From Myxococcaceae bacterium (GTDB taxonomy: Bacteria; Myxococcota; Myxococcia; Myxococcales; Myxococcaceae): 45,119 bases of DNA. Below, piece by piece: positions 1 through 45,119 of this stretch. Numbering within the stretch: position 1 is the first letter of the stretch; each line of letters starts with the position of its first letter. The stretch spans positions 1 through 45,119 of the forward strand of contig JAEUJQ010000022.1 in NCBI GenBank assembly GCA_016793095.1, in the 5' to 3' direction. The position numbers and the translations under genes are program-made. The notes beneath the pieces were generated by a model. The model searched no databases. It was not told where the DNA came from and saw only the letters and a program-made list of their open reading frames with translations.

Positions 1-1
1 C

Positions 2-3000
2 AGCGGCACCGCCGTGCAGTCCTACTCCCAGAGCGTCACCGGCCTCTCGCCCGGCACGACGTACTTCTTCTGCGCCATCACCTCGAGCGCAGAGGGCACC
101 GCCTTCGGCTCCGTCCTCTCCTTCACCACCGCCAACGCGCCACCGACCATCACCTCACCGGCCGCGACGATGGCGACCCCGAACGCCGCGTCACTGACGG
201 CCTCGATCAATCCCTCCGGCAGCGCCACGACCGCCTGGTTCCGCTACGCGACGGTTGACCCGGTCACCTGCAACGACACCTTCGGCGTTCGTGCCCCTAC
301 GACGGGCGGCGTATCGGCCGGCGCTGGCAACACGGCCACCGTCGTCGCTGTTCCGATCGCGTCGCTGCTCCCCGCGACGACCTACTTCTTCTGCGCGCTC
401 GCCTCGAACTCCGCAGGCACGACGGCTGGCGCCATCGCCTCCTTCACCACGCCCGGCCAACCCGCCACGATGACCCAACCCGCGAGCCTCGTCACGAGCA
501 CGAGCGCCTCGCTCAACGCGTCCACCACCCCGAACGGAAGCCAGACTGCGCTCTGGTTCCGCTACGCCACGACGAACCCGGGCACGTGTGACGACACCTT
601 CGGAACGCGCACCCCGGCGATGGGCGGCATCGATCTCGGCGCTGGCGCGAGCCCGGTCGCGACCCAGCAGGCGCTGACCGGCCTCACTCCCGCCACGACG
701 TACTTCGCCTGTGCGATCGCCCAGAACACGTGGGGCACGTCCTTCGGAGGCCTCGTCTCGTTCACCACTGCAGCCGCCGCACCGGCCGTCACCACGCTCG
801 CGTCCTCGGCGATCAGCGTGACCGGAGCGACGCTCAACGGCTCGGCGATTCCGAACGGCGCCCCGACGCAAGGCTGGTTCCGGTACTCCACGACCAACCC
901 GGGAACCTGCAACGACACCTTCGGCACCCGCGCTCCCGCGACTGGCGGCACGAGCCTCGGCGCGGGCGCGACGCCTGCCGCCTTCTCGGAAGTCCTGAGC
1001 GGCCTCGCCCCGGGCACGACGTACTTCGCCTGTGCCATCGCCTCGAGCTCCGCTGGGCTCAGCGTCGGCGCGGTCATCTCCTTCAGCACGCCCGTGCCGC
1101 CGACCGTCACGACGCTCGCCCCGACCCTCGTCACCAGCACCGCCGCGACGCTGAACGGCGAGGCTTCTCCGAACGGCACGGCGACGACGGGCTGGTTCCG
1201 CTACTCGACGACGAACCCGGGCACCTGCGACGACACCTTCGGCACCCGCGCGCCCCTCACGGGAGGCTCCGCGCTCGGGGCAGGATCGACGACGGTCCCC
1301 TTCTCCACCGCGCTCACCGGCCTCTCGCCCGGCACGACGTACTTCTTCTGCGCCATCGCCCAGAGCGCGGTCGGCCTTCGCACGGGAGGCGTGCAGACCT
1401 TCACGACGGCCACGCTGCTCGCGCCGCAGACGACGACCTCGCCCGCGACCAACGTGCAGGCCACGTCCGCGACGCTCAACGGCGCCGCCAACCCGAACGG
1501 CGCCGCGACGACGGGCTTCTTCCGGTACGCCACCACCAACCCCGGCACCTGCAACGACACCTTCGGCACCCGCGCTCCGGCGACCGGCGGCACCGCCCTC
1601 GGAGGCGGGACGACCTCGGCGAGCTTCTCGGAGGCGCTCACCGGCCTCTCGCCCGGCACCACGTTCTACTTCTGTGCCCTCGCGCAGAGCGCCAACGGGC
1701 TCGGCGCAGGAGCGGTTCAGACCTTCACCACGCCGTCCGCTCTGCAGGCGCCGGCGGTGTTGACGTCAGCGGCCACCACCATCACCGCCACCGCGGCGAC
1801 GCTGAACGGCTCCGCGAACCCGAACGGCCAGGCGACGACGGCCTGGTTCAGGTACGCGACGACGAACCCTGGCGCCTGTGATGACGTGTTCGGCACGCGA
1901 ACGCCGCTCACCGGCGGCGCGGCGCTCGGCTCCGGCAGCACCGCGGCGACGTTCGCTGAGTCCGTCACCGGCCTCGCAGCTGGCACGACGTACTTCTTCT
2001 GCGCGCTCGCCCAGAACGCGACCGGCACGGGCGTCGGCTCCCTCCAGACCTTCACGACGGCGGCGGCCCCCGAGCGCCCGACGGTCACGACCTCGCCGGC
2101 CACCTCGGTGACCGCCACGAGCGCGACGCTGAACGGCGCGGCGAACCCGAACGGCCAGGCGACGACCGGGTGGTTCCGCTACGCGACGACGAGCCCCGGC
2201 GCCTGCGACGACGCCTTCGGCACACGCGTGCCTGCGACCGGCTCCATCGCGCTCGGCTCGGGCTCGACGACCACCGCGTTCTCGGAGCCCCTCACCAGTC
2301 TCGCCCCAGGCACGCCGTACTTCTTCTGCGCCATCGCGCAGAACGCGACGGGCGTCGGGGTCGGAAGCCTGAGCGCCTTCATGACGGGGGCCGCACCACC
2401 AGTGGTGACGACGAGCGACCCGACGCGCGTCACGGGCACGGGCGCCACCCTCAACGGCACGGTCGATCCCCGCGGCTCGGAGACGCTCGCCTGGTTCCGG
2501 CTGGGCGACTCGGCGCCCTCGACGTGCGACGACGCCTTCGGCAGCCGCGTGCCAGCGACGGGCGGCTTCACCATCGACGCCGGCGCGGGACTGACGCCCT
2601 TCACCTTCGACGCGACAGGCCTCGCGCCGAAGCGCACGTACTTCGCGTGCGCGGCGGCGAGCAACCTGGCGGGCGCCGCGTTCGGCGGGCTGCGCACGTT
2701 CACCACTCCTGCCGTTCCGCCCACCGTCACCACCCAGGCCCCCGAGCTCAGCGGCGACGCCGTCGTCTTCCGCGGAGCCGCGAACCCGAACGGCAGCGAG
2801 ACCACCGGTTGGTTCCGCCACGGCCCCGACCGGCCGCAGACGTGCGATGACACCTGGGGCACCCGCGTGCCCGCGAGCGCAGGCGCGTCACTGGGCAGCG
2901 GCCGGACCGCAGCGGCGTTCTCCGAGACCGTCAGCGGCCTGCCGGAGGGCGCCTCGTACGTGTGCGCCATCGCGTCGAACGAGGCCGGCCTCGCGTTCGG

Positions 3001-3136
3001 AGAAGTGCAGACCATCAGCGTGCCCGCGAAGCCGGGTCCCGAGCCGCAGCCCACGTCACCCGGCTGCGGGTGCGGCACCGGTGGCGGTCTGGCCTGGGTC
3101 GCGGCGAGCCTCCTCCTCGCGCTGCGCCGCCGCTGA
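2..3136 (+). CDS. Tandem FN3-like repeat surface protein with MYXO-CTERM-like tail (5' end outside window)
   Basis: The reading frame is open to the left edge, so the true start lies upstream and this is a C-terminal portion of about 1,040 residues. It consists of roughly ten repeats of 95-100 residues. Each repeat has an 'ATLNGxANPNG' strand, a 'GWFRY' strand, a 'TCxDTFGTR' loop and a 'PGTTYFFCAIAQ' strand, a fibronectin-III-like beta layout with two cysteines per repeat that could form a disulfide. After the last repeat come a Pro-rich linker, 'GCGCG', a hydrophobic segment and 'ALRRR', the plan of a MYXO-CTERM sorting tail. Inferred role: exported, cell-surface or outer-membrane-attached adhesin-like protein. 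Neighbouring repeats are nearly identical at DNA level, so copy number may vary by recombination or be misassembled. Ligand unknown. Confidence 0.85.
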   Translation, partial: SGTAVQSYSQSVTGLSPGTTYFFCAITSSAEGTAFGSVLSFTTANAPPTITSPAATMATPNAASLTASINPSGSATTAWFRYATVDPVTCNDTFGVRAPTTGGVSAGAGNTATVVAVPIASLLPATTYFFCALASNSAGTTAGAIASFTTPGQPATMTQPASLVTSTSASLNASTTPNGSQTALWFRYATTNPGTCDDTFGTRTPAMGGIDLGAGASPVATQQALTGLTPATTYFACAIAQNTWGTSFGGLVSFTTAAAAPAVTTLASSAISVTGATLNGSAIPNGAPTQGWFRYSTTNPGTCNDTFGTRAPATGGTSLGAGATPAAFSEVLSGLAPGTTYFACAIASSSAGLSVGAVISFSTPVPPTVTTLAPTLVTSTAATLNGEASPNGTATTGWFRYSTTNPGTCDDTFGTRAPLTGGSALGAGSTTVPFSTALTGLSPGTTYFFCAIAQSAVGLRTGGVQTFTTATLLAPQTTTSPATNVQATSATLNGAANPNGAATTGFFRYATTNPGTCNDTFGTRAPATGGTALGGGTTSASFSEALTGLSPGTTFYFCALAQSANGLGAGAVQTFTTPSALQAPAVLTSAATTITATAATLNGSANPNGQATTAWFRYATTNPGACDDVFGTRTPLTGGAALGSGSTAATFAESVTGLAAGTTYFFCALAQNATGTGVGSLQTFTTAAAPERPTVTTSPATSVTATSATLNGAANPNGQATTGWFRYATTSPGACDDAFGTRVPATGSIALGSGSTTTAFSEPLTSLAPGTPYFFCAIAQNATGVGVGSLSAFMTGAAPPVVTTSDPTRVTGTGATLNGTVDPRGSETLAWFRLGDSAPSTCDDAFGSRVPATGGFTIDAGAGLTPFTFDATGLAPKRTYFACAAASNLAGAAFGGLRTFTTPAVPPTVTTQAPELSGDAVVFRGAANPNGSETTGWFRHGPDRPQTCDDTWGTRVPASAGASLGSGRTAAAFSETVSGLPEGASYVCAIASNEAGLAFGEVQTISVPAKPGPEPQPTSPGCGCGTGGGLAWVAASLLLALRRR

Positions 3137-3487
3137 CGACGAGGACGAGCCGTTCGACCGGCGGTACTGCGACCGATCCTCGATGCTCGCTGCCACGCCA
3201 CGGAACACCTCGCCCTCGACCTCCGCCGGCTCACAAACGAACGCCCTGCGCGTTGCGGACCTCGCCGAGGCGCTGGAGGTTCGACGACCGCCTCCTGCCG
3301 GTGAAGCCGCGCACGGCCGACTGCGCCGTGGAGCACCACGCGACGCTGCGGAGCGAGGCGAGCCCGCCGTGGACGACGTCGCCAGACCTCGACGACGACG
3401 CTGACGACGGGCTGGCGTTCACTCGGGAGCGGCGCGACAGCACCCGGGCTTCACCCTCGGCTCGGCCGGCTTCGCGCAGGGCGTTCC
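3137..3487. other. Intergenic stretch without a supported gene
   Basis: This stretch lies between the repeat-protein stop and the tRNA-like cluster. Open frames exist on both strands, as expected at this GC content, but none combines a credible start, a ribosome binding site and recognisable protein character. The plus-strand frame ending near 3404 gives an Arg/Ala/Pro-rich product and looks like chance or heavily decayed coding sequence. Confidence 0.5.
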
Positions 3488-3562
3488 CTGGTCCAGGAGG
3501 ATTCGAACCTCCGACGTCGAGAGTCACCGTCTCGCGCTCTACCCGACTGAGCTATGGGCCAC
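3488..3562 (-). tRNA. tRNA-like gene, His-type anticodon GTG, non-canonical
   Basis: On the minus strand a full cloverleaf can be drawn: acceptor TGGCCCA/TGGACCA, D-arm GCTC-AGTCGGGTA-GAGC, anticodon arm CGAGA-CGGTGAC-TCTCG, T-arm GGAGG-TTCGAAT-CCTCC. The D and T arms match the conserved box A and box B sequences. A G precedes position 1, as in tRNA-His, and the loop reads GTG. Several features are abnormal: position 33 is G instead of the nearly universal U, the acceptor has one C-A mismatch, and the discriminator would be G rather than the C expected for His. CCA is not encoded in the usual place. It may be a decayed tRNA-His, a specialised tRNA-like RNA, or part of a degenerate tRNA array together with the element just upstream on the same strand. 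Confidence 0.5.
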
Positions 3563-3567
3563 TGCTT

Positions 3568-3668
3568 CCAGCGTTTCAGGCTGGGGTGTTTGCGTTTGAC
3601 CGCTCCGCCACGTCCCTCGCGGGACGGCTGGATTCGAACCAGCGAGGCCCCTCACGGAGCCGAACACG
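3568..3668 (-). ncRNA. Class II tRNA-like element with 3' half before 5' half (permuted order)
   Basis: Reading the minus strand from 3668, a possible long variable arm (GGCTC...GGGCC) comes first, then a perfect T-arm GCTGG-TTCGAAT-CCAGC at 3643-3627. Immediately after is a 6-bp hairpin CGTCCC-GCGA-GGGACG (3626-3611) with a GNRA-type loop, then TG and a Leu/Ser-type D-arm GCG...CGC, and finally an anticodon-like arm CCAGC-CTGAAAC-GCTGG (GAA, with U33). The hairpin thus occupies the place of an acceptor stem whose two ends are joined, so the halves are in reversed order. Six bases separate the D-arm and anticodon arm, which is not standard. It is either a permuted tRNA-like RNA or two overlapping tRNA remnants. 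Confidence 0.3.
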
Positions 3669-3826
3669 TACCTTCACCTCGTCGCGACGAGCCGCGAGCA
3701 TCACGTGACGGGTCCAGGGGACGAGCACGACGCCGTGGGTGTCTGGGTGACGGCCTCGAGAGGACGGTGAGCGCGAGCGCAGCCTGACGCCGCGACAGGC
3801 CGGGGTGACAGCCCGGGCGCCAGGTG

Positions 3827-3835
3827 TGCTACCTG
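3827..3835 (+). promoter_or_regulatory. Extended -10 element upstream of dgkA-like gene
   Basis: TGCTACCTG starts 17 bases before the ATG at 3844, and no Shine-Dalgarno sequence lies between them. A GTGACA resembling a -35 box is at 3805-3810. Transcription would start at or within a few bases of the start codon, implying a leaderless or near-leaderless mRNA. Confidence 0.4.
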
Positions 3836-3843
3836 CAGCCTCG

Positions 3844-4470
3844 ATGACGAAGCCGCCGTTCACGCCGACCCAGCAACCGACCTCCTTCGCGAGGTCCCTC
3901 GGCTACGCGTGGAGCGGGCTCATTCACACCGTCGTCCACCAGCGGAACATGCGCATGCACATCATCGCGGCGCTCATGGTGGGGCTGGTCGGCAGCGCGG
4001 TCGAGCTGGGCCTCGCCGAGAAGGCGATCCTCATCTTCTGCGTGACGCTCATCTTCTTCGCCGAGATGCTCAACAGCGCGCTCGAGCAGTTGGTCGATCT
4101 CGCCATCCAGCAGTTCGACGAGAAGGCCAAGCTGACGAAGGACATCGCCGCCGCGGGCGTGCTGGTGCTGGCGATCGGCTCCATGGTGATCTTCGCCGCG
4201 ATCCTCGTCCACGACGCCGACGTCATCTTCCACGACGTCAGCGTCATCGAACGGCAGGTGCTGTTCGGCGTTCCCCTCACCTTCTTCGGCGGCGCGCTGA
4301 TGCACGAGGCGAAGAAGCCCGTGGCGCTCGACGTGCTGTTCGCCGTGGGCGCGCTCGTGACGTGGGGCGCGATCGCGAGCTGGACCGAGAGCTACGTCAT
4401 GTCGGCCATGACGCTGGGCCTGTTGGTGGTCTGCGCTCAGACGGCCTGGGCGCGACGCGCACTTCGCTGA
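3844..4470 (+). CDS. dgkA: DgkA-family diacylglycerol/undecaprenol kinase
   Basis: This is an integral membrane kinase that phosphorylates diacylglycerol or undecaprenol with ATP and so recycles lipid carriers. The family signature 'AEMLNSALEQLVDL' is present with the catalytic Glu/Asn/Glu pattern, preceded by the usual 'FARSLGYAWSG' amphipathic N-terminus and hydrophobic helices. At 208 residues it is longer than typical family members (about 120). The extra C-terminal half adds about three further membrane helices. An in-frame GTG at 3805 would extend the protein. I chose ATG 3844 because it gives the normal family N-terminus and sits just after an extended -10 element. The gene is monocistronic, with no clear plus-strand terminator. 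The choice between diacylglycerol and undecaprenol as substrate is open. Confidence 0.85.
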   Translation: MTKPPFTPTQQPTSFARSLGYAWSGLIHTVVHQRNMRMHIIAALMVGLVGSAVELGLAEKAILIFCVTLIFFAEMLNSALEQLVDLAIQQFDEKAKLTKDIAAAGVLVLAIGSMVIFAAILVHDADVIFHDVSVIERQVLFGVPLTFFGGALMHEAKKPVALDVLFAVGALVTWGAIASWTESYVMSAMTLGLLVVCAQTAWARRALR

Positions 4471-4497
4471 AAAAAAAAGCCCGGGATCAACCCGGGC
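4471..4497 (-). terminator. Intrinsic terminator of the 58-aa gene
   Basis: GCCCGGG-ATCAA-CCCGGGC (4479-4497) is followed on the minus strand by eight T residues (A-run 4471-4478). The orientation fits the small gene at 4602-4778 and not the dgkA-like gene, whose stop codon it abuts. A second hairpin, CGGTC...GACCG (about 4503-4522), lies in the same 3' untranslated region. Confidence 0.85.
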
Positions 4498-4601
4498 ACG
4501 TCGCGGTCGGACTTCCCTGACCGCTCCCTCGAAGGGCCCTCGAAGTCCCGGAGCCAGTCCGGAAAGTCGGGGTGCCTCCGAAGGCTCTGTTCAACCGCGC
4601 G

Positions 4602-4778
4602 TCAGGCTTCGGCGCGGGGCTCGGCCTGAACGTCGGCCGGCTTCTTCAAGTTCACCGTCACCTGGTCAATCAGCTCGGTGGCGATGTCGAGGATCTGGTT
4701 CGGAGTGTAGCCGCCGGACTGAAGCTGCGCAAAGAACGCCTGCGCCAGAGCTTTGGTGTTCTTCTTGTCGGTGCTCAT
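4602..4778 (-). CDS. 58-residue protein of unknown function
   Basis: This is a short gene of 59 codons beginning MSTDKKNTKALAQAFF and ending AEPRAEA. A strong GGAGGG ribosome binding site sits a few bases upstream of the ATG, and an intrinsic terminator lies about 105 bases downstream, so it is probably a real transcription unit. The predicted protein is soluble, with a helical N-terminal segment (AQAFFAQLQSG) and a second helix (NQILDIATELIDQVTV). It has no Cys and no signal peptide. The upstream minus-strand sequence has an AT-rich patch (about 4850-4890) that may hold the promoter. I do not recognise the family. A small adaptor or regulator is possible but not shown. Confidence 0.7.
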   Translation of the reverse strand: MSTDKKNTKALAQAFFAQLQSGGYTPNQILDIATELIDQVTVNLKKPADVQAEPRAEA

Positions 4779-5028
4779 CACGTGGTCCCTCCGATGGGTA
4801 CTGGGTGCTGCGTGACCACCATCGTTTCACCCGCTGTGCCAGTCTTCGGATTCCACATTCATGCCTTATTTCAATGTTTTATGGGCGCTTCGTGATCGGC
4901 GAACTGCGTAGCGCGCCTCGCACCTCAGGAGGTTGGCGCGCGGCCATGCGTAAGTCCGGTGGCACTGGCAGTAGCCGGACTTCTTCTTGAAGTAGCGGAA
5001 CTGGGTCATGACGTCGTCTCAACGCTCG

Positions 5029-5037
5029 TGCTACCCG
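5029..5037 (+). promoter_or_regulatory. Extended -10 element upstream of FAD oxidoreductase
   Basis: TGCTACCCG ends six bases before the GTG at 5044. An ATGACG lies about 18 bases upstream of the hexamer as a weak -35. No ribosome binding site is visible, so a leaderless transcript is suggested. This supports the GTG at 5044 over the upstream ATG at 5008. Confidence 0.4.
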
Positions 5038-5043
5038 CGCGTC

Positions 5044-6645
5044 GTGGCCTTCCGGATCAACAACATCCCCCAGTGGCTGGACGAGCCCGAGAGCGTGCTC
5101 GCGACGAAGGCGGCACAGAAGCTGGGCGTCACGCCGGCTGCGCTGAAGCAGGTCCGGGTGGTGCGCACCGTGCTCGACGCGCGGAAGAAGAACCACCCCC
5201 GCTACGTGCACACCCTCGAGGTCGAGCTCGCGCCCGGGAAGCTGCCCGCGACGCTGCCTCCGGACGTGAGCGAAGTCGATGCGGCCCCGGAGCCCCTGCC
5301 ACCGGTGTCCCGTCAGCCGGCGCATCGACCGATCATCGTCGGCATGGGGCCCGCGGGGCTCTTCACCGCCCTCGCGCTCGCCGAGCGTGGCGTGAAGAGC
5401 GTCATCCTCGAGCGCGGCAAGGACGTCGTCGAGCGGAGGAAGGACGTCGCGAAGCTGTCACGAGACGGCACCCTGTTCCCCGAGTCGAACATGAACTTCG
5501 GCGAGGGCGGCGCCGGCGCGTACACCGACGGCAAGCTCTCGACCCGCATCAACCACCCTCACGTCCGCCGCGTCATCGAGACGTTCGCGAAGTACGGCGC
5601 GCCCGATCGCATCCTCGTGCAGGGCAAGCCGCACATCGGGTCCGATCTGCTCCCGTTCGCGGTCGAGCGCATGCGGCACGAGCTGATCGCCATGGGCGTC
5701 GAGGTGCGCTTCGAGACCCGCGTCGAGGACGTGGTGGTGAAGGACGGGCACGTCGCGGGGGTGCGGCTGCGCGACGGGAGCGTCATCGACGGCGATCGGG
5801 TGGTGCTGGCCCCGGGGAACTCCGCGCGCGAGCTCTATGAGCGGTTCGCGACCGACGGCCAGGTGCTCGTCGAGGCCAAGCCCTTCGCGCTCGGCTTCCG
5901 CGCCGAGCACCCACAGCTGCTCATCAACGAGCTTCAGTACGGGAGCAAGGTGGCCAGCGACGCCCGGCTGCCGCCCGCCGACTACAAGCTCGCCGAGAAC
6001 CTGTCGGTGGACGGCGACGTGCGCGGGGTCTACTCGTTCTGCATGTGCCCGGGTGGCGTGGTGGTGCCGACGCCCACCGAAGACGGCTTTCAGTGCACGA
6101 ACGGCATGTCGAACTCGCGGCGGAACTCGAAGTACGCCAACGCCGGCGTGGTGGTGAGCGTCTCGGTCGAGGACTTCGCGCGCGACGGCTTCACGGGCCC
6201 GCTCGCGGGGCTGGGCTTTCAACGCAAGTGGGAGAAGGCCGCCTACGAGCTGGGTGGCGGGAAGTTCCACGCACCGGCCATGCGCATCCCCGACTACCTC
6301 AGCGGGCGCCTGACGAAGCCGCCGGGCGGCACCACCTACCGGCCCGGCGTGACGCACGCCGATCTCACCCGGCTCTTCCCCAGCGCCCTCACCGAGTCGC
6401 TCCAGCAGGCGCTGCGCGCGTTCGATCGCGCGATGCGCGGCTTCATCACGGACGAGGGCCTGCTGATCGGCATCGAGGCGCGCACCTCGAGCCCCGTGCG
6501 GGTGACGCGGAACGAAGCGCTCCAGTCGGTGTCGGTGAAGGGGCTGTACCCGGCCGGCGAAGGCTGCGGGTACGCTGGAGGCATCGTGTCGTCCGGCATC
6601 GACGGCCTGCGGGTCGCCGAGCAGATCTGTCAGGAGCTCTCATGA
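5044..6645 (+). CDS. NAD(P)/FAD-dependent oxidoreductase (COG2509-type)
   Basis: A 533-residue flavoprotein. After an N-terminal domain of about 90 residues starting VAFRINNIPQWLDEP comes the FAD-binding dinucleotide motif 'VGMGPAGLFTALALAERG', then 'LERG'. A C-terminal 'YPAGEGCGYAGGIVSSGIDG' closes the FAD site. The family is known as uncharacterised FAD-dependent dehydrogenases, similar in fold to geranylgeranyl reductase/HI0933-type enzymes. The substrate is unknown. Start: GTG 5044 gives the family N-terminus (xFRINNI) and follows a -10 element directly, whereas ATG 5008 would add twelve unrelated residues. The stop overlaps the start of the next gene (ATGA), so the two are probably co-translated. 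No truncation seen. Confidence 0.85.
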   Translation: MAFRINNIPQWLDEPESVLATKAAQKLGVTPAALKQVRVVRTVLDARKKNHPRYVHTLEVELAPGKLPATLPPDVSEVDAAPEPLPPVSRQPAHRPIIVGMGPAGLFTALALAERGVKSVILERGKDVVERRKDVAKLSRDGTLFPESNMNFGEGGAGAYTDGKLSTRINHPHVRRVIETFAKYGAPDRILVQGKPHIGSDLLPFAVERMRHELIAMGVEVRFETRVEDVVVKDGHVAGVRLRDGSVIDGDRVVLAPGNSARELYERFATDGQVLVEAKPFALGFRAEHPQLLINELQYGSKVASDARLPPADYKLAENLSVDGDVRGVYSFCMCPGGVVVPTPTEDGFQCTNGMSNSRRNSKYANAGVVVSVSVEDFARDGFTGPLAGLGFQRKWEKAAYELGGGKFHAPAMRIPDYLSGRLTKPPGGTTYRPGVTHADLTRLFPSALTESLQQALRAFDRAMRGFITDEGLLIGIEARTSSPVRVTRNEALQSVSVKGLYPAGEGCGYAGGIVSSGIDGLRVAEQICQELS

Positions 6646-7013
6646 AGTACCGCGTGAAGAACCAGGACGGCGAGATCGAGTTCCAGAGCTTCGGCCAGCT
6701 CGAGCAGGCCTGGCTCATGGGCCTCGTGGAGCCCACCGACGAAGTGCTGGAAGAGGGCAAGACGTTGTGGCGGCGGGCCGACACGATTCCACTGCTCGCG
6801 CGGGCACGGCACCACGGCGACAACGTGTGGGGCGGCGCCTGGTTCCTCTGGACCCTGATCGGCGTCGCGGGGGGCACCGTCGCCCTGTGGATGTTCCACG
6901 AGAAGAACTACGTGATCGCGCTGGTGGTGTCCTTCGTCGTCGCCGGCCTGATGATCAAGGTGACGGTCAACGCGCAGAAACGCCGCGACCCGCACTGGCA
7001 GTCGAAGAAGTGA
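6642..7013 (+). CDS. Small GYF_2-like membrane protein
   Basis: A 123-residue protein. Residues 1-55 (KYRVKNQDGEIEFQSFGQLE... ending 'TLWRRADTIPLL') resemble the short GYF_2-type domain common in bacterial membrane proteins. Two hydrophobic segments follow (FLWTLIGVAGGTVALWMF and YVIALVVSFVVAGLMI), then a basic tail. The ATG overlaps the stop of the FAD oxidoreductase by four bases, so translation is coupled. It may anchor the flavoprotein or sense its state at the membrane, which is inferred only from position. The GYF assignment is by pattern and is tentative. Confidence 0.75.
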   Translation: MKYRVKNQDGEIEFQSFGQLEQAWLMGLVEPTDEVLEEGKTLWRRADTIPLLARARHHGDNVWGGAWFLWTLIGVAGGTVALWMFHEKNYVIALVVSFVVAGLMIKVTVNAQKRRDPHWQSKK

Positions 7014-7016
7014 CGC

Positions 7017-7631
7017 CTACTTCTTCGTCACCGTCTTCTTGATGGCCTCGAACACCCGCGGCACGGCCAGGGTGTTCGCCTTGTTGATGATGAAGTTGGG
7101 GATCGAGCCGCCCGGGTCGGTGAACACGTAGTAGGTGGCGAAGGTCTTCTTGCCCTCTTCACGGGGCTCGAGCAGCCAGTAGCCCTCGTTCACGCGCACC
7201 CGCACGACGTCCTTGGGGACGGGCACCTTGTCGTCCATGTCGTTCACCACGGTCCAGGTGACCTTCATGAAGCCCTTCCCCTCCTGCCAGTTCGACTCGT
7301 CGATGAGGCGGATGATGTAGTCGCGGCGGTCCACCATCGGGGTGTTGAGCAACGAGTAGAGGACGGTGATCCGGTCGCCCCCCTCGCGCGAGAGCACCTT
7401 GCCGTCTTCCACGTACGGCATGGTCTTCGGGTAGTTGTCGTAGTCGCGCACGGCCTTCCAGACGTCGGCTGGCGGGGCGTCGATGAGGCCGATCGCCTTC
7501 ATCTCGCGAACGGCGCCACCGTCTTCGCGCTGGCGGCCATAGACCTTCACCCCATCGGAGCTGGCGGCCAGCTCCCAGCGGGGCTCGTTGGCGCTGAGGA
7601 ACACCATCGGCAACAGGAGAAGTTTCGTCAT
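7017..7631 (-). CDS. Exported START/SRPBCC-domain lipid-binding protein
   Basis: A 204-residue protein that starts MTKLLLLPMVFLSANEPRW, a short signal-peptide-like segment. It continues as a START-like domain: 'SSDGVKVYGRQRE', 'DAPPADVWKAVRDYDNYPKTMPYVED', 'DRRDYIIR', 'WTVVND', 'GYWLLEP' and 'TYYVFTDPGGSIPNFIINKA' are typical of bacterial START proteins. Such proteins bind a hydrophobic ligand in a helix-grip cavity. The ligand here is unknown. GGAAGA precedes ATG 7631. An in-frame start at 7685 would add a non-signal segment and run into the promoter of the divergent gene, so I rejected it. It faces the 5044-7013 pair tail to tail with a 3-base gap. Confidence 0.8.
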   Translation of the reverse strand: MTKLLLLPMVFLSANEPRWELAASSDGVKVYGRQREDGGAVREMKAIGLIDAPPADVWKAVRDYDNYPKTMPYVEDGKVLSREGGDRITVLYSLLNTPMVDRRDYIIRLIDESNWQEGKGFMKVTWTVVNDMDDKVPVPKDVVRVRVNEGYWLLEPREEGKKTFATYYVFTDPGGSIPNFIINKANTLAVPRVFEAIKKTVTKK

Positions 7632-7651
7632 GTGCGTCTTCCTGATCAGGG

Positions 7652-7680
7652 TCGAAAGCGGCCCAAGGTGTGGGTAGTGT
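7652..7680 (+). promoter_or_regulatory. Candidate promoter for OB-fold gene
   Basis: TCGAAA (7652-7657), a 17-base spacer and TAGTGT (7675-7680) lie in the 57-base gap between the divergent genes. The -10 begins 14 bases before GTG 7689 with no ribosome binding site, so the message would be nearly leaderless. Confidence 0.4.
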
Positions 7681-7688
7681 CCCACGCC

Positions 7689-8450
7689 GTGAGCCAGACC
7701 GACAACGCCCCTGAGAATTCAGACGAGCAGATCCGGAAGATCTACGCGAAGGACCTGAAGAGCGGCGAGGTGGTGCACACCGTCTTCAAGGCCAGCCGCA
7801 AAGAGAAGGCCTCGAGCCGCGCCGGCAAGCCCTACCTCTCCCTGACGCTGGTGGACCGCACCGGAGAGGTGGACGGTCGCGTCTTCGAGAACGTCGAGGC
7901 CGCCGAAACCGCCTTCGCGCAGGGCGACTACCTGCTGCTGAAGGGGCGGGTGGGCCACTTCCACGGCAAGACGCAGATCGTGATCGATCGGCTCGAGCGG
8001 CTCGACCCCGAGCCGATCGACCCCGCAGAGTTCGAGTACACGGCCCCGCCGGCTCCCGCCGAGACGAAGGAGGCCAGAGAGCCGAGAGACCGTGAGCCCA
8101 GGGACGAGGCGCAGCAGCACAAGGCCGCGCGACAGCGCCTGCTCAAGCTCCTCGACAACCCCACCATCGCGCTCGGCCTCGACGCGCTCCTGACCCAGCT
8201 CGAGAAGCAGCTCGAGGAGCGGGTGGTCGCGCGGCTCCAGGGCACCGGCCCTCAGGCGCACGGCGGCCCACGGGTCGAGAAGAAGCCCCGCCCTCCCCGC
8301 CCCGAGAAGCCCCACGAGCCGAAGCCAGAGCACAAGACCGAGGCGAAGCCCGAGGCGCCGAAGCGTGACGGCTCCCTCCCCGAGGGCCTGGCCTTCAAGC
8401 CATTCAAGGCGCTCGTCGGCGAGGGCGAGAACTCCCCCAGCGGCTCCTGA
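7689..8450 (+). CDS. OB-fold nucleic-acid-binding protein with charged tail
   Basis: A 253-residue protein. Residues about 15-110 form an OB-fold of the tRNA-anticodon/YhaM N-terminal type: 'KIYAKDLKSGEVVHTVFKA', 'YLSLTLVDRTGEVDGRVFE', 'GDYLLLKGRVGHFHGKTQIVIDRLERL'. The rest is highly charged and low in complexity, with a Glu/Arg stretch and a Lys/Pro-rich region (KKPRPPRPEKPHEPKPE). No HD nuclease domain follows, unlike the YhaM exoribonuclease, so it probably only binds RNA or single-stranded DNA. Start GTG 7689 is chosen from the adjacent -10 element. The frame is open further upstream but would overlap the divergent gene. Confidence 0.75.
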   Translation: MSQTDNAPENSDEQIRKIYAKDLKSGEVVHTVFKASRKEKASSRAGKPYLSLTLVDRTGEVDGRVFENVEAAETAFAQGDYLLLKGRVGHFHGKTQIVIDRLERLDPEPIDPAEFEYTAPPAPAETKEAREPRDREPRDEAQQHKAARQRLLKLLDNPTIALGLDALLTQLEKQLEERVVARLQGTGPQAHGGPRVEKKPRPPRPEKPHEPKPEHKTEAKPEAPKRDGSLPEGLAFKPFKALVGEGENSPSGS

Positions 8451-8473
8451 GGGCGTAGGCTTTCGAGAGGCAC

Positions 8474-10411
8474 ATGGCGAAGCGGCTCGGAGAGCGGCTC
8501 ATCGAAACTGGCCTCGTTTCAGCCGAGGCCATCGAGCAGGCCCTGCAGCACCAGAAGATCACCGGCCATCGCCTCGGCGACTGCCTGGTCGAGCTCGGCC
8601 TGGTGCAGGAGACCGCGCTGCTGCGCTTCCTCGCGACCGAGTTCAAGACCCGCTACGTCTCCGCGGACAAGCTCGCCAAGGCCACCATTCCGCCCGAGGT
8701 GCTCGACAAGGTGCCGGTGCGCATGGCCGAGGCCCAGTGCTTTCTGCCCATCGCGTTCGACGCCGAGCGGAAGATCCTCTCGGTAGTGATGGCGGAGCCC
8801 CAGAAGGCCGATCTCGTGCGGGAGATCGCGCTCGTCACCGAGATGAACGAGGTGTTCCCCTTCATCGGGGTGCGCAACGCGATCCTCGCTGGCATCAAGA
8901 AGCACTACTACGGCGACCCGACCGCGTTCGCCGCGCTCGAGGGGGGCGGCGTGCAGGCGATGCCGCGGCCCAGCACCCCGAGCGGAACGTTCCGCGACCC
9001 GAACGAGCCCTCGCGCGTGACCTCGATGCCAGACGTCTCGTCTCGCACGAGCGTGAGCGGGTCGGGGCGCTCCTCGAGCCGCATCAACCCGACCCAGCTC
9101 AGGGAAGCCCTCGGCGCGGTGCGCGGCAGCGTCGGAGAGAACGACTTCCTCGAGACGCTGAACATCATGGTGTCGCTGCTCGAGATGCCCCGGAAGGACT
9201 TCCGGAGCCACTCGGCCCAGGTGGCGCGGCAGGCGGCGCTGATCGCCCGGCGCATCGGCGTGCCCCCGCGCGACGTGGCCAACACGCAAGTCGCCGCCTA
9301 CCTGCACGATCTCGGCAAGAAGCCCGATCGGCACCTCACCCTGCCGCTGCTCGCCGCCACCCCGGACCTCAAGGGCGAGGCGAAGCGTTATGCGCGCGCG
9401 CCGATCAAGCTGTTCGAGACCGTGCACCTGCCGACGCAGGTGAACTCGCTGCTCGCGCACCTCTACGAGGCCTTCGACGGCTCGGGCCTCCCGCAGGGCG
9501 TGAAGGGTGAGGAGATCCCCGCTGGCGCCCGCATCATCGCCGCCGTCGACGCCTTCCTGGACTACACGCGCAACCCGTTCAACCCGATGGGCCGGATCCT
9601 GGCCAAGCAGGAGGCGCTCGACACCCTGCACGCGCAGGCCGGAACGCTGTTCGACCCGGTGGTGATCGACGCCCTGATCACGCTGCAGAGCGGCGACCTG
9701 CTCAAGCAGCGCGTGGAGACGGACGGCCGGCAGATCTACATCGCCGACCCCGACGAGGCGACCCGCACCGACCTGATGGACGCGGTGTCGAGGATGGGGC
9801 TCGTGGTGCAGTCGGTGGTGAAGCTCGACGGCGTCATCGATGCGGTGCTCGCGAACGAAGCCGACACGGTGGTGGTGGGGCTCGGGTACGGCGTCGGCGA
9901 TCTCGTGGCGCTGGTGCAGTTCATTCGGGCGCGGCCCGAGAGCGCCTCGCTGCCGGTGCTGGTGCTGGGCGAGCCGACCGACTCGCAGACGAAAGAGCGG
10001 CTGATGCAGGGCGGCATCACCGGCTTCGTCGCGAACGCCGGCAACCCGGATGACGCGGCGGTGGTGATTCGTGGGGCCTACGCCGACCGCGTCGAGCACG
10101 GCGGACCGGGACATGTCGTGCGGGGCAGCTTCGACGAGCTCGCGCCAGCGGAGCTCGTGCGCATTCTCGGCTCGGGCCGGAAGTCGGGGCGGCTCATCAT
10201 CCGCAACGGGCCGCAAGAAGGGCAGCTGCAGGTCGAGCGCGGGCGCGTCATGCACGCCACCTTCGCCGACAAGAAGGGCGAGCCGGCCATCAGCGCGCTG
10301 CTGGGGCTGGCCCAGGCCGAGTTCCAGTTCGATCCTGAGTCGGTGCTCAGCGACATGCCGAACGTCGACAAGGACCTCGAGGTGCTCGCGCGCCAGATGG
10401 CCGCGGCCTGA
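8474..10411 (+). CDS. MshEN - degenerate HD-GYP - receiver-like - DUF4388 signalling protein
   Basis: A 645-residue multidomain protein. Residues 1-150 are an MshEN/GspE-N-like domain (KRLGERLIETGLVS, then 'YGDPTAF'), a known c-di-GMP-binding fold in type IV pilus and type II secretion ATPases. A Ser/Arg-rich linker follows. An HD domain has its first His near 245 and 'HDLGKK' near 277. The usual HD-GYP 'HHExxDGxGYP' is altered to 'LYEAFDGSGLPQG', so the phosphodiesterase site is probably incomplete. Residues 425-540 look receiver-like (DPDEATRTDLMDAV...LPVLVLGEP) but lack a clear phosphoacceptor Asp. The C-terminus (FDELAPAELVRILGSGRKSGRL) is DUF4388/PATAN-like. It probably senses c-di-GMP and relays by protein contact. 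GAGAGG precedes the ATG. Confidence 0.8.
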   Translation: MAKRLGERLIETGLVSAEAIEQALQHQKITGHRLGDCLVELGLVQETALLRFLATEFKTRYVSADKLAKATIPPEVLDKVPVRMAEAQCFLPIAFDAERKILSVVMAEPQKADLVREIALVTEMNEVFPFIGVRNAILAGIKKHYYGDPTAFAALEGGGVQAMPRPSTPSGTFRDPNEPSRVTSMPDVSSRTSVSGSGRSSSRINPTQLREALGAVRGSVGENDFLETLNIMVSLLEMPRKDFRSHSAQVARQAALIARRIGVPPRDVANTQVAAYLHDLGKKPDRHLTLPLLAATPDLKGEAKRYARAPIKLFETVHLPTQVNSLLAHLYEAFDGSGLPQGVKGEEIPAGARIIAAVDAFLDYTRNPFNPMGRILAKQEALDTLHAQAGTLFDPVVIDALITLQSGDLLKQRVETDGRQIYIADPDEATRTDLMDAVSRMGLVVQSVVKLDGVIDAVLANEADTVVVGLGYGVGDLVALVQFIRARPESASLPVLVLGEPTDSQTKERLMQGGITGFVANAGNPDDAAVVIRGAYADRVEHGGPGHVVRGSFDELAPAELVRILGSGRKSGRLIIRNGPQEGQLQVERGRVMHATFADKKGEPAISALLGLAQAEFQFDPESVLSDMPNVDKDLEVLARQMAAA

Positions 10412-10434
10412 CCTGACCCGTCTGCCCGGTCCTG

Positions 10435-10881
10435 TCAGTCAGCGTCGAGCCCCGGCACCAGCCGGCGGATCAGCGCCTCGTCGAACCCACGCCCCGCCAG
10501 GAACCGCGCGGCCTTCACGCCCGTGAGCCTCCGCCTCGCCAGCAGGGCCCGCGCCGCCAGCTCGTCGTCCTGCCCCACCTCGGACGCGATGCGGGTGACC
10601 GCCGCCCGGGCCTCGGCCTCGGCCACGCCCAGGGCGCCGAGCTTTCGAGTCACCGCCGCGCGCGACTGCTTCGCGGCGAAGGCCGTCCGCGCGTGCGCCT
10701 CGGCGGCGCGCCGATCGTCGAGGAACCCAAGCGCCTTGAGGCGGGCGACGGCCTGATCGATCTCGTCGGCGCCGAAGCCCTTCCGCACCAGCGCCGCGCG
10801 CAGCTGCGCCTCGGTCCGCTCGCGGGCCCCCAGCAGCTTCTTCGCATGCTCCAGCGCAGCCACGGCCCCGTTGTAGCCCAT
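10435..10881 (-). CDS. recX: RecX-family regulator of RecA
   Basis: A 148-residue, helix-rich, Arg/Ala-rich protein of repeated three-helix units: 'AKKLLGARERTEAQLRAALVRKGFGADEIDQAVARL', 'LGFLDDRRAAEAHART', and a last unit 'FLAGRGFDEALIRRLV'. This is the RecX pattern. RecX binds RecA filaments and limits recombinase activity. Length agrees with the family. ATG 10881 is the first Met. No recA gene is in the window. It converges with the MshEN gene across a short gap. Confidence 0.85.
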   Translation of the reverse strand: MGYNGAVAALEHAKKLLGARERTEAQLRAALVRKGFGADEIDQAVARLKALGFLDDRRAAEAHARTAFAAKQSRAAVTRKLGALGVAEAEARAAVTRIASEVGQDDELAARALLARRRLTGVKAARFLAGRGFDEALIRRLVPGLDAD

Positions 10882-10907
10882 CGGCCGGCTCGAACGCGGA
10901 GGTGGAA

Positions 10908-11735
10908 ATGAGCGCGGCTCAGGGGCAAACAGCGCCCATGCACCCGCTCCTGAGCCGGTTCCTCGACGTCGCGAAGGTGATCGAGGTGCTCGAACGGGGG
11001 CCGTCAGGCGATGACGAGCACGCGCTGGTCGCAGCCCTCGACGCCGAGCCGAAGCTGCGCGCCCAGGTGCTCGCGACGAAGGGCAAGGCGATGATCCCGA
11101 ACGAGGTGCAGCAGAAGGTGATCATCGCGTCGACGAAGGCCGCCGCCGCGCGCGTCGCCGCTGACCCGCGACTTGGGCTGAAGGTGACGGCGGCCCTCGA
11201 CGCGGTGGTGAGCGCGGGCGGGTCGAGGGACGAAGGGCTCGGGCTCGTGCAGCAGGCAGTGCTCGATGAGGGCTTCGCGTGGCCGGAGGACCCGGAGACC
11301 TTCGACGAGGCGTTCCTGGCGGAGACGCTGGACTCCCTGGTGCCGCTCGCGAAGGTGGACACGGACTCGGTCGAGGCGTGGGTGGACGAGTTCGTCAAGC
11401 AGGTCGACGGGGCAGCGCGCCCGCTCCGGCTCGCGGTCGCGGAGGATCTGCTCGAGGCGGCGTGGGCCGACGGGCCACAGCCCATCGCCGCCGAGCACGT
11501 CGATGACGCCATGGACTCGCTGGCCCACTCGGTCGCCTCGAGCGAGCTCGAGAAGGCGGGGGCGGCGCTCGTCGAGTTCCTCGGCTTCCTGGCGAAGCGC
11601 AACGTGGTGGGCCCGGTGCGCCTCGCGCGGCTCACCGAGGTCGCGAAGGCCGCCGCCGCCGCGCCTGAGCTGGGGGAGGAAGAGGAGGAGGAGGAGGAGG
11701 AGGAGGAGGAGAACGGCGCCGACGAGGAGGCGTGA
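10908..11735 (+). CDS. Acidic alpha-helical protein with C-terminal poly-Glu tract, unknown
   Basis: A 275-residue soluble protein, almost entirely predicted helical, Ala/Val/Glu-rich, with no signal peptide. It starts MSAAQGQTAPMHPLLSRF, preceded by GGAGG five bases upstream of ATG 10908. An in-frame GTG at 10902 lies inside the ribosome binding region. The C-terminus carries about twelve consecutive Glu residues encoded by a GAG repeat (about 11676-11711), then 'NGADEEA'. I do not recognise the family. HEAT-like helical pairs are possible. It ends three bases before the stop of the convergent AgmX-like gene. Confidence 0.65.
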   Translation: MSAAQGQTAPMHPLLSRFLDVAKVIEVLERGPSGDDEHALVAALDAEPKLRAQVLATKGKAMIPNEVQQKVIIASTKAAAARVAADPRLGLKVTAALDAVVSAGGSRDEGLGLVQQAVLDEGFAWPEDPETFDEAFLAETLDSLVPLAKVDTDSVEAWVDEFVKQVDGAARPLRLAVAEDLLEAAWADGPQPIAAEHVDDAMDSLAHSVASSELEKAGAALVEFLGFLAKRNVVGPVRLARLTEVAKAAAAAPELGEEEEEEEEEEEENGADEEA

Positions 11736-11738
11736 TGC

Positions 11739-12914
11739 TCACTCCTCGGCACCGGCAGCGTGGAAGACCCAGGGGAAGGTGATCACCACCACACCTCCGC
11801 CCTTCGGCTCCGGGAACTTCCAGCGGCGAATGCGCTCGAGCATGCAGGCCTCGACGTTGGGGCTGTCGACGCCCGACTCGGCCACCTGCGCGTCGGCGAT
11901 GCTCCCGGTCGCGTCGATCGTCCACGTCACGGCGATCTTCCCGGCCAGCTTCGCGTTCTGCTGCAGCTCCTTCTCGTAGCAGAACTTGATCTCGCTCTGG
12001 TGCCGGCGAATCACCGCCATCACGACGTCTTTCTCGAGGCCGTTGCCGATCACCTGGCGGGGACCGTCGCCGGGCGCGAAGTTCTGCTTCCTGCCTGGGT
12101 TGAGACCGAAGCCGGTGGGCGAGCCGTTCGGCCGGCCCGGGCCGCCGATGCCGCCGATGCTGAGTCCGCCACCGGGAGGCCCACCCGTGCCGCTCCCGCG
12201 CGCGTCCATTCCTGCGAGGCCGTCGGTGCTCGCCGCGCCGGTGCCCGGCCCGAGGTTGTTGAGGGCCGAGTCGATGGCGTTGTTCGAGCCGGTGCCGAGC
12301 ACGCGCCCGAACCCGCCGCCGAAGAGGCTGGCCATCAGGTTGTTCACCTTCCTGCGATCGACGGCGGCCTTCTGGGTGCGATCGACCGGCGCCTTCGGCG
12401 CGAGCAGGGTCGGCCTCGCGGTCGGGTCGGGCTCGGGCTTCTTGAGGAAGTCGGGCGACTTCTTCGGCACCGTCTTCTCGGGAGCGATCGCCACCGTGAG
12501 CTTCACCGGTGGGCCACCGAAGATGTCGCCCTCCGTCATGCCCTCGGTTGGCGTGAGGAGGAAGGACGCCACCACCGCGAAGAAGCCCAGCAGGGTGATG
12601 GCGGTGATCTTGAAGAAGCGGACATCGAGGTCCGAGGCGTCGCTGCGGACGAGCTCCGGCTTCAGCGGAGGCTCGATGGTGACCTCCAGACCGCCGAGGG
12701 AGCGCTTCACGGTCTCGCCGGCTCCAGCCGCGAGCAGCACCTCGTCTCCCGCGAGAACGCGCGTGCCCTCCTTCGTGGCCTCGACGGTCAGGTCGTTCAC
12801 GTCCCAGCGGGCTCCGGGCGGCAGGTGGCGGACGTCGAGCAGCGTCGAGCCCCACGCGATGGACACCTTCGCTGGCAGGGCATCAGGAGACGGACGGGGA
12901 CTGGCCTCGGACAT
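11739..12914 (-). CDS. AgmX/PglI C-terminal domain (TonB-like) membrane protein
   Basis: A 391-residue protein. The N-terminal 95 residues are cytoplasmic. One membrane helix follows (FFKITAITLLGFFAVVASFLL), then a Lys/Pro segment, a Gly-rich linker and a C-terminal domain with 'VVMAVIRRHQSEIKFCYEKEL', 'GKIAVTWTIDATGSIADAQV', 'VEACMLERIRRWKFPEP'. This is the TonB-like domain of AgmX/PglI proteins, known in myxobacterial gliding and envelope complexes. Probable role: periplasm-spanning partner in an energised envelope machine. Start: ATG 12914 has GAGGAG upstream. An in-frame GTG at 12983 lacks one. The domain recurs in the protein at 25709-26566. Confidence 0.8.
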   Translation of the reverse strand: MSEASPRPSPDALPAKVSIAWGSTLLDVRHLPPGARWDVNDLTVEATKEGTRVLAGDEVLLAAGAGETVKRSLGGLEVTIEPPLKPELVRSDASDLDVRFFKITAITLLGFFAVVASFLLTPTEGMTEGDIFGGPPVKLTVAIAPEKTVPKKSPDFLKKPEPDPTARPTLLAPKAPVDRTQKAAVDRRKVNNLMASLFGGGFGRVLGTGSNNAIDSALNNLGPGTGAASTDGLAGMDARGSGTGGPPGGGLSIGGIGGPGRPNGSPTGFGLNPGRKQNFAPGDGPRQVIGNGLEKDVVMAVIRRHQSEIKFCYEKELQQNAKLAGKIAVTWTIDATGSIADAQVAESGVDSPNVEACMLERIRRWKFPEPKGGGVVVITFPWVFHAAGAEE

Positions 12915-12993
12915 GGGCAGAGACTCCTCGCAGGGCGGGTCGAAGCAGACGGCCGGCCGCCGTCCGCACACGTCTTCTGACACCAGCCTGAAA

Positions 12994-13007
12994 GTCGGGT
13001 TCCCGAC
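12994..13007 (-). terminator. Possible terminator downstream of pilT
   Basis: The inverted repeat GTCGG-GTTC-CCGAC is followed on the minus strand by TTTC. It lies about 160 bases after the pilT stop, in a 250-base gap with no supported gene. Stem and T-run are short, so the call is weak. Confidence 0.3.
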
Positions 13008-13164
13008 GCACGCGCGGAGCCGGCCGCGGGCCCGCGCCCACGTGGCGCTCGAGCGACTTCACCGCTGCGTGGTGTCGCGAGGCTCGCCGCGCGGCCCCTC
13101 GGCGATCAACGCGTCGAGCACGGTCGCCAGCCCGTCGGTCCAGCGCCGCCGAAGCGCACGACCG

Positions 13165-14523
13165 TCAGAAGCGTTCGATCTGGAAGTCGTCGTCCGACGC
13201 GGGCTTGGGCGCAGCCGGGGCGGCGGCCGGGGCAGGCGCGGCCGGACGAACGGCAGGCTGTGCGGCTGCGGGCGTGGTGACCGGCGCCGCCTGCACGGGC
13301 GGCAGGTTCTGCCGTGAGGCGCCCGTCGGGGCTGGCGGCTGACCGGGCTTCGCAGGCGTGGCGTTCATCTGCTGCACGTAGGCCATCGAGCCCGGCACGG
13401 CCCGCTCCTCGCCCTGCTTCTGATCGAAGCCGTCCCACTTCGAGTCGGCCGTCGAGCTGATGCCCTGGTAGCGCAGCGCGAAGTCGTCCGGGTTGGACGC
13501 CTGGCGCAGCGCCTCCTGGTAGGTGATGAGGCCCTGCCGCACGAGCGACATGAGCGACTGATCGAACGTCTGCATGCCGTACGAGACGTTGCCCTGAGCG
13601 ATCGCGTCGGCGATCTCCTTGGTGCGATCCTTGTCCTCGATGAGCTCCTTGATGCGCGCGGTCGTCTTCATGATCTCGACGGCGGCGACGCGGCCCTTCC
13701 CGTCGGCGCGGGGCACCAGGCGCTGCGAGACGACGGCCCGCAAGACCGAGGCGAGCTGAATGCGCACCTGCTTCTGCTGGTGCGGGGGGAACGCCGAGAT
13801 GATGCGGTTGATCGTCTCGGTCGCGTCGAGGGTGTGCAGGGTGGACATCACGAGGTGGCCGGTCTCGGCGGCGAGCAGCGCCGTCTCGATCGTCTCGATG
13901 TCGCGCATTTCGCCGACGAGGATGACGTCGGGGTCCTGCCGCAGCGCGCTCTTCAGCGCCTGATGGAACGACAGCGTGTCGACGCCGATCTCACGCTGGT
14001 TCACGATCGAGCGCTTGTCGCGAATGAGGAACTCGATCGGATCCTCGACGGTGATGATGTGGTTCGTCTCCATCGAGTTGATGTGATCGATCATCGCCGC
14101 GAGCGTGGTGGACTTGCCCGAGCCGGTGGTGCCGGTGACGAGAATGAGGCCGCGCTCCTCGAGGGAGATCTTCTCGAGCATCGTCGGCAGCATCAGCTCC
14201 TTCACCGACATGATCTTGAAGGGGATGACACGCAGCACCGCGCCGATGGTGCCGCGCTGCTGGAAGACGTTGACGCGGAAGCGGCCGAGCCCGGGCACGC
14301 CGTACGCGAGATCCACCTCGTTGGAGGTCTTGAACTTCTCCTTCTGGAACTCGTTCATGATGCCGAACGCCATGCGGGCCACCTCTTCGGGAGGCAGCCG
14401 CTTGCCGTCCTTCAGGGGCACCAGCGAGCCGTCGACGCGGAACATCGGGGGCAGGCCGGCCTTCAGGTGAATGTCCGACGCGCCACCGCGCAGGGCGATC
14501 TGCAGAATCTCGTTGAGTTCCAT
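13165..14523 (-). CDS. pilT: Type IV pilus retraction ATPase PilT
   Basis: A 452-residue cytoplasmic hexameric ATPase that disassembles pilin and powers twitching (S) motility. Visible features: N-terminal 'LQIALRGGASDIHLKAG', Walker A 'GTTGSGKST', Asp box 'HIITVEDPIEF', Walker B 'DPDVILVGEMRD', His box 'TGHLVMSTLHTLDA' and the PilT-type 'AIRTNDIR'-region equivalent. The first 350 residues match the family. About 85-95 extra residues at the C-terminus are Pro/Ala/Gln-rich and end 'DDDFQIERF', a probable disordered tail. The start ATG 14523 (MELNEIL) is the family start. A TGTTACGCT -10-like element ends ten bases before it, without a ribosome binding site. An upstream in-frame start at 14619 would cross the rpsI terminator. 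Confidence 0.93.
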   Translation of the reverse strand: MELNEILQIALRGGASDIHLKAGLPPMFRVDGSLVPLKDGKRLPPEEVARMAFGIMNEFQKEKFKTSNEVDLAYGVPGLGRFRVNVFQQRGTIGAVLRVIPFKIMSVKELMLPTMLEKISLEERGLILVTGTTGSGKSTTLAAMIDHINSMETNHIITVEDPIEFLIRDKRSIVNQREIGVDTLSFHQALKSALRQDPDVILVGEMRDIETIETALLAAETGHLVMSTLHTLDATETINRIISAFPPHQQKQVRIQLASVLRAVVSQRLVPRADGKGRVAAVEIMKTTARIKELIEDKDRTKEIADAIAQGNVSYGMQTFDQSLMSLVRQGLITYQEALRQASNPDDFALRYQGISSTADSKWDGFDQKQGEERAVPGSMAYVQQMNATPAKPGQPPAPTGASRQNLPPVQAAPVTTPAAAQPAVRPAAPAPAAAPAAPKPASDDDFQIERF

Positions 14524-14574
14524 GTCGGAGCCGAGCGTAACACCCGACGGCGTCCGGAACTGCCCAAACACGAA

Positions 14575-14611
14575 CGCCGTGGACTCCCGTGTCGGACGGG
14601 AACCCACGGCG
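14575..14611 (-). terminator. Terminator of the rplM-rpsI operon
   Basis: A long hairpin has outer stem CGCCGTGG/CCACGGCG and inner stem TCCCGT/ACGGGA around a GTCGG loop. On the minus strand it is followed by TTCGTGTTT. It sits 24 bases after the rpsI stop and before pilT. Confidence 0.7.
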
Positions 14612-14634
14612 CGTGACAACCGAGACCGGCGAAA

Positions 14635-15036
14635 TCAGCGCTTGCTGAACTGGAAGCGCTTGCGGGCGCCGGGCTGACCGGACTTCTTGCGCTCGACCGC
14701 GCGGGCGTCGCGGGTCAGGAAGCCGGCCTTCTTCAGCGGGCTGCGGAAGTCGGCGTTCATGCGGCAGAGGGCGCGCGACAGGCCGTGACGGATCGCGCCG
14801 GCCTGGCCAGACAGGCCTCCGCCGCGCACGTTCACCGTCATGTCCACCTTGCCCATCTGCTCCAGCACCTGGAGGGGCTGGTTGATGACCATGATCGACG
14901 TCTCACGGCCAAAGTACTCGTCCATCGGCCGGCCGTTGATCATGACCGAGCCGGAGCCCGACTTCACCCACACGCGGGCAGTGGCCTCCTTGCGGCGGCC
15001 GGTAGCGTAGAAACCGTCAGTGCCTGACTTCGCCAT
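14635..15036 (-). CDS. rpsI: 30S ribosomal protein S9
   Basis: A 133-residue protein with the S9 core: '[16 protein letters not shown]', '[13 protein letters not shown]', '[21 protein letters not shown]', and the basic C-terminus '[11 protein letters not shown]' that reaches into the ribosomal P site. ATG 15036. It lies 31 bases after rplM on the same strand, the standard bacterial rplM-rpsI pair, and ends at a strong hairpin. Confidence 0.97.
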
Positions 15037-15067
15037 GGTGTTCTCTCAGTTCGTCCGTGAAAAGGGT

Positions 15068-15517
15068 TCAGGCCTTGACCGCGCGCGCGGCCGGCTTCTG
15101 GGCGACGTGCGGGTGCTTGTCGCCGGCGTAGACCTTGAGCTTCGTCATCATCTGACGGCCGAGCGCGTTGCGGGGCAGCATGCGCTTGACCGCGTTGAGG
15201 ATGATGTCCTCGGGGTGACGCTTCTGCAGCGTCTGGTAGTCGGTCGTCTTCAGCGCGCCGGGGAAGCCCGCGTTCGGGTGCCGGTGGTAGAGCTTCTGGG
15301 CGGGCTTGTTGCCTGAGATCTTCACCTTCTCGGCGTTGATCACGACGACGTGATCGCCGGTGTCGATCGACGGCGTGTACATCGCCTTGTGCTTGCCCTT
15401 GAGCAGCGTCGCGATCTGCGTGGCGACCCGGCCGAGGATCTTCCCGTCGACGTCGACGAGGTGCCACTCGCGCTTGATGTCGTTCGCCTTCGCGCTGTAC
15501 GTCCTCTGGTGCGGCAT
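15068..15517 (-). CDS. rplM: 50S ribosomal protein L13
   Basis: A 149-residue protein. 'MPHQRTYSAKANDIKREWH', 'DGKILGRVATQIATLLKGKHK', 'DTGDHVVVINAEKV', 'RHPNAGFPGALKTTDY' and 'MLPRNALGRQMMTKLKVYAG' are canonical L13. ATG 15517 gives the family start. The longer open frame to 15598 is not needed and would begin near the promoter. First gene of the rplM-rpsI operon. Confidence 0.97.
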   Translation of the reverse strand: MPHQRTYSAKANDIKREWHLVDVDGKILGRVATQIATLLKGKHKAMYTPSIDTGDHVVVINAEKVKISGNKPAQKLYHRHPNAGFPGALKTTDYQTLQKRHPEDIILNAVKRMLPRNALGRQMMTKLKVYAGDKHPHVAQKPAARAVKA

Positions 15518-15579
15518 GACTTTGAGCCTTCTGGTTGGCCGTCGGCGGCGGCTGCCGCTTGAGGCATGAAAGGGCGGCC

Positions 15580-15608
15580 CTGCTACCTGTGCCGACACGG
15601 GGTGTCAA
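15580..15608 (-). promoter_or_regulatory. Sigma-70-type promoter of rplM-rpsI
   Basis: On the minus strand a perfect TTGACA (15608-15603), a 17-base spacer and TAGCAG (15585-15580) lie 62 bases upstream of the rplM start. The TGA inside the -35 box is the stop codon of the upstream helicase gene. Confidence 0.7.
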
Positions 15609-17662
15609 GACCCGTTCCGTGAGCCCTCCGAGCCAGCCCCGGGCGGAGGCCCCTGGGTCTTGAGCCGCTCGCGCAGTGACGCGAAGAAGTTCTGCTCCTT
15701 CTCGGTCGGTGGGCCCTGGGGAATCGCGTCGAGATCGATGATTTCACACAGCTCTTCCGGCAGGTCCTGCAGGAAGCGGCTGGGCGTGCGGGGCACCTCG
15801 CGGCCGCGCTTGAGGCGCTGCGTGGCCCGGGTCATCACCAGGCGCTCCCGGGCGCGCGTCATGCCGACGTAGCAGAGGCGACGCTCCTCCTCGGGGTTGG
15901 GCGCCTCGCCCTGCATGCCGGAATGGGGCAGGAGATCCTCCTCGAGGCCCATGAGGAAGACGAGCTTCCACTCGAGGCCCTTGGCGCCGTGGAGCGTCAT
16001 CAGCGTCACCCGGCCCTGCGTGTGGTGCGGCTCGTCCTCCTCCTCCTTCGTGTCGAGGGCGAGGCGGTTCAGGTACGTGAGCAGGCTGGCCTTGGGGCCC
16101 TCGCGCCGCTCGTAGGCCTCGAGGGAGTCGATCACCTGCGCGACGGCCTTCGCCTTCCGATCAGCCGACGCCGCCGACGGGGCGTGGAGCCGCGCGGCGC
16201 CCACGAAGTCGATCTCGCCCAGCAGCTCCCGGGTGACGTGGGCGAGGTTGCCCTTGTTGAACGCGCGCCGGTACCGCTCCACCAGCGCGAGGAACTCGGC
16301 GATCTTCTCGGGGGCGCCCTGCGGCACCTCGGGAATGTCGGCGGCCTGCTCGAGCGCCTTCCACAGCGGGACCTCGTTCGTGACGGCCCAGGCGGTGACG
16401 CGCTCCATGGTGACGTCGCCGATGCCGCGCGCGGGCACGTTGATGATGCGCAGGATGGAGGACTCGTCCTTCGGGTTGGCGATCAGCTTGAAGTACGCGA
16501 TCACGTCGCGCACCTCGCGGCGATCGAAGAACTCGGTGCCGCCGATCACCTCGTAGCGCACGTCCTTCTCGCGCAGCGCCTCCTCGACGGGCCGCGACTG
16601 CCCGTTGGTCCGGTACAGCACCGCGATCTCGTCGGCGGGCAGCCCGTGGGCGAGCGCTTCCTTCACCTCGCGGGCGACGTAGCGGGCCTCCTCTTCTTCG
16701 CTGGGCGCCGACACGAGCTTCACCAGCGGGCCGCCCTTCACGTCCGTCCACATGCGCTTGGCGCGGCGGTGGGGGTTCTGCTCGATGACGGCGTTGGCGC
16801 CGTCGAGGATGACGGCGGTCGAGCGGTAGTTCTGTTCGAGCCGCACCTCCTTCCCACCGGGGAAGTGCCGCTCGAACTCGAGGATGTTGCGCACCTCGGC
16901 GCCGCGCCACGAGTAGATGCACTGATCGTCGTCGCCGACGGCGCAGACGTTCCCGTGCGCCTCGCCCAGGTGGCGCAGCACCTCGAGCTGGGCGCGGTTG
17001 GTGTCCTGGAACTCGTCCACCATGAGGTAGCGGAAGCGCTGCTGGTACTCGCGCTTCACCTTCGGGAACTGCTCGAAGAGGCGCGACGGGTAGACGATGA
17101 GATCGTCGAAGTCGACGGCGCCCTGGGCCTTGAGCGCGAGCTGGTAGAGGGGAAACACCAGGTGCGCGACGAGATCGAGATCGTCGCCCTGCCCCTCGGG
17201 CTTCGGCTGCGGCTCGCTCCCCGAGTTCTTCGCGCGCGAGATGAGCGTCAACACCTTGCGCGGGTCGAACGCCTTGTCATCGACGTTGCGGTCGCGCATG
17301 GCCCGGCGCACGAGGGCGATCTGATCGCCGGTGTCGGCGATCGCGAACTTCTTCGGCCAGCCCAGCTTCGGCAGGTGGGCCTTGAGCACCTCGGCCCCGA
17401 ACGCGTGGAAGGTGGACAGGGTGACGCCGAGCGCGCGCTGCCCGGCCATGTGCACCACGCGCTCCTTCATCTCGGCGGCGGCTTTGTTGGTGAAAGTGAC
17501 CGCGAGGATCGCGCGGGCCGGCACCTTCTTCTCGAGCAGGTGGCAGATGCGGTGGGTGATGACGCGCGTCTTCCCCGAGCCGGCGCCCGCGAGCACGAGG
17601 AGCGGCCCCTCGGTCGTGAGCACGGCCTCGCGCTGCGGGGGGTTGAGGTGCGACAGATCCAC
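15605..17662 (-). CDS. pcrA: UvrD/PcrA/Rep-family DNA helicase
   Basis: A 685-residue SF1A 3'-5' helicase of DNA repair and replication restart. Motifs in order: 'LNPPQREAV' (Q motif), Walker A 'LAGAGSGKT', 'VTFTNKAAAEMKERV', 'STFHAFGAEVL', Walker B 'LMVDEFQDTNRAQ', 'VGDDDQCIYSWRGA', 'LEQNYRST', 'EIAVLYRTNGQSRPVEEAL', 'VTLMTLHGAKGLEWKLVFLMG', and 'RLCYVGMTRARERL'. All helicase motifs look intact. Length is slightly short of UvrD (about 720). The C-terminal tail is disordered and Gly/Ser-rich. GTG start 17662 with AAGGA eight bases upstream. I cannot separate PcrA, UvrD and Rep from sequence alone. Confidence 0.92.
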   Translation of the reverse strand: MDLSHLNPPQREAVLTTEGPLLVLAGAGSGKTRVITHRICHLLEKKVPARAILAVTFTNKAAAEMKERVVHMAGQRALGVTLSTFHAFGAEVLKAHLPKLGWPKKFAIADTGDQIALVRRAMRDRNVDDKAFDPRKVLTLISRAKNSGSEPQPKPEGQGDDLDLVAHLVFPLYQLALKAQGAVDFDDLIVYPSRLFEQFPKVKREYQQRFRYLMVDEFQDTNRAQLEVLRHLGEAHGNVCAVGDDDQCIYSWRGAEVRNILEFERHFPGGKEVRLEQNYRSTAVILDGANAVIEQNPHRRAKRMWTDVKGGPLVKLVSAPSEEEEARYVAREVKEALAHGLPADEIAVLYRTNGQSRPVEEALREKDVRYEVIGGTEFFDRREVRDVIAYFKLIANPKDESSILRIINVPARGIGDVTMERVTAWAVTNEVPLWKALEQAADIPEVPQGAPEKIAEFLALVERYRRAFNKGNLAHVTRELLGEIDFVGAARLHAPSAASADRKAKAVAQVIDSLEAYERREGPKASLLTYLNRLALDTKEEEDEPHHTQGRVTLMTLHGAKGLEWKLVFLMGLEEDLLPHSGMQGEAPNPEEERRLCYVGMTRARERLVMTRATQRLKRGREVPRTPSRFLQDLPEELCEIIDLDAIPQGPPTEKEQNFFASLRERLKTQGPPPGAGSEGSRNGS

Positions 17663-17739
17663 GGCGACGTCCTTGTACTCGACCGCGGCGGCAGATCGTC
17701 GGGCAATCCGGGCGGGGCTTTGACATGCTCCCCCCGCCG

Positions 17740-18486
17740 ATGCCGTCGATCCGGATCAACGAGTACTCCTACGAGTACGCCTGGTGGGGGGCGGGGGAGG
17801 AGAAGGCTCCGCTCCTGCTGCTCCACGAGGCCGCGGGGCACGCGAAGGGCTGGGGCGAGTTCCCCCGGCGCCTCGCGGAGGCCATCGACCGGCGCGTCTA
17901 CGCGTACTCGCGGCTGGGCTGGGGCGAGTCGGAGCCGTTGCCGTCACCGCTCGCCGCCGGCTACCTCGAGAAGGAGGCGCTCGACGTGCTGCCCGAGCTA
18001 CGCACGGCCCTGCGGCTCGACCGGGTGATCCTCATCGGGTTCCAGGAGGGCGCCAGCATCTCGCTCATCCACGCCGGCGCGTCGTCGATGCCCGTCGAGG
18101 GGGTCATCGCCATCTCGCCCCTCCTCTCCGTGGACGACGCGCTCAAGGCCGAGATCCGCAAGCTGCACCAGCGCGGCCTGCCGGAGTCCATCGAGGCGAC
18201 CGCTGCGGACCCGGACCGCACCTTCGATCAGTGGGCCCGGCTGTGGACGGGGCCCGCCTTCGCGCAGTGGCAGATGGACGACTTCGTGCGCGGCGTGACC
18301 TGCCCGGTGCTGGGGCTGCGCGGCGAGCACGACGGCTTCACCTCACCGGGCCACCTCGAGCGCCTGGGGACGCTCGTGAAGCAGCTCGAGCCCGTCACGC
18401 TCTCGGGCTGCCGGCACGCGCCGCACGTGGACAAGCCTGCGGCCGTGGTGACCGCGGTGTCGGCCTTCGCCAGGCTGCTGCCCTGA
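17740..18486 (+). CDS. Alpha/beta-hydrolase-fold protein lacking the nucleophile serine
   Basis: A 248-residue protein with the fold markers: 'LLLLHEAAGHAKGW' (HG-like oxyanion region), 'YAYSRLGWGESEP', the strand and elbow 'VILIGFQEGASISL', acid 'LRGEHDGFTSP', and His region 'CRHAPHVDKP'. At the nucleophile elbow the usual G-x-S-x-G reads G-F-Q-E-G, so Ser is replaced by Gln. The Asp and His are kept. It may be a non-catalytic member of the family or use another residue. An in-frame ATG at 17725 also exists. ATG 17740 (MPSIRINEYSYEY) is preferred by family shape, with a TGCTCC element about 14 bases before it. Confidence 0.75.
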   Translation: MPSIRINEYSYEYAWWGAGEEKAPLLLLHEAAGHAKGWGEFPRRLAEAIDRRVYAYSRLGWGESEPLPSPLAAGYLEKEALDVLPELRTALRLDRVILIGFQEGASISLIHAGASSMPVEGVIAISPLLSVDDALKAEIRKLHQRGLPESIEATAADPDRTFDQWARLWTGPAFAQWQMDDFVRGVTCPVLGLRGEHDGFTSPGHLERLGTLVKQLEPVTLSGCRHAPHVDKPAAVVTAVSAFARLLP

Positions 18487-18521
18487 CGTCTGACGAGGGT
18501 CAACGCGTGACGCGACCAACG

Positions 18522-18530
18522 TGCTATCCG
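18522..18530 (+). promoter_or_regulatory. Extended -10 element upstream of TPR protein gene
   Basis: TGCTATCCG ends six bases before ATG 18537. There is no ribosome binding site between them, which fits a leaderless mRNA. Confidence 0.4.
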
Positions 18531-18536
18531 CGTTCG

Positions 18537-20675
18537 ATGCGCGCTCTGCTCCTCGTCGTGGTCCTGGCCGCTCCGCTGACGACCGCGGCCAGGAAGCCGC
18601 CACCGGAGATCCAGCGGATCATCGAGAAGGACCGGCGCGACGAGTCCTTGACGGACGACGAGCAGAAGAAGCTGCAGGCCTGGGAGGACGAGGTGGAGAA
18701 GGAAGAGGAGCGCGCCATGGAGGCGATGGAGCGCAACCTGCTCGAGGCCGTGAAGCAGACCGCCCCGCCCGAGGTGCTCCAGGAGCTGAAGTTCCAGTGC
18801 CCGGCGAAGCAACCCGTCCTCGCGGTGAAGGCGCCGAGCGCCGCCGAGTGGGCCACGCTGATCGATCAGGTGTCGAAGGCGATGTCCGCGAAGCTGGGCG
18901 AGGCAGGCCCACGATTGGTGAAGGCCACGCGCGCGAAGAAGGCCCACGACGCGCGGACGGTCGGCGCGGTGCTGGGCTCGCTCCACTCGGTGACCGCCGG
19001 GGTGCTGGTGACGGCCGAGGCGTGCCGGCTCGAGCCCTCGAACGTGCACTGCGCGGCGAACCTGGGCTCGCTGCTCGACGGCCTCGACGACGACCCGGGC
19101 GCGGTGACGGCGCTCGCCTGGGCGCAGGCGAAGGACCCGAAGCACCCGCTGCCGCAGATGAACCTGGGGTGGCTCTCCTTCCATCGGGGCGACTTCGCCG
19201 CGGCGAAGGGCCGCTTCGAGACGGTCGAGCGCACGCTCGGGCCTTCGCGCTTCACCGATCTCGCGCTCGGGCTCACCGCGCACTGCACGGGCGATCACAC
19301 CACGGCGCGCACGAGGCTCCGCCGCAACCGTCTGCCACCTCACGCCCGGCCGGCGATGGACGAGGAGGACCAGCGCTCCGTGCAGCGCCGCGGGAAGGAC
19401 AAGAAGAGCGAGTCCGATGACGGCGAGGACGACGACTCGCCCGAGCCCGATCCGAACGAGCCGCCGCCGTCACCGCTCGCGCGCTCCGCCGCCATGCGCC
19501 CCGAGCTGCCGCACCCGCTCATCGCCACCAGCGAGGAGGAGCTGGGGCCGTCGGCGAAGCGCAAGCTCGACATCATGAAGGAGTGGCTCGAGGACAAGCA
19601 GAAGCTCGAGCAGCGCGCCGCCGGGCTGCGGGCCACCGTGGCCGCCGAAGACGAGGCCGCCGGCACCCGCGCCGAGGGCAACCGCCTGGTGCTGACGGTG
19701 AGCGACGACGGCGCCGACGACGCGTACGAGCGGGTGCGCGACTACTACCGCGCGAGGTTCTGGAAGATCACGAAGGCCCGCAACGCTGCCCTCGAGCCGG
19801 TGCGGCTCGACGCGAAGACCCGCACCGACGCCCTGCGCAAGCGCATGGGAGGCTGCATGCAGAGCGCGAACAAGAGCTGCGCGGTCGCGGTGTGCGCTGA
19901 CGCAAAGGGCCTTCGGGGCTCGATCCTCACGTCGGCGGTGATGGCCTGGCAGCCGCACCACACGCAGCTCCACACGCTGATCGGCGACTTCGGGCAGGTG
20001 TCGGCCGAGGCCGTCGCGCTGGCCAGGACCGAGGCGCGGCGCGCGGTGGTGGACTCCTGGCGGCAGGCGCAGGTGATCAACTGGCTGCACGCCGACTGGT
20101 CGAGCGCCGTCACCGTCGAGGGCATCGCGGCGTCGGCGATCGTCGAGCTCTGCCCCAAAGAGGTCCCCGTGCCCGCGCCGACCTCGAAGAAGGTGCCCCA
20201 GAAGCCCGCGAAGAAGGGCTGCTCGCAGGCCAGCCAGGACACGCAGGCCGGCCTCGATCTCGAGGTGGTCGCGGTGAAGGCCGGCTGCGGCAAGGTCGAG
20301 CTCACCGTGAACTTCAAAGGCTTCACCGGCAGCATCGGCCACGACAAGAACAGCCAGACGACGACCCTGTTCCTCGGCGTGGGCCACAGCGGCGAACTGA
20401 GCGGCAACGCGGGGATGTACTTCGAGTCCACTGGCGGCCACATCTCGGACTTCGGGGTGCGGGCGACGGCTGGCGCGTCGGCGGTCGGACTGACCGCGGA
20501 GACGCAGCTTGGGTTCGGCGTCGGCAAGGCCGTCGACGGCTTCCTCGCCGCGTCCGAGGGCGGGGCCTCGACAGGCGGGGCGCTCGAAGCGGCGTTGGTG
20601 AGCGGCTCGACGTTCCAGACGAGCGGCGGGGCCTCCGTCGGACCGCTGTCCTTGACCGGGCCAATGCTCAAGTAG
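18537..20675 (+). CDS. Exported TPR-containing protein, unknown function
   Basis: A 712-residue protein. The signal peptide is MRALLLVVVLAAPLTTAA. Residues 20-70 are charged and coiled-coil-like (DDEQKKLQAWEDEVEKEEERAMEA). Residues about 130-260 hold TPR-like helices ('VTAEACRLEPSNVHCAANLGSLL', 'AQAKDPKHPLPQMNLGWLSFHRGDFAAAKGRF'). A disordered acidic stretch follows (about 280-320), then a helical region with Cys residues. The C-terminus is Gly/Ala-rich and beta-like (FGVRATAGASAVGLTAETQ), perhaps associated with a membrane. The frame runs open far upstream, but that would overlap the hydrolase gene in another frame. I do not recognise the family. Confidence 0.8.
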   Translation: MRALLLVVVLAAPLTTAARKPPPEIQRIIEKDRRDESLTDDEQKKLQAWEDEVEKEEERAMEAMERNLLEAVKQTAPPEVLQELKFQCPAKQPVLAVKAPSAAEWATLIDQVSKAMSAKLGEAGPRLVKATRAKKAHDARTVGAVLGSLHSVTAGVLVTAEACRLEPSNVHCAANLGSLLDGLDDDPGAVTALAWAQAKDPKHPLPQMNLGWLSFHRGDFAAAKGRFETVERTLGPSRFTDLALGLTAHCTGDHTTARTRLRRNRLPPHARPAMDEEDQRSVQRRGKDKKSESDDGEDDDSPEPDPNEPPPSPLARSAAMRPELPHPLIATSEEELGPSAKRKLDIMKEWLEDKQKLEQRAAGLRATVAAEDEAAGTRAEGNRLVLTVSDDGADDAYERVRDYYRARFWKITKARNAALEPVRLDAKTRTDALRKRMGGCMQSANKSCAVAVCADAKGLRGSILTSAVMAWQPHHTQLHTLIGDFGQVSAEAVALARTEARRAVVDSWRQAQVINWLHADWSSAVTVEGIAASAIVELCPKEVPVPAPTSKKVPQKPAKKGCSQASQDTQAGLDLEVVAVKAGCGKVELTVNFKGFTGSIGHDKNSQTTTLFLGVGHSGELSGNAGMYFESTGGHISDFGVRATAGASAVGLTAETQLGFGVGKAVDGFLAASEGGASTGGALEAALVSGSTFQTSGGASVGPLSLTGPMLK

Positions 20676-20720
20676 CGACAGGTTCTTCGTGAAGGGCGAA
20701 AGCTGGGGAATACTCGGGGC

Positions 20721-21203
20721 GTGGCCCGCGACACGAAGAAGACCGCCCTCGAGCCGGACGAAGCCCGCGCGCTGATCGCCTCGCTCGACAAGCGCCGGTT
20801 CCTCGACGAGCTGAACCGCCTGACGCAGACGTTCGCGTCCGATCCCGGCAACCCGGGCAGCTACGCCTGCAAGGACTGCGTGCGCTGCGCGAACTGCATG
20901 TTCTGCGAGGGCTGCGAGGCCTGCTACGCGTCGACCCACTGCATCCGGTGCGAGCTCTGCAACAACTGCTCGCACTGCGTGGACTCGAAGTCGCTCCATG
21001 GCTGCGCGTACTGCGTGTCGAGCGAGAACTGCACGACGAGCGCCTACGTCGTCTTCAGCCGCAACCTGTCGGACTGCACGTACTGCTTCGGCTGCGTGGG
21101 CCTGTCCAAGAAGGACTTTCACATCTTGAACGTGGGCTTCTCGCGACAGGAATACTTCGAGCTGACGGCGAAGCTGAAGAAGGAGCTCGGCGTCAAGGGC
21201 TGA
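20721..21203 (+). CDS. CXX-repeat cysteine-rich protein
   Basis: A 160-residue protein. After a 45-residue helical N-terminus (ALIASLDKRRFLDELNRL) comes a region with 18 cysteines. Most are spaced exactly three residues apart, in the pattern C-x2-C-x2-C, first seven in a row, then five, then looser pairs. The spacing is too regular for an ordinary zinc finger. It suggests a stacked ladder or a polynuclear metal or cluster site. The C-terminus 'KKDFHILNVGFSRQEYFELTAKLKKELG' is conserved-looking. No signal peptide, so it is cytoplasmic, where free thiols or bound metal are likely. Related proteins have, to my knowledge, been mislabelled CaiB/BaiF. GTG start, with TACT-type -10 ten bases upstream and no ribosome binding site. 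Confidence 0.75.
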   Translation: MARDTKKTALEPDEARALIASLDKRRFLDELNRLTQTFASDPGNPGSYACKDCVRCANCMFCEGCEACYASTHCIRCELCNNCSHCVDSKSLHGCAYCVSSENCTTSAYVVFSRNLSDCTYCFGCVGLSKKDFHILNVGFSRQEYFELTAKLKKELGVKG

Positions 21204-21215
21204 GCCGGGCCAACG

Positions 21216-22394
21216 TCACAGCACCCTCAGGAACCACGCCTTGAGGTACTCGGTCTCGGGCAGGCCCGGCAGCACCGGGTGATCCAGCCCCGCGCCGCGC
21301 CGCTCGAGCACCTGCACCGTGCGCTTCGCGTCAGCCGCCGCCTCGAGCACCACCTCGTCGAACGCCTCGCGCGACAGCTTCCCCGAGCACGAGCACGTCA
21401 CCAGCAGCCCCTCGGGCGCGAGCAGCTTGAAGGCCCGCACGTTGAGCTCGTGGTAGGCGCGCTTCGCCGTCGCGAGGCCCTCCTTGCGCTTGGCCAGCCC
21501 GGGCGGGTCGATCACCACCGTGTCGAACAGCGCGCCTGCGTCGGACAGCGAGCGGAGCACGTCGAAGGCGTTGGCCGTCTTCACCTCGACGTGACGGTGA
21601 CCGTTGCGCTCCATGTTCGCGCGGGCGCGGTTCGCGGCGTCGGGATCCTGCTCGACGGCGATGACGGATGTGCAGCTCCGGGCGAGCGCGAGCGCGAACC
21701 CACCGTGGTAGCTGAACGTGTCGAGCGCCCTGCCCTTCGCCAGCTCGCCGGCGCGCAGGTGGTTGTCGAGCTGATCGAGGAACGAGCCCGTCTTCGAGTC
21801 GGCGAGCAGGTCGATCTCCAGCGCGCTCGCGCCCTCGTGGTAGCGCACCAGCGTCGCGCCTTCGCCGGCGAGCACCTTCGTCTCGCGGCCCAGCCCCTCG
21901 AAGTCGCGCCCCGACGCGTCGTCGCGACAGACGACGAGCCGGGCGCCGGTCACCTCGCGCAGCAGCTCGGCCCAGCGCGCTTTGCGCACGTCGGCGCCCT
22001 CGCTCAGCGCCTGCACCGTCAGCGCCGGCCCGTAGCGATCGACGATGAGGCCCGGCACGAGGTCGGCCTCGCTGTGCACCACGCGAAGGGCGTCGCGCGC
22101 CTTCAGGCTGCTCCGCCGCGCCAGCGCCAGCTCGAAGCGCCGCCTCCAGAACGCGTCATCGACCCGCTCGTCGGCCGCGAGCTTGCGCGTCACCAGCCTC
22201 AGCGCGAGCGGAGACCTCGTCGCCGCGAACGCCTGCCCGAGCGGGTTCTGCTGCGCGTCCACCACGTCGACGAGCGCGCCGGGCGGCAGATCGCCGGGCA
22301 GCGCCTCGACCTCCTGGCGCCACACCCACGGGTAGCCCTGGCGCACCGACTTCGCGGCCTTGAGGCTCACCTTCGCGACGGGGGCCTTCGTCAC
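21216..22394 (-). CDS. rlmI: RlmI-like class I SAM-dependent rRNA (cytosine) methyltransferase
   Basis: A 392-residue protein. The N-terminal PUA-like domain (VSLKAAKSVRQGYPWVWRQE) is followed by an 'RLMI1'-like middle part with 'DLVPGLIVDRYGPALTVQ'. The methyltransferase domain has 'VLAGEGATLVRYHEG', 'ALDTFSYHGGFALALARS' (SAM motif I), 'VIAVEQDPDAANRARANMERNG', 'DTVVIDPPGLAKRK' (motif IV) and 'LLVTCSCSGKLS' with the catalytic-type Cys. RlmI makes m5C1962 in 23S rRNA. The target here is inferred. The GTG start overlaps the TGA of the upstream lipoprotein gene (GTGA), so translation is coupled in a clpX-lipoprotein-rlmI operon. Confidence 0.88.
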   Translation of the reverse strand: MTKAPVAKVSLKAAKSVRQGYPWVWRQEVEALPGDLPPGALVDVVDAQQNPLGQAFAATRSPLALRLVTRKLAADERVDDAFWRRRFELALARRSSLKARDALRVVHSEADLVPGLIVDRYGPALTVQALSEGADVRKARWAELLREVTGARLVVCRDDASGRDFEGLGRETKVLAGEGATLVRYHEGASALEIDLLADSKTGSFLDQLDNHLRAGELAKGRALDTFSYHGGFALALARSCTSVIAVEQDPDAANRARANMERNGHRHVEVKTANAFDVLRSLSDAGALFDTVVIDPPGLAKRKEGLATAKRAYHELNVRAFKLLAPEGLLVTCSCSGKLSREAFDEVVLEAAADAKRTVQVLERRGAGLDHPVLPGLPETEYLKAWFLRVL

Positions 22395-23640
22395 TCGAGC
22401 CCCCGCGCCGCGAGCTCACCATCGTCTTCCCCGCGCAGGTGCCCCACCTCGTGGAGCAGCGTCACCTTCATCTGCTGGACGAGCTCCTCGCGCGTCTTCA
22501 CCGCCCGGCCCAGGTTCTTGCGGTACAGCACCACCGAGCGGCAGGGGTCGCCGTCTTCCGGCTGACAGGCCTCCTGAATCGGCGGACCGCGGAACAACCC
22601 GAGGATCGTCGGCGACAGCGGCGGCTCTCCCGTCGTGAGATCGGCGAGCGCCGGCACGTCTTCCGCGCCGATCGGCACGCCCTTGAGGTCCGCCTTCACC
22701 TCGGCGGGGAGCGCCTCGACGAGCGCCGCGAGCTCCTTCTCGAACTCGGGCTTCGGCAAGAGGACCGGCGTCCAGAAGTGCTCGGGCGACGCCAGGTGCG
22801 CCTTCGCGAAGTGTCTGTCGGCCTCGGCCTGCTTGCCGTCGCGCTCGAGGATCAAGGCGAGGTGGTAGTGCGCGTGCCCGCCGCGCTTCGCATCGCCGGT
22901 GAGCTTCTGGAACGCAGCCTGCGCCTCGGGGAACCGGCAGCGCTCGAACAGCGCCAGCGCGCGCTCGAACGACGCCTCGGGGTCGTCCTTCGCGCGCTCG
23001 AGCACCCACTCGCTCCGCGCGATCGCCTCGGCGTTCCGGCCGACGTCGTTGAGCGCCACCGCGGCCACCCGCCCGAGCTCCAGCGCGATGGCCAGCTCCT
23101 CCTTGTCTCCCGAGCGCGCCGCCGCCGCCTGCGCCAGGGCGAACCCGCGCTCGGCGTACAGCACGCCCAGCTCGTCCACCTCGCGCGACGAGGGCAGCAC
23201 CGCCGAGTACAGGTGGGCCGCGCCGAGCAGCGCGTCGAGGGACTGGGGATCGACCGCGAGCGCGCGCGCGTACGCCAGCTTCGCCTCGTCGAGGCGCTCG
23301 AGCGCCACCAGCGCCCGGCCCCGCTCCGCGTGCGCCATCGGCTCGTCGGGAGCCAGCGCCGACGCCTGCGCGGCGCACGACAACGCCTTGTCCCAGGCCA
23401 GCCCGTCGGCGAACGCCTGCGCGGCCTCGAGCGGGTCCTTCCCCTTCGCCTCGCAGACGGCCAGCGGGTGCACGTCGTGCGGCGAGGGCGCGTCCAGCCG
23501 GACCGGGGTCGGGGGCACCTTCGAGGGGGCCTGGACGATCGGCGTCTGGCACTCGCAGCTCCCCGCGTCGACGGGCGCGGTCGGCCGGGGACACGCGGTG
23601 AAGCCGAGGACCACCAGGAGCGCCGCGAGGCGCGCCACCC

Positions 23641-23644
<4 letters not shown>
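22391..23644 (-). CDS. TPR lipoprotein with C-terminal HExxH (zincin-like) motif
   Basis: A 417-residue protein. It has a lipoprotein signal [18 protein letters not shown], with a lipobox ending at Cys. A Cys/Pro-rich linker is followed by TPR repeats across the middle ('[20 protein letters not shown]', '[33 protein letters not shown]', '[23 protein letters not shown]', '[24 protein letters not shown]'). The last 80 residues include '[10 protein letters not shown]', 'SVVLYRKNL' and '[16 protein letters not shown]', which resemble the minimal metalloprotease family zincin_1 (HExGHxxG). GTG 23644 overlaps the clpX stop as GTGA. The longer frame reaching 23719 lies inside clpX. Probably an outer-membrane-attached, zinc-binding protein of the periplasm. 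Protease activity is not proven. Confidence 0.8.
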
Positions 23645-24924
<1,280 letters not shown>

Positions 24925-24949
24925 ACCGTCCTCCAGTGGCCTACTGCTG

Positions 24950-24955
24950 ACTGTA
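24950..24955 (-). promoter_or_regulatory. Possible -10 element of clpX
   Basis: TACAGT on the minus strand lies about 25 bases upstream of the TTG start and matches TAnnnT. A weak TTTTCT is in the -35 zone. The resulting short leader would include the GGAGG site. Confidence 0.35.
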
Positions 24956-25050
24956 ACCGCAGGAACCGCACGAAGAAAACTCTAGCAACGCCCGGGCGCG
25001 ACGGCACGACGACCGACGGGCCTCCTCTGACCCGACCAGACAGCCGGCGG

Positions 25051-25674
25051 TCACGCTTCGGCCTTCTTCGCGACGACCTCTTCCAGGTCCTGGGCCAGGG
25101 CGTCGGCGCGCTCGACGATCGCGCGGGGCACCTTCTTGTTCGCCCTCAACTCGGCCGCCAGGCGCTTGAGCTGCAGCCACAGCCGCTTGACCTCGGCGGC
25201 GTCGTTGGGGTCACGCTCGGGCGGGGGGAAGCGCTCCACCAGATCGCGTCGCAGCTCGCTGGTCGGCTTCTCGGGGTTCCAGATGGAGTCGCGGATCGAC
25301 TTGTACTCCTGGGCTGACAGCTGGCCCCGCTCTTCGGCCTGCGCCAGCACCTCGACCACCTCGAACGGCGGGGCCGACTCGGCGACGTCGGGAGCCGCCA
25401 GGCGCTCGGGCTCGTACTTGTTCATCACCGAGTAGCCCTTCGTGAGCTTGTCGGCGGTCTGCTTGCGGATGCGCAGCTCGGCCAGGCAGTAGGCCTCGAA
25501 CGTCGGGTAGCCCCAGTCCTGGAAGGTGCCCTCGTGCTTCACCTTCGTGAGCAGCTTGCCCAGCTCGACCCACGAGGACTTGAAGCGCTTCGCGGCCAGC
25601 AGCACGAGCTGCCGGAACGAGCCGGGTGGCGCTGCCATCGCCTTCCGCTCGAGCTCCTGTTCGACGTTCGCCAT
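25051..25674 (-). CDS. Conserved-looking soluble protein of unknown function
   Basis: A 207-residue, largely helical, charged protein. The N-terminal half has 'PGSFRQLVLLAAKRFKSSWVELGKLLTKV' and 'GYPTFEAYCLAELRIRKQTADKLTKGY', the latter resembling a helix-turn-helix-like segment. A middle Pro/Glu region precedes a C-terminal coiled-coil-like helix (KRLWLQLKRLAAELRANKK). No signal peptide or membrane segment. ATG 25674. A DNA-binding or scaffold role is possible but not established. It lies alone between clpX and the GYF gene. Confidence 0.7.
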   Translation of the reverse strand: MANVEQELERKAMAAPPGSFRQLVLLAAKRFKSSWVELGKLLTKVKHEGTFQDWGYPTFEAYCLAELRIRKQTADKLTKGYSVMNKYEPERLAAPDVAESAPPFEVVEVLAQAEERGQLSAQEYKSIRDSIWNPEKPTSELRRDLVERFPPPERDPNDAAEVKRLWLQLKRLAAELRANKKVPRAIVERADALAQDLEEVVAKKAEA

Positions 25675-25708
25675 AGACTGGCGTGTGAACCAGAGAGCCG
25701 CGGTCCTT

Positions 25709-26566
25709 TCAACCCTTCTTGCCGATGTTGAAGGCGAGGCTGACGGTCGCTCCCGAGCCCTGCGCCTTGAAGGGCCACTTCGCCATCTCGCGCATGAGGC
25801 ACTCGGGCAGCGGGCCTGACTTGAAGTCCGGGTTGTCCACCCACACCTTCGACACCTTGCCCGACTCGTTCACGGTGAACTCGATGGGGATCTTGGTGGC
25901 CGGCATGCCCGGCTTCGCGACCTCCTTGATGCAGGGGATCAGGGTGGGCTTGAACTTCGCGATGACCGAGTTGATGGCCTCCTGATCGACCTCGCCCATC
26001 GCGAGCCCGTCGGAGTCGGCGGTGCCCATCTTCGGCTTCGGGGTCGTGGGCGCGGTCGCGACGGGGGTGTTCCCGACAGGCGGCGTGTTGCCGACCGGCG
26101 TCTTCGGCGGCGGGCGCTTGCCGGGCACGTAGTCCACCAGCTCGTCGTCGGCGCTGCGGTGCGCCCGGGTGATGGTGGGTGTGTCGATGGTGATGTCGCC
26201 CCAGGCGAGCTCGTCGGCCGAGCCGGTCGAGCCGTGCACCGCCAGGTAGCTGCCGAGGAAGGCGACGCCCACGCCGATCACCAGGAGCACGCCTGACACG
26301 ATCGCGATCGCGGTGAGGATCTTCTTCGAGCGCTGCTTCGCGTGATGCTCGGCGTGCGCGTCGACGCGCTGCTTGGCCTCCGCCTTCGCGAGGTGCACCT
26401 TGAGCTCGGGGACGTCCCGCAGCTTGCGGAAGATGCCCGAGCCCATCATCTGGACCTCGGTCTGCCCGTTCAGCTCTCCAGCGAAGAGCTTGTCCACCAC
26501 CGCTTTGGTGGGTACGGGCCCGAGGATCAGGTCGCCCTGACGAAAGAGCCAGGTCTGGTCAGCCAT
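25709..26566 (-). CDS. GYF_2 domain - membrane helix - TonB-like (AgmX-type) protein
   Basis: A 285-residue protein. N-terminal 'TWLFRQGDLILGPVPTKAVVDKLFAGELNGQTEV' is a GYF_2-like domain. A single membrane helix follows (ILTAIAIVSGVLLVIGVGVAF). A Thr/Pro-rich periplasmic linker with 'VGNTPPVGNTP' leads to a C-terminal domain 'INSVIAKFKPTLIPCIKEVAK', 'KIPIEFTVNESGKVSKVWVD', 'LPECLMREMAKWPFKAQ', close to AgmX/TonB C-terminal domains. It probably links a cytoplasmic partner to the outer envelope. The ATG shares the bases CATG with the start of truA on the other strand. GGAGGG 11 bases upstream lies inside truA. Confidence 0.8.
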   Translation of the reverse strand: MADQTWLFRQGDLILGPVPTKAVVDKLFAGELNGQTEVQMMGSGIFRKLRDVPELKVHLAKAEAKQRVDAHAEHHAKQRSKKILTAIAIVSGVLLVIGVGVAFLGSYLAVHGSTGSADELAWGDITIDTPTITRAHRSADDELVDYVPGKRPPPKTPVGNTPPVGNTPVATAPTTPKPKMGTADSDGLAMGEVDQEAINSVIAKFKPTLIPCIKEVAKPGMPATKIPIEFTVNESGKVSKVWVDNPDFKSGPLPECLMREMAKWPFKAQGSGATVSLAFNIGKKG

Positions 26567-27389
26567 GTCCCGCACTCCCTCCAGACTCGTCGCGCTGTGG
26601 TGTTGGTACCACGGCGGAGCGTTCAGAGGCTATCAGGCTCAGCGCGAAGGGCCGACCGTTCAGCAGACCCTGTGGGAGGCGATGGCCGCTGCGGGCTTCT
26701 CTCGGCGCCCCGTCGCCAGCGGCCGCACCGACGCAGGCGTGCACGCCCGCATGCACGTGCACTCGTTCAGGCTGGTGGAGGACGTGCCGGAGGAGGAGGT
26801 GGCCGCGCGCATCAGCGCGAAGCTGCCGCCCACCGTCGGAGTGGCGCTCTCGCGTGAGGCGCCCGCGCACTTCAACGCACACTGGCGGACGAGCGCGAAG
26901 GAGTACCGGTACCGGCTGTTGCTCGACGACGACGCTGCGTGGAGCGCGAGCGCCTGGCAGGTGCGCGGCGTCGACGCGGGGCTGCTGCACGACACGCTGT
27001 CGCTGGCCGTGGGCACGCACGACTTCTTCGCCTTCCACGACAAGAGCAGCGCGGTGAAGGCGCGGACGATCGAGAGCGCCGAGGTGGTTCCGCTTCGACG
27101 CGGCCTCATCGACGTTCGCCTGCGCGGCGCGGGCTTTGGCCGCTACATGGTGCGCTACCTCGTGGGAGGCGCCGTCGCCGTGGCGCGTGGCGAGTGGACC
27201 AGAGACGCGTTCGCCGAGGCGCTCGCGCGCGGCCAGTCGGCACCTCGTCCGGTCGTGTTGGAGCGGGCTCCCGCGGCGGGCCTCGTGCTGTGGAACGTCG
27301 AGTACGCGCCGGCGGAGGATCCCTTCACTGCGGAGGAGCGGCGTGCCTCGCTGAACGTGCCCCGCGCTCCACCCTTCTACGTCGACTGA
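26565..27389 (+). CDS. truA: tRNA pseudouridine(38-40) synthase TruA
   Basis: A 274-residue enzyme that isomerises uridines 38-40 in the tRNA anticodon arm. 'RLVALWCWYHGGAFRGYQAQREGPTVQQTLWEAM' is the N-terminal family pattern. 'SGRTDAGVHARMHVHSF' carries the catalytic Asp. 'DFFAFHDKSSAVKARTIESAEV' and 'GRYMVRYLVGGAVAVARGEW' are the later conserved blocks. Length is normal. The start codon overlaps that of the divergent GYF/TonB-like gene, so there is no intergenic room for a conventional promoter and leader. Confidence 0.93.
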   Translation: MSRTPSRLVALWCWYHGGAFRGYQAQREGPTVQQTLWEAMAAAGFSRRPVASGRTDAGVHARMHVHSFRLVEDVPEEEVAARISAKLPPTVGVALSREAPAHFNAHWRTSAKEYRYRLLLDDDAAWSASAWQVRGVDAGLLHDTLSLAVGTHDFFAFHDKSSAVKARTIESAEVVPLRRGLIDVRLRGAGFGRYMVRYLVGGAVAVARGEWTRDAFAEALARGQSAPRPVVLERAPAAGLVLWNVEYAPAEDPFTAEERRASLNVPRAPPFYVD

Positions 27390-27403
27390 GGCGAGCGCCT
27401 CAG
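27386..27403. terminator. Shared hairpin between convergent genes
   Basis: The inverted repeat CTGAGGC-GAGC-GCCTCAG includes the truA stop codon and the stop codon of the opposite ribbon-helix-helix gene. There is no T-run on either side, so if it terminates it does so inefficiently or with Rho. Confidence 0.45.
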
Positions 27404-27564
27404 TCCATCAGCTTGTCTTCGTACTTCGACAGCAGATCTCCGATCGCCTCGCGCAGGTACTCGCTCTGTCGGATCCGCGTCTCCTTCGACAGGTCCTTCA
27501 GGGCGTCGAGGCGATCACGGTTCAGCCGGAACACAACCGAGGTGAGACGGGCGTTGTCATCCAT
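27400..27564 (-). CDS. Small ribbon-helix-helix DNA-binding protein
   Basis: A 54-residue protein. 'ARLTSVVFRLNRDRLDALKDLSKETRIRQSEYLREAIGDLLSKYED' has the RHH (MetJ/Arc/CopG) plan: one short beta strand for the DNA groove (SVVFRLN), then two helices. GGGAGGA lies about 10 bases before ATG 27564. No toxin gene is adjacent, so an antitoxin role is not supported. A housekeeping or autoregulatory repressor is more likely. The longer open frame to 27954 would overlap the neighbouring gene and lacks support. Confidence 0.8.
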   Translation of the reverse strand: MDDNARLTSVVFRLNRDRLDALKDLSKETRIRQSEYLREAIGDLLSKYEDKLMD

Positions 27565-27621
27565 GTGCGGTACGTCCTCCCTTACAGGTGCACACATGGT
27601 CGCACACGATTCCGCGTCGTC

Positions 27622-27645
27622 AAAAAAAGAGCGCTGATCAGCGCT
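27622..27645 (-). terminator. Intrinsic terminator of the small outer-membrane protein gene
   Basis: AGCGCT-GATC-AGCGCT is followed on the minus strand by C and seven T residues. It starts next to the stop codon at 27648. A longer perfect palindrome, TGATCAGC-GCTGATCA (27635-27650), overlaps it. Confidence 0.8.
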
Positions 27646-27647
27646 GA

Positions 27648-28148
27648 TCACTCCAGCAGGTACGTGCGCGCCTGGAGCCCGATCATCACCTCGAAGCCGA
27701 TGCGCCCGCCCGCTGGACCGACGCCGAACTGCACGCCCGCGGCGGCGAAGGCCCCGAGCACGCTGAACAGCTCGTACTGCACCCCGAAGGCGACGCGGGG
27801 CCCGATGGTGACGATGGGCAGCGCGTGCACGTTGAGGTCGAGATCGAAGAAGGTCTTGAAGCGCTCGCCGTAGAGCGATCGCACGCCCGCGAGGAACGAG
27901 AGGCCGACGACCGGCCCGAGGAACGAGAGGCGGCCCGCGCCCTTCAGGTGCCACCGCGCCGAGAGTGGAAAGGTGCCGCCAAGCTCGGGGAACAGCCGCA
28001 CGCCGCGATCAGACTGGCCGACGCCGATAGACGCCCTGCCCTCGACGCCGAAGCCCGCCAACAGGCTCAGCGCGCCCTGGTGATCCCATCGCTCCTGGGC
28101 AACGGCGGGACCGGCCAGGACCGTGAGCGCGAGGACCCAACGACGCAT
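27648..28148 (-). CDS. Small outer-membrane beta-barrel-like protein
   Basis: A 166-residue protein with signal peptide MRRWVLALTVLAGPAVA. It then alternates hydrophobic and polar residues in Gly-rich strands ('ALSLLAGFGVEGRASIGVG', 'GRLSFLGPVVGLSFLAGV', 'VTIGPRVAFGVQYEL', 'GAFAAAGVQFGVGPAGG'), as in eight-stranded outer-membrane barrels. ATG 28148 is the signal-peptide start. An upstream in-frame start exists at 28211. No partner is evident, and no specific family is recognised. Confidence 0.7.
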   Translation of the reverse strand: MRRWVLALTVLAGPAVAQERWDHQGALSLLAGFGVEGRASIGVGQSDRGVRLFPELGGTFPLSARWHLKGAGRLSFLGPVVGLSFLAGVRSLYGERFKTFFDLDLNVHALPIVTIGPRVAFGVQYELFSVLGAFAAAGVQFGVGPAGGRIGFEVMIGLQARTYLLE

Positions 28149-28298
28149 GCAGGCGCCATCGCACGAACCGCGCGGGACGCTGAAGCCAAAACGAACGCTG
28201 AGACGACGCACGCCTGTCGGTGCCCGGTGGCCGTCTGGCCGTTCGCGACGTCCGGCGATTGACAGGCAACGGAAGACCTCGTCGAGCTGTCCTCACAG

Positions 28299-28470
28299 TC
28301 AGCCAGCTCGGCGGCGAAGCAGACGGCGCGGCGTGGCGGTGGTGTCGGTGCGCGGAAGGAACCTGAGCGCGAGCACTGCTTCGACCTCTCCCCCGTCCCT
28401 CAGCCAGCTCGGCGGCGAAGCAGCCGGCGCGGCGAGGCCTCAGCCGGCCCGGCGGCGAAGCAGCAGGGCG
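28299..28470 (-). repeat. Three copies of a MYXO-CTERM tail-coding segment
   Basis: Segments of about 35 bases begin at 28299, 28400 and 28440. The first two differ at only one or two positions. On the minus strand each encodes L-L-R-R-R-A-G-stop. The copy at 28440 is the true C-terminus of the large lipoprotein gene, and the two downstream copies are not attached to any supported gene. Confidence 0.65.
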
Positions 28471-31130
28471 AGCGCGGCGAGGCCCAGGAGCCCGGGCGCC
28501 GAGGTGCAGCCGGTCGACTCCGGCGTCGGCAGCGGCGTGAGGGGCGTCGCGCGCGCATCTTCCCGATCCAGCGCGCTCCCTGCGGGACGGTACCGGGCCT
28601 CCCCCACGTTGCCAGCGGCGTCGCGCACCAGCACCCGCACCCCACCCTGCGCCTCGATGGCCGAGAGCGAGATGTCGCGGCGGGCCCCGAACGGCCCGGG
28701 CAGCGCGTCGCCGACGGCGTACGCGAACTGCAGCTCGGCCTCGGGCGTCAGCACGTCGCGCGTCTTCACGATCACGAGATCGCTCTGGCGATCGACCGAC
28801 AGCCGCACCTCCGGCGCATCCCAGTCCACGAAGAAGGGCACAGGCTCGGCAGCCTCGGAGATGCCGCTGGGATCTTCGGCGACCCGCGAGCGCACGCTGA
28901 TGCGGTGCTGGCCCTGGATGAGGAAGCGCGGGTGCGAGACGCGCAGCACGCCGTTCTCGGCCGGACGGAAGTCGGTCCACAGGCCGTCGTCCACCCTGAA
29001 CGAGAACTCGGGGGTGCCGGGCTTGTTGGTCGCCTCGACCGCGACGACGGCGGTCGGCCAGGTGAGCTGCTTGCCGGGCACGAGCCGCATCTCGCCCGCG
29101 GGCGGAATCTCGCTGGCCTGCAGGCGCGCAGCGGTCTTCGGCGCCGTCACCGCGCACGAGGCCATCGCAGGCAGCAGCTCGGCGAAGAGGCCGAGGTGGT
29201 TGTAGGTCTCGGTGCCGGCGATCTGCCCGAGCCCCTTCACGCCGGTGACGCGCAGCTTGAAGTTGCCCAGCGACGGCAGCGTGAAGGCCCCCAGGCCGCT
29301 CGCCACGGCTGGCTCGGCGAGGCCGATCACCGCGGGGATCAGCTGCTCGAGCACCCGGGTGTCTTCGGCGAGGGGATCGGGGTTGGGCCGCCCATCGACG
29401 TTCGAGGTGCGCACGTTGGTGATCAGCATCTTCAGATCGCCGATGGCCGGCGTCACCTTGTCGCAGCCCTCGAAGATCAACGAGAGAGGCAGCGAGATGT
29501 CAGCGGTGAGCGTGAAGATGCGCGCGTAGCGGTCATCCAGCATCGCGTAGAAGTCGATCGAGAGATCCGCGAGCACGAGGGTCAGCAGCGGCTTGATCGG
29601 TCGCTTGGTGACCGGGTCCACCGTGCCCTCACCGATGGTGATCGTCGGAGCCCGCGCGGGTCGGAGCACGACCATCATCGGGGCGTCCTTCCCGTCCCGC
29701 GTGGCGAGGGTGCCCAGCGAAGGCAGGAACGTCTTGAAGAGGCCGGTGTTGATGAGCCCGACGTTGTTGGTGTCGAGCTGCAGGCACAGGGCGCCGGCCT
29801 GGTGAGCCTCGTGGAAGGCGAGGTTCATGAAGGGCGACGAGAGGCCGATGCCGGCGTGGTACACGCGCGAGGTGCCGCCGTCAGGCAGCATGCGGGTGGG
29901 CGCCTCGGCGTCGAAGTTCGGAGACTGCACCGCGACGATGGGCGGCGCTGCGATGGCGGGCACGCAGGGGGCGACCGCGACGGCCTTCGCCCCCACCCGG
30001 GTCCCGAAGGTGAGGCCCTGATCGACCACCACCGTCGAGCCCGCCGCGAACGAGAGATCCATCTGGGCGGTGGGTGGCGCCCCGAAGCTGCCCAGCGTCG
30101 CGCCCAGGTTGATCCGCCCCTCGACGCCCAGGAAGCGCGGCACGCACTTCGAGTTGTCAGCCGCATCGCGGCAGATGTCGTTCTGACAGACCGAGGTCGC
30201 GTTGGTGCTCATCACCGTGGGGCACGGCGGCTTGCCCATGCCGCAGGACTCGCAGGACTGGTCCGCGAGGATCGAGCGGATCTGCGACTGCAGCAGCGGC
30301 GAGATCAGCCGCAAGATGGTGCCCTTGATCACCGCGACGTCGAGCGTGTCGCAGTAGATGTCGCCACAGGTGTTCTGGCCCGAGAGCACGATGTCGTCCG
30401 ACTGCAGACACTCGGGCGGCTGGGGGGCTCCGCTCGCGCCGCAGACGTCGGTGCCCGTGATCGAGGTGATCGAGAACGCGAGCAGCTTGTCCCACTTCTG
30501 ATCGATCGAGAACCGCACCGTCGCCTTCAGCCGGTTGTCATTGGGCGTGCGCTGGGCGGTGTTGAAGCGCACGCCACACTTCATGCGCGACAGGCCGATG
30601 CAGGCGAGGAAGTTCGCGCTGCGGCTGGCGGCGAGGATCGTGCTGGTGTCCACCGAGAGCTGAACCTGGGCCTCCAGCGCGTCCGGAGCCCGTGGCACGA
30701 GAGAAAAACCCGTGATCTGGATCGCGACGTTCGCGGGCAGATCGGTCTTCGGGCCGGTCGTGTTGCACTCGCCGTCCTGCCGGCCGCAGGACTCGCCCGT
30801 GCAGTTCATCCCGCCCATGTCGGCGATCGCGATGTCGCCGACCACGTTCACGTTCTGCACCGTGCAGGGCACGCCAACTGTCAACGTGCCGCCAGGCGCG
30901 AACATCTCGGCCAGCACCTGCCAGTTCGAGTTCAGGTAGTTGATGCCCTGCGGCGACAGGCGGATGTTCACCGCGTTGTCGTTCTTCGGTCCCGTGTATC
31001 GACCGCCAGGGATCGGCTGCAGCGCCGCGCACCCGCCCATGCCCCCCATCGAGGAGCAGCCCATGGCGGTGATCACCCCGGCCACCAGCCAGACGAGGCG
31101 GGCGGGCAGCGCACCATTGGATGAACGCAT
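28440..31130 (-). CDS. Large exported lipoprotein with MYXO-CTERM tail
   Basis: An 896-residue protein. The N-terminus has a lipoprotein signal (LVWLVAGVITAMGC, lipobox AMGC, then SSMGGMGG). The middle contains beta-rich domains and several Cys pairs (for example 'CESCGMGKPPCPT' and 'CQNDICRDAADNSKC'). Late in the protein is an Ig-like part ('EFSFRVDDGLWTDFRP', 'DWDAPEVRLSVDRQSDL', 'VRVLVRDAAGNVGEARYRP'), and it ends 'TGCTSAPGLLGLAALALLLRRRAG', a MYXO-CTERM tail. Having both a lipobox and a C-terminal sorting tail is unusual. GGAGG is 10 bases before ATG 31130. The longer frame to 31244 passes through the promoter. Function unknown; surface assembly or binding protein likely. Confidence 0.8.
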   Translation of the reverse strand: MRSSNGALPARLVWLVAGVITAMGCSSMGGMGGCAALQPIPGGRYTGPKNDNAVNIRLSPQGINYLNSNWQVLAEMFAPGGTLTVGVPCTVQNVNVVGDIAIADMGGMNCTGESCGRQDGECNTTGPKTDLPANVAIQITGFSLVPRAPDALEAQVQLSVDTSTILAASRSANFLACIGLSRMKCGVRFNTAQRTPNDNRLKATVRFSIDQKWDKLLAFSITSITGTDVCGASGAPQPPECLQSDDIVLSGQNTCGDIYCDTLDVAVIKGTILRLISPLLQSQIRSILADQSCESCGMGKPPCPTVMSTNATSVCQNDICRDAADNSKCVPRFLGVEGRINLGATLGSFGAPPTAQMDLSFAAGSTVVVDQGLTFGTRVGAKAVAVAPCVPAIAAPPIVAVQSPNFDAEAPTRMLPDGGTSRVYHAGIGLSSPFMNLAFHEAHQAGALCLQLDTNNVGLINTGLFKTFLPSLGTLATRDGKDAPMMVVLRPARAPTITIGEGTVDPVTKRPIKPLLTLVLADLSIDFYAMLDDRYARIFTLTADISLPLSLIFEGCDKVTPAIGDLKMLITNVRTSNVDGRPNPDPLAEDTRVLEQLIPAVIGLAEPAVASGLGAFTLPSLGNFKLRVTGVKGLGQIAGTETYNHLGLFAELLPAMASCAVTAPKTAARLQASEIPPAGEMRLVPGKQLTWPTAVVAVEATNKPGTPEFSFRVDDGLWTDFRPAENGVLRVSHPRFLIQGQHRISVRSRVAEDPSGISEAAEPVPFFVDWDAPEVRLSVDRQSDLVIVKTRDVLTPEAELQFAYAVGDALPGPFGARRDISLSAIEAQGGVRVLVRDAAGNVGEARYRPAGSALDREDARATPLTPLPTPESTGCTSAPGLLGLAALALLLRRRAG

Positions 31131-31171
31131 GTGGAAACGACCTCCAGAACCGGCCTGCGAAGAACCCGCTG

Positions 31172-31180
31172 ACTGTAGCA
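31172..31180 (-). promoter_or_regulatory. Extended -10 promoter element of the large lipoprotein gene
   Basis: TGCTACAGT on the minus strand is a TGn extended -10 followed by TACAGT, about 40 bases before ATG 31130. This leaves a short leader with a GGAGG ribosome binding site. No good -35 is seen. Confidence 0.5.
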
Positions 31181-31267
31181 GGCCAGCGAAACGACTCGTG
31201 CTCTCGCCCTGCTTCCGGCGCACAACACGACGCGTCAATTCCATTCGCGCGGGACGGCTTTGGCGGC

Positions 31268-32167
31268 TCAGCTCACCACGGGCAGCGCCACGCCAGCCGA
31301 GGTGAGGCTGTCGTTCATGCGCCCGCTGCGGAACGGCTCGAGATCGACGGCGACGAAGGTGAAGCCGGCGGCCTTGATGGCGCGATCGACCTGGGCGCGC
31401 ACGCTCGGCTCGAAGAGGCGCGGCAGCTCGTCGGACGCCACCTCGAGGCGGGCGACCTCCTGGTGGTAGCGCACGCGGAACACCCGGAAGCCCAGGGCCT
31501 TGAGCGCACGCTCGGCCGCTCCCACCTGCTGCAGCCGCTGCACCGTCACCTCAGTGCCGTAGGGCAGACGCGACGCGAGGCACGCGAGCTGCGGCTTGTC
31601 CCACGTCGGCAGTCCCAGACGCTGGGACCACGCGCGGATCTCGTTCTTGGTGAGGCCAGCGTCGGCGAGGGGCGAGACGACGCGGTGCTCGCGAGCTGCC
31701 TGGTGACCGGGCCGGTGGTCCTTCTTGTCATCGGCGTTGAAGCCGTCGAGCACCACTGCCAGGCCCTCGGCCGCGCGGGTCTTCTCGGTGAGCGAGTAGA
31801 GCTCGGTCTTGCAGAAGTAGCAGCGGTTCGTCGGGTTGGCTGCGTAGCGCGGGTCGTCGAGCTCCTTCGACTCGACGGTGAGGTGCCGCGCCCCGATCTC
31901 ACCCGCCAGCGCCTTTGCTTCGGCCACCTCGTCATCCGAGACCGACGCCGACAACGCCGTCATCGCGACGGCGCGCTCGCCCAGCTGCTCCACCGCGAGG
32001 CGCAGGACGAAGGTCGAGTCAACGCCACCGGAGAACGCGACCAGCGCCGACCCGTAGCCGCGCAGGCGAGCGCGAACCTGCTCGAGCTTCGCGCTCGAGG
32101 CCTCACACAGCCGCGACACCTCGGCGTCAGACAGGAGCGGCCTGGGGTGTTGCGCGGGGGATTCCAT
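31268..32167 (-). CDS. larE: LarE-type ATP-dependent sulfur transferase
   Basis: A 299-residue PP-loop ATPase. 'LVAFSGGVDSTFVLRLA' is the ATP-binding loop. 'TESKELDDPRYAANPTNRCYFCKTELY', 'VLDGFNADDKKDHRPGHQAA' and 'DKPQLACLASRLPYGT' are LarE signatures. LarE supplies sulfur for the nickel-pincer nucleotide cofactor of lactate racemase, either from its own Cys or through a [4Fe-4S]-bound sulfur. The two Cys of RCYFCK and the Cys of QLACLAS fit the three-Cys, cluster-bearing type. larB and larC are not in the window, so the true acceptor is uncertain. It begins 12 bases after the cysC stop and probably shares its transcript. Confidence 0.85.
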   Translation of the reverse strand: MESPAQHPRPLLSDAEVSRLCEASSAKLEQVRARLRGYGSALVAFSGGVDSTFVLRLAVEQLGERAVAMTALSASVSDDEVAEAKALAGEIGARHLTVESKELDDPRYAANPTNRCYFCKTELYSLTEKTRAAEGLAVVLDGFNADDKKDHRPGHQAAREHRVVSPLADAGLTKNEIRAWSQRLGLPTWDKPQLACLASRLPYGTEVTVQRLQQVGAAERALKALGFRVFRVRYHQEVARLEVASDELPRLFEPSVRAQVDRAIKAAGFTFVAVDLEPFRSGRMNDSLTSAGVALPVVS

Positions 32168-32179
32168 GCGGCCCTCGGG

Positions 32180-32887
32180 TCACTTCTTCTTCTTCGGCTT
32201 CGGCCCCGGCTTGCCCTTCGGCTTCGGTCCCGGCTTGCCCTTCGGCTTCGGGCCCGGCTTGCCTGCCTTCCCCGGCTTGATCTTCTTGCCCTTCGGCGAG
32301 GGCTTCATCTTCGTGCCGGTGATGATCTTCAGCTCCTCGGCGTTCATGTACGTGAGGTCGAGGAGCGCCTGGAAGATGCGCAGGCCGCCCGCCTCGACCG
32401 CCTCCAGGTTCGACTGGATCGTCACCTCGACGCCGTTGACCGGCGGCGGCTCGTAGGGCTCGGTGATGCCGACGAAGTTGGGGATCTCACCGGCGAGCGC
32501 CTTCTTGTACTTGCCGCTCGAGTCCCGCTTGATGAGATCCTCCGTCGGGCAGTTCACGTAGACCTCGACGTACCGCTGGATGAGGCGGCGGTTCTCGTCG
32601 CGGATGGCCTTGTAGGGGCTGGTGCAGGCCACCAGAGTGCAGACGCCGTTCCGGGTCAGCATGTCGGCGACGACGCCCAGGCGGCGGGAGATGACGATCC
32701 GCTCCTCCTTGTTGGCGCCCTCGATCTCGCCCCACAGCGACTCGCCCACCTCGTCCTCGTCCAGCACCTCGACCTTGCGGCCCACCTGACGCAGGCGCGC
32801 GGCGATGTAGTCCGCCAGCGTCGTCTTGCCCGCGCCCAGCATTCCCGTCAGCCACACCGTGAAGCCCTGCTGCTCCTGCTGCGCCAT
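32180..32887 (-). CDS. cysC: CysC-type adenylylsulfate kinase with basic repeat tail
   Basis: A 235-residue protein. The APS kinase core has 'VWLTGMLGAGKTTLADYI' (Walker A), 'VEVLDEDEVGESLW', 'CTLVACTSPYKAIRDENR', 'VEVYVNCPTEDLIKRDSSGKYKKALAGEI' and 'NFVGITEPYEPP'. It would phosphorylate APS to PAPS. After about residue 200 comes an unusual Lys/Pro/Gly tail with three copies of GKPGPKPK, ending in a Lys run, which suggests binding to nucleic acid or an acidic partner. ATG 32887. No cysDN is nearby. A TTGACA overlapping the stop of the upstream JAMM gene could be its promoter, with an 85-base leader. Confidence 0.8.
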   Translation of the reverse strand: MAQQEQQGFTVWLTGMLGAGKTTLADYIAARLRQVGRKVEVLDEDEVGESLWGEIEGANKEERIVISRRLGVVADMLTRNGVCTLVACTSPYKAIRDENRRLIQRYVEVYVNCPTEDLIKRDSSGKYKKALAGEIPNFVGITEPYEPPPVNGVEVTIQSNLEAVEAGGLRIFQALLDLTYMNAEELKIITGTKMKPSPKGKKIKPGKAGKPGPKPKGKPGPKPKGKPGPKPKKKK

Positions 32888-32973
32888 GCGTGTCACGCTC
32901 CTGTGGAGGTGGAGATGCGCCAAAAAGCGCGCTCACTTAGTGCAGGTCGTGCAGTCAGCGCAACTCAATTGTG

Positions 32974-33423
32974 TCAAACGGTGCTACAGGCAGGGGTCCA
33001 GCCCGTCGCGGTGAAGCGCCAGAGCGAGGGAGGACCCGCGCGGCCGGCTCGCACCTCGAAGACGGCCAGGCCGAGGCCGGGTAACAGCGAGGCGCCATCG
33101 ACGGTGAACGCCTGCTGGTCGGAGGCGGAGAGGACCGCCGCCACGTCCACGTGGGAGTGCGCGAGCCACACATGGGGCTCGTCCCCGGGAGCGCCCATCG
33201 CGAGGACCCGGCGCTCGAGGGCCATCCAGGCGCGGGGCTCGATGACGAAGGCGGTGGCGGCCGACTGGGGGAAGTCCCGGGGAGACCGCTGGTGCAGCTC
33301 GTCCGCGACGTTCGGCAGCGCGACGAAGTCCCAGCCGTCGGTACGGGCGAGGTAGGCACAGACGCCCTCGCGCGGCCAAGCGGCTTCGCAGTGACGAGCA
33401 GCTGCGGTGAAGTCCGGTCTCAC
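32974..33423 (-). CDS. JAMM/MPN-domain metalloprotease (M67-like)
   Basis: A 149-residue protein of minimal JAMM length. Glu19 in 'REGVCAYL' and the motif H89-S-H91...S99-x2-D102 fit HxHx7SxxD, so the zinc site is complete. In bacteria such proteins cleave after the C-terminal glycines of ubiquitin-like or sulfur-carrier proteins (for example the CysO-cysteine hydrolase Mec+). The GTG start overlaps the TGA of the gene before it (GTGA). It is the last gene of the E1-TusA-E1-like-JAMM set, which points to processing of a sulfur carrier. No ThiS/MoaD-like carrier is encoded in the window. Confidence 0.82.
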   Translation of the reverse strand: MRPDFTAAARHCEAAWPREGVCAYLARTDGWDFVALPNVADELHQRSPRDFPQSAATAFVIEPRAWMALERRVLAMGAPGDEPHVWLAHSHVDVAAVLSASDQQAFTVDGASLLPGLGLAVFEVRAGRAGPPSLWRFTATGWTPACSTV

Positions 33424-34010
33424 GCGAGCCGCTGCCACCGGCCCTCGACCTGACCCACCGCCAGCGCCGAGCGCTCGAGCCCCAGCGCGTACCGCTGTGC
33501 CACGAGCGCCGCGAGCGCGCCAAGCGCGACCGGATCCGCCTCCGTCGGGGGCAGCAGTCCCGCGTCCGGCAGCGGCCCCCCCGTCGGCGCCGCGAGCGCG
33601 CCAAGCGCGACCGGATCCGCCTCCGTCGGGGGCAGCAGTCCCGCGTCCGGCAGCGGCTCCCCCGTCGGCGCCGCGAGCAGCCCGCGCGCAGAGACCGCGA
33701 CGCGGAACCGGTCGTGGGACGCAGGCGCGAGCTCGAGCGGGCCCAGCCAGCCGACCGGGGCGCTCCGATGGAGGACCGCGTCGGGCGCGAAGGCCTGCAG
33801 CGTCGCCCCGTGAAGAAAGCCGCCTCGGCGCTGCGTGTCCTCGACGACGGGCGTCCCCGATGCCGCGAGGTAGGCGACGGCCACGTCAAGGACCCGAGAC
33901 GCCCCTACGACCTCGACGCACGCCGCCGACAGGCGCTGCTGCCCGCGCCCGCCCACTTCCTTGAGCAGGATCTGCCGGCTGTACCGCTGGATCTGGTCCT
34001 CGGTGAGCAT
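33420..34010 (-). CDS. E1-like protein with N-terminal arm but degenerate nucleotide site
   Basis: A 196-residue protein. Residues 1-27 (MLTEDQIQRYSRQILLKEVG, then GRGQQRL) are the exact N-terminal arm of MoeB/ThiF enzymes, with Arg12 matching the arginine that MoeB inserts into its partner's active site. The following Rossmann strand reads 'VEVVGASRVLDVAVAYLAASG', where GxGGLG is lost, and no zinc CxxC pairs or catalytic Asp are seen. The C-terminal half has a 27-residue tandem repeat (PLPDAGLLPPTEADPVALGA). Its start overlaps the TusA-like stop (TGATG) and its stop overlaps the JAMM start. It looks like the inactive half of a split E1. Simple decay is the alternative. Confidence 0.65.
   Translation of the reverse strand: MLTEDQIQRYSRQILLKEVGGRGQQRLSAACVEVVGASRVLDVAVAYLAASGTPVVEDTQRRGGFLHGATLQAFAPDAVLHRSAPVGWLGPLELAPASHDRFRVAVSARGLLAAPTGEPLPDAGLLPPTEADPVALGALAAPTGGPLPDAGLLPPTEADPVALGALAALVAQRYALGLERSALAVGQVEGRWQRLA
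33508..33681 (-). repeat. 81-bp in-frame tandem repeat in the E1-like gene
   Basis: Two nearly identical 81-base units (27 codons) begin at about 33508 and 33589, followed by a partial third. They are recent duplications by their identity and keep the frame open. Confidence 0.8.
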
Positions 34011-34243
34011 CAGCCGAATTGCACCTCGATGACGAGGCGCGTGCTGCCGTCCTCGAGCTGGTCGAGCGAGCGGACGAGGTGGCCTGCCTCGGTGGCGTTG
34101 CGCGGCAGGTTGCGGAGCGGCTCGGCCCCGTGCAGCAACACCTCGAGGGTGTCGCCGGACTCCAGGGTCTCGAGCCTGAGCTTCACCCGCACCCACGTCA
34201 TGGGGCAGACCTCGCGGGTGATGTCGATGACGGCGTGGGGCAT
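34010..34243 (-). CDS. TusA-family sulfur carrier
   Basis: A 77-residue protein. 'VIDITREVCPMTWVRVKLRLETLESGDTLEVLL' is the TusA fold start with Cys13 in CPxT form, the usual persulfide-carrying cysteine. 'NLPRNATEAGHLV' is the typical middle. TusA-like proteins pass sulfur between a donor and a biosynthetic acceptor. ATG 34243 lies inside the 3' end of the E1-like gene (46-base overlap), and its stop shares a base with the next start, so the four genes are tightly coupled. Confidence 0.82.
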   Translation of the reverse strand: MPHAVIDITREVCPMTWVRVKLRLETLESGDTLEVLLHGAEPLRNLPRNATEAGHLVRSLDQLEDGSTRLVIEVQFG

Positions 34244-34938
34244 GACGGATCGTCCGCGTCGCTCAATACCGGGTTCGCGCCGTGACCGCACGCGGGGCAG
34301 TCGGAGCGGCGCCGCACCTTCACCGTACGGAAGGACAGGTCGAGCCCGTCGATGACGTGCAGCAGCGCCAGCCCAGGCGACGGGTTGGGGCCCACTGCGA
34401 GCGACGCCTGGAGCCCGCCGATGAGCCCCGCCATCGCGCCCAGCACGCCAGCCTCGGCGCAGGTGGGGACGTCGGTGGGCGGGGTCTCGAACAGGCAGCG
34501 CAGGCACGGGCCGCCGCGCTCGAGGCGCATCGCGAGGCCCTCGAAGCGCAGCACGCCCGCGTAGACCGCCGGGGTGCCGGTCAGCACCGCCGCGTCCGAG
34601 AGGAGGAACTTGGTGCCCACGCCGTCGGTCGCGTCGAGCACCACGTCGTGCTCGCGGAAGAGCGCCTCGGCGTTGGAGGCCGTGACGCGCTCGCGCCGGG
34701 TGGCGAGGCTCAGCTCCGGGAACTGGCCGGAGAGCTTCGCGGCCGCGGACTCCACCTTGGGGCGCCCCACGTCGTCGGGGTGGTGCCACGGCTGGCGGTG
34801 CAGGTTGGTGCGCTCGACGAGATCGGGATCGACGAGGGTGAGATGCTCGACGCCCTGCCAGGCGAGCGAGAGCGACGCCGGGCAGCCGAGGCCCCCGACG
34901 CCCACGATCGCGACGCGCTTCGGCACCGAACGGGACAC
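34198..34938 (-). CDS. MoeB/ThiF-type adenylating (E1-like) enzyme lacking the N-terminal arm
   Basis: A 246-residue protein. It begins almost at the Rossmann fold: 'RVAIVGVGGLGCPASLSL', with G13-x-G-G-L-G. Then 'DPDLVERTNLHRQ' (Asp37, Asp39, Asn45, Arg48, Gln49), Lys61, 'VLDATDG' (Asp105), zinc pairs C145-x2-C148 and C214-x2-C217, and 'PTCAEAGVLG' with Cys160. All adenylation residues are present, but the 'RYxRQ' arm in front of the Rossmann strand is absent. Such enzymes activate the C-terminus of ThiS/MoaD-like carriers. GTG 34938 is the preferred start; a TTG at 34974 would add 12 residues with no arm. First gene of the set. Confidence 0.82.
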   Translation of the reverse strand: MSRSVPKRVAIVGVGGLGCPASLSLAWQGVEHLTLVDPDLVERTNLHRQPWHHPDDVGRPKVESAAAKLSGQFPELSLATRRERVTASNAEALFREHDVVLDATDGVGTKFLLSDAAVLTGTPAVYAGVLRFEGLAMRLERGGPCLRCLFETPPTDVPTCAEAGVLGAMAGLIGGLQASLAVGPNPSPGLALLHVIDGLDLSFRTVKVRRRSDCPACGHGANPVLSDADDPSCPTPSSTSPARSAP

Positions 34939-35128
34939 GCTCGTGTTTGTGGCCGCTTTCGCCGCCGTCGGCAATCGCAGAGCGCTCGTGCGCTCCGTTC
35001 CTGTGGAGCTGAAGCCCCAGCTCTGCCGGGGAGGCCCACCAGCCGGCCGAGCGTCGAGCCGCAGAGCGTGAACGCATCGCCAATCGCTGCGGCGTCGAAG
35101 ATCGACTCACCTGCGCCAGGGTCGGCCC

Positions 35129-35218
35129 GTGCTGGGCTCCGACGACGGCGAGCGCGGGTGAAGCAGGTGCTGGAACAGCGGGGGCGCGCTGCGCAGCCCT
35201 CGGCGGGTGACGCGCACG
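35129..35218 (+). pseudogene. Relic 5' end of the histidine kinase gene
   Basis: A GTG in the same position as the kinase start begins 'VLGSDDGERG' and stops after ten codons, because one base is missing relative to copy 2. The following bases still match the kinase coding sequence in another frame. Confidence 0.6.
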
Positions 35219-35327
35219 AGCTGAAGCTCCAGCGCTGCTGGCCAGGCCCACCAGGCGGCTGACGTCGAGCCGCGGAGCGTGAGCGCATCGCCGATCGCTG
35301 CGGCGACGAAGATCGACTCACCTGGGC

Positions 35328-35333
35328 TAGGGT
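35328..35333 (+). promoter_or_regulatory. -10 element of the histidine kinase gene
   Basis: TAGGGT lies 12 bases before GTG 35340, with no ribosome binding site. The duplicated relic upstream has CAGGGT at this place, consistent with the T being needed for function. Confidence 0.4.
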
Positions 35334-35339
35334 CGGCCC

Positions 35340-36593
35340 GTGGCCGGCTCCGACGACAGGCGCGCGCGGGTGAAGCAGGTGCTGGAGCAGCGCGGGCTCT
35401 CTGCGCAGCCCTCGACCGGCGACGCCCGCCAGGCGTGGCTGCGCGATCGGTTCGTCGCCCGGGCCAGAGCGCTCTTCTACGCGCGCATGACGTTCTTGAC
35501 CCTGGGCCTGCTGATCCTCGCGGTGCCTGTGTGGCGCGTGTACTTCGGGTTCACGCCGCTCGCGTTCGGCATGTACTTCTTCATGCTGCTCTACAGCGTC
35601 GCGAACTACCTCGCGCTGGGGCACCCGCGGCTCGGCAGCCTCATCACCTATGCCACGCTGCTGATCGACCTCGTGGTGATGGTGATCGTGGTGGCGAAGC
35701 CGATGACCGGCGGCGGCCTCGCGAACCCGCTGCTGGCCTCGCAGCTGCTCTTCACCACGCTGTTCGCCCTGCTCTTCCCCAAGCCCCTCGCGATCCTGCC
35801 GCCGCTGCTGGCGCTGCCGATCGTGACGCGCATCGATCAGCTGCTGAACCGTACCCCGACGGCGATCGAGATCCTCACGCTGCTCTGGTACCTCGCGCTC
35901 AACTTCATCATCATCTACGTGCTCGTGTACCTGAACCAGCGCGAGACGAGCGCGCACCTCGAGGTGATCGAGCTGCAACAGGATCTGCGCGACCTCGCGG
36001 TGGTCGAGGAGCGGAACCGGCTGGCGCGCGAGATCCATGACGGGCTGGGCGCCAGCCTCTCGTCCCTCATCATCCAGAGCGAGTACCTGGGCTCGCTCAC
36101 GAAGGACGAGTCACTGCTCAAGGAGATCACTGAGCTCAAGGCCTCGGCCGAAGACTCCATCGAGGAGCTGCGGCGCAGCCTCAGGATGATGCGCGAGGAC
36201 TTCGATCTCGGCATGGGCGTCGAGGACTACGTGAAGACGTTCGGCGAACGAACGCAGCTCCCGGTGCGCTTCGAGAAGAGCGGGGAGTGGCTCGGCAAGC
36301 TGGCGCCGGAGTCGTCGCTCGCGATGTTCCGCGTGCTCCAGGAGCTGCTCACCAACGCGCTCAAGCACGCCAGGGCGAAGCAGGTCGACGTGCGGCTGTC
36401 CTTTCTTCCCGAGCGGGTGCAGCTCTCGGTGAAGGACGACGGGCAGGGCTTCGACCCCAGGGCGCCGCGGCCCGGTCACTACGGCCTCATCAACCTCCAG
36501 GAGCGCGCCAACAAGGTGGGCGCGACCGTGAACGTCGAAGCGCAGCCGGGCGCCGGCGTGCACGTCACCTTCAGCGTCCCGTTGACGGAGTAA
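35340..36593 (+). CDS. Membrane sensor histidine kinase (NarL/LiaS class, HisKA_3)
   Basis: A 417-residue protein. Residues 35-200 hold about six membrane helices, with short loops and no large periplasmic domain. A short coiled coil leads to the HisKA_3 dimerisation helix 'VVEERNRLAREIHDGLGASLSSL', phospho-His about residue 233. The HATPase_c domain follows with 'ELLTNALKHARAKQ' (N box), 'VKDDGQGFDP' (G1), 'GHYGLINLQERANKVGA' (G2). It probably senses a membrane or small-molecule signal. The partner regulator starts three bases after its stop. GTG start directly follows TAGGGT. Confidence 0.9.
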   Translation: MAGSDDRRARVKQVLEQRGLSAQPSTGDARQAWLRDRFVARARALFYARMTFLTLGLLILAVPVWRVYFGFTPLAFGMYFFMLLYSVANYLALGHPRLGSLITYATLLIDLVVMVIVVAKPMTGGGLANPLLASQLLFTTLFALLFPKPLAILPPLLALPIVTRIDQLLNRTPTAIEILTLLWYLALNFIIIYVLVYLNQRETSAHLEVIELQQDLRDLAVVEERNRLAREIHDGLGASLSSLIIQSEYLGSLTKDESLLKEITELKASAEDSIEELRRSLRMMREDFDLGMGVEDYVKTFGERTQLPVRFEKSGEWLGKLAPESSLAMFRVLQELLTNALKHARAKQVDVRLSFLPERVQLSVKDDGQGFDPRAPRPGHYGLINLQERANKVGATVNVEAQPGAGVHVTFSVPLTE

Positions 36594-36596
36594 CCC

Positions 36597-37319
36597 ATGG
36601 AAACCCCGACCAGCCGCATCCGCGTGTACGTGGTGGAGGATCAATCGAAGATCCTCAAGAACCAACTGAAGCTGCTCGAGGCGAGCGCCGATCTCGAGAT
36701 CATCGGCACCGCGCTCTCGGGTGAGACGGCGCTCGACGACATTCGTCGGCTCAAGCCCGACGTGGTGCTGCTCGACCTCGGGCTGCCGCGCATGAGCGGC
36801 ATCGACGTCACGAAGGTGGTGAAGGCCGAGGTGCCGAAGGTGGAGATCCTGATCTTCACGATCTTCGACGAGGAAGACAAAGTGCTCGAGGCGGTGCAGG
36901 CCGGCGCCTCGGGCTACCTGCTGAAGGGGACGCCTGCGGACAAGATGGTCGAGGCGATCAAGGAGGTCGCGCAGGGCGGCACGGTGATTCAGCCGTCCCT
37001 CGCGCGCCGGCTGCTCAAGCACTTCCGCGTGCCGGAGGTCCCCTCGAACGAGCCCGCGCCAGTGCCCAGCGCCGCGGTGCCGAGCTCCGCAGCGACCGGG
37101 CTGCCTGCAGAGCCGGAAGGCAAGAAGCTGTCAGCCCGCGAGACCGAGATCCTGCAACTGATCGCGAAGGGCGTGTCGAACAACGAGGCGGCGACGATGC
37201 TGAACCTGTCGAAGGCGACGATCCGCACGCACCTCGAGCACATCTACCGCAAGCTCGAGGTCACCAACCGCGTCGAGGCCGTCACCGAGGGCCTCCGCAA
37301 AGGCATCATCCAGATGTGA
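36597..37319 (+). CDS. NarL/FixJ-family response regulator
   Basis: A 240-residue transcription regulator. Receiver domain: 'VYVVEDQSKILKNQLKLL', phosphoacceptor Asp about residue 60 in 'VVLLDLGLPRMSGID', switch Thr in 'ILIFTIFDEEDKV' and Lys in 'SGYLLKG'. A Ser/Pro-rich linker is followed by a LuxR-type HTH 'LSARETEILQLIAKGVSNNEAATMLNLSKATIRTHLEHIYRKL'. All phosphorylation residues are intact. ATG 36597 with GGAG eight bases upstream. It forms one operon with the kinase. Its targets cannot be read from the sequence. Confidence 0.93.
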   Translation: METPTSRIRVYVVEDQSKILKNQLKLLEASADLEIIGTALSGETALDDIRRLKPDVVLLDLGLPRMSGIDVTKVVKAEVPKVEILIFTIFDEEDKVLEAVQAGASGYLLKGTPADKMVEAIKEVAQGGTVIQPSLARRLLKHFRVPEVPSNEPAPVPSAAVPSSAATGLPAEPEGKKLSARETEILQLIAKGVSNNEAATMLNLSKATIRTHLEHIYRKLEVTNRVEAVTEGLRKGIIQM

Positions 37320-37323
37320 GCGC

Positions 37324-37524
37324 GTGCCGTCCCTCCACGCCCTCCGGGCGAAACCGGGCTGGGATGACACGCTGAAGTCGCCGGCTCGCACCGGCCGCGC
37401 TCCCACGGGCGAGACGCCGCGGTGGTCTGAGCTCCCACCGCAAATCCCGCGCACCGGGCGGAGCTGGGATGAGGCGCTGAAACCCGAAGTGGTTCGGGAG
37501 AGCGCCGCGGCGGAGCTGGGATGA
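37324..37524 (+). CDS. Possible 66-residue ORF with WD-D/E-x-L-K repeats
   Basis: A GTG four bases after the regulator stop opens a frame with 'PGWDDTLKSPARTGR' and 'RTGRSWDEALKPEV', an internal repeat. The third-position GC is lower than in neighbouring genes, and no ribosome binding site is seen. The DNA motif GCTGGGATGA recurs three times in this gap (about 37350, 37461, 37514), so the similarity may come from repeated DNA rather than coding. Confidence 0.2.
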   Translation: MPSLHALRAKPGWDDTLKSPARTGRAPTGETPRWSELPPQIPRTGRSWDEALKPEVVRESAAAELG

Positions 37525-37535
37525 AGGCCCGACGT

Positions 37536-37553
37536 CCGCCCTTCACCGGGCGG
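37536..37553 (-). terminator. Hairpin downstream of the Cys-rich lipoprotein gene
   Basis: CCGCCC-TTCACC-GGGCGG lies 15-20 bases after the minus-strand stop at 37569. No T-run follows, so it may be Rho-dependent or only protect the 3' end. Confidence 0.4.
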
Positions 37554-37568
37554 TCCGAGCTGTGAACC

Positions 37569-39125
37569 TCAGAGGCAGAAGCCGACAGTCGCGCCCGTCG
37601 TGCTGGAGGCCCGCGCGCAGGTCTTGCCCGCGGCGCAGCTCGCGTTGGGCTGGTTCATGCAGCGCGCGGGAGGCATGCCGCCGTCGGCAGGGTTGCACGA
37701 GAGATCGCACAGCGGCGTGCAGGTGGCGGGACTCGCGAACGACACCGGCGGCTGGCAGACCTGGGCCGTGCCGCACGACGCGCCGCGGAACGGATCCGTG
37801 TCGGCGCACCGCTCGCCAGCGCCCGCGATGCGCGACTTCTGCGGCACGCAGATGCCTGCGCCGTTGAGCGTGAGCGCGAGCTGACCGTCAGCCGACGCCG
37901 GCACGCAGCTGGTCGGGGTGCTGCCGATGGGCGCGCACGTAGACGTCGTCGGGCTGAAGACGTTGCAGTCCTTCATGCAGACGCCGAGCACCGCGTTGTC
38001 GTTCGGGTCCGTGTACCGGAACAGGTTCACGCACGACTCGCCGGTCCCACACGCGGGGAGCGAGGTGAACCCCGGCTTGCTGGGGTTGGCGTTGCAGGTC
38101 TTGAGGCAGACGCCCTCGTCGATGCCGGCGTCAGTGGTGCTGGTGTACGTGCACTCGAGGCCCGTCGCGCAGGTGGTCGCCTGGTTGCCCGAGGTGAAGT
38201 CGCGAACGCAGCGCTGCCCGAGCTGCGCGGTTCCCGGGGGCAGGCACGTGTCGACGGGGAACAGCCCGAAGCGCCACACCTTGAAGGCCGCGTAGGTGCA
38301 GTTGCCGCGACCCGCGCCGAGGTTGTCGGTGATGACCCCGGAGCCCGAGCGCACGAGGCAGGTGTTGCCGACCGGCACCGTCTTGAGCACGAAGCCGCCG
38401 TCCGACAACTGGACGAAGCCGCCGTCGGTCGGCAGGGCAACGCCCGCATCAGAGAAGCCGCCGTCCTGTGGGATGTTCTGGCTGCACTCGTTGATGAGGC
38501 CGTCAGGGAAGCAGATCTTCGAGCTGGGGAACGTGCGGATCGGGCCGAAGCACTGCTCACCCACGTCGCACAGGTTCGCGCCGGCGTTGCAGTCCTTGAG
38601 GCAGATCGCGATGTCGCCGTTCGAGAAGAGCGGCACACACGCCTCGCCAGCGGGGCACGAGGCCGTGCTGCCGGGCTCGCACTCCTCGTAGCGCTTCGGG
38701 TTGCCGCAGTCCTTGCCGCGGCACCACTGGTTCGCCGCCTGGCAGGTGTCCTGGGTGCTGCGGGCAGAGACGAGGCAGCTGCACTCGTTGGCCACGCACG
38801 CGAGCTGGCCGGCTGCGCAGGCCGCCCCGTTGCAGGTGGTGACCGGCACCACGCACGAGAATTCGCCCGTGGCCGTGTTGCGGCGGCACGTGCCGGCATC
38901 GCAGCCGCCACAGCCGTCGACGCAGGTGTGAGGCGTTCCGCGGAGCCCGCCATCGGCGTCGCAGATCTGGTTGTCCGCGCACCCGCCGGTGCAGCCTTCG
39001 ATCGGCGCCGGGTTGGAGCCCCCGCCACCGTCCGACCCCCCGTCAAGCATCGGAGGCTGCGGTGGACAGGCCATCAACCCCGCGGCAGCGACGGCGACGA
39101 GCGCGACAACTCGATTCATCTTCAC
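37569..39125 (-). CDS. Large Cys-rich lipoprotein
   Basis: A 518-residue protein with lipoprotein signal 'NRVVALVAVAAAGLMAC' (lipobox LMAC), then an Asp/Gly-rich spacer. The rest has dozens of cysteines in EGF-like or Dickkopf-like loops: 'CTGGCADNQICDADGGLRG', 'CNAGANLCDVGEQCFGP', 'CLKTCNANPSKPG', 'CGTAQVCQPP'. Such proteins are frequent in Myxococcota. The role is unknown; surface adhesion or metal binding is possible. GTG 39125 has AGGGG seven bases upstream; ATG 39119 is also possible and changes only two residues. Confidence 0.75.
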   Translation of the reverse strand: MKMNRVVALVAVAAAGLMACPPQPPMLDGGSDGGGGSNPAPIEGCTGGCADNQICDADGGLRGTPHTCVDGCGGCDAGTCRRNTATGEFSCVVPVTTCNGAACAAGQLACVANECSCLVSARSTQDTCQAANQWCRGKDCGNPKRYEECEPGSTASCPAGEACVPLFSNGDIAICLKDCNAGANLCDVGEQCFGPIRTFPSSKICFPDGLINECSQNIPQDGGFSDAGVALPTDGGFVQLSDGGFVLKTVPVGNTCLVRSGSGVITDNLGAGRGNCTYAAFKVWRFGLFPVDTCLPPGTAQLGQRCVRDFTSGNQATTCATGLECTYTSTTDAGIDEGVCLKTCNANPSKPGFTSLPACGTGESCVNLFRYTDPNDNAVLGVCMKDCNVFSPTTSTCAPIGSTPTSCVPASADGQLALTLNGAGICVPQKSRIAGAGERCADTDPFRGASCGTAQVCQPPVSFASPATCTPLCDLSCNPADGGMPPARCMNQPNASCAAGKTCARASSTTGATVGFCL

Positions 39126-39242
39126 GAAGAGACCCCTGTGATTCGGCCCAGAAGAAGGCGCGCCGTCCTATGCAGCGCGGTGTGACGTGTCAACACACGA
39201 GTGCAGGCGAACCGACACCTCGAATCACGCAGGGCGTCGCAC

Positions 39243-40823
39243 CTAGTAGGCGATCGACACGCCCCAGGTGACGGTGAGGTACGACTCCTCGCCGAGGCCA
39301 CCACACTGCTGCTCGTTGCAGACGGTCCACTTCTGGCCCTGGCCGTAGTACCGATCGAAGAAGGACTGGTAGCGCAGCTTGAGGGTCCACCCGAGCATCG
39401 TCGGCCCCAGGGGAATGATGTCGCCCGAGCCTCCCACGTCGAGGCCCCAGCCGGTCGAGACGGCGCCGCCAGTGTCGTCCATGAGGTTACCGAAGCCGAT
39501 CACCTGTTCATCAGCCGGCCGCGGGTTGAAGAAGATCGACCCGCCGAGCTCGAGCCGGAAGAAGCGGATGATGGGGAACGCGAGGTCAGCGCCGATCACG
39601 CCGAAGCCTGCCCCCGTCGGAGCGACCCGCTGGCTCGAAGGCAGGGGGACGCCCGCGGTCGGATCGATGGTGAAGTTTCGCGACTGCAGCCCGCCGCGCA
39701 GCCCCGCATAGCCGATGCCCTGCGGCTCTCCGGCCCCCATCGCGAAGTGGAACCGCCAGGCGGCCTGCACGGACCAGCCGAGGTCCACGCTCGTGACCTG
39801 CTTCTCCTCACTCATCCCCTGCGCGTTCTGCTCGGCGATGGTGGTGACCGAGGAGCCGAAGATGAAGCTGCCGAGCAACCCGAAGCCGTTCACGATGCGG
39901 CTGTCGAAGCTCGCCAGAGGGAAGAGCTCGGCGTTCGCCATGAAGCCCAGGTAGGGCACCTGCGGCGTGAAGGTGACGGTGGTGCCGACGGGCTGCTGCG
40001 CTTCTGGGAGCCGGTCGAAGTCCGCGCAGCTCGCGAGCTGCAGGCTGCCGGGCCGCAGGCACTGCGATCGCCAGGTGGTGGCGCCGGCGATGGAGACGGT
40101 GATGGTCCGCGGCGCCACGCGCTTCTTCTTACGGAAGCTCTCCAGGTCGAGATCGGTGTCCCGCTGGCCCTCGTCACCAGAGCCCGAGGAGCCGGTACCC
40201 GATCCGGTGTCGCCCGACCCCGGGGTCACCACCGTGCGCCCACCGCCCGTCTTCGTTCCTCCCGAGCCCGAGCCCGAGCCCGTGTCACCGCCACCGGTCA
40301 GATCGATCTCGGGCCCGTCTCCCGTCCCGCCCCCGATGCCGGTGCCGCTGCCGGCGGCAGTGTCGGGCGCCGGGTCGTTGGGGTTCTTCGAGTTCCCCTG
40401 CTCGGCCGCCGCCGCGATGGCGCGCGCGAGCTTCTGCGCGAAGTCCTCCGACAGGAGCCCCTTCTTGATCGCGAGCTCCTTCGTCCACAGCTCGGCGCCG
40501 GCGCGGTCGTAGATGAGCACCTTGAACTTGTCGCCGATCTCGCCCGTCACCGCCGCGTCCAGCTTCAGCTGCTTCCCGACGCGCTTGATGCCGATGACCG
40601 TCATCGCCGCCGCGCCGTTCAGCTTCTTCCGGGCGGCCTCGGCGCGGAACTCGTCGAGCGAGACGACGTCGACGACATCGGCCTTCACGAGGGTCGACTC
40701 GATCTGGTTACGCAGCTTGTTGTTCTGGTCGCCGTCGATCTCGAGCACCACGACCCGGTACTTCTGGGCGATCGCGGGCGTCGCGATGAGGGCAAAGGAC
40801 AGCGCGAGCGGAAGAGCACGCAT
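39243..40823 (-). CDS. Exported protein with C-terminal outer-membrane beta-barrel
   Basis: A 526-residue protein. Signal peptide RALPLALSFALIATPAIA. Residues 20-150 form an alpha/beta domain ('VVVLEIDGDQNNKLRNQIESTL', 'AAMTVIGIKRVGKQLKLDAAV'), like the assembly domain of TolB-type or caspase-like proteins. A Gly/Ser/Thr linker (about 150-215) follows. The last 270 residues have repeated amphipathic strands and end 'TVTWGVSIAY' with an aromatic final residue, as in outer-membrane barrels. AGAAGG precedes ATG 40823. It probably anchors an N-terminal periplasmic domain to the outer membrane. No transport partner is adjacent. Confidence 0.75.
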   Translation of the reverse strand: MRALPLALSFALIATPAIAQKYRVVVLEIDGDQNNKLRNQIESTLVKADVVDVVSLDEFRAEAARKKLNGAAAMTVIGIKRVGKQLKLDAAVTGEIGDKFKVLIYDRAGAELWTKELAIKKGLLSEDFAQKLARAIAAAAEQGNSKNPNDPAPDTAAGSGTGIGGGTGDGPEIDLTGGGDTGSGSGSGGTKTGGGRTVVTPGSGDTGSGTGSSGSGDEGQRDTDLDLESFRKKKRVAPRTITVSIAGATTWRSQCLRPGSLQLASCADFDRLPEAQQPVGTTVTFTPQVPYLGFMANAELFPLASFDSRIVNGFGLLGSFIFGSSVTTIAEQNAQGMSEEKQVTSVDLGWSVQAAWRFHFAMGAGEPQGIGYAGLRGGLQSRNFTIDPTAGVPLPSSQRVAPTGAGFGVIGADLAFPIIRFFRLELGGSIFFNPRPADEQVIGFGNLMDDTGGAVSTGWGLDVGGSGDIIPLGPTMLGWTLKLRYQSFFDRYYGQGQKWTVCNEQQCGGLGEESYLTVTWGVSIAY

Positions 40824-40876
40824 GGATTCGGGCCTTCTGCCGTCAATGGCCGTCGCTGGTCAACGGCGAGCGCGTC

Positions 40877-41584
40877 TCAAGTCCTGAGAATCGGCCACCC
40901 CCCGGCGTGGGCGCGCCTCACCAGCGCGTTGTCGGGACCGTCGAAGGAGGCGACCACGAGGCGGTGCGGGGCGGGCTCGAGCATGTCGCGGTCGAGCTCA
41001 CCGTTCCCCGCAGCGAAGCCGTACGAGACGCCCCGACGGGCGAGCCACGTCACCTTCCCGGGACCGGCGGTGACGGGCAGCTTGAGCTCGTCGGTCAGCA
41101 CGCCCTGCCGCACCTCTGCGTCCACGCCGATGACGTTGGCAGGATCGACGCCGAGGCCGCGAGCGCCGGCCTCGACGATCCACCGCGGGGAGGCGGAGCA
41201 GAGCCACACCGCGACGCGGGCGTCGCGAAGCACCTGGAACAGCGGCCGCACGAAAGGGAAGACGCGCCCGAGGAAGCGCCGGGTGAAGAATGACGTGCAG
41301 GTGTCCTCGAGCTCTTGCTCGGCCATGCCCGCCATCACCTGAACCGCGTACCCGTACGCCTCGGGTGGACTCACCGCATGGAGCGCCTCGTACCGCGCGT
41401 ACGCTCCGCTCGCCCCGCGCGGCAGCAGGCCGTTCGCCGCGAGGTAGCGCAGCAGATCCTCACCGACGTCGCCGCGCCAGAGGGTGCCGTCAGCGTCGAA
41501 GACCGCCACCCTCGGCGTGTCGTCCGCGAGGAAGGGCCGCACGGCCTGCTGCACCGATGGCGGGAGGCGGTCGAGGGCGGCCAT
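40877..41584 (-). CDS. HAD-superfamily phosphatase (SerB-like)
   Basis: A 235-residue protein. 'VAVFDADGTLWRGD' is HAD motif I, with both Asp residues. 'VWLCSASPRWIVEAGARGLG' matches motif II. 'GPGKVTWLARRG' supplies the motif III Lys, and 'YGFAAGNGELDRDML' is motif IV-like. The small cap resembles that of phosphoserine phosphatase relatives. The substrate is not determined. ATG 41584 is 14 bases from the start of the divergent lipoprotein gene. Confidence 0.8.
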   Translation of the reverse strand: MAALDRLPPSVQQAVRPFLADDTPRVAVFDADGTLWRGDVGEDLLRYLAANGLLPRGASGAYARYEALHAVSPPEAYGYAVQVMAGMAEQELEDTCTSFFTRRFLGRVFPFVRPLFQVLRDARVAVWLCSASPRWIVEAGARGLGVDPANVIGVDAEVRQGVLTDELKLPVTAGPGKVTWLARRGVSYGFAAGNGELDRDMLEPAPHRLVVASFDGPDNALVRRAHAGGWPILRT

Positions 41585-41592
41585 GGTAGAAG
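41584..41592 (+). promoter_or_regulatory. Extended -10 element of the small lipoprotein gene
   Basis: TGGTAGAAG ends seven bases before ATG 41599, with no ribosome binding site. It overlaps the start codon of the divergent HAD gene by one base. Confidence 0.4.
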
Positions 41593-41598
41593 CCTCGC

Positions 41599-42042
41599 AT
41601 GCGTCGATTGCTGGTGATGCTGCCCTGCGTCCTCGTCTCGTGCGGCGATCAACGCCCCTGTGCCGGGTCGGCGTGCCCGCAGATCAACGGCGCCTACCTC
41701 GTGTCGTGGCAGCAGGGCTTCCCGCAGATGGGCTGCCCCGAGATGGGGCCCCGCCCGGTGAACCTCAACTTCACGCAGCAGGGGAACCAGGTCGCGGTGC
41801 TGGTGGGCGGCAACGAGCTCCGCGGAACGGTGTACGACACCTGGGACTTCTCGGCGTCGGGCGGAGACACCGCCGCCACGTACTCGCTGAGAGGCCGTGC
41901 CGTGCTGAGCGGGCCGACCGCCCAACCGGACGGCGGCGCAGTACGCCCGAACGTGCGCCTGACGGGCACGCTCTTCACCCGCACCGGCTCGGCGACGGCG
42001 AGCTGCGATCTGGCCGAGAACTACACCGCCGATCGGCTGTAG
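41599..42042 (+). CDS. Small lipoprotein, unknown function
   Basis: A 147-residue protein. Signal 'RRLLVMLPCVLVSC' with lipobox LVSC, then 'GDQRPCAGSACPQINGAYLVSW'. The rest is a beta-rich domain ('VNLNFTQQGNQVAVLVGG', 'GTVYDTWDFSASGGDT', 'VRLTGTLFTRTGSATASCDL') that resembles short lipocalin-like or sandwich folds, with Cys pairs. It may be an outer-membrane lipoprotein. Its stop lies one base from the stop of the convergent 37-aa gene. Confidence 0.75.
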   Translation: MRRLLVMLPCVLVSCGDQRPCAGSACPQINGAYLVSWQQGFPQMGCPEMGPRPVNLNFTQQGNQVAVLVGGNELRGTVYDTWDFSASGGDTAATYSLRGRAVLSGPTAQPDGGAVRPNVRLTGTLFTRTGSATASCDLAENYTADRL

Positions 42043-42043
42043 C

Positions 42044-42157
42044 TCACTTCTTCTTCGAGGTCTTCGCAGCCGCCGCCTTCTTGCGCCCGTGGCGCTTCTT
42101 CCAGTGAAGGCGGATCTTCGAACGAACGCGGCGGTGCTTGCTCTTGCTGCGGGCCAT
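42044..42157 (-). CDS. 37-residue highly basic protein
   Basis: A 37-residue protein, MARSKSKHRRVRSKIRLHWK followed by a Lys/Ala-rich end, with about half of its residues Lys or Arg. AAGGAG lies seven bases before ATG 42157. The longer frame to 42226 begins with unrelated hydrophobic residues and no ribosome binding site. It could be a ribosome-associated or nucleic-acid-binding micro-protein, as with other tiny basic ribosomal proteins. I do not recognise a named family. Confidence 0.7.
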   Translation of the reverse strand: MARSKSKHRRVRSKIRLHWKKRHGRKKAAAAKTSKKK

Positions 42158-42222
42158 GGTGCGACTCCTTGCGAAGGGGACGACGTCGAACACGCGCGCG
42201 ATAGCAAACGCGCCCGCGATGG

Positions 42223-43521
42223 TCACTCGTCATCGTCAGGGCCCGGCTGATTCGTGGCCGGCCTGGTGGGAAACGGAATGCCCTCGGCGCTCCGCACGTC
42301 AGAGGGCCGCGCCAGCGCGAGGTCGAACTCCACCTGGAGATCGGCGTCGGAGGGCGCCTCCTTCCCCGGGGGCACCGCGGGCGCGTCGGGCGTCTTGTTC
42401 ACGCTGGCGAAGATCGGGCGCGTGACGTCGATGAAGCGGCGCACCTCGTCGAGGGGCAGCGCGGGCACCTCGTGACCATCGACCCCGGCCATCGGCGTGG
42501 CCAGGCAGAGCGCGTTGAGGATCGCCTCCTCGGTCGCCTCCATCACGGCCTCGTAGAGAGGGTCGAGCCGCTGATCGAGCAGGATCTTCATCTTGTAGAC
42601 CATCTTCTGCGTGCGGCGCGGCACCACGTTCGCGGTCGAGAAGCCCACCACGATCTCGCCGGAGCCGTGCGCGGCGTAGGAGCCGACGCGGCCGATGCCC
42701 AGGCCCACGCGCTTGCACAGGCGGGTCAGCTGGTGCGGCAGCAGCGGCGCGTCAGTGGCGACCACGGCGATGATCGAGCCGTAGCTGAACTGGCGCCGCG
42801 GCAGGTTCTTGAACTTCTCGGCCAGGAACTCGCCGACCGGCAGGCCCGCCACGCGCAGGTTGTGCATCTTCCCGAAGTTGCTCATCACCAGCACGCCGAG
42901 CGTGTAGCCCCCGAACACCTGAGGCAGCTTGCGCGACGAGGTGCCGATGCCCGCCTTGAAGTCGCAGGTGATCATCCCGGTGCCGCCGCCCACGCAGCCC
43001 TCGGCCACCGGGCCGCCCTTCGCGTTCGCGAGCGCCTCACGCACGTGCGCCTCGGTGACGTGCCGCCCCGAGATGTCGTTGAGGTAGCTGTCGTCGCACT
43101 CGCCGACGACGGGGATGATGACGTCGTGCTCCGAGCCGATGCCCGGGTACTGCTCGACCATCACCCGCGCCACCGCGTCCGACACCGCGCCCACCGACAT
43201 GGTGTTGGTGAGGAGGATGGGGGTCTCGAGCAGCCCCCACTCCACGACCTGCGTGAGGCCAGACACCTCACCCGCGCCGTTGAGCACGAAGGCCCCGCCG
43301 GCGAGCCGCTCCATGAAGATGTTCGACTCGTTGGGGAGGATCGCCGTGACGCCGGTGCGCACGGGCCCGCGGCCGGGCTTCAACGGGCCCGGCTCACCGC
43401 GGATGATGGTGGAGTGCCCGACATGCACGCCCTCGACGTCGGTGATGGCGTTGAAGCGGCCGGGCTTGAAGCGGCCCAGCGGCAGGCCCAGCTCCCGGGC
43501 GCGGACGCGTGCAGTCGTCAT
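42223..43521 (-). CDS. P1/DmpA-family aminopeptidase (peptidase S58)
   Basis: A 432-residue protein. 'NAITDVEGVHVGHSTI', 'TGVTAILPNESNIF', 'LTNTMSVGAVSDAVARVMVEQ', 'AEGCVGGGTGMITCDFKAGIGTSSRKL' and 'ATDAPLLPHQLTRLCKR' are DmpA-type. DmpA is a self-cleaving N-terminal nucleophile-like enzyme whose precursor is cut before a Ser. The sequence here, GIGTSSR, keeps it. The substrates are peptides with N-terminal amino acids, sometimes D-residues. The C-terminal 40 residues are extra and disordered. ATG 43521. Monocistronic, divergent from the next gene. Confidence 0.88.
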   Translation of the reverse strand: MTTARVRARELGLPLGRFKPGRFNAITDVEGVHVGHSTIIRGEPGPLKPGRGPVRTGVTAILPNESNIFMERLAGGAFVLNGAGEVSGLTQVVEWGLLETPILLTNTMSVGAVSDAVARVMVEQYPGIGSEHDVIIPVVGECDDSYLNDISGRHVTEAHVREALANAKGGPVAEGCVGGGTGMITCDFKAGIGTSSRKLPQVFGGYTLGVLVMSNFGKMHNLRVAGLPVGEFLAEKFKNLPRRQFSYGSIIAVVATDAPLLPHQLTRLCKRVGLGIGRVGSYAAHGSGEIVVGFSTANVVPRRTQKMVYKMKILLDQRLDPLYEAVMEATEEAILNALCLATPMAGVDGHEVPALPLDEVRRFIDVTRPIFASVNKTPDAPAVPPGKEAPSDADLQVEFDLALARPSDVRSAEGIPFPTRPATNQPGPDDDE

Positions 43522-43584
43522 GAGGGCGCCTGTACTCCGCGCGACGCGGTGGATCCACGGCAGAGCCTCTGGCATCGAAGGGGC

Positions 43585-44484
43585 GTGAGACTGGTCGCGA
43601 TCGTCTGCAGCGCGCTGCTCCCGAGCTGCGTCAGACACGTGCCAGCCCCGAACACCAGCGGCTTCGGCGATCGTCTGCGCACCCGGCTGGCCGACGAGCG
43701 GCCGATCGATGCCGCGTCGATGCCCGGGGCGCGGCAGCTGCACTTCCTCTTCGTCGGGGGCTTCCTCAACGAGACGATCCCCGGCTACTTCGGCGACAAC
43801 CTGCCGGTCGTGCGCGACGAGCTGGGCGCGACCGCCTCGACGTTGTTCCCTCCTTCAGGTGGCGATCTCGAGCGCGACGCCGAGCTCATCACCGCCGAGG
43901 TGCTGCGCCTGTCGGACGAGCACCAGAAGCCGATCGCGCTCATCGGCCACAGCAAGGGCGGCGCGGCAGCGGTCCTGGCAGTGCTCCGAGACCCGTCGTT
44001 GGTGCGCTCGGGCCGCGTCGAGCACGTCGTGTCGATCCAGGGGGCGCTCAAGGGCTCGCCGGTCGCCGACGCGCTCGTCCAGTCGCTCCCCATTCCGATG
44101 CTGCACGCCGCGTTCAAGGGCCTCGGCTCGCTCACGCGGGGCCGCGCCGAGGCTGCGTTCCGTCGCCTGGCGGTGCCTCCCGACGTGGCCGGCTGGAGCG
44201 CGCGACGCCTTCACTTCGTGCGCAGCATGGAGACAACGGGTCAGGTGTCGCAGGAGCTCGGCCTCACGCACGCCTTCCTCACGCAGCATGGCTCCGGCCG
44301 CAGTGACGGGCTCCTGCTCGAGGAGGATCAGTGGCTGCCCGGCCTGGGCCATGATCTGGGGGTGCTGCGGGGCGACCACGCGGCCTTCACCATCGCGTCG
44401 CCGCTGAGCAACGGGGCGGCCGCGAGCCGCCGCGCCTTCACCCGCGCCCTGCTCGAGGAGCTGTTCATCGTCGAACGCGACTGA
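43585..44484 (+). CDS. Alpha/beta-hydrolase lipoprotein (lipase-like)
   Basis: A 299-residue protein. Signal VRLVAIVCSALLPSC with a Cys lipobox. 'HFLFVGGFLNETIPGYFGDNL', the nucleophile elbow 'IALIGHSKGGAAAVLAVL' (GHSKG, intact Ser), 'VVSIQGALKGSPVADAL', and C-terminal 'GDHAAFTIA' supplying a catalytic-type His. It resembles bacterial lipases and PGAP1-like esterases anchored in the envelope. GTG 43585 has GAAGGGG close upstream. An in-frame longer version is a shadow of the opposite peptidase gene. Ends exactly against the convergent FmdE-like stop. Confidence 0.8.
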   Translation: MRLVAIVCSALLPSCVRHVPAPNTSGFGDRLRTRLADERPIDAASMPGARQLHFLFVGGFLNETIPGYFGDNLPVVRDELGATASTLFPPSGGDLERDAELITAEVLRLSDEHQKPIALIGHSKGGAAAVLAVLRDPSLVRSGRVEHVVSIQGALKGSPVADALVQSLPIPMLHAAFKGLGSLTRGRAEAAFRRLAVPPDVAGWSARRLHFVRSMETTGQVSQELGLTHAFLTQHGSGRSDGLLLEEDQWLPGLGHDLGVLRGDHAAFTIASPLSNGAAASRRAFTRALLEELFIVERD

Positions 44485-44985
44485 CTACTTCCCGGCACCG
44501 TCCGACGTGACCTCGAAGACGTCGGCGTCCTTGAGCGAGAGCACCAGCCTGCCGTTCTCGGCTGCCTTCTCCCGCGGCGTGTTCGTGAAGCGCGCGACGA
44601 AGGCCTTCGACGGCTTGAGCGTGACGCTGGCGCCGGTCTTCGCGTTGGTGAAGGTGGTGGCGAGCTGCTCGAACGGCGCCTCCTCGAGCGCGAGGTTCAG
44701 CTTGCCGACGCTGGCGCCGGTGGCGGCCTGCGCGCCGTCGGCCACACACGCGAACTGGGGCGTCCTGGGGGAGCGGTGCACGACCCGCAGGTCGTGGCTC
44801 TGCGCCGCGAGCCCCAGCTTCCCGAGCGCGTACGTCCCCATGCGGTAGCCCGCGACGGCCCAGGGGCCGGCCTCGCCATGAACGGCGGCGACGGCGGCGA
44901 GCTGCGCGTCGGGGGAGGGCTTCGCGGCGGGAGGGGCGGCGTGCCCGTGTTGTGAGAGGACGAGGAGGAGCGTGCAGGCGACCAT
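44485..44985 (-). CDS. FmdE-like metal-binding protein, 5' end interrupted by a group II intron
   Basis: A 166-residue protein as read here. 'VHGEAGPWAVAGYRMGTYALGKLG', 'FACVADGAQAATGASVGKLNL' match the FmdE family (formylmethanofuran dehydrogenase subunit E and relatives), though the usual HG-x-C is HG-x-A here. The N-terminus MVACTLLLVLSQHGHAA has a hydrophobic stretch but no basic residue, as if the first codons of a signal peptide were missing. Just upstream is the 3' end of a group II intron. The true first exon probably lies beyond the window, and splicing would restore the gene. As an alternative, ATG 44985 serves as a new start. Confidence 0.7.
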   Translation of the reverse strand: MVACTLLLVLSQHGHAAPPAAKPSPDAQLAAVAAVHGEAGPWAVAGYRMGTYALGKLGLAAQSHDLRVVHRSPRTPQFACVADGAQAATGASVGKLNLALEEAPFEQLATTFTNAKTGASVTLKPSKAFVARFTNTPREKAAENGRLVLSLKDADVFEVTSDGAGK

Positions 44986-44989
44986 TGGT

Positions 44990-45119
44990 AGATCGTGCTT
45001 CCTTACTGCGGGTTGAAAGACACAGCGAAGGAAGCACGACCCCCGTTCAAACCGTACGTGCGGATTTCCCGCATACGGCTTGCCGGTGGGGTTTCGGACA
45101 GTCGCATTACGCAGCCTCC
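44990..45119 (-). mobile_element. 3' end of a group II intron (domains V and VI)
   Basis: Domain V is recognised at 45081-45049 (minus strand). It is followed by a domain VI-like hairpin with a perfect 12-bp stem, TCGTGCTTCCTT/AAGGAAGCACGA, then CTACC. The maturase and 5' end would lie right of the window. The 3' boundary falls within a few bases of 44982-44995. Confidence 0.8.
45049..45081 (-). ncRNA. Group II intron domain V
   Basis: The 33-nt element begins AAGCCGTATGCGG, has a GAAA loop, then TCCGCA-CG-TACGGTTT with the two-base CG bulge. It keeps the AGC triad of the catalytic core and matches the standard bacterial domain V in size and sequence. Confidence 0.85.

Follow-up and report, generated by a model that had tools for sequence, protein, structure and literature searches.

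A probable two-chain E1-like enzyme with a separate arm-bearing inactive half in a bacterial sulfur-transfer operon

The window, meaning the whole stretch of 45,119 nucleotides analysed here (contig JAEUJQ010000022.1 of the Myxococcaceae bacterium assembly GCA_016793095.1), carries on its minus strand a compact operon that encodes two E1-like proteins together with proteins of sulfur transfer. Its genes and features are as follows.

34198..34974, minus strand: E1a, the active adenylation half with a ThiF/MoeB fold, 258 aa if read from TTG 34974
34010..34243, minus strand: TusA-like sulfurtransferase with a CPMT motif and no GG tail (TusA profile match, 2.1e-16)
33420..34010, minus strand: E1b, the arm-bearing inactive E1 half (pseudo-E1), 196 aa
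33924..34010, minus strand: the arm of E1b, residues 1-29, MLTEDQIQRYSRQILLKEVGGRGQQRLSA
33506..33667, minus strand: 81-bp tandem duplication (99%) inside E1b, adding 27 residues
32974..33423, minus strand: JAMM metalloprotease of the Mec+/desampylase type with HxHx7SxxD, its frame open from GTG 33438
32180..32923, minus strand: APS kinase (CysC) with a Lys/Pro/Gly-rich tail, above the NCBIfam cut-off
31268..32167, minus strand: LarE, an ATP-dependent sacrificial sulfur transferase, above the NCBIfam cut-off

A first-pass annotation of this DNA had described four overlapping minus-strand genes, E1a through JAMM. All four open reading frames lie where it placed them, and the operon reaches beyond them, since the APS kinase and LarE genes continue it downstream. 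The TusA and E1b genes meet in a stop-start overlap, TGATG, and E1b and JAMM share GTGA, provided that JAMM starts at GTG 33423. E1a has two candidate start codons, TTG 34974 and GTG 34938, the second being the likelier and the one used in the first-pass annotation. The protease barely exceeds the Prok-JAB cut-off (1.2e-5, 25.5 bits versus 25), and its sequence, HSHx7SASD, contains the complete HxHx7SxxD motif that had been noted. The four-gene arrangement is not due to chance, because both its order and its division of features recur in relatives.

E1a possesses a full adenylation site. Its match to Pfam ThiF (1.2e-54) begins at position 21 of the 238 in the profile, and because the first 20 positions are unmatched, the N-terminal arm is missing. 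Likewise, the NCBIfam MoeB models begin to match only at residue 17-20. The motifs GVGGLG, NLHRQ, GRPKVES, DATD and PTCAEAG are present along with two CxxC pairs. Apart from ThiF, no Pfam family matches with any weight, and, unlike a canonical eukaryotic E1, the window protein gave no match to a catalytic-cysteine or ubiquitin-fold domain. Pfam, NCBIfam and the residue reading thus agree with the earlier description of a first E1 that has the ATP site and lacks the arm.

The arm is found instead on E1b. The window protein matches Pfam ThiF over positions 1-43 only (E 0.0016, under Pfam's cut-off) and NCBIfam MoeB over residues 2-53 (1e-9, again under cut-off), and these matches cover the arm and the first strand. 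The arm motif reads RYSRQ, and Arg12 (33977-33975) aligns with the arm arginine of MoeB, which we take to be Arg14. The zinc cysteines are absent from the protein, and part of the 27-residue duplication forms a low-confidence loop in its structural model.

The same division is seen in a set of 75 E1a-E1b pairs, one locus per genome with two for G054, which were picked mostly via E1b and come in part from fragmented genomes. The arm arginine is kept in every E1b (75/75), and an arm profile built on 70 ordinary E1s matches all 75 (worst E 1.3e-4); because E1b is recognised by its arm, the first of these counts holds partly by construction. None of the 75 retains all three ATP-site residues (R73, K86 and D130 in MoeB numbering), nor even any two, these counts being rough in the middle of E1b, where the alignment is judged poor. 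E1a keeps R73 in 75/75, K86 in 74/75, D130 in 74/75 and C187 in 73/75, the second pair of G054 being the sole exception at K86 and D130. The arm column of E1a is blank by construction, as the rows were trimmed at the first strand, and the arm was sought with the arm profile in the sequence upstream. This sequence was long enough to test in 72 of the 75 E1a genes, none of which gave a match below E 0.86. In 22 of the 75 loci the open frame extends less than 35 residues ahead of the E1a fold, in at least one of them because the locus ends there. Regular-expression matches to an arm in four upstream stretches were rejected as arginine runs, to which the profile gave no support. Among the 70 ordinary E1s, the arm arginine stands in cis in 69, and R73, K86 and D130 are all kept in 70. 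The earlier account of a second E1-like protein that has the arm and is an inactive half extends in this way to the relatives.

Co-occurrence can be counted in a manner that owes less to construction by starting from the Pfam ThiF model. Among the matches listed for 60 related genomes, which reach down to about 1e-33, there are 47 armless MoeB/ThiF-type E1s, spread over 46 genomes, and every one of the 47 has an E1b nearby on the same strand. Counted by genome, both proteins are present in 46, neither in 12, E1b alone in two and E1a alone in none (Fisher p 6.5e-11, a value that ignores the relatedness of the genomes). In the two E1b-only genomes, E1b is situated at the edge of a contig, and JAMM and other genes of the operon stand toward the contig interior. 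The contig-end fragments G055:C143 and G014:C711 were left out. Two armless proteins without E1b, G056:C458 (L186) and G057:C1:1873978 (L189), were taken to belong to other families; against the E1a profile they reach 109 and 86 bits, versus 226, 228 and 272 for three E1a proteins of split pairs. A third armless ThiF-fold protein, of 195 aa on contig C22 of G000, the genome of the window, scores beneath the matches listed. When relatives were searched with E1a, the best 80 of 102 matches comprised L031-L040, which belong to the split pair, and 70 arm-bearing E1s. The pair occurs in families f1, f2 and f4-f9 of the order and in G069, from another family of the phylum. The phylum-wide search with the E1b profile covered 195 genomes, and it also gave weak matches outside the order besides G069.

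The operons of relatives suggest what such an enzyme might act upon. In its fullest form the order is E1a - TusA - carrier - E1b - CysM-like - JAMM - CysC - LarE, and the parts that are missing vary by lineage. The carrier gene, of 90-91 codons between TusA and E1b in many relatives, encodes a CysO-like protein with Gly-Gly at or near its end. It is present in 49 of the 75 loci and missing in 26, including the window's, so that the earlier statement that no carrier is present holds for the window and does not extend to most of its relatives. All 49 carriers have a complete end; 39 of them finish in GG and 10 have one or two residues beyond it, whose removal may be a natural task for JAMM. The one carrier that was scanned reaches the SAMP1 cut-off (60.2 versus 60 bits). 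JAMM is present in most of the 75 loci, with HxHx7SxxD in 62 of the 63 complete proteins, G016 being the one without it. In each of the 12 loci examined in which E1b and JAMM stand about 1 kb apart, a CysM-like gene was read between them; a motif scan across the whole set of 75 also gave 12 (eleven of these loci plus G055) and missed G008, for a total of 13/75. The one CysM-like protein scanned has TIGR01138 cysM as its best match, under the cut-off of that model. Together, the carrier in 49 loci and the CysM-like gene in 13 point to cysteine synthesis as the older role. The TusA gene is present in 63 loci and missing in 12, and with 26 loci lacking an operon carrier the substrate is not fixed across loci.

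The genus of the window presents a different inventory. None of its seven genomes has a carrier in the operon, and the genus lacks CysM as well. In the window the overlap of TusA and E1b leaves no room for a carrier gene concealed between them, and this idea was rejected. Each of the seven genomes has two ThiS/MoaD-type matches, which in G000 are ThiS, adjoining a thiazole-synthase-like gene identified by eye, and a MoaD-MoaE fusion; the MoaD and MoaE matches share one open frame in 7/7. The rest of G000 was also searched for an orthologue of the CysM encoded in the operons of relatives; the best matches, 33-39% identical, were taken as CysK types, and the idea was rejected. Among the matches listed, a full-length MoeB/ThiF-type E1 is absent from 12 split-E1 genomes, namely the seven of this genus plus G007, G018, G023, G040 and G046, and an E1b-profile search at 1e-6 found no second arm-bearing E1 in those 12, G000 apart. 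The ThiF-fold open reading frames of G000 are three: E1a, a TcdA-like protein and the divergent 195-aa protein of contig C22. The last is another armless protein of the E1 fold and a candidate for an alternative activator.

We propose that E1a and E1b, which probably form a heterodimer, work as one enzyme, an obligate two-chain E1 relative that adenylates ubiquitin-like sulfur carriers. We infer the complex itself, the contact made by the arm, the chemistry and the substrates. E1a would bind ATP and the C-terminal Gly-Gly of the carrier, and E1b, a shrunken and inactive E1, would sit where the second copy sits in the MoeB or ThiF homodimer. By homology, the E1b arm would reach into the ATP site of E1a, which its arginine (Arg12 in the window) would enter as that of the inactive half does in eukaryotic heterodimeric E1s. 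TusA would bring persulfide sulfur to convert the acyl-adenylate to a thiocarboxylate, and JAMM would trim carrier C-termini or cut carrier fusions. In relatives, the CysO-like operon protein would be the carrier, accompanied in some loci by the CysM-like enzyme. In the 12 genomes that have no full-length MoeB/ThiF-type E1 among the matches listed, no activator of ThiS and MoaD other than the split E1 is evident. Since ThiS and MoaD-MoaE are the only carriers found in the window's genome and no full MoeB is listed for its genus, the pair probably serves those: by analogy with a known protease, JAMM may cut the MoaD-MoaE fusion first, after which the pair would activate the MoaD part, as well as ThiS. 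That the pair activates these two is reached by elimination, and we hold its chances to be evenly balanced. We consider the explanation as a whole, with its steps and substrates, to be likely.

An unlikely alternative is that E1a is an armless homodimer and that E1b is an adaptor for TusA, JAMM or the carrier, its arm serving as a docking segment. E1b can indeed travel with JAMM, as the single open frame that joins the two in G026 and G011 demonstrates, and its body varies from 88 to more than 200 aa, the shortest stop-terminated proteins being 88, 94, 102, 113 and 120 aa (G010, G038, G051, G047 and G058, respectively). However, an adaptor role explains neither the arm arginine that every E1b retains nor an armless E1a whose ATP site is kept.

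It is very improbable that E1b is what remains of a second E1, a pseudogene in decay that hitch-hikes in the operon, even though its ATP-site residues are lost, the gene is shortened and the window copy contains a tandem duplication. E1b is under purifying selection in the three genera tested. Median dN/dS values, computed by the Nei-Gojobori method with our own script, are 0.46 in the window's genus (21 pairs), 0.14 in g26 (105) and 0.25 in g23 (55), compared with 0.22, 0.13 and 0.13 for E1a. Among these genera E1b evolves fastest in that of the window, a value that could be read in favor of decay. In all three it has fewer nonsynonymous differences in its first 60 columns than in the remainder. 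Its frames are open across all the families that have the pair, G069 included, and it adjoins every armless E1a among the matches listed. An armed first gene beside a decayed short one, which would speak against two cooperating chains, was not encountered in the 72 loci where the arm could be sought. The split into an active half and an inactive half that bears the arm, suggested by the first-pass annotation, is thus supported by the division of sequence features, by co-occurrence, by the shared operon, by selection on E1b and by the fold modelled for E1b as a single chain.

Equally improbable is that E1b supplies its arm to some other E1 of the genome, such as an ordinary MoeB, rather than to E1a. 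Most relatives with the pair do have a full-length MoeB-type E1 too, but ordinary E1s carry arms of their own, E1b is kept in the 12 genomes with no such E1 among the matches listed, and two contig edges are the only places in the 60 genomes where it lacks an accompanying E1a. Finally, it is barely credible that the TusA-like protein is the adenylated acceptor in the window's genus, as had first been suggested in view of the missing operon carrier, because a CysO-like GG carrier occupies the operon in 49 loci, all 63 complete TusA proteins have the Cys-Pro motif and only two of them a GG end, and the window genome has ThiS and MoaD-MoaE.

AlphaFold2 models give an E1 fold both to the window E1b (mean pLDDT 80.8, pTM 0.78) and to Corallococcus L038 E1b (pLDDT 73.4, pTM 0.74), although the input alignments contain full E1s (11/22 and 15/26 rows), which biases the models toward that fold. 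In Foldseek searches with these models ThiF comes out on top, with MoeB and Uba4 among the next. By VIA-align, the window model gives Z 15.0 to SAE1 (rmsd 5.0, 184 aligned), 14.3 to ThiF (3.3, 165), 14.2 to MoeB (3.5, 168) and 13.9 to APPBP1 (6.0, 182). The L038 model gives Z 19.2 to MoeB (rmsd 2.5, 197 aligned), 19.1 to ThiF (2.6, 196), 17.7 to SAE1 (2.6, 190) and 17.3 to APPBP1 (2.5, 181). SAE1, ThiF and MoeB are tied as matches to the window model.

In MoeB and ThiF each chain carries its own arm, and in SAE1-SAE2 and NAE1(APPBP1)-UBA3 the arm is on the inactive half. According to a 2025 review of E1 enzymes, MoeB and ThiF are homodimers, SAE and NAE are heterodimers with one active and one inactive adenylation half, and Arg57 and Arg515 of UBA1 bind a sulfate at the position of the gamma-phosphate, an interaction that recurs in MoeB-MoaD-AMP (PMC12355090); by our own reading, UBA1 Arg57 belongs to the inactive half. 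E1a resembles MoeB and ThiF of E. coli, MoeZR and Uba4 in its fold, ATP-site residues, active-site cysteine and zinc cysteines, and the operon of relatives offers a similar kind of substrate. It departs from MoeB and ThiF in that the arm here is on a separate, inactive chain. With the eukaryotic enzymes SAE1-SAE2 and NAE1-UBA3, the split E1 shares the pairing of active and inactive halves, and SAE1 and APPBP1 match the E1b models nearly as well as MoeB and ThiF do, but E1b is far smaller and the pair is embedded in a sulfur-transfer operon.

The company kept by the pair also has precedents. The CysO-CysM-Mec+ system and the operons described in the available part of Iyer 2006 (types 4c-4e, with E1, JAB, SirA and adenylylsulfate kinase among prokaryotes; PMC1779556) share carrier, cysteine synthase, JAMM, SirA/TusA, adenylylsulfate kinase and E1 in varied combinations. 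An E1-rhodanese/JAB type is reported there for Anaeromyxobacter. That part of the source mentions no paired E1, whereas the operon described here has a two-chain E1 and LarE. Relative to CysO-CysM-Mec+, the window operon lacks the carrier and CysM, whereas part of the relatives have carrier, JAMM and CysM with E1 in one operon. In Mycobacterium, MoeZR is described as serving the Moco and CysO carriers alike (PMC3227635), which provides a precedent for one E1 acting on both kinds. Another report has DRJAMM cutting MoaD-MoaE in Deinococcus (PMC8832034); JAMM and MoaD-MoaE occur in the window genome as well, with the difference that its JAMM is in a split-E1 operon. Judged by titles and the openings of abstracts, a literature search found no report of a split or heterodimeric bacterial E1 of the MoeB/ThiF type, a negative that speaks only weakly for novelty.

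In a tree of 75 rows, 31 E1a proteins cluster together (97/70), distinct from the MoeB-type E1s that belong to the same order. In 98% of 200 bootstrap trees a single change suffices for them; the bootstrap had not settled. A single origin of the armless E1 is the simplest reading. The nearest rows are two arm-bearing E1s of family f3 (L205, L210), and the split pair is absent from that family in the five genomes searched. Nine long E1b proteins form a separate group (100/98), and because this group is on a long branch the tree does not tell which E1 was its parent. The two-chain E1 of bacteria likely had an origin separate from that of eukaryotes. More tentatively, and falling just short of evenly balanced in our judgment, an asymmetric bacterial E1 may have been invented independently and, in the 12 genomes noted above (among the matches listed), may have replaced all MoeB/ThiF enzymes and activate every sulfur carrier.

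If so, the division of labor of the eukaryotic SUMO, NEDD8 and ubiquitin E1s, in which one half is dead, would have a bacterial counterpart, and the genomes without MoeB would point to a single E1 common to several carriers. Because the chains are separate, the arm arginine can be assayed directly in trans by mixing them. Moreover, dead halves that range from about 235 aa to a nearly bare arm provide a natural series for learning what a dead half must supply. At the short end, in the five genomes where E1b has 88-120 aa, the protein would on this reading have shrunk to the arm and a supporting core.

The arm-bearing inactive half, E1b, carries in the window an in-frame tandem duplication of 81 bp (33506-33667), the copies of which are 99% identical. 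Because none of the 25 other E1b compared with it contains this duplication, the event is probably of recent origin. A second duplication lies upstream of the armless active half, E1a, with 84-91% identity per block:

35006-35432, tandem duplication of ~212 bp, in the stretch that separates E1a from the beginning of the divergent histidine kinase gene

The window APS kinase ends in a repetitive, Lys/Pro/Gly-rich C-terminal tail with KPGPKPKG repeats (32180-32400). Elsewhere, a single open frame spans E1b and JAMM in two stretches, L172 (3685-4737) and L173 (3366-4307).

Genome G054 holds a second E1a-E1b pair (L158, C1:3600000-3607500), with no match to TusA, carrier, JAMM, CysC or LarE in this 7.5-kb stretch. 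Its E1a is the one E1a that departs at both K86 and D130 (MoeB numbering).

On contig C22 of the window's genome, a sigma-54-type regulator stands next to two genes (L113 1204-2076), one for a protein of 78 aa and the other for an armless ThiF-fold protein of 195 aa, in which SSQ replaces the LxRQ arginine. The two proteins, seen also in stretch L199, represent another predicted small E1-like system.
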